A DNA stretch of 25,426 bases from a virus. Below, piece after piece: positions 1-25,426 of the stretch. The DNA lies in IMG/VR virus record IMGVR_UViG_3300046313_000195, positions 1 through 25,426 of that record; one strand, written 5' to 3'. A model generated the notes under the pieces. The model saw only the letters and a program-made list of their open reading frames with translations, searched no databases and was not told the DNA's origin. The stretch's first letter is position 1, and every line of letters starts with the position of its first letter. The position numbers and the translations under genes are program-made.

Positions 1-24
1 TCTATTGATTGCGGGCAGTACAAG

Positions 25-447
25 ATGCCTACATCAGACCCAACTAAAGATATTGCAAAGACGTTACTTGAAGCCATCCAAGCCATTGCATTAGCCCAGC
101 GTCAGTGGTTGAAGGCGGAAGGGTTTGAGTTTGTGGCTTCTTCTCAAAACTGCACAGACGTAGTTTATCGCCTTCTTCATAAAAGTGGGCATGAATGCAC
201 AGGCGTAAGGATTGTTTTAACAAAAGAGCAATGCGGAAAAGACCATGACTATTTCATGCTTACCCTCCCCAACGGCGGTAGTCTACCAAAAATAAAACAT
301 GGCGGTTCTTGCGGTGGGAATTCTCATGGGCTTTATTTGTGTGAGTCTTACGATTTATCAGAAATTAAAGCCTTCAAGCCCATCAGCGATTCACAAGAAG
401 CGTGGGACGCAGTAGCAGGCGTTGAAGCTTGGGAGGTGGTGAAATAA
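25..447 (+). CDS. hypothetical protein, left-cassette gene A
   Basis: Unrecognised soluble protein of 140 residues if it starts at the ATG at 25. No Shine-Dalgarno sequence precedes that ATG, and the frame is open to the left edge, so the gene may begin outside the window. The N-terminal 35 residues look helical. A Gly/Cys-rich middle (about residues 83-105) follows. The C-terminus carries a WDAVAGVEAW motif that recurs as WDAVKGVKL at the end of the third cassette gene (840-1355), suggesting a shared C-terminal module. The stop overlaps the next start (TAATG at 445-449), so the genes are translationally coupled. I cannot assign a function. It may be a phage accessory gene, or host DNA if the window crosses a prophage boundary near 1714. 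Confidence 0.6.
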   Translation: MPTSDPTKDIAKTLLEAIQAIALAQRQWLKAEGFEFVASSQNCTDVVYRLLHKSGHECTGVRIVLTKEQCGKDHDYFMLTLPNGGSLPKIKHGGSCGGNSHGLYLCESYDLSEIKAFKPISDSQEAWDAVAGVEAWEVVK

Positions 448-833
448 TGCCATTTGTAGCACATACTATACCTCATTCGTACTCACACCAAAGCCACAAC
501 CAAGCAAGCCTAGAGCAAAATGCTATGTTTCTAGGAAAAGGCGATGCTATCCGTAATGAAAAAGATGGGTCTGTTAAATATATTTTAAAGGCAAACGGTA
601 CAGTTTTTAAGTGCATAAAACAGCAACCTACTCCTATGGATGAATACCCTTGCGAAATATTTCAAGAACAAGAAATTACTACCAAGCAGTTTCTTTTAAA
701 TGAGTCAATACAGAAGCTGAAAGATATTGAAAGAGAGAAAGCCGCAGATCAATGGTGGGGTAATAATTGGTTTAACGTTATTGTCTTGCCGATATTGGTA
801 ATTATTATTATTGTTTTATTACTCAGGAGATAA
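447..833 (+). CDS. small tail-anchored membrane protein, hypothetical
   Basis: Unrecognised protein of 128 residues. The start at 447 is chosen over an in-frame upstream codon at 429 because GGAGGTGG (433-440) sits just ahead of it and the ATG overlaps the previous stop. The N-terminal half is polar and rich in His, Ser and Gln. The middle reads as a small beta-type domain (about residues 30-70). The end is a basic/aromatic stretch (WWGNNWFN) followed by a very hydrophobic Ile/Leu/Val helix and two terminal arginines. This is a C-terminal tail anchor, with the bulk of the protein presumably in the cytoplasm. It belongs to the same putative operon as its neighbours on both sides. A role at the inner membrane, for example in exclusion of other phages, is possible but not shown. 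Confidence 0.6.
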   Translation: MPFVAHTIPHSYSHQSHNQASLEQNAMFLGKGDAIRNEKDGSVKYILKANGTVFKCIKQQPTPMDEYPCEIFQEQEITTKQFLLNESIQKLKDIEREKAADQWWGNNWFNVIVLPILVIIIIVLLLRR

Positions 834-839
834 AAACCA

Positions 840-1355
840 ATGACACGCAAACTAACTGATGAGCAGGTTACTGCTATTAAGAAATTAAGCTCAAAAGGGT
901 CTTCTTGTTTTGTTGAAATTGAAACCCCTAATACTCCTGATTTTATTATACAGACTATAGAGTGTATAAATGACCCTAATACCTACTGGCAAGTATTCCC
1001 AACTGCCTTGAGTATTGATGTTAAGAAGTTTAAAACCGCCGACGAAGCCATAGCCTACGCCGAACACCTACTCAACCAACGCTACTGCTGGCTACCCAAA
1101 AACAACGGCTGGATTATGAGCGGGGAGATTATCAAGTTTAAAGACGCTGGTAAGGTGCTGGAGTTGATGCACTTAGCTTATGCCGATGATTGGGACGAAC
1201 GAGAGGATGTTTGGTATTCAACAGAATCTACTTTGAATGGTATAGTTACTAAAACAAAACAAATTGGAATGCCGACAAGCCAACAATGGAGTAAAGGTGT
1301 AACCATCTACCCAGAAAGCCCTATTTGGGATGCCGTGAAGGGGGTTAAATTATGA
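840..1355 (+). CDS. hypothetical protein, left-cassette gene C
   Basis: Unrecognised soluble protein of 171 residues. The ATG at 840 follows AGGAGA (825-830) at a workable distance. It starts with a short helix (MTRKLTDEQVTAIKKLSS). The C-terminus WDAVKGVKL resembles that of the gene at 25-447, so the two may be distant paralogues or share a docking module. Codon use changes inside the gene: roughly 1030-1110 is rich in C-ending codons (GCC, TAC, CTA, AAC), while the flanks are AT-rich, which hints at mosaic origin. The stop codon overlaps the next potential start (ATGA at 1352). No motif allows a function to be assigned. Confidence 0.6.
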   Translation: MTRKLTDEQVTAIKKLSSKGSSCFVEIETPNTPDFIIQTIECINDPNTYWQVFPTALSIDVKKFKTADEAIAYAEHLLNQRYCWLPKNNGWIMSGEIIKFKDAGKVLELMHLAYADDWDEREDVWYSTESTLNGIVTKTKQIGMPTSQQWSKGVTIYPESPIWDAVKGVKL

Positions 1356-1461
1356 AGCATGATTTTTTTGATTGGGTACTTCTAATTCTTTTTTAGGCTT
1401 ACCTATTTTAACATTCCTTGTTTGCTTTATGCAGTTTACATGGTTTATTTTTAAGGATTAG
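1352..1461 (+). pseudogene. tiny membrane-protein ORF interrupted by a -1 frame change
   Basis: An ATG at 1352 with a strong AAGGGGG ribosome site (1338-1344) opens a frame of only 14 codons (MKHDFFDWVLLILF, stop). The stop is met directly after a run of six T (1389-1394). Moving to the -1 frame in that run extends the product to about 36 residues with a continuous hydrophobic helix (LGLPILTFLVCFMQF and on to IFKD) and a stop at 1459-1461. The small membrane protein is therefore either disabled by loss of one T or made by slippage on the T run. The start overlaps the preceding stop, as expected for a cassette gene. Confidence 0.4.
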
Positions 1462-1487
1462 ATGAATAATAAGAAAGTAGGTAAATA

Positions 1488-1580
1488 ATGGATAAGATGA
1501 CTTTTTGCTATGTAGTTCACGGCTTCTATTTATTGTTTATTGTTTGGCTCTGGCACACAGGAAAGAAGCATAGTTTATAG
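1488..1580 (+). CDS. 30-residue single-span membrane peptide, hypothetical
   Basis: Short frame encoding MDKMTFCYVVHGFYLLFIVW and then a polar, basic tail (ending GKKHSL). The hydrophobic centre would span the membrane once. The ribosome site is weak (AGTAGG near 1475-1480). An eight-codon frame starting at 1462 ends in TAATG over this start, so translation could be coupled. Its position, next to other small membrane frames and at the very end of the cassette, supports it being real, but the length makes chance hard to exclude. Confidence 0.35.
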   Translation: MDKMTFCYVVHGFYLLFIVWLWHTGKKHSL

Positions 1581-1626
1581 CAGTCCGTTGTGTGTAAAAC
1601 GTGTCATTTCGTGCCAGAATCTCGAC

Positions 1627-1693
1627 ACTGGGTTGGTACTGAGTAAGAGTCTTTCATCTTTCAGTAAACCTTTTAGTAGGTCTGAAACCCAGT
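1627..1693. other. nested inverted repeat left of the tRNA fragment
   Basis: ACTGGGTT at 1627-1634 is an exact inverted match to AACCCAGT at 1686-1693. Inside it, TACTGA (1637-1642) matches TCAGTA (1661-1666). Together they give a two-helix stem-loop. No gene overlaps it. It could be a folded element of the attachment site or the remains of a small RNA. Confidence 0.4.
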
Positions 1694-1713
1694 CATAGTA
1701 AGTAAAATATAAA

Positions 1714-1770
1714 TGCCCCTGACCAGACTTGAACTGGTACAGTATTGCTACCAACGGATTTTAAGTCCGC
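1714..1770 (-). other. 3' half of tRNA-Leu(UAA): candidate phage attachment-site core
   Basis: Read on the - strand this is a textbook 3' half of a class II tRNA. The anticodon arm (1754-1770) has a 5-bp stem and a CTTAAAA loop, giving anticodon UAA. A 15-nt variable region follows (1739-1753). The T arm (1722-1738) has a perfect ACCAG/CTGGT stem and a TTCAAGT loop. Then come the seven 3' acceptor-stem bases (1715-1721) and an A discriminator (1714). There is no D arm and no matching 5' acceptor strand upstream, so it cannot be a working tRNA. No CCA is encoded after the discriminator. Half-tRNA copies of this extent are the usual core of integrase attachment sites, and T7-like cyanophage P-SSP7 carries a tRNA-Leu match of this kind. 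Whether this is attP or a prophage end cannot be told here. Confidence 0.75.
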
Positions 1771-1830
1771 TGTTATTTAATCAAAAACCCTAAAAACCGC
1801 TACTGTAAAGACTTTCAGGGCTTTGGTTTT

Positions 1831-1913
1831 AATCCGTTGATAAACCTAATTTTTATTCGTAATCCGTAATTTCGTGTCAAAGTTGGCACGGGAATAACAA
1901 CGGATTTTTTTTT
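1831..1913 (+). terminator. possible branched terminator ahead of the RNA polymerase gene
   Basis: AATCCGTTG (1831-1839) is an exact inverted match to CAACGGATT (1898-1906), which runs directly into an uninterrupted T run ending at 1913. The enclosed segment includes the CGTG dyad at 1873-1890, so a branched hairpin followed by uridines could form. It would separate upstream transcription from the RNA polymerase gene or attenuate read-through. The long loop makes it weaker than a simple terminator, and the same repeats may instead serve the attachment site. Confidence 0.35.
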
Positions 1914-1942
1914 GTATTTTGACTAGCTGTAGGAGAATTCCC

Positions 1943-4390
1943 ATGAAAGAAATCACGACTGAACAATTAAAACTTGAACTTCACCATGAAGAATCAATGC
2001 TTGAATCAGGGAGGTTACGCTTTGTAAAGGAGAATAGTAAAGCTGAAACAGGAGGGAGATTTTCCAGCACATTAGCAGGTAGTAGAATACTAGATAGAAA
2101 CATTGCTAAAGTAGAATCACTCATTAAAAATTGGAAGCAAGATGTTAAAGAGGGGAAGCCTACCCACGGGGTAAAAGCATACAGAACACTAGAGACAATC
2201 GACTCAGCAAAGCTTGCACTAATTACCAGCAAAACTATTCTGAATAACCTGATGAAGCCTATTCGCTTCAGTACACTAGCTTGCTCCATCGGTAGAGCAG
2301 TAGAACATGAAGAGAAGTTCAGTGGGTTTCGGGCTGAGAACCCACACTACGTCGACTCAGTTGTGAAAGCTTACAACAAGCGTGCTTCCTCCTCTCACTT
2401 TCGCACCCGTAGCCTTAACTACTTAGCAGAACAGAAGGGCTATGCGTGGGAGGCGTGGGGAGAAGATGTACACGCTCATGTAGGCTTTGCTCTATTCCAG
2501 ATGTTTAACAATGCTACGGGGCTTGTGAGCGTGGTAACACAGTATTCTGGTAAGCGTACTATTGACATGGTACAAGCCCAGCCTCAAGTCATCGAGTGGA
2601 TTAGAGACTTCAACGCCACTCAGGAATCCATTAACCCTAGATTCCTACCTACCCTAGTTCCTCCTAAGCCTTGGACTTCACCCGTAGATGGGGGTTACTA
2701 TCACCCACTGCTGCAGCGTCCGCTAGTAAAAGGCTGGGTGCGTAAGAGACAACGCCACCTACTGGCTGAATCTGAAATGCCTATGGTAATAGAAGCTCTT
2801 AACCACGTTCAGGAGACAGAGTGGTGCATCAATACTAAATTGCTTGCTGTGATGACTACTTGCTGGGAGAACAGCCTAGCAGATAAAGCACTGCCTAACA
2901 GAGATGACTTAGAGATTCTTCCCTGTCCTGTGGATAAGGATGTTAAGGTTGATCAGATGAACACCCAACAGAAGTTAGCTTTTGAAGTGTGGCGTGCTAA
3001 GGCTAGAGAGATTCGTAACACCAATGCTGAATCACGGGGTAAGCGTATCCAACTAGAACTCACCCTCAACCTAGCTAAAAGCTACAGAGAGAAGTCAATC
3101 TACTTTCCTCACAGCTTAGACTACAGAGGGAGAATCTACCCAATACCTGGTATGTTGAATCCTCAAGGCTCAGACAGTGTAAAGGCTTTGTTGATGTTCA
3201 AGCAGGGTGGAATCATTGAGAATCAGACTGCTGCTAACTGGCTGGCTGTACACGGTGCTAACTGCTTTGGGGTAGACAAAGTATCCTATGAGGAGCGTTT
3301 GGCTTGGGTACGGCAGAATGAGCAGGCTATCTTAGCGATTGCTGAAGAACCTTTAGACAACACCATGTGGGTAGAAGCAGATAGCCCTTGGCAGTTCTTA
3401 GCGTGGTGTCAAGAGTGGAGGGCTTTCAAGCAGCAGGGTATGGGGTTTGTTACTCATATCCCTGTTGGCTTGGATGGAAGCTGTAATGGGCTTCAACACT
3501 TCTCAGCTATGTTACGGGATGAAGCGGGTGCTGAGGCAGTCAACTTGATTCCTAACGAGAAGCCCGCTGACATCTACCAACGGGTGTGTGATGGAGTAAA
3601 AGCAGACCTACTGGCTATGCTTCCAACGGGTAGAGGGAAGCGGAGTGAAGAGGCTGTTTTTGCTAAGAAGTTTCTTGAGTGGGATAAGACCACACGGAAG
3701 CTGACTAAGCGTCCTGTTATGATTGTTCCTTACGGCGGTACTACTAGAGCTACGTTTAAATATACCCTAGAATACCTGAATGAACACAAGGATGCCCCCT
3801 TCAAAGACAACTATAAAGCAGCTCAGTTTGTTTCTAAAGTAATCTGGGATAACGTGGCTAAGGAAACGCAGTCAGCCCAGCAGGTGATGAAGTGGTTGCA
3901 GGGTATCGCTAGGAACATGAGCAAGGAAGACTCTACCATTGAGTGGACTACACCAAGTGGGTTTGTGGTTAGTATGGCAAACTTAACTACTTATGACAAG
4001 TTCTTAGAAGTGAAATTGTTTGATAGAAGATACCAAGTAAAATTAAAAGAGTATGCTCAAACAATTGATTCTAATCAGCAAGTCAGCGGTATCAGTCCTA
4101 ACTTTGTTCATGCGTTAGATGCTAGTGCCTTAGTCTTCTATGTAATGAGGGCAAAAGCTCAAGGCATCCCTAACCTAGCCCTCATCCACGACAGCTACGG
4201 TACGACAGCAGACCAAACAGAACTAGCTAGTCAGCTCCTACGGGAAGCGTTCGTTCAACTATACGCTGAACATGACGTGTTAGCTGAATTTAAATCACAA
4301 ATGCCAGTAGGTATGGCGAAGGAAGAGCCCCCCTCTCAAGGTGGGTTTGATATTAACCAAGTCTTATCTGCTGATTACTTTTTCGCATAA
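1943..4390 (+). CDS. 1: T7-type single-subunit RNA polymerase
   Basis: DNA-dependent RNA polymerase that would transcribe the phage middle and late genes. The start at 1943 follows TAGGAGAATTCCC (1930-1942), giving 815 residues; an upstream in-frame codon lacks a ribosome site. The catalytic elements are complete: YRGRIYPIP in the TxxGR region, GLDGSCNGLQHFSAM with Asp511 (T7 D537), KRPVMIVPYGG with Lys589 and Tyr597 (T7 K631 and Y639, same spacing), and HDSYG with Asp750 (T7 D812). The C-terminus DYFFA preserves the aromatic foot that T7 ends in (DFAFA). In the promoter-recognition region before SGISPNFVH the residues differ from those of T7, so its promoters should differ too. It is slightly shorter than T7 (883 residues). 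Confidence 0.97.
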   Translation: MKEITTEQLKLELHHEESMLESGRLRFVKENSKAETGGRFSSTLAGSRILDRNIAKVESLIKNWKQDVKEGKPTHGVKAYRTLETIDSAKLALITSKTILNNLMKPIRFSTLACSIGRAVEHEEKFSGFRAENPHYVDSVVKAYNKRASSSHFRTRSLNYLAEQKGYAWEAWGEDVHAHVGFALFQMFNNATGLVSVVTQYSGKRTIDMVQAQPQVIEWIRDFNATQESINPRFLPTLVPPKPWTSPVDGGYYHPLLQRPLVKGWVRKRQRHLLAESEMPMVIEALNHVQETEWCINTKLLAVMTTCWENSLADKALPNRDDLEILPCPVDKDVKVDQMNTQQKLAFEVWRAKAREIRNTNAESRGKRIQLELTLNLAKSYREKSIYFPHSLDYRGRIYPIPGMLNPQGSDSVKALLMFKQGGIIENQTAANWLAVHGANCFGVDKVSYEERLAWVRQNEQAILAIAEEPLDNTMWVEADSPWQFLAWCQEWRAFKQQGMGFVTHIPVGLDGSCNGLQHFSAMLRDEAGAEAVNLIPNEKPADIYQRVCDGVKADLLAMLPTGRGKRSEEAVFAKKFLEWDKTTRKLTKRPVMIVPYGGTTRATFKYTLEYLNEHKDAPFKDNYKAAQFVSKVIWDNVAKETQSAQQVMKWLQGIARNMSKEDSTIEWTTPSGFVVSMANLTTYDKFLEVKLFDRRYQVKLKEYAQTIDSNQQVSGISPNFVHALDASALVFYVMRAKAQGIPNLALIHDSYGTTADQTELASQLLREAFVQLYAEHDVLAEFKSQMPVGMAKEEPPSQGGFDINQVLSADYFFA

Positions 4391-4401
4391 GGAGAAACAA
4401 A

Positions 4402-4626
4402 ATGGTAGATAATAACAATTACTTTCCTATACTTATGGGGTGTATACTAGTGATGCCACTCCTTGTTATAGCAGTATCGCTATTCTTTATGCCTTGCCCT
4501 TTTGTAAAAATTGATGTGAAGCCTCCTGCCCCGTATAGAGAAAACGACTACACGGAACTGTTACAAGGGAAGCGTTACAAGGAAGAAAAGTATGGGGAAT
4601 TTAGGGAGTATAAAGATGAAAGCTAA
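4402..4626 (+). CDS. 74-residue membrane-anchored hypothetical protein
   Basis: Starts 11 bases after the RNA polymerase stop behind GGAG (4391-4394). About residues 8-31 form one hydrophobic span (YFPILMGC to SLFFMPC), after which comes a charged, Lys/Glu/Tyr-rich cytoplasmic-type tail with a PPAPY motif. There is no signal-peptidase pattern I would trust, although the Cys residues at the end of the span are notable. T7-like phages often carry small host-takeover genes directly after the polymerase, which is the best context for this one. Function unknown. It overlaps the next gene by 11 bases. Confidence 0.6.
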   Translation: MVDNNNYFPILMGCILVMPLLVIAVSLFFMPCPFVKIDVKPPAPYRENDYTELLQGKRYKEEKYGEFREYKDES

Positions 4627-4810
4627 ATGGGTAGCGTTGTTCAGGTTATTATGTTTCCAAATTCCTAATACAATTATCACATCAATGGATACCATATTTT
4701 TCTGTAACGAGGGTATCTCAGATATACGCTTAATAATAGAGCCACTACTAACAGAAGAAGTGAAACACCTACAACGGTGTCAAGCTATTCAAGAAACTCT
4801 TGAAGATTAA
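4616..4810 (+). CDS. 64-residue hypothetical protein, last gene of the RNA polymerase operon
   Basis: The ATG at 4616 is favoured over the in-frame codon at 4592 because AGGGAGT (4603-4609) lies at the right distance. The protein begins basic and amphipathic (MKAKWVALFRLLCF) and ends in an acidic helical stretch (TEEVKHLQRCQAIQETLED). It carries three cysteines without a clear metal-binding pattern. A strong terminator begins 11 bases after the stop, so this is the last gene of the unit that starts with RNA polymerase. I do not recognise a family. Confidence 0.55.
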   Translation: MKAKWVALFRLLCFQIPNTIITSMDTIFFCNEGISDIRLIIEPLLTEEVKHLQRCQAIQETLED

Positions 4811-4819
4811 AATCTAGTC

Positions 4820-4863
4820 AAAAAAAGCCTTACTTCCTTAACGGGAGGTAGGGCTTTTTTTTT
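4820..4863 (+). terminator. rho-independent terminator after the early operon
   Basis: A 12-bp stem (4826-4837 with 4844-4855, all positions paired if G-U is allowed) closes a six-base TTAACG loop and runs into nine T. The A run before the stem pairs with the T run, so the element could also work in the opposite direction. It ends the transcription unit holding RNA polymerase and its two small companions and insulates the RNA region that follows. Confidence 0.88.
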
Positions 4864-4912
4864 GTTTAAACCCGTAGACTCAATAGACATAGGTGTTTCA
4901 GCTTCAAAATAA

Positions 4913-4918
4913 TATAAT
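4913..4918 (+). promoter_or_regulatory. consensus -10 box ahead of the structured RNA
   Basis: A perfect TATAAT lies about 50 bases after the terminator and just before the first paired elements of the RNA region. The -35 side is weak: TAGACA at 4884-4889 is one base from TTGACA but too far away (23 bases). If used by the host polymerase, transcription would start close to 4925. Confidence 0.4.
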
Positions 4919-4924
4919 CAAGGT

Positions 4925-5466
4925 TTTGGAGAAAATCAGAGCTGGAAACGCACGGCTGACGGGCTTCTTCAGCACCACTTCCCATAGAAGAGAGAAACTT
5001 CGTATCGAACACTGTGTTCAACGTAATTCTTAGGACGCTATGTGGTCAATGACGCAAAGCTTCGTATCGTATAATCTCTCTTTAATTCTCAACAAAGCAT
5101 CCAACGCCAAAGCCTCGTTACCTAGAGTAGCAGGACATGGGAACTAGACGACACAGGAAGCTCACAGAAGTGATACGCATCCAAAAGATGGGATGCTTTG
5201 TTGAGAATTATTATAGTGATAGAGGTTATCTCCTTTCTCTCTATTACTCCTACCTACGGGCAAGCTTGAGCATTCAGCTTGTGGACTAGGGCAGGCTTGG
5301 TTCGCTAGTACCTCATCAAAAACTAGCACAATTTTAACAACTACAAGTAGGAGAAATCCAGCTGGTAGTTGTGGAACTTAACCACGCACATAGTGGGGTA
5401 GCGGTAGTGTTGTATTAACAATATTCCTGTGGTGAATCTTTTAGGTTTATCGCTACCCTTTTCTTT
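4925..5466 (+). ncRNA. candidate large structured non-coding RNA, about 540 nt
   Basis: There is no credible protein frame here, but the self-complementarity is dense. A 20-bp perfect helix joins 5083-5102 with 5191-5210. It is extended across an internal loop by 5071-5079 with 5221-5229, and an outer helix can form between 4989-4997 and 5234-5242. Local hairpins are 4955-4959/4969-4973, 5007-5011/5015-5019, 5115-5125/5144-5151 (with a bulge), 5261-5266/5276-5281, 5304-5309/5322-5327, 5337-5344/5365-5372 and 5396-5406/5448-5458. A -10 box at 4913 and a terminator-like last hairpin bracket the element, so it looks like an independent transcript. Size and phage setting recall the ROOL and GOLLD classes of giant phage RNAs, but I cannot match it to either by sequence. 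Strand is inferred from the T-rich 3' side. Confidence 0.6.
5396..5466 (+). terminator. terminal hairpin of the structured RNA
   Basis: Eleven consecutive pairs (5396-5406 with 5448-5458, one G-U) enclose a 41-nt loop that can fold further, for example TTGT/ACAA and ATTC/GAAT. The stem is followed by the pyrimidine-rich TTTTCTTTC. The long loop and interrupted T run make it a moderate terminator, but it is well placed as the 3' end of the RNA. Confidence 0.5.
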
Positions 5467-5485
5467 CATTCTTTCACTAAGAATG
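5467..5485 (+). other. short perfect hairpin, possible processing site
   Basis: CATTCTT (5467-5473) pairs perfectly with AAGAATG (5479-5485) around a five-base TCACT loop, directly after the T-rich end of the RNA candidate. In T7 the early and middle transcripts are cut by RNase III at stem-loops between genes. This one is short for RNase III, so it may only stabilise a 3' end. Confidence 0.3.
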
Positions 5486-5516
5486 CGACTAGAGAAGATG
5501 TGCTGGAGCAACTCTT

Positions 5517-5601
5517 AAGGGGGGTAGCAGCGGAGTCGGATGGGTCTTATTCACTTGAAATCGGTAAGATTTTGGGGGGTAAGGGGGGTAGCAGCGGAGT
5601 C
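5517..5601 (+). repeat. pair of 21-nt G-rich direct repeats
   Basis: The 21-nt unit at 5517-5537 (AAGGGGGGTAGCAGCGG and four more bases) is repeated exactly at 5581-5601, 64 bases downstream. A third GGGGGGTA stands at 5574-5581. The copies have no protein frame and I do not see the unit elsewhere in the window. In T7 the primary origin consists of two tandem phage promoters followed by an AT-rich tract. The same arrangement here makes these candidates for tandem promoters or origin-recognition sites, though they do not match the T7 promoter sequence. Confidence 0.55.
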
Positions 5602-5603
5602 AG

Positions 5604-5790
5604 ACAGGTTAGTATTCTTATACTTCTTCTTATTCTTATATATTCTTATTCTTCTTTAAGAATAATTCAGAAGTAATTAAGAATGAATATAACTATAATC
5701 TAACTTCTTATATATTCTTATTCTTCTTAAGGTTCTTATATATTCTTATATGTTTATATTTCTTTTAAATAAATTAACTCATTAGAGTTC
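5604..5790. other. AT-rich pyrimidine repeat tract, candidate replication origin
   Basis: Nearly all A and T with TTCTTAT-type repeats. A 24-nt unit at 5633-5656 recurs exactly at 5705-5728, and 16 of its bases recur at 5733-5748. A perfect 8-bp hairpin lies at 5646-5665. The strand bias (T and C on the + strand) is strong. Placement directly after the G-rich tandem repeats, downstream of the RNA polymerase gene and upstream of the SSB gene, is what is expected of a T7-type primary origin. No protein frame is present. Confidence 0.5.
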
Positions 5791-5825
5791 TATAGGTATT
5801 AACAGCAGTTATGTTGTTGATTAAA

Positions 5826-5841
5826 GCTAGCTTAGTCTAGC
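5826..5841 (+). other. small hairpin in the leader of the SSB gene
   Basis: GCTAG (5826-5830) and CTAGC (5837-5841) form a 5-bp stem about 50 bases before the SSB start. TTAAAGCT is repeated on both sides of it (5821 and 5846). It could stabilise the 5' end of the SSB message. Evidence is limited to the pairing. Confidence 0.25.
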
Positions 5842-5889
5842 ATCGTTAAAGCTGTACGCAAGTATCGCTAATTGGAGAGGTAAATTAAA

Positions 5890-6615
5890 TTGGTAAAAGC
5901 TAAATCAGACATTACGCCACGGGGTACTGTTCAATATCCAGCAATCTTTAAACCGAAAGCGTTTAAGGGTGAAACAAAACGTGAATACAGTATCTTATTG
6001 GTGCTGAAACAAGAAGAAAAATCAACACAAGATTTGATTGATAAGGTTGACTCCTTCATCTATGATGTCTTGGAAGAAAACAAAGCTCGTATCAACACAG
6101 CTATTGTAGACAAAGAAAAAAAAGATAAAGCATACAAGAGTTTAGCTCCTGAGTTTAAAGCTCCTAGTACGTTTATCACCAAACCTTACTCAACACATGA
6201 AGATGATCCAGAGAAAGTACCTTCAGGCACTGTTGTATTCAAGTTCTCAACACAAGCTGAGTTCACAGACAAGACTACTGGCGTTACGAAAGAGAAAACT
6301 TTACTTGTTGTAGATGCTAAGAATAATCCTATTAAGGATTCTAGCTTAAACATGGGTAACGATTCTGTTGTTCGTATTCAATTCAAACCTTACTGCACCG
6401 AGTTCAAAGCTAATGGTTTAGAGCTATACGCTAAGTTAGGCTTAGAAGTGGTTCAGGTTATTAAGTTTGTTGAATGGACTCCTGGTGAAACTACTAACCT
6501 ATTTGGTGTTGTAGATGATGAAGATGGTTTTGAGTTCGATGGTGAATCAGTTACTGCTGTAGGTTCAACTGCTCAGGAAGAAGGTGTAGATGAAGAAGAC
6601 CCGTTCGCTCAGTAG
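5890..6615 (+). CDS. 2.5: single-stranded DNA-binding protein (T7 gp2.5 type)
   Basis: Coats single-stranded DNA and coordinates polymerase and helicase at the fork. 241 residues, close to T7 gp2.5 (232). The N-terminal part has the pattern of phage OB-fold SSBs: TPRGTVQYPAIFKPKAFKG, then REYSILLVLK and a helical Lys/Glu segment. A later strand pair contains YCTEFKANGLELYAKLGLEVV. The C-terminus is strongly acidic and ends DEEDPFAQ, with an aromatic residue near the end like the gp2.5 tail that docks on polymerase and helicase. The start is TTG, supported by GGAGAGG (5874-5880) nine bases upstream, with no better ATG nearby. Its end overlaps the endonuclease gene by 26 bases. Confidence 0.85.
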   Translation: MVKAKSDITPRGTVQYPAIFKPKAFKGETKREYSILLVLKQEEKSTQDLIDKVDSFIYDVLEENKARINTAIVDKEKKDKAYKSLAPEFKAPSTFITKPYSTHEDDPEKVPSGTVVFKFSTQAEFTDKTTGVTKEKTLLVVDAKNNPIKDSSLNMGNDSVVRIQFKPYCTEFKANGLELYAKLGLEVVQVIKFVEWTPGETTNLFGVVDDEDGFEFDGESVTAVGSTAQEEGVDEEDPFAQ

Positions 6616-7036
6616 TAATGCTGTAGGTTTAAAGCATGGCTTCAGGTCAGGCTTAGAGAACGAGATAGCTTGCACTTTGGAAAGACAGGGTGTTGATTAT
6701 CAGTTTGAATCACTGAAGCTCCCTTATGTTGTACCAGCAAGTAACCATGTGTACACACCAGACTTCCTACTTCCCAATGGAATCATCATTGAGAGTAAGG
6801 GAAGATTCTTACCTGAAGACAGGAAGAAGATGGTGCTAGTTAAAAAGCAGCATCCTGAGCTGGATATTCGCTTAGTGTTTCAACGTGTAAACTCTCCTCT
6901 GTACAAGGGGAGTAAAACAACTTATGGGACATGGGCTACTAAATCTGGATTTAAGTTCGCAGAGAAAAAGATTCCGATGGAATGGATAGAGGAAGGTGGT
7001 TCACTTGAACACGTTGAAAGATTTATTAGGTACTAA
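6590..7036 (+). CDS. 3: endonuclease I, Holliday-junction resolvase (T7 gp3)
   Basis: Resolves branched DNA before packaging and helps break down host DNA. 148 residues, almost the same length as T7 gp3 (149). The T7 active-site residues E20, D55, E65 and K67 are matched by Glu23 (FRSGLE), Asp58 (YTPDFLLPNG), Glu68 and Lys70 (IESKG). The stretches DRKKMVLVKKQHPELDIRLVF, LYKGSKTTYG and KIPMEWI closely follow T7. The ATG at 6590 lies inside the SSB gene and has a GGAAG-type site upstream. Its own 3' end overlaps the following gene by about 40 bases, so the three genes are tightly coupled. Confidence 0.96.
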   Translation: MKKTRSLSSNAVGLKHGFRSGLENEIACTLERQGVDYQFESLKLPYVVPASNHVYTPDFLLPNGIIIESKGRFLPEDRKKMVLVKKQHPELDIRLVFQRVNSPLYKGSKTTYGTWATKSGFKFAEKKIPMEWIEEGGSLEHVERFIRY

Positions 7037-7586
7037 GGATTGTTGGCAATTACCCTTAATGGGTAGTATGGTTTTATATGATTTCTTTGTTGGTACAACT
7101 CAAGGCTCTAGTGAGAATCTGCTTGATCAATTTATGGATTTACACACCACACAGAAGATAGCCATAGTAGGACGTTTAACTGGTGTGGCTTCAGTTATTG
7201 CAGAAGTGCAGGATAGGTTTGGTAGTGGTGTTACAATTATTTCAGGTTGGCAAGCTGGGAAACAGGACTCACGGTTTTCTCTTGGTGATGGCTTTTGGCA
7301 CTCCCAAGGGGAGGCTGCTACCATTAGGGTTAATGGTGTCCCTGCGAAAGAGGTATATGAATTTCTGGACGGCTACATGTCGGGCTGGGGTGGGTTGCGT
7401 CTCGGTGAAGGTGCAGTGTACTTTGATATTCGGAAGAAACCTTGGCGGAGTAAGCCCGTTGAGAATCCACTTGAATTTTATAGTACGGAACGGTGCTTCA
7501 ACTGTGGTTTCAATTTAAAGCTGAATACACCTGACTGGCAGAAGCAGACTGGGTGTCCTAGATGCCACAAAAGCTTTTGCGATTAA
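6996..7586 (+). CDS. M15-peptidase-like protein with degenerate zinc site and C-terminal zinc ribbon
   Basis: It occupies the slot of T7 lysozyme (gp3.5), between endonuclease I and primase. Residues about 75-146 resemble the M15_3 peptidoglycan peptidases (ISGWQAGKQDSRFSLGDGF, WHSQGEAATIRV, GGLRLGEGAVYFDIR). The family's HxxGxAxD is HSQGEAAT here (His102 kept, Asp replaced by Thr109), and the later HxD ligand motif is Tyr142-Phe-Asp. Two of three zinc ligands are thus missing, so peptidase activity is unlikely. Cys167, Cys170, Cys187 and Cys190 form a zinc-ribbon pattern at the end. By analogy with T7 lysozyme it might bind the RNA polymerase, but that is inference. The start is uncertain: GTG at 6996 touches the ribosome site, and TTG at 7005 is better spaced from GGAAGG (6991-6996). 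Confidence 0.7.
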   Translation: MVHLNTLKDLLGTKDCWQLPLMGSMVLYDFFVGTTQGSSENLLDQFMDLHTTQKIAIVGRLTGVASVIAEVQDRFGSGVTIISGWQAGKQDSRFSLGDGFWHSQGEAATIRVNGVPAKEVYEFLDGYMSGWGGLRLGEGAVYFDIRKKPWRSKPVENPLEFYSTERCFNCGFNLKLNTPDWQKQTGCPRCHKSFCD

Positions 7587-7602
7587 GCTCTAGGAGGTTT
7601 CT

Positions 7603-9279
7603 ATGTCAAGAGATTTTCTGAGACATGAGCCTTGCCTTAGTTGTAGGTCAAGTAACAACCTCGCTATTTACTCTGATGGGTATGCTAAATGCTTCTCATC
7701 AGGGTGTGACTACTACACCTATGACTACTTTGAGGAGGGTATAAAGCGAGTGACGGATAAGGAAAGAGATACTACGTTCATTCAGGGGGCATACGGGACA
7801 CTCCAAAAGAGGAAACTCACAGAGAAGACTTGTAGATTCTGGGGATGTCATGTATCGAAATACAAGGGAAAGCTAACAGGGGGCGTTGAAGCATTCGTTA
7901 CCATTTTTGATTACAAGAATGCTGACGGGGGTTTAGTTGCTCAGAAGGTTAGAACAAAAGATAAACAGTTCTCTGTTATAGGGGCTGGTAAAGAACTCCC
8001 TCTATTTGGGATTCACTTGTGGGCTAATGCCCGTAAGAACACCCTGGTAATTACAGAGGGAGAATATGATGCTATGGCAGTATCACAAACTAACGGATTA
8101 TTATATCCAGTTGTTAGTATACCTAACGGGTGTGGTGGTGCTGTAAAAGCAATAACAAGAAACTTGGATTGGGTAGAAAGCTTTGACGAAGTCATCATCA
8201 TGTTTGATACCGACACAGTAGGCAGAGAGGCTGCCACTGCTGTAGCTCAAGTTCTCTCACCAGGTAAGGCTAAGATTGTTAATTTACCTGTTAAAGATGC
8301 TAACGAAATGCTTATAGCTGACAGGACTGAGGAGCTTAGGTGGGCTTATAAAAACCTAGCTACTCCTTACAGACCTGACTCTATCATTTCATTTGCAGAT
8401 GCTATTAAGCTCAGTAAAACAAAAGTTGAAGATGGCGTACCATACCCGTGGGAATCTTTAAACAAGGTTCTCATGGGTATTCGTCCAAGAGAGATTATTA
8501 CTATTGGGGCTGGTACGGGTGTAGGTAAGACAGAGTTCGTGGCTGAAGTAGCTGCTCACTTTGTCAAACACAAACTCGCTAGTATTGGCTTATTTAGTTT
8601 TGAGATGAGTAGTGGAGCTATGGCTCTACAGCTGGCTGGAAAGCTTGATGATACTCCTTATCACAAACCTGGTACGGAATATAGTCAAGAGAAGCTAGAC
8701 GCTACCATGCAGGTTATAGAGGCTACAGGATTAGTCCACCTCTATGACCACAACGGGTCTGCTGAATGGGATAAGGTTCAGCACGCTATACGTTATATGC
8801 ACTTGGTTCACGGTACATCAATCTTCTTTATTGACAACCTCACACAGCTTGCTACGAATCAAGAGATTGATGAGCGATTGGCGTTAGAGAAGATAATGAG
8901 TGCTTCTAGTGCTTTGGTTCACAACTTAGGTATCACTATCATCTTCGTGTCTCACTTGCTTGCTCCTGAGAAGGGAACAACACATGAGCAGGGGGGTATT
9001 GTTTTACCTAGGCAGTTCAAAGGTGGACGATCTATTCAGCAGTGGTCTTTCCTCATGCTCGGTATTGAGCGTAATTCGTTGTCAGAGAATCCAACAGAAC
9101 GGAATCAGATAACGGTACGGGTTGTTAAAGACAGGACTTTAGGTTCAACTGGTCAAACCTTCAACCTCGCTTTTGATCCCACTACAAACAGAATACACGG
9201 AGATAGTTCTTTTGAAATTGGAAATTCCCCTATGCTGTTAGAGGCTGTTGAAGAAGAAGAGGAGGATGCTTTTGTCTAG
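7603..9279 (+). CDS. 4: primase-helicase (T7 gp4)
   Basis: Unwinds DNA at the fork and lays down primers. 558 residues (T7 gp4A 566). The N-terminal zinc-binding domain has Cys11, Cys14, Cys30 and Cys35; the last pair is spaced CFSSGC, wider than in T7. The TOPRIM primase domain shows VITEGEYDAM with Glu152 and FDTDTVG with Asp202 and Asp204. The RecA/DnaB-type helicase domain has Walker A GAGTGVGKT with Lys309, GLFSFEMSS, IFFIDNLTQLA (Walker B) and IIFVSHL. The tail EEEEEDAFV is acidic with an aromatic residue, as in T7, where it contacts DNA polymerase. Start supported by AGGAGG (7591-7596). Confidence 0.97.
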   Translation: MSRDFLRHEPCLSCRSSNNLAIYSDGYAKCFSSGCDYYTYDYFEEGIKRVTDKERDTTFIQGAYGTLQKRKLTEKTCRFWGCHVSKYKGKLTGGVEAFVTIFDYKNADGGLVAQKVRTKDKQFSVIGAGKELPLFGIHLWANARKNTLVITEGEYDAMAVSQTNGLLYPVVSIPNGCGGAVKAITRNLDWVESFDEVIIMFDTDTVGREAATAVAQVLSPGKAKIVNLPVKDANEMLIADRTEELRWAYKNLATPYRPDSIISFADAIKLSKTKVEDGVPYPWESLNKVLMGIRPREIITIGAGTGVGKTEFVAEVAAHFVKHKLASIGLFSFEMSSGAMALQLAGKLDDTPYHKPGTEYSQEKLDATMQVIEATGLVHLYDHNGSAEWDKVQHAIRYMHLVHGTSIFFIDNLTQLATNQEIDERLALEKIMSASSALVHNLGITIIFVSHLLAPEKGTTHEQGGIVLPRQFKGGRSIQQWSFLMLGIERNSLSENPTERNQITVRVVKDRTLGSTGQTFNLAFDPTTNRIHGDSSFEIGNSPMLLEAVEEEEEDAFV

Positions 9280-11113
9280 GTATATTTTTGATGTTGAAAC
9301 AGACGGCTTACTCCCTACTATTACAACAGTTCACTGCTTAACCATTATGGATATAGACACGCAGGAGATGCAAAGTTTCACTCCTGACACTATTAAAGAT
9401 GGTATCAAGCTGTTAGAGGAAGCCTCAGTCATCATCGGGCATAATGTCATCAACTTTGATATTCCAGCTATTAAGAAAGTTTACCCGTGGTTTAACCCCA
9501 AAGGTAAAGTCAGAGATACGCTTGTTTGTTCCCGATTGATTTGGGCTAATATGCTGTATCTTGATTCTATCCGACGGAAACTCCCAGGAAAGATGATGGG
9601 CTTACACAGCTTGAAATCTTGGGGTATGCGGCTAGGGTGTTTGAAGGGCGAGTTTACTGCTGAATCAGCTGACGTGTGGGAACACTACACGCCTGAGATG
9701 CTGGAGTATAACAAGCAGGATGTTCAGGTAACTTACAAACTATTCAAGCTGATTGAGAAGCAGAAGTATTCAGCTAAGGCTATAGTTCTCGAACATGAGT
9801 TTGCTACGGTTATTGACTTAATGGTGAAACACGGATTTAGGTTCAACTATGATAATGCAGTCAGTCTTCAATTAGAAGTTCTAGCAAGCCTAGAAGCACT
9901 AGAAGAAGAATTATCCAAAGCATTCCCTCCCTTTGTTGACGAAGAAATCTTTATACCAAAAGTAAATAACTTAGCTAGGGGATACGTTAAGGGAGAACCT
10001 TTCACAAAGGTAATCACAACGAAGTTTAACCCTGGTAGCAGAGACCATATCATCAGAGCGTTAAGAGATTACTTCAATTTTGAATTAATACCTGTATTGA
10101 AACGTGTTAAGGGTAAGAGGGAGAAGCAGCTTGTTGTAGAAGTTGGTGAAGAAGCTCTGCTAGCATTACCATTCAAAGAGGGTAAACTGCTTGGTGAGTA
10201 TAAAACCATACAGAAGCTATACGGAACTTTAGCTAACGGAGACAAGTCTTGGCTTAAGTGTGTTACTTCTAACAATCGGATACACGGGTCAGTGAATACC
10301 AACGGAGCTGTAACAGGCAGGTGTTCCCACTCAAAACCAAACATTGCTCAAGTACCAAAGGCTCAGTCGGATAAGAGGACTGGGTCTTTAATTTTTGGTA
10401 GGGAGTCTGGTTGGGGTTCTGATTGTAGAGCTTTGTTTATGGCAGATGCAGGGTGGGTTCTAGTTGGGGCAGATGCTTCAGGACTAGAACTTAGATGCTT
10501 AGCTCACTACATGGCTGAGTTTGATGGTGGGGCTTATGTTGATGTTGTCCTTAACGGGGATATCCACACAGTGAACCAACAGGCAGCAGGACTACCAACG
10601 AGAGATGCAGCCAAAACTTTCATTTACGCTCATAACTATGGTGCTGGTGATGAAGAGTTAGGTAGTATCGTTGGTGGTGGTAAGGCAGAGGGTGCGAAGC
10701 TCAGAAGAACATTCAAGAAAAAACTCCCTGCGTTAGGAAAGCTTGTTGCTAGTTTGGAAGCAAAAGTTGAGAGTAGTGGATCTGTAGTTGGGCTGGACGG
10801 TAGGATTATACCTAGTAGAAGCTCCCACTCAACATTAAATTTCCTACTTCAAAGTGCTGGTTCTATCTTAGTTAAGAAAGCAACAACACTCTTCTATGAA
10901 GGCTGTAAATCTAAGGGATGGGTATTTGGTACAGACTACGCTTTGGTCGCTCATGTACACGACGAGATGCAGGTTACTTGCGAGCCTGCTATAGCAGATG
11001 AACTCGGTTTTTTGCTGGTTGAATCAATCAGACAAGCTGGTATATTCTTTCGATTTAGGTGTCCTCTGGATGGGGAATACAAAGTGGGAAACAATTGGGC
11101 GGAGACCCACTAG
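9266..11113 (+). CDS. 5: family A DNA polymerase with 3'-5' exonuclease (T7 gp5)
   Basis: Replicative polymerase, about 615 residues. Proofreading motifs: FDVETDG (Exo I), GHNVINFDIP (Exo II) and YNKQDVQVTYKLF (Exo III). Polymerase motifs: ADASGLELRCLAHYM with Asp403 (A), RDAAKTFIYAHNYGAGDEE (B, with the tyrosine aligned to T7 Y526) and VHDEMQV with Asp566 (C). It is about 90 residues shorter than T7 gp5 (704), and much of the loss is where T7 inserts its thioredoxin-binding loop: only about 34 residues separate FPPF from FNPGSRDHI. The start overlaps the helicase gene. ATG at 9266 directly abuts GGAGG, and TTG at 9272 is better spaced from it (first residues SRYIFDVETDG). The end matches T7 (NNWAETH). 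Confidence 0.96.
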   Translation: MLLSRYIFDVETDGLLPTITTVHCLTIMDIDTQEMQSFTPDTIKDGIKLLEEASVIIGHNVINFDIPAIKKVYPWFNPKGKVRDTLVCSRLIWANMLYLDSIRRKLPGKMMGLHSLKSWGMRLGCLKGEFTAESADVWEHYTPEMLEYNKQDVQVTYKLFKLIEKQKYSAKAIVLEHEFATVIDLMVKHGFRFNYDNAVSLQLEVLASLEALEEELSKAFPPFVDEEIFIPKVNNLARGYVKGEPFTKVITTKFNPGSRDHIIRALRDYFNFELIPVLKRVKGKREKQLVVEVGEEALLALPFKEGKLLGEYKTIQKLYGTLANGDKSWLKCVTSNNRIHGSVNTNGAVTGRCSHSKPNIAQVPKAQSDKRTGSLIFGRESGWGSDCRALFMADAGWVLVGADASGLELRCLAHYMAEFDGGAYVDVVLNGDIHTVNQQAAGLPTRDAAKTFIYAHNYGAGDEELGSIVGGGKAEGAKLRRTFKKKLPALGKLVASLEAKVESSGSVVGLDGRIIPSRSSHSTLNFLLQSAGSILVKKATTLFYEGCKSKGWVFGTDYALVAHVHDEMQVTCEPAIADELGFLLVESIRQAGIFFRFRCPLDGEYKVGNNWAETH

Positions 11114-11121
11114 GAGTAGTT

Positions 11122-11586
11122 ATGGAAACTAATAAAAAGAGTGATGGTGATGTAGGCATTCTGGGAGGTGATACTCAACTCGATATTAACGTGAAGATGC
11201 TTCATCGTCTTATCAAAACTCAGGAAGAATTTTGCATTTGTAAAAAGTTCGAACTGCCTGTAGGAAACAATTTCCCAAGCTTAAAAAGATTTAGCGTAGA
11301 TCACATGGATGGTTCAGCTGAACTACACTTCCATCGGGTACCTAAGTTCCTTATAGAAAACTTCTCAGAATACAGCATAGTCTTTTACAAGAGTAAATCA
11401 CCTGAAGTTGAACAAGCGACAGTAAGAGGCTCAGTCCTCATGGAAGCTAAAGAGCTGACATATGGCGATAGGGATATGATGGCTCTGATGAAAATAGCAC
11501 GGTTTAAGTTCAATCATAGGGACTCAGCAGTAGATGGAGCTGCTTATTTAGCGTTGGCTCACGAAGTATTACAAGAAATTGGTTAG
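11122..11586 (+). CDS. hypothetical protein in the replication module
   Basis: 154 residues. The ATG at 11122 follows TAGGAG (11111-11116) closely after the polymerase stop and is preferred over an in-frame codon at 11059 inside the polymerase gene. It has an acidic, Gly-rich N-terminus (about residues 1-20), then a mixed alpha/beta region and a C-terminal helical part (DSAVDGAAYLALAHEVLQEI). I recognise no motif. T7-like genomes often keep small host-takeover or nucleotide-metabolism genes between gp5 and gp6. This gene lies a few bases ahead of the phosphoesterase and is probably co-translated with it. Confidence 0.65.
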   Translation: METNKKSDGDVGILGGDTQLDINVKMLHRLIKTQEEFCICKKFELPVGNNFPSLKRFSVDHMDGSAELHFHRVPKFLIENFSEYSIVFYKSKSPEVEQATVRGSVLMEAKELTYGDRDMMALMKIARFKFNHRDSAVDGAAYLALAHEVLQEIG

Positions 11587-11593
11587 GGGGTTT

Positions 11594-12388
11594 ATGACCA
11601 AACAAGATAAACGGGGTGTAACCATCTTAGTAATACCAGATAGCCACGCTAAACCTGGTGTTCCTAATGATAGGTATGACTGGCTAGCTAAGTTAATCTT
11701 AGACAGGAAGCCAGATGTGGTTGTAGAGCTGGGTGATTTTGCTGATATGGCAAGCTTATCTAGCTACGATACAGGCACTGTGTTAGCTGAGAACAAGCGG
11801 CTGCATGAAGACATTGCGTGGGCTGTAGATGCCCGAATGCGTCTCACTATGCCTATTCTACGGCTAGCTGAGAAGCATAAGAAACAGAAGCGGAAGCCTT
11901 ACAAACCTAGAATGGTGGCGTTAGGTGGAAACCATGAAAACCGTATTTGCAGAGTGATGAACGCTACCCCTAATTTACAGGGTATGTGGGATCAGGATGT
12001 TAGTGGAGCTATTGACCTAGGCTGGGAGTTCTTCCCGTTTGGTGAGATAGCTAAGATTCACGGTATTAACTTTTGTCATTACTTTAAGAAACCAGGGCAG
12101 AGTAAAGGATACTCAGGAAAATATGTTACTCAACACCTTAATACAAACCTTATGGAATCAAGTATCCAAGGTCATACACACCAATTTAGCTATGCTTGCC
12201 AAACCTCTCAATTGGGGAAACGGATTATTAGTATAGTAGCTGGGTGCTACTTCGATCACCACGAACACTACGCTGGCAATGATAACAATTCTTGGTGGCG
12301 TGGGGTAGTTATACTCCACAACGTGGTTGATGGGGTCTTTGAAGTAGAGCAGATTGGTATGGAAACAATAAAGCGGAGGTATGCTTAG
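11594..12388 (+). CDS. calcineurin-like metallophosphoesterase
   Basis: 264 residues with the full set of dinuclear-metal motifs: PDSHAKP (Asp16, His18), VELGDFADM (Asp48), GGNHENR (Asn113, His114), a histidine in the INFCHYF region (His162) and QGHTH (His194, His196). Proteins of this superfamily hydrolyse phosphomono- or diesters, including nucleotides, RNA ends and cyclic dinucleotides; the substrate here is not predictable. It sits between DNA polymerase and exonuclease, so a role in nucleic-acid or nucleotide processing is plausible. Start chosen at 11594 behind TAGGGGG (11584-11590) rather than the in-frame codon at 11579. A basic patch (KHKKQKRKPYKPR, about residues 94-106) could bind nucleic acid. 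All metal ligands seem intact. Confidence 0.85.
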   Translation: MTKQDKRGVTILVIPDSHAKPGVPNDRYDWLAKLILDRKPDVVVELGDFADMASLSSYDTGTVLAENKRLHEDIAWAVDARMRLTMPILRLAEKHKKQKRKPYKPRMVALGGNHENRICRVMNATPNLQGMWDQDVSGAIDLGWEFFPFGEIAKIHGINFCHYFKKPGQSKGYSGKYVTQHLNTNLMESSIQGHTHQFSYACQTSQLGKRIISIVAGCYFDHHEHYAGNDNNSWWRGVVILHNVVDGVFEVEQIGMETIKRRYA

Positions 12389-12478
12389 ATGGGAATAATG
12401 TGTGGAATTGTTGCTGTTGCTCTTGTATCAGCTGTAGTAGTTGTTAGTTTGGCTTTATACGGCTTGAGGGAGCGATAG
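12389..12478 (+). CDS. 29-residue membrane peptide, hypothetical
   Basis: Short frame directly after the phosphoesterase stop, with GGAGG (12375-12379) nine bases ahead of its ATG. The product is MGIMCGIVAVALVSAVVVVS followed by LALYGLRER: one long hydrophobic helix and a short basic end. The ribosome site, the tight packing and the membrane-compatible composition support it. Function unknown; small holin-like or exclusion peptides have this form. Confidence 0.5.
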   Translation: MGIMCGIVAVALVSAVVVVSLALYGLRER

Positions 12479-12480
12479 GT

Positions 12481-12594
12481 ATGATTTCACCGACAGAGTG
12501 TATCTCTTTACTCTTTATCTTCTTTATTAGCTTTCTAATAATAATTTTAATTCAAGCTCTAGGGAGGTTTTTATATTGGACGTTTTTGGGTTAG
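12481..12594 (+). CDS. 37-residue membrane peptide, hypothetical
   Basis: ATG at 12481 behind GAGGGAG (12466-12472). The sequence is MISPTECISLLFIFFISFLI, then an Ile/Leu run and RFLYWTFLG, so nearly the whole chain is hydrophobic. Its last 19 bases overlap the exonuclease gene, whose ribosome site (GGGAGG at 12562-12567) lies inside this frame, which suggests translational coupling. Second of two back-to-back membrane peptides. Function unknown. Confidence 0.5.
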   Translation: MISPTECISLLFIFFISFLIIILIQALGRFLYWTFLG

Positions 12595-13340
12595 TAGATG
12601 GCGACATCTTCATTTATCGGGCTTGCTGTTCTAGCGAGAGAGAGATGCTTCTATCGCCTGAAGAAGATCCCGATATAGCCTTCAGTGGGTTCTCTTACTT
12701 CTGTGAGGTTCAAGCTTCTTTTGAATTTCAGCTGAATAAAGTTTTAGAAACTTTAGGAGCTGTTGACTTCACTATTGCTTTATCTGACGGAGAGAACTTC
12801 AGAAAAGGGCTACTTCCAGATTATAAGGCTAATAGAGTAGGGAAGCCAAAGCCCACCCACTTTAAACGTTTAAGAGCATGGGTTGAAGAGAACTACAACA
12901 CAACTTGCGTTTCTGGGCTAGAAGGTGATGATATTCTAGGCATTTATAGCTCATTCCCTAAGTTCAAACCGAAGTATGACAAGTTCATTATTTCAATAGA
13001 CAAGGATATGAAGACGATTCCTGGATATTTCTTCAACCCTGATACAGAAGAACATCTGTTTACTACTGAAGAAGAGGCTGATTATAATCACTTATTACAA
13101 ACAATGACAGGAGACACAACTGACAACTATAAAGGTTGTCCTGGTATTGGTGCTGTTAAAGCTAAGGCGTTGTTTGAGAAGAGTGGAGCTAATTGGAATA
13201 CAGTTGTTGAAGCTTTTAGGAAGGCTGGTCTAACAGAAGAAGATGCTCTAGTACAAGCTAGGGTAGCTTACATTCTCAGAGGATGGGACTATAACCCCAA
13301 ATCAAGAGAGATTAAATTATGGTTACCCAAGGAGGGTTAA
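12576..13340 (+). CDS. 6: 5'-3' exonuclease, FEN/RNase H-like (T7 gp6)
   Basis: Removes RNA primers and degrades host DNA in the T7 scheme. 254 residues (T7 gp6 is about 300). The metal-binding acidic residues are seen as LVDGDIFIYRA (Asp8, Asp10), LEGDDILGIY, ISIDKDM and TGDTTDNYKGCPGIG. The last leads into the helix-hairpin-helix (GIGAVKAKALFEK) typical of flap nucleases. DYKANR is the conserved Arg/Lys region of the family. The start is TTG at 12576, supported by GGGAGG at 12562-12567; no ATG with a ribosome site is near, and the frame begins exactly where the first conserved strand is needed. Confidence 0.93.
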   Translation: MDVFGLVDGDIFIYRACCSSEREMLLSPEEDPDIAFSGFSYFCEVQASFEFQLNKVLETLGAVDFTIALSDGENFRKGLLPDYKANRVGKPKPTHFKRLRAWVEENYNTTCVSGLEGDDILGIYSSFPKFKPKYDKFIISIDKDMKTIPGYFFNPDTEEHLFTTEEEADYNHLLQTMTGDTTDNYKGCPGIGAVKAKALFEKSGANWNTVVEAFRKAGLTEEDALVQARVAYILRGWDYNPKSREIKLWLPKEG

Positions 13341-13347
13341 AAAAAGA

Positions 13348-13587
13348 ATGACAAGATTAATTTTTGTTGGAAGCACCAACGTTGGTAAGCTAGTTCACTT
13401 TGGTGATGAGTTTCTGAAAGCAGATCATCCAAGCACGATACAATATTTTAACCTTGACACTTTAACAGAAGATGAGGGGTTAGCGATACAAGATATTGTA
13501 ACATCCTTAGTTGAAACAGGAACTGTTCCACAGCTTACTGCTAAAGAAGTTACTGAGTGTATTGCAGGGGAGGTTTTAAATGGCTAG
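13348..13587 (+). CDS. 79-residue hypothetical protein
   Basis: Small acidic protein starting eight bases after the exonuclease stop, with GGAGGG (13331-13336) upstream at a slightly long distance. It begins with a beta strand (TRLIFVGST), then mixes short strands with helices (EDEGLAIQDIVTSLVETG, TAKEVTECIAGEVL). GSTNVGK looks superficially like a P-loop but lacks the rest of an NTPase, so I do not call it one. T7-like phages carry small genes of unknown role in this position (around gp6.5). It overlaps the next gene by eight bases. Confidence 0.6.
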   Translation: MTRLIFVGSTNVGKLVHFGDEFLKADHPSTIQYFNLDTLTEDEGLAIQDIVTSLVETGTVPQLTAKEVTECIAGEVLNG

Positions 13588-13798
13588 CCCATCTTGGAAT
13601 CCAGCTGTTAGTAATGAACTTGTAACATGGTTAGATATGACTTACCCCCCTGAACGAACCAAGCCTGGTGATTCAATGGATAACATCCAATATATAGCAG
13701 GACGACGCTCTCTTATTGATAGGATTAGAGAGCTTTTTCATTTGCAATATGGGAATGATGAGCGTAAACAGGCTAACTTCCTAGATGGGGAAGATTAA
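13580..13798 (+). CDS. 72-residue hypothetical protein
   Basis: Starts inside the end of the preceding gene behind GGGGAGG (13567-13573). It is polar with Trp-rich N-terminal motifs (SWNPAVSNELVTWLDMTYPPE) and a basic helical C-terminal half (RRSLIDRIRELFHLQYGNDERKQ). Located at the junction between the replication and virion modules. No family recognised. Confidence 0.6.
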   Translation: MASPSWNPAVSNELVTWLDMTYPPERTKPGDSMDNIQYIAGRRSLIDRIRELFHLQYGNDERKQANFLDGED

Positions 13799-13822
13799 TT
13801 ATAAAGAAAGAAGAATTTAAGT

Positions 13823-14023
13823 ATGTGCTTTGGAGGAAAACCAAAAGTCCAAGCTCTTCCTGCTCCAGCAGTTTCACCGCCCCCTCCACCTCCTCCTTCA
13901 GAGACCGCTGGTAATATTTCACCTCTTGTAGGTAAAAAGGGACTAACACTCCCTAAAAACTTTGGGGTACGAGCATTAAATTTAAGACGGGGTACGGATG
14001 TTGGTGTCAACATTCCGCAGTAG
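13823..14023 (+). CDS. 66-residue proline-rich protein upstream of the portal gene
   Basis: Begins MCFGGKPKVQALPAPAV and continues with an unbroken proline run (residues 19-25), then a basic C-terminal half ending in RGTDVGVNIPQ. Short Pro-rich proteins directly before the portal gene are common in podoviruses and some are minor virion components; that is the best guess for this one. The ribosome site is weak (AAGAAAG). A long - strand frame covers the same bases but is only the antisense image of the proline codons. Confidence 0.6.
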   Translation: MCFGGKPKVQALPAPAVSPPPPPPPSETAGNISPLVGKKGLTLPKNFGVRALNLRRGTDVGVNIPQ

Positions 14024-14029
14024 GTAGTC

Positions 14030-15607
14030 ATGTATAAAACATTAACTTATATCAATGGTCTTAGTGAACGGCGATATAAAGAACTAGAAGGTGATAGGTC
14101 AGCATTCTCTTTGATTGCTGAGGAATGTGCCAAACAAACTATACCATTTCTCTACCCTAAAGCTGGTACATCGAAGGGATCGAAGATTACTGTTCCAAAG
14201 AATAGTGCTGGGGCTAATGGGGTGAAGACGTTAGTTAGTAAGATGCTGCTAGCCTTATTCCCCACTAACGTACCATTTTTCTCCTTGGCTTTAACAGCAC
14301 CTGTAAAGAAAGAATTAGACTCCGATGGGTCTGACCAGCAACGTAAGGATTTATATTCTTTTGTACGTGAGAGAGAACAAGCTATATCAGCTGAAAGTGA
14401 ATTAGCGTCTGATAGAAGTAAGAAGAATAACGCTCTTGAGTATCTAGTGGTAACAGGTAACGTGGCTATTTATATGCCAGATGATGCTCCTATGAAGATA
14501 TACAAGCTAAATCAGTATGTTGTTAAAAGAGACCCTATGGGTAGGGTAATCGAGCTTATCACAAAAGAAGAGGTAGACCCTCGGTTTGTGGATGTTGAAT
14601 TACCCACTGAAGAAGATGTAAATGAAGACAAAACTCCTTCTCCTGTAACGCTCTACACTCACTTACGCTTATTTGGTGCTGGTAAGAAAAAACGTTGGGG
14701 AGTTCATCAAGAAGTAAGCCAAACTCAATTAAAAGGAAGCATCGGGTCATACCCATATGAAGCTTGTCCTTTTATTGTGCTTAGAGGATTAGCTACTGAT
14801 GGTGAGGACTATGGCAGACCTTACGTCTACCCCTTCCTAGGAGACTTACAGGTAGTTGAACAGCTGACAGAAGCAAAAGTGAAGATGGCTCTTCAGGCAG
14901 CTAAGGTTCTATTTATCATTGAGCCTGGTTCTACGGTGAGAGAGTCTGATTTACAGAAAGCAACTACGGGTACTTTTATAAGAGGTGAACGGGCTGCTAT
15001 TGGCACACTGCAATTAGACAAACTAGCTGACCTCAGTATTGTTTCCAACATCGAACAACAAGCTCTTCAACGCTTGGCTCAGAACTTTTTAATGGTTCAA
15101 AGCATTCAACGTAACGGAGACAGAGTAACAGCAGAAGAGATACGGACACTTTCTAAAGAATTAGAAGATAACCTAGGCGCTTTTTATACCCTGCTGGCTC
15201 AAGAGTTTCAGCTTCCCTATATCCAAAGGAAGATTTTTGTTCTTGAGAAAACTGGAAAGATTCCTAAAGTACCATCTGGCTTACTACAACCAACTATCAT
15301 TACTGGCTTAGAAGCGTTAGGTAGGGGGCATGATGCTATTAAGCTGGCTGAAGCAACTCAAGCATTGGCACTATTCGCAGGGTTACCGCCTGAAGTGAAA
15401 ATGTTGCTTAATGCTGCTGAGTATGTAGAGCGAGTTCTGCTAGCCAAGGGTATTGACCCTAAGGGTTTATTAAAAGATCCTGAGATGTTAGCTCAAGAAG
15501 CTGAAGATCAACAACAACAACAACTAGCTCAAGCTGCTGTACCTGAGGGTATTAAGCAGATGGGTAATTTAGTCAATAAACAAATAGAAGGAACACCACC
15601 CGAATGA
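14030..15607 (+). CDS. 8: portal protein (head-tail connector, T7 gp8)
   Basis: Twelve-subunit ring at the capsid vertex through which DNA is packaged and ejected. 525 residues (T7 gp8 536). The N-terminal part RYKELEGDRSAFSLIAEECAKQTIPFLYP and the segment TVPKNSAGANGVKTLVSKMLLALFP are typical of T7-like connectors, as is the C-terminal run RVTAEEIRTLSKELEDNLGAF with LLAQEFQLPYIQRK and GLEALGRGHDAIKL. The end is Gln/Ala-rich (QQQQQLAQAA). The weak ribosome site lies inside the preceding stop region. ATGA at 15604-15607 overlaps the next gene. Confidence 0.95.
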   Translation: MYKTLTYINGLSERRYKELEGDRSAFSLIAEECAKQTIPFLYPKAGTSKGSKITVPKNSAGANGVKTLVSKMLLALFPTNVPFFSLALTAPVKKELDSDGSDQQRKDLYSFVREREQAISAESELASDRSKKNNALEYLVVTGNVAIYMPDDAPMKIYKLNQYVVKRDPMGRVIELITKEEVDPRFVDVELPTEEDVNEDKTPSPVTLYTHLRLFGAGKKKRWGVHQEVSQTQLKGSIGSYPYEACPFIVLRGLATDGEDYGRPYVYPFLGDLQVVEQLTEAKVKMALQAAKVLFIIEPGSTVRESDLQKATTGTFIRGERAAIGTLQLDKLADLSIVSNIEQQALQRLAQNFLMVQSIQRNGDRVTAEEIRTLSKELEDNLGAFYTLLAQEFQLPYIQRKIFVLEKTGKIPKVPSGLLQPTIITGLEALGRGHDAIKLAEATQALALFAGLPPEVKMLLNAAEYVERVLLAKGIDPKGLLKDPEMLAQEAEDQQQQQLAQAAVPEGIKQMGNLVNKQIEGTPPE

Positions 15608-15900
15608 TGGTAGATGAAAACGCAAACACTCCTGAGCTTACTGAAGTAGAAGCTCCAGAAGTCCTAAAGCCAAAAGTAAAAGCTAAACCAAAACCTGCTG
15701 AAGTAGAAGCTAATGAAGTAGAAGATGAGTTTATTACGGAAGAAGTGGCAGCTGTGAAAGCAAACACGACTCCTCAAGCTGTTAAACAAGAATGGTCTCA
15801 GCATAACAAAGGCACTAAGTGTGTCGTTAAAAAGGATGTTTGGGGTGGGTACTCTTTATCCTACGTCGCTCCTCCTGGTTCAGAATTAGCTCTTAGCTAG
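15604..15900 (+). CDS. 98-residue hypothetical protein between portal and scaffold
   Basis: Start overlaps the portal stop (ATGA), so translation is coupled; a second ATG follows at once. Residues about 10-50 are Glu/Val/Lys/Pro-rich with repeated VEAxEV and PKxKxKP motifs, likely disordered. The C-terminal part (about residues 58-98, KQEWSQHNKGTKCVVKKDVWGGYSLSYVAPPGSELALS) looks like a small beta domain. Its place within the head genes suggests a minor head or assembly protein. No family recognised. Confidence 0.6.
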   Translation: MMVDENANTPELTEVEAPEVLKPKVKAKPKPAEVEANEVEDEFITEEVAAVKANTTPQAVKQEWSQHNKGTKCVVKKDVWGGYSLSYVAPPGSELALS

Positions 15901-15917
15901 AATAGAGGTGCTGAATT

Positions 15918-16640
15918 ATGGAAGAAGCATTAGAGACTGTTGTAGAAGAGTCTGTAGAAGGTGAAGAGCAGTCGAGTGAGGTTACACCCTCACCTGAAGA
16001 AAGTTCTGATACTCCTATAGAGGAGACTGAAGCTGAGCCTGATAAACCTAGCTTTGATTTTAAAAAATACTCAGAAGAGTTGGAATCCTCAAAAGATTCA
16101 AAACTATCTGAAGAGACTAGAGCAGAGATAAAAGACCTATCTGAAAAGATGGGAATAGACCCTGCTGTAGTGGATGCGTATATTGCAGACAGAGAGTCTG
16201 AGTATGCCAATTCAAAGAATCAGAAACAACTAACTGAAGAAGAGAAACAAGCATCCAACAAAAGGATTTACGACTTAGTTGGGGGAGACCAAGGCTTAGA
16301 ACATCTTGAAGCTTGGTCTAATGACCAGGTGGCTCAAGCTAAGATGACAGCAGACCAGTTAGATTATTATCAAACTAGAATAGACGCTGGTGGGATGGAG
16401 GCTGAACTGGCTGTAAAGGCTTTGTTATATGACTATGCTCGGACTACAGGTGTTTCTAATCTAACAGAGCCTAAGCTGCTTATGGGTTCAGAAGCTGGGA
16501 ATATGCCTAAAGTTTTTAAAAGCCGTGCAGAAGTACAAGAAGCTATGAGAGCTAAGGATAGTAGGGGTTTATCTAAATACGACACAGACCCTGTTTACAG
16601 AAACGAAGTCATTAAAAAGCTGAACAACTCAAAATTCTAA
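15918..16640 (+). CDS. 9: capsid assembly scaffolding protein (T7 gp9)
   Basis: Internal scaffold that directs prohead assembly and leaves before DNA packaging. 240 residues. The first 50 are extremely acidic (MEEALETVVEESVEGEEQSS and so on), the middle is helical and charged (about 60-150), and the C-terminus has the pattern seen in T7-like scaffolds (FKSRAEVQEAMRAKDSRG, DTDPVYRNEVIKKL). T7 gp9 (307 residues) has the same composition and place between portal and major capsid. Start behind AGAGGTG (15904-15910). Confidence 0.88.
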   Translation: MEEALETVVEESVEGEEQSSEVTPSPEESSDTPIEETEAEPDKPSFDFKKYSEELESSKDSKLSEETRAEIKDLSEKMGIDPAVVDAYIADRESEYANSKNQKQLTEEEKQASNKRIYDLVGGDQGLEHLEAWSNDQVAQAKMTADQLDYYQTRIDAGGMEAELAVKALLYDYARTTGVSNLTEPKLLMGSEAGNMPKVFKSRAEVQEAMRAKDSRGLSKYDTDPVYRNEVIKKLNNSKF

Positions 16641-16682
16641 CAATTAAATAGACAATTAAACAGAAACGGAATCACAATTAAA
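16641..16682 (+). promoter_or_regulatory. A-rich leader of the capsid gene with three CAATTAAA repeats
   Basis: CAATTAAA occurs at 16641, 16653 and 16675 in the short gap before the capsid start, the last copy running into the ATG. There is no strong Shine-Dalgarno sequence (only GGA near 16668), although capsid is normally the most heavily made protein. An unstructured A-rich leader could provide ribosome access. I do not find the T7 promoter sequence here. Confidence 0.3.
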
Positions 16683-17683
16683 TGATGACTGTATTTACCG
16701 CTAGTGCTTTAGGGCAAATCAGCGGAACTGGTAACATTGAAGCCTCCTTTATCAGAGCCTTCACACAAGAGGTTTTAGCTGAGTTTGAAGCTGTAACACA
16801 GATTACCGACATTATTCCTAAACGGGCTTTGAAACCAGGCAACATTGGGGAACGCTTCCCAGTATTGACGGCTAAAACAGCTCGCTACATGGCTACCCGT
16901 GGTATTGAAGTTACTGGGCAGAACCAAGTTCAAAAAGTTTATCGTACCGTAAGCGTAGACAGACCTGAGTACACTGACGAGTTTATCGATGACCAAGATG
17001 GTAAATTCGAGGAGTTCGATGTACGGAGTCCTTATTCTAAATTGATGGGGCGTGCATTGGCTTATCGTCTTGAATCTAAGTTAATGCGTACTGCTGTTAA
17101 AGCTGCTTTGGTAGCTGATGTAGGCACTCCTGGTACTCTCGGTTATATCCCTGGTGGTAAAACCTTGTTACATCCTAACATGAGAACCGACATTAACACC
17201 TTTGTAACTTACATACAAGCCGCAGCAGCTGAACTTGACAGAAAGAACGTACCTTCTGACGGGCGTGTATGCTTCGTAGATGTAGATACTTACTATAGCT
17301 TGATGAACGTATCTTTGTTTAACAACACTCAAACACGAGGTGAGAGCAACCCCTCTATGGCTGTTGTTGGAACGATGTATGGATTCACCTTCCTTAAAAC
17401 TAACTTCATGCCTTCAAACGGTATTCAAGTTATTGGTGCGACTCCTGGTACTACTGGTATCTATGTTGGTGAAGCAGGTGAGCGTAATGACTACGCAGGT
17501 AACTTTGTTAAAAACGTAGGCATCTGTATGCACCCAATGGCTTTAGCACAGGTTGTTGACTACGACATTAAAACCATCGTCGAAGAACGTCCTTCCCAGT
17601 TGGGTACGCTTATTATGGCAGCTCAAGCTAATGGTGTTGGTATTATTGACCCCAAATTAGTTGTAGCTTTATCTGTAGCTTAA
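16682..17683 (+). CDS. 10: major capsid protein (T7 gp10A)
   Basis: Forms the icosahedral shell with the HK97 fold. 333 residues (T7 gp10A 344). Recognised by ASFIRAFTQEVLAEFE near the N-terminus, KRALKPGNIGERFPVL, VDRPEYTDEFIDDQDGKFEEFDVRS, GRALAYRLESKLMR and GRVCFVDVDTYYSLM, with the typical distribution of small hydrophobics. Two start codons are adjacent (16682 and 16685). I see no slippery site near the stop that would give the longer 10B form of T7. A terminator follows nine bases after the stop. Confidence 0.94.
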   Translation: MMTVFTASALGQISGTGNIEASFIRAFTQEVLAEFEAVTQITDIIPKRALKPGNIGERFPVLTAKTARYMATRGIEVTGQNQVQKVYRTVSVDRPEYTDEFIDDQDGKFEEFDVRSPYSKLMGRALAYRLESKLMRTAVKAALVADVGTPGTLGYIPGGKTLLHPNMRTDINTFVTYIQAAAAELDRKNVPSDGRVCFVDVDTYYSLMNVSLFNNTQTRGESNPSMAVVGTMYGFTFLKTNFMPSNGIQVIGATPGTTGIYVGEAGERNDYAGNFVKNVGICMHPMALAQVVDYDIKTIVEERPSQLGTLIMAAQANGVGIIDPKLVVALSVA

Positions 17684-17692
17684 ACAATTCAC

Positions 17693-17720
17693 AGCCCCTA
17701 GGTTCGCTTAGGGGCTTTTC
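17693..17720 (+). terminator. terminator after the capsid gene
   Basis: A 10-bp stem (17693-17702 with 17707-17716, one G-U) closes a TTCG tetraloop and leads into TTTTCTTT. It stands where T7 has its main late terminator Tphi, between gene 10 and gene 11, so partial termination here would raise capsid message over tail message. Confidence 0.85.
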
Positions 17721-17735
17721 TTTCGAGAGGTTACA

Positions 17736-18284
17736 ATGAGTTATCTATTAGATGCTGTTAATAGCCTATTAAGCACAATAGGACAAACACCTATAGCCAC
17801 CTTAGAGGGTGGTCAATCTCCTGATGTTCTGGCAGCAGTAGATTTAATTAAGAGAACAAACTCTGCTGTTCAATCTTGTGGTTGGAAGTTCAATACTGAG
17901 AAAACATACACCCTAAATTTTGACATTAATGGGAAAGTATCGCTACCTACAGGCGTACTAGATTGGAAGCAGGAAGATCTTTCCTCTTACCCAGATTTAG
18001 TTATTCGTTCTGGCTACTTGTACAACCAAGTTGATAAAACTTTCATCTTCACCACACCAGTAGATATTACTGTTATATGGCTTGTGGAGTTTGAAGACGA
18101 TCCCACACCCGTAAGGAACTATGTTATCGCTAAAGCAGCAGCAACCTTCCAAGAACGCTTCATGGGTTCTACCTTAGCTACTCAAACTTTGGGTAGAGAT
18201 TTAGCCACAGCTCGTAGTGAGTTTATGCGGTGGGAGAATGAAGCAGGGGGTTACAATATGTTGAATGGATTGGGGAACTTCTAA
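17736..18284 (+). CDS. 11: tail tubular protein A (T7 gp11)
   Basis: Adaptor ring joining the portal to the tail nozzle. 182 residues (T7 gp11 196). The N-terminus LLDAVNSLLSTIGQTPIATLEG with the following PDVLAAVDLIKRTNSAVQSCGWKFNTE is characteristic of the family, as is the C-terminal helix region with ATFQERFMGS. Start behind GAGAGG (17724-17729) right after the capsid terminator. The stop overlaps the start of the next gene (TAATG). Confidence 0.93.
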   Translation: MSYLLDAVNSLLSTIGQTPIATLEGGQSPDVLAAVDLIKRTNSAVQSCGWKFNTEKTYTLNFDINGKVSLPTGVLDWKQEDLSSYPDLVIRSGYLYNQVDKTFIFTTPVDITVIWLVEFEDDPTPVRNYVIAKAAATFQERFMGSTLATQTLGRDLATARSEFMRWENEAGGYNMLNGLGNF

Positions 18285-20602
18285 TGGATGGGTATGTTAC
18301 AGGAAAACTGAATAACCTCATACAAGGGGTATCACAACAACCAGCTCCCCAAAGAAAGCCAAGCCAGTTAGAGGAGAGTATCAACTTTTATCCTACTGTG
18401 GCTGATGGTAACAAAAGAAGAAACCCAACTGAAGTACGGGGTAAGTTATTAGGGGTGTCAGATTCTGATATTTTTGAAACTTACAGCCCAGCACCAGAAG
18501 AATTATATTCAGTTGTTTTATCACCTACTTATATTAAGGTGTTCGATTCTTTAGGGGTGCAAAAGACACTCTCATCTCCAGATGGTTTATCTTATTTAAG
18601 TGGTTTAGCTAAAGAGGATATGAAGTTTTTAGCAGGCGGTGATTACTTCTTTATATTAAACAAAACTAAGACAGTTACCATGTCCTCTGATTTAAGCTCG
18701 TTGCGTCCTTTTGAAGCTCTGATTTTCATTAAGCAGGGTAACTACGGGGCAGACTACAAAGTATTCGTTGACAGCGTTCAGAAGGCTAGTAAGACTACCA
18801 GCACGTCAGTCGTGGCTGACATCAGCACAAAGCAGATAGCGACAGACTTAAAGAACCAACTGGTAACAAATCTTAGTGGGTTCACTATTGAGCAAGTGGG
18901 TCATGTTATCTACCTAAGTAGTTCAACAGATTTCACTATAAGAACAGAAGACTCTAATGCTGATAGAAACCTAAGTGCTATTAAACAAGCTACAGGTCTT
19001 ATATCAGACTTACCCACTACTGCGAAGAATGGCTTCATAGTAGAAATAACAGGAGGTGCTGATACTAACAGTGATAATTACTACTTACAGTTTGCAACAA
19101 CTGATGGCACAAGCTTTGCTAAAGGAGGCTGGGTTGAGGAAACTAAACCAAACACTCAGTACAAGCTTGCTAAAACAACAATGCCTCATGCTTTAACCAG
19201 AAACAATGATGGCACGTTCACATTCAAAGCTTTAGAGTGGACTCCTAGAGGAGCAGGAGATTCTGTTACTAACCCTAACCCGTCTTTCGTTGGCTCTAAG
19301 TTGAGTAGCTTATTCATACATAAAGGTCGCTTAGGGTTCACAGCTCAAGACCAAGTGGTTTTAAGCGATCCAAAAGACTTGTTCTCATTCTTTCGTGAAT
19401 CAATGCTTACCGTATTGGAAACAGACCCTATTGATGTTATTGCTTTAACAGATCAGATTGTCAATATTAATCACGCTATCAGCTTAGGGGATGATTTAAT
19501 CCTATTCGGCGATAGACGGCAGATGGTTCTTAAATCAAGCAGTGGGACACTTTCTAATCAGACTGCTGATATTGACGTTGTTTCAAGCTATCAATGTTCA
19601 GCTTTATGTAAGCCTGTAGTATCAGGGAGAAGTATCTTCTTTTCTACTACTAACGGCGACAGAACAACTGTAAGAGAGATGTACGCTAGGGATAGCTCCA
19701 GAGGCTTGTACGATTCTGATAACATTACAGAACACGTCCCTTGGTATGTGAGTTCTCCTTACAGGCTATCTGCCTCATCAGACCGTTACACCTTAGCAGT
19801 CCAACCAACAATACAAGGAAACACATTGTTTGTTTATAGGTGGTTTGTCTCTAATGATGAGCGTCTCCAGCAGGCGTGGGTGAAATGGGTATTTGATGGC
19901 GTTGTTTTGAACTTTACTATATTTGAAGATAGTCTATATCTAACTATTAAAAGAGATTGGGGTATTTTCATTGAGGCTATAGGCTTGAACTCTACCGAAG
20001 TGGATTCACAGTTACCTGTAAAAGTCCTGCTAGACCACAGAGCTTACCCTTCAAAAACTTACAACAGCGGTACAAATTTAACAACAATCACATTGAACCA
20101 TCCTTTTAACCCTGCTAAGACACAGCTTATAGCAACCTCTGGTAGTGCTGTTGTTGAGTTAATTCCTAACGCAACTGGGACATCAACAGTAGTTACGGTA
20201 GTAGGGGACTTTACTTCTCACACTATCTACTCAGGGCTTCGATATAACAGCAGCTTTAAATTCTCAACGTTATTTAAAGACACTCAAAACAGTAACGGTT
20301 CGGTTATCTCAGAGACGCAAGGAAGACTGTTGTTAAGAAAGCTTAATTTAAACGTAGCTAAGACAGGCTTTTTCACCGTCAAAGTAACACCTAAGTATGG
20401 ACAAGAAACAACTGTTAGGTTTGTGGCTAGAATCATGGGAACACCAATCCTAGTAGACTCTGTAGCTATTATAGACAAGCGATTTGAAACAGTTATAAAT
20501 CAAACAAACACAGATGTTTCTATTGAGGTAGCTAATGATTCTTGGCTGCCTAGCACATTTATATCAGCAACATGGGAGGGTTTTTATGCTTCGAGGGGTT
20601 AG
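18284..20602 (+). CDS. 12: tail tubular protein B, nozzle (T7 gp12)
   Basis: Forms the tail nozzle. 772 residues (T7 gp12 794). The start of the protein (YVTGKLNNLIQGVSQQPAPQRKPSQLEESINFYPTV) is the family signature, and the segment SKLSSLFIHKGRLGFTAQDQVVLSDPKDLFSFF with ILFGDRRQMVLKSSSGTLS is also highly typical. The end (DVSIEVANDSWLPSTFISATWEGFYASRG) is again T7-like. Coupled to the gene before by TAATG. Its last 17 bases overlap the gene that follows. Confidence 0.95.
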   Translation: MDGYVTGKLNNLIQGVSQQPAPQRKPSQLEESINFYPTVADGNKRRNPTEVRGKLLGVSDSDIFETYSPAPEELYSVVLSPTYIKVFDSLGVQKTLSSPDGLSYLSGLAKEDMKFLAGGDYFFILNKTKTVTMSSDLSSLRPFEALIFIKQGNYGADYKVFVDSVQKASKTTSTSVVADISTKQIATDLKNQLVTNLSGFTIEQVGHVIYLSSSTDFTIRTEDSNADRNLSAIKQATGLISDLPTTAKNGFIVEITGGADTNSDNYYLQFATTDGTSFAKGGWVEETKPNTQYKLAKTTMPHALTRNNDGTFTFKALEWTPRGAGDSVTNPNPSFVGSKLSSLFIHKGRLGFTAQDQVVLSDPKDLFSFFRESMLTVLETDPIDVIALTDQIVNINHAISLGDDLILFGDRRQMVLKSSSGTLSNQTADIDVVSSYQCSALCKPVVSGRSIFFSTTNGDRTTVREMYARDSSRGLYDSDNITEHVPWYVSSPYRLSASSDRYTLAVQPTIQGNTLFVYRWFVSNDERLQQAWVKWVFDGVVLNFTIFEDSLYLTIKRDWGIFIEAIGLNSTEVDSQLPVKVLLDHRAYPSKTYNSGTNLTTITLNHPFNPAKTQLIATSGSAVVELIPNATGTSTVVTVVGDFTSHTIYSGLRYNSSFKFSTLFKDTQNSNGSVISETQGRLLLRKLNLNVAKTGFFTVKVTPKYGQETTVRFVARIMGTPILVDSVAIIDKRFETVINQTNTDVSIEVANDSWLPSTFISATWEGFYASRG

Positions 20603-21080
20603 TTGTTTCAAAACAACTCATATTGATATTTTAAATTTATCTATTACTCTACGGGTCTCTGATGCAGTTGAAATGAAGTCATCTTCGGGTATGGGTGTTT
20701 ATGAAGGTTTGATGGAAAGCTTCAACGCTTCAAACATCTGCTATACTGCCTTTGATAACGACAAGGACACAGCATCCCCAATTGCTATATTCGGTTTTAC
20801 TGATATAGATGAGGTTGGTGTTGTTTGGATGATGGCATCTGAAGGTGCTTTTGACACCTTTAAAATGCAGAAAGCTCTCGTAGGCTTAGGTAAAACGTTC
20901 ATAGCAGAATGTTTAGGTCTTAATCCTAGATTGGTAAATTATACTGATTCACGGAACGGAGCTCACTTAAGACTGCTAAAGCATTTAGGGGCTACCTTTT
21001 ATGAGCCTGTCCCGTGGGGAGTGGAGGGTAGGCTTTTCGTCCCTTTTGAATTTAAACAGGAAGATTATATTTATGTGTGA
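20586..21080 (+). CDS. 13: internal virion protein A, GNAT-like (T7 gp13)
   Basis: 164 residues from the ATG at 20586, which is backed by GGGAGGG (20575-20580); an earlier in-frame codon at 20535 lies deeper in the nozzle gene and lacks a ribosome site. The C-terminal half RLVNYTDSRNGAHLRLLKHLGATFYEP has the acetyltransferase-like pattern of T7 gp13 (there NYVWVGNTSHIRFLKTIGAV), and the middle (FGFTDIDEVGVVWMMASE) fits the same fold. T7 gp13 is needed for correct particle assembly and is lost from the mature head. Enzymatic activity is not implied. Confidence 0.8.
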   Translation: MLRGVSCFKTTHIDILNLSITLRVSDAVEMKSSSGMGVYEGLMESFNASNICYTAFDNDKDTASPIAIFGFTDIDEVGVVWMMASEGAFDTFKMQKALVGLGKTFIAECLGLNPRLVNYTDSRNGAHLRLLKHLGATFYEPVPWGVEGRLFVPFEFKQEDYIYV

Positions 21081-21684
21081 TCCAATCACAATTACAGCAG
21101 TTTCAACAGCTGTAGCTGCTGCAGCTGCTGCAGCTGCTGCTGTTAAAAGCAGTAGTGATCAGAATGCTTATCAAAAGGCACAAACAAACGCTAGGAACGT
21201 TCAGATAGCTCAAAATAATGAGGCTTCTGCTAGTGCTTATAAGTCTGATGTGCAAGCTGAAAACAATAGGCAACTGGAGGTTCAGGCAGCAACAGCCCAA
21301 AGCAATCAAGCAGCTGCTGTTCAGACGATGCAGGCAAGCTCTGCACTAGCCAATTCCACAACATCCGCGGGCATAGGCGGACAAGGTGTTACGAGCCTTT
21401 TTGAAGATTATAACAGACAGCAGGCTATCTTACAAGAGGCTAACAACCGTAACACCCAACTGGCTCAACTACAAGCAAACTCTCGTATATCAGGCTACGG
21501 GGCTGAGTACCAGAATAGAGTTAATAGCCTACAACCCTATATCAGTCAACCAAACACCGCCAACATCCTTGCTGACACTATTTCTGGTGCTTCTGCTGGT
21601 GCTTCTTTAGGCTCAACTATCAACGGTGGGCTGGAAGCTAGGAAGAATAAAATTGATTTATCTAAAGTAAGGAAGAATCCATAA
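21073..21684 (+). CDS. 14: internal virion protein B (T7 gp14)
   Basis: 203 residues (T7 gp14 196), beginning MC as in T7. Start at 21073 with AGGAAG upstream, overlapping the previous stop; a longer reading from 21001 would lie inside the preceding gene. The N-terminal AVSTAVAAAAAAAAAV helix could insert into the host outer membrane, in line with gp14's role in the trans-envelope channel. The rest is Gln/Asn/Ala-rich coiled coil (about residues 30-150), followed by a Gly/Ala segment (ADTISGASAGASLGSTINGG) and a basic tail. The alanine codons form a GCTGCTGCA-type microsatellite. Confidence 0.85.
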   Translation: MCDPITITAVSTAVAAAAAAAAAVKSSSDQNAYQKAQTNARNVQIAQNNEASASAYKSDVQAENNRQLEVQAATAQSNQAAAVQTMQASSALANSTTSAGIGGQGVTSLFEDYNRQQAILQEANNRNTQLAQLQANSRISGYGAEYQNRVNSLQPYISQPNTANILADTISGASAGASLGSTINGGLEARKNKIDLSKVRKNP

Positions 21685-23609
21685 TGGCTGAACGACAACA
21701 AATAAGACAGCAGATACTAAACTCTCCTGAACTATCCGTACAAGCAACTCCTGTGGATACCTATGTAAGACCCGTGGAGCAGCAGGTAGCACCTGTTAAA
21801 CCCTCAAAGCTAGAGGCTCTTCAGAAAGCATTAATAGGCGTTTCAACAGTAGTTAATCCTCTGTTAGAGAAGACGCTAAAAACACAACATGAAGCTTTAT
21901 CTGCTGAAGGTTCAAAGCTGGCTGTTAAGAGTCAGTCTGACTTCTCAAGTGCTGTTAATGCAGGGAAAGTTCCTGTTACAGATAACCCTTGGTTGTATGA
22001 AGGTTATCAACAGCAACGGGCTAAACAGGTTGCTTCCACTTACGGGACAACACTACAAGAACACTACGATAGGCAGAAGACAGACTTTCAGGATGATGAA
22101 GACTATACAAAGGTGTCTGAGTTTCTCCGAGCCTCCTCTTCTAATGTATCTGGTGAGTTTGCTAATGCTTCTAAAGAAGTACGGGCTATCCTAGACCCTG
22201 TTATCACCAAATCTAATGCAGACCTTTACAACACCCACGTTTCTGAGAGGCGTAAAGAAGTTTACCGATTAACTCTTCAGCATTATGGTGAGAATGTGTT
22301 AGGCTCTTTAGATAAAACCACTAAGGCTATGAGCCTCTTGAAACCTGGAGATTCTGAAACATCTAAAGCTTTAAAAGAGGCTCTTATTGATAGTCTTTCT
22401 TACGATCCTAAATCCCAATTTTCACTGACAGCTAAGGATGCAGAATCTACCAAGATAAATACTATTATCGATTTTGCAGTAAGAGCTAGAAAACCTTGGC
22501 TTCTGGAGGAGGCTGGGAAGAGTCTTAACAGAGATAAGACTATGTTAAATCAGTTACCTGAGTGGCAAGAGAAAGTATCTGACGCTAAGATTGCTATTGA
22601 GGATGCTAATCATAAGACTGAGACACGGGCTAGGGAACAGCTTAGTCGTGCTGAACAGGATGACACTAGAGCGTTCAACACAGAAGCTGCTGATTGGTTC
22701 TTCCAGAAGAAAAACCTAACGCAAGAAGGACTTGCTGAGTTACTGAAAAAATACCCTGGTGCTTCTGTTGCTGCTAAGTCATGGGTCTCAGTAGTCAGTC
22801 GAAAAGAAGAGAATCCTTTTGATAGACGTGATCCAGCTTACCAGCGAGGGCTTCAAGAGGATACTAAAGCTATTCAAGAAGGTAGAAAGACTATGGCGGA
22901 TATTAACGTCAGTAAGTATAACGCCTCAGATGCCGCTAGATTGTACACCTTAGAGACTAACGTAGAAGAGCGTAAGCTTTCTATTACTAGAGATTACGGG
23001 GTAAATAGGTTAGGTATTGAGTTGAAACGATTACAACCAAGCAGCCTCTCTCCAAACAAATCTGAAGAGACTTTAGCCTTTGTTACTCAGAGAGAGTTAG
23101 TCCTTAATAAGTATGCTCCCTTAATAAAGGATGGCACACTAACACCTGAACAAGCTTCTGGTATGGCTCAACAAGAGTTATTAGAAGGTGTGGATTCATT
23201 CCTAGCTAATAAGGGTATTCAGAGATTCAATCCTAAAGCAACAACACCAACTCAAACTCAGCAAACACAGCCACAACCATTACAAACAGGAGGAGGCTAT
23301 GTTCCTTCGGTTCAAACACCAAACACGCTCAGTACGACGCAAGCTGGGAAAGGTACTGCTGTATCCCCTTTTCCTTTCGGTGGTACTTACGGGGGTGTTT
23401 ACACACCACCAGGCGGACAGCCAAAACAATCTGAACAGCGGGCTAGCTCACCAAGTCCTTCACCTAAACCAGTACAGAAAAGGCAGGCAACTACACAAAG
23501 CAGTTCAGTAAGTAAGCCTAAAGCTGCTGCTGTTAGTTCTACTAAATATTCGCCCGTACAACAACAAGCACTTAACAAGTTAATACAAGCAGTACAAGGT
23601 AAGAAATAA
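21684..23609 (+). CDS. 15: internal virion protein C (T7 gp15)
   Basis: Core protein ejected into the cell with gp14 and gp16 to form the DNA conduit. 641 residues (T7 gp15 747). The N-terminal pattern (MAERQQIRQQ, VDTYVRPVEQ, SKLEALQKALIGVSTVVNPLLEK) and the long helical middle, with KQVASTYGTTLQEHYDRQK, match the family. The last 120 residues are low complexity (Gln, Thr, Pro, Gly, Ser) and end in a short basic helix (QQQALNKLIQAVQGKK). The ribosome site AAGGAAG (21669-21675) supports the ATG at 21684. Stop and next start overlap (TAATG). Confidence 0.85.
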   Translation: MAERQQIRQQILNSPELSVQATPVDTYVRPVEQQVAPVKPSKLEALQKALIGVSTVVNPLLEKTLKTQHEALSAEGSKLAVKSQSDFSSAVNAGKVPVTDNPWLYEGYQQQRAKQVASTYGTTLQEHYDRQKTDFQDDEDYTKVSEFLRASSSNVSGEFANASKEVRAILDPVITKSNADLYNTHVSERRKEVYRLTLQHYGENVLGSLDKTTKAMSLLKPGDSETSKALKEALIDSLSYDPKSQFSLTAKDAESTKINTIIDFAVRARKPWLLEEAGKSLNRDKTMLNQLPEWQEKVSDAKIAIEDANHKTETRAREQLSRAEQDDTRAFNTEAADWFFQKKNLTQEGLAELLKKYPGASVAAKSWVSVVSRKEENPFDRRDPAYQRGLQEDTKAIQEGRKTMADINVSKYNASDAARLYTLETNVEERKLSITRDYGVNRLGIELKRLQPSSLSPNKSEETLAFVTQRELVLNKYAPLIKDGTLTPEQASGMAQQELLEGVDSFLANKGIQRFNPKATTPTQTQQTQPQPLQTGGGYVPSVQTPNTLSTTQAGKGTAVSPFPFGGTYGGVYTPPGGQPKQSEQRASSPSPSPKPVQKRQATTQSSSVSKPKAAAVSSTKYSPVQQQALNKLIQAVQGKK

Positions 23610-25426
23610 TGGATAATCCCATAAAAGCTGGTCTCACTTATGATGCGGCTCAACGTCAGAATGTACCAGAGTTTAATACCACTAATGCTATTTCAGAGCT
23701 AGCATTGAGCAATAACCTTTCCTCTGAAGAAGTTGACGCACTAAGACAGCTCACTCCTGAACAATTACAACAAGCTCTTCCTCCTGATGTTCTTAAAGCA
23801 GGGGATGACGCATTAGCCCAACGTAGAACATACCAAATAGATTCTAACATGAGTCAAGTATCAGCCTCTGAAGGAGGTACAGGTGTCTTTGGTGTTGGTG
23901 ATGTTGTTACTAAAGGTATTGGATCATTCAACCAGTTCAGCAACCAAGTAGGTTCAGCCTTTGATGCTGGTGTGAATGTTGTAGGAAACACCATCTTTGG
24001 TAATGATGTTACTAAAGGGATTGCTGCTGGTGTCATAAACTCAGCAGGAGAAACAGTAGAAGCTTTTGGGGGTAGTGATTACACACCTACGAAAGTTGGT
24101 TCAGGTGTTGGAGACTTCACAGAAGGTATCGCAAGGTTTGCTACTGGGTGGGCTGGCTTAGGGAAGTTTAAACTTGGTACATCCGCATTAGGAGGTGTTG
24201 CTACAGGTTTAGTTAAAGGAGCTGTTACAGACTTCGTTCTAACAGACAGAGCTGAAGGTAACTTATTCGACTTTGCTTCCTCACTTAATTCTGGTATTGA
24301 TAAATTCATTCCTGAATATCTTAAATCAAGACCAGGACAAGGAGAAGCTGAAGCAGGCTTTAAAGCTGCTCTAGCTGGTGCTGGTATTGGTGCTGTTGCT
24401 GAGGGAACTATCTTCTTAGCTTCACGAGCGTTACGCTCTGCAAGGCTGCTTAAAGAGATGGGTCATGGAGACTTAGCTGATGAGCTGGTGGCTTCAACCG
24501 ACCTGAGCAACACAGGCACGGTATCAGGCATTGCGAGAGACCCTGAAACAGGAGTCGTGCTTGCTACTTCATCATCCAGCATACCCAATAGTGAAGTATT
24601 AAATGCGGTTGAAGCAGAATTAAGTAAACCCAAACCAGATAATGCTAAAATAGCTGAGATTCTTAAAGCTAGTAGAGACCGTCTGAATAAAGACTACATT
24701 AGTAGGGAGCTTGTAGATAAAACAAAAGTTCCAACATTCTCTGATTCTGAAAATAGATACTTTAATCAACTTGAAAAAAAACGCCAACAACTTCAAAAGA
24801 AAGTTGACCGCATCCCAACAGAGTTGAGTAAGGTGGAATCTAAAGCTAGTTCAGCTAACTCTCACGTCGCTAACACTTCTGAAACGTATAAAGACGTTAA
24901 GAAGCTCCTCAACACCGACAAGTCAGACGAAACAGTAGCCAAGGTTTCTGCTCGATTAGCTGATGACTGGTCTGCTGGGACGATTAGTGATACTGATGTC
25001 CTAGATATGGTAACTGAAGCATCTCAAGGTATTCATACTCCTGAGAGCTTAGAAGCTGCTTTGATTCGGAATGCTAAGGCTATTAACGTGGTTGAGCAAC
25101 AAGATGTGCCTGCCTTAGTTGGCAGCATGATGAACTCAACAAAGACTGCTGCAAAGCTAGCTGATGAAACACTAGCCTACGGGGTGGTTGTTAAGCTTTA
25201 TCAAAGTAAAATCTTGAAGCAGTTAGACCTCTTTAAGTCCTTTGGGGAGAACGTCTACAAAGACCTTGAAAAATCTATCATGGATTCCATCCAAGTAGAA
25301 GGGGCTTGGCATGACTTAGGAACACCACAAGGTAAGGGGCTACAAACTAGGCAGATTGTTACGGGTAAAGCTAGAAAGTTAGATAAGCTTAAAGACGCTC
25401 CCTTCTCTGATTCAGTAATTAACGCA
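23609..25426 (+). CDS. 16: internal virion protein D (T7 gp16), 3' end outside the window
   Basis: Open from the ATG at 23609 to the end of the window (606 codons, no stop), so partial. Position after gp15 and the size identify it as the large ejected core protein (T7 gp16, 1318 residues). The first 250 residues hold two Gly/Ala-rich hydrophobic stretches (about 85-150 and 170-215, for example GVFGVGDVVTKGIGSFNQF and GLGKFKLGTSALGGVATGL). The segment that follows is also Ala/Gly-rich (FKAALAGAGIGAVAEGTIFLA), and from about residue 330 the chain is charged and helical. I do not see the N-terminal lytic transglycosylase domain that T7 gp16 carries. The coding start is certain from the TAATG overlap with gp15. 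Confidence 0.82.
   Translation, partial: MDNPIKAGLTYDAAQRQNVPEFNTTNAISELALSNNLSSEEVDALRQLTPEQLQQALPPDVLKAGDDALAQRRTYQIDSNMSQVSASEGGTGVFGVGDVVTKGIGSFNQFSNQVGSAFDAGVNVVGNTIFGNDVTKGIAAGVINSAGETVEAFGGSDYTPTKVGSGVGDFTEGIARFATGWAGLGKFKLGTSALGGVATGLVKGAVTDFVLTDRAEGNLFDFASSLNSGIDKFIPEYLKSRPGQGEAEAGFKAALAGAGIGAVAEGTIFLASRALRSARLLKEMGHGDLADELVASTDLSNTGTVSGIARDPETGVVLATSSSSIPNSEVLNAVEAELSKPKPDNAKIAEILKASRDRLNKDYISRELVDKTKVPTFSDSENRYFNQLEKKRQQLQKKVDRIPTELSKVESKASSANSHVANTSETYKDVKKLLNTDKSDETVAKVSARLADDWSAGTISDTDVLDMVTEASQGIHTPESLEAALIRNAKAINVVEQQDVPALVGSMMNSTKTAAKLADETLAYGVVVKLYQSKILKQLDLFKSFGENVYKDLEKSIMDSIQVEGAWHDLGTPQGKGLQTRQIVTGKARKLDKLKDAPFSDSVINA

Follow-up and report, generated by a model that had tools for sequence, protein, structure and literature searches.

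A structured non-coding gap between the RNA polymerase and SSB genes of a distant T7-like phage, tentatively read as a transcribed origin or leader region

T7-like phages retain few non-coding bases. In the virus record IMGVR_UViG_3300046313_000195, however, 1,079 nt (positions 4811-5889) separate the genes on the RNA polymerase (RNAP) side from the gene for the single-stranded DNA-binding protein (SSB). We analysed the whole stretch of 25,426 nt, referred to here as the window. An earlier reading made from the letters alone (the sequence-only reading) had placed in this gap a free-standing structured RNA of about 540 nt and suggested that the host transcribes it independently.

The phage and the ends of the gap

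The window has a T7-like gene order of RNAP, two small ORFs, the gap, SSB (start codon TTG, with GGAGAGG upstream) and endonuclease I (Table 1). Downstream of endonuclease I, the lengths and order of the ORFs were taken to indicate primase/helicase and DNA polymerase genes, and a capsid protein is found at 16682. Among the matches listed, the RNAP was 34-37% identical to those of named Autographiviridae over 94-100% of its length (tblastn) and the major capsid protein about 31% identical, so that the phage is distant from the described genera. No such RNAP was found in cellular genomes by a search whose patterns were chosen automatically from poorly conserved RNAP regions.

No credible protein was found in 4811-5889, in agreement with the sequence-only reading. 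No start-codon ORF of at least 60 aa is present in any frame, and the stop-to-stop frames gave neither a Pfam match nor a PHROG match of meaningful E-value, on which ground a hidden or frameshifted protein was rejected. The longest of these frames (85 codons, 5419-5676, no family match) is by a rough estimate within chance length. A possible 58-codon GTG ORF (5500-5676, plus strand) crosses the direct repeats of Table 1 and has a hydrophobic end, ILILLLILIYSY; its enclosing stop-to-stop frame has no family match either.

The strong terminator described before the RNA is real and probably closes the early host-transcribed block. The only DNA match of the gap among the loci fetched is a weak one (L013 6451-6492, 81% over 42 nt) that covers this terminator (4822-4863). 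The perfect TATAAT at 4913-4918 is likewise present but without a good -35 element, the nearest being TAGACA at 23 nt; TAGACA-18-AATAAT has the better spacing. Shuffled sequence gives more promoter-like sites (4.2) than the actual sequence (2). The terminator-like hairpin reported at the 3' side was not recovered, as no such site was found 3' of the structured part. Since there is neither a convincing promoter nor a 3' terminator, a free-standing host-transcribed unit is unsupported by the sequence.

Table 1. Features in and around the gap (positions in the window)
Feature	Positions	Strand	Remarks
T7-like single-subunit RNA polymerase gene	1919-4390	+	tblastn, Autographiviridae RNAPs
Small ORF	4402-4626	+	no family match
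Small ORF	4592-4810	+	no family match
Strong intrinsic terminator	4820-4861	+	19 pairs, U tail
Sigma70-like site, weak	4884-4918	+	TAGACA-18-AATAAT; TATAAT at 4913-4918; not above chance
5' hairpin (predicted)	4922-4976	+	4922-4937/4961-4976, inner 4940-4944/4953-4957; pair probability 0.87-0.96
Domain closed by outer 9-bp helix (predicted)	4989-5242	+	4989-4997/5234-5242, with 5071-5079/5221-5229 nested inside
20-bp perfect helix	5083-5210	+	5083-5102/5191-5210, two inner hairpins
3' part of structured RNA (predicted)	5211-5515	+	pairs in 5215-5248, 5260-5282, 5337-5372 and 5458-5497
30-nt direct repeat, copy 1	5516-5545	+	TAAGGGGGGTAGCAGCGGAGTC...; chance expectation 0.02
Exact GGGGGGTAAGGGGGG	5574-5588	+	found too at L010 7852-7866 and L011 3157-3171, in the equivalent place on the same strand
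30-nt direct repeat, copy 2	5580-5609	+	64 nt downstream of copy 1, 90% identical
AT-rich stretch (82%)	5611-5790		degenerate TATTCTTATA/TATTCTTCTT-type repeats
gp2.5-like ssDNA-binding protein (SSB)	5890-6615	+	PHROG 112, E 4e-20

Predicted fold of the plus strand

On the plus strand the stretch 4905-5470 folds at -177.1 kcal/mol, compared with -140.2 +- 6.6 kcal/mol for shuffled sequences (z -5.58; 0 of 100 shuffles as good), and on the minus strand at -154.1 kcal/mol (z -2.55). The helix domain 5083-5210 reaches z -6.7, and with this domain cut out the plus strand still gives z -4.2; the part 5211-5470 alone gives -4.3 on the plus and -1.6 on the minus strand, and the first third (4905-5082) folds weakly (-1.4). 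Windows of 200 nt across the phage have a mean z of -0.53 +- 1.26, and because a few of them inside genes reach -3 to -4.7, a low z in a short piece calls for caution. The lowest plus-strand value of such windows (-4.7, 40 shuffles) lies at 8401-8600, inside the putative primase/helicase coding sequence.

Several helices of the sequence-only reading stand. Its 20-bp perfect helix was found, and no other inverted repeat in the window has an exact seed of 11 nt at a distance of up to 300 nt; the 9-bp extension said to stack on it (5071-5079/5221-5229) exists and nests with it. The outer 9-bp helix exists and nests as well, but is slightly less stable than a competing pairing of 4988-4995 with 5075-5082, which the minimum fold contains together with a pairing of 5215-5225 with 5238-5248. 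The nested three-helix fold lies 2.7-5 kcal/mol above this minimum, and both are plausible. The extent given for the RNA, 4905-5470, holds a strong fold but has to be corrected at its end, as predicted pairs reach to about 5506: the 3' part also includes a three-way element at 5397-5457 and a closing helix 5323-5330/5499-5506. A direct repeat (AAACTTCGTATCG and AAGCTTCGTATCG, at 4995-5007 and 5057-5069) is present within the structured region.

The proposal that the RNA might belong to a known class found no support. Rfam 15 gave no match in the region at gathering scores and only terminator-like matches (4800-4977) at E<=10; ROOL, GOLLD, OLE and HEARO were rejected, as were group I/II introns and tmRNA, the latter not being found by ARAGORN either. 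A structured plus-strand RNA in the gap is credible, and it falls outside the known families.

Two related contigs with an equivalent gap

No match to the gap DNA was found among 50,697 phage records. The closest RNAPs, at 46-47% identity to that of the window, are those of two IMG/VR contigs, L010 (40.3 kb) and L011. In both, about 640 nt free of ORFs lie at the equivalent place, forming a gap that opens with a strong terminator (the counterpart in L010 is at 7464-7486) and folds with z values of -3.9 and -4.3. Because of this syntenic non-coding gap in the two relatives, the region is not a one-off. Searches via SSB, RNAP and conserved RNAP motifs found the gap common only to L010 and L011. 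A gap of at least 250 nt after RNAP was absent in the 78 further RNAP contigs of a first search and in about 100 of a second, making some 180 other relatives without a comparable gap.

Between L010 and L011 the gap diverges by 4.1%, while third codon positions diverge by 24% in SSB and by 5.3% in RNAP. The low divergence of the gap fits sequence constraint, but mosaic exchange could be an alternative cause. Towards the 3' end of RNAP (L010 about 7165-7450), divergence between the two contigs rises from 0-3% to 12-15% per 100 nt within some of the final 300 nt, before dropping to about 3% in the gap. Such a jump may mark a mosaic or recombination boundary.

The gap RNA of the two relatives differs from that of the window in both sequence and predicted shape. 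Structural homology was rejected, as a covariance model (R1) of the L010/L011 core gave only terminator-like matches to the window. Outside the G tract described below, a shuffle test found no significant similarity between the window and the two gaps; the whole match chain without the G tract was not significant, and a candidate shared motif, ACTTCCCATAGAAGAGAGAAAC (window 4977-4998, L010 7692-7713), was rejected because it reached only the 95% level of shuffles. The L010 gap gave only weak chance matches in the phage DNA collection and no ROOL or GOLLD match in Rfam at E<=1.

The only sequence that the window gap shares with L010 and L011 is the exact 15-mer GGGGGGTAAGGGGGG, for which 3 of 200 shuffles were as good under gapped scoring. 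Among the first 97 loci fetched (of which L001-L003 are the window itself) it occurs only in the window phage, L010 and L011, with one copy in the 40 kb of L010. Of 103 RNAP contigs in a second set, only L099, which is identical with the contig L011, has G6-N1-4-G6 within 3.5 kb downstream. The G tract is nevertheless frequent among viral contigs in general. A strong, three-layer G-quadruplex is predicted at this tract in L010 (-23.9 versus -1.0 kcal/mol), whereas the one in the window is weak and in its context is outcompeted by hairpins.

In the window the G tract is located in the two direct repeats, which share an identical core of 22 nt, and the AT-richest 150 nt (5631-5780) follow directly after them; L010 has its AT-rich part ahead of the structured part instead of behind the G tract. 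Further copies of the repeat are absent from the window when three mismatches are allowed, for which reason the repeats were rejected as general phage promoters and would rather be origin-only promoters or other origin elements. A recurring phage promoter was found neither in the window nor in L010.

A candidate origin and its alternatives

The primary origin of T7 lies between gene 1 and gene 1.1, where two tandem promoters precede an AT-rich cluster. The layout of the window is similar: directly after RNAP, the two small ORFs and the terminator, and before SSB, repeated elements (5516-5545 and 5580-5609) stand directly before an AT maximum, and a single primase-type site, GGGTC (5542-5546), is close to that maximum. 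Where T7 has tandem promoters, the window has two identical cores 64 nt apart. Unlike the T7 promoters, these are G-tract elements that do not recur in the manner of a general phage promoter, and unlike the T7 origin they are preceded by about 600 nt of structured RNA. Since the folded element adjoins G-rich repeats and the AT-richest stretch in the position of the T7 origin, a cis-acting role is suggested. We tentatively read 4820-5889 as the early/middle junction and likely primary origin, with the folded transcript as a pre-primer or leader, an assignment that we regard as a serious possibility rather than a probable one. A transcribed origin or leader region is in any case better supported than an independent ornate RNA.

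In such an origin, early host transcription would end at the terminator, and about 600 nt (approximately 4920-5515) would be transcribed on the plus strand, by the phage polymerase or perhaps by host read-through, into a leader or pre-primer RNA with extensive folding. The origin proper would consist of the two repeats with their G6 runs and of the AT-rich stretch 5611-5790, and there the nascent G-rich RNA could stay paired to its template in an R-loop or pause as a G-quadruplex. By analogy with other systems, this hybrid or quadruplex might stop or anchor the transcript, and the 3' end of the RNA might prime DNA synthesis.

The strand bias of the fold, the succession of a terminator and a structured non-coding gap in both lineages, the low divergence of the gap in L010 and L011, the exact G-tract match on the same strand and the strong quadruplex prediction in L010 are all in line with the transcribed origin. 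Against it stand the reversed order of AT-rich and structured parts in L010, which conflicts with a strict common layout, the general frequency of the G tract and the only moderate significance of its match, the weak quadruplex of the window, the lack of a recurring phage promoter in the window or L010, and mosaic exchange as another source of the low divergence. External parallels favour the origin. PMC12839067 cites Saito et al. 1980 for a T7 primary origin just downstream of RNAP, and in LUZ100, the nearest phage found with a transcript map (PMC10134795), two phage promoters, phi2 and phi3, are annotated directly after RNAP.

Two further systems offer analogies for the priming step. The ColE1 pre-primer, RNA II, measures about 555 nt and can adopt two alternative conformations (PMC11012335). 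It is comparable to the window in that a folded transcript of about 550-600 nt, for which more than one conformation is possible, precedes a G-rich element and an origin. ColE1 differs in being a plasmid that uses the host polymerase and is controlled by antisense RNA I; no relationship in sequence was found (the Rfam scan was negative), and priming in the window is only proposed. The persistent RNA-DNA hybrid that RNase H cleaves at a ColE1-type origin is, for the window, an analogy only. At CSB II in human mitochondria the T7-type polymerase POLRMT is stopped by a quadruplex in the nascent RNA, an event linked to the formation of primers (PMC4357710). The CSB II/7S RNA region shares with the window a non-template tract of the G6-N-G6 type, a T7-family polymerase and the AT-rich DNA that follows, but there is no homology, and the quadruplex potential of the window is weak in context. 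It could be, though we consider it unlikely, that this lineage swapped a promoter plus AT-rich origin for a structured pre-primer RNA plus a G-tract R-loop or quadruplex element and, as part of the same scenario, that this element is read by the T7-type polymerase of the phage in independent resemblance to ColE1 RNA II and CSB II. If the origin reading were true, the phage would offer a compact system in which a T7-family polymerase primes via a folded transcript and a G tract, and a tractable parallel to mitochondrial replication priming.

That the gap encodes a free-standing, trans-acting RNA of a new class (about 540-600 nt), which would be produced early and would target components of the host or the phage, is possible but doubtful. 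The very strong strand-specific folding over some 600 nt, the two nearly isoenergetic elaborate folds and the lack of a protein frame or an Rfam match agree with it, and so does a likeness to the ornate RNAs ROOL and GOLLD, which are phage-encoded, 500-800 nt in size and elaborately folded. ROOL and GOLLD frequently adjoin tRNAs (PMC12286853), and a degenerate tRNA-Leu is located 3 kb from the gap. Both classes are also characterised by a covarying structure with multiple pseudoknots and by a homo-oligomeric cage. Unlike these RNAs, the window element has no covariance-model match at E<=10, and neither a promoter nor a terminator that would convincingly belong to it was found; moreover, no homologue of the RNA was detected in phages or in the fetched IMG/VR contigs, and the gap RNA of the relatives has another sequence and predicted shape. 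If the RNA does act in trans, it would be a new class of large phage RNA that, unlike ROOL and GOLLD, is not set in a tRNA island. Under either reading the locus marks an RNA feature that would be missed when T7-like phages are annotated.

RNase III cleaves the early and middle mRNAs of T7 at intergenic hairpins. The fold, which is on the sense strand of SSB and directly upstream of it, might be an extended, structured 5' leader on the mRNA of the SSB operon, with elements for RNase III processing, for stability or for control of SSB translation, and a 20-bp perfect helix has the typical length of an RNase III substrate. A leader of 600 nt followed by 370 nt of repeats and AT-rich DNA far exceeds the T7 processing sites, however, and about 180 relatives manage without one, so that we consider this explanation rather unlikely.

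Neutral or decayed DNA, left by lost early genes or an inserted element and folding well by chance, would be in line with the missing homologues and with the z of -3 to -4.7 of other 200-nt windows, some in genes, but is improbable in view of the z of -5.6 over 566 nt and its strand asymmetry, of an inverted repeat with 20 perfect bp, which chance would not be expected to yield in 25 kb, of the syntenic gap with low divergence in two related contigs and of the few non-coding bases that such phages keep.

The degenerate tRNA gene is a tRNA-Leu(UAA) at 1714-1797 on the minus strand, with an intact 3' half and a poor 5' half, and scores below the Rfam cut-off. No integrase was seen in the window, and the 3' part had no exact 39-nt match in GTDB species genomes. 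It looks like an attP remnant, and its place upstream of RNAP has a parallel in LUZ100 and a Limnohabitans phage.
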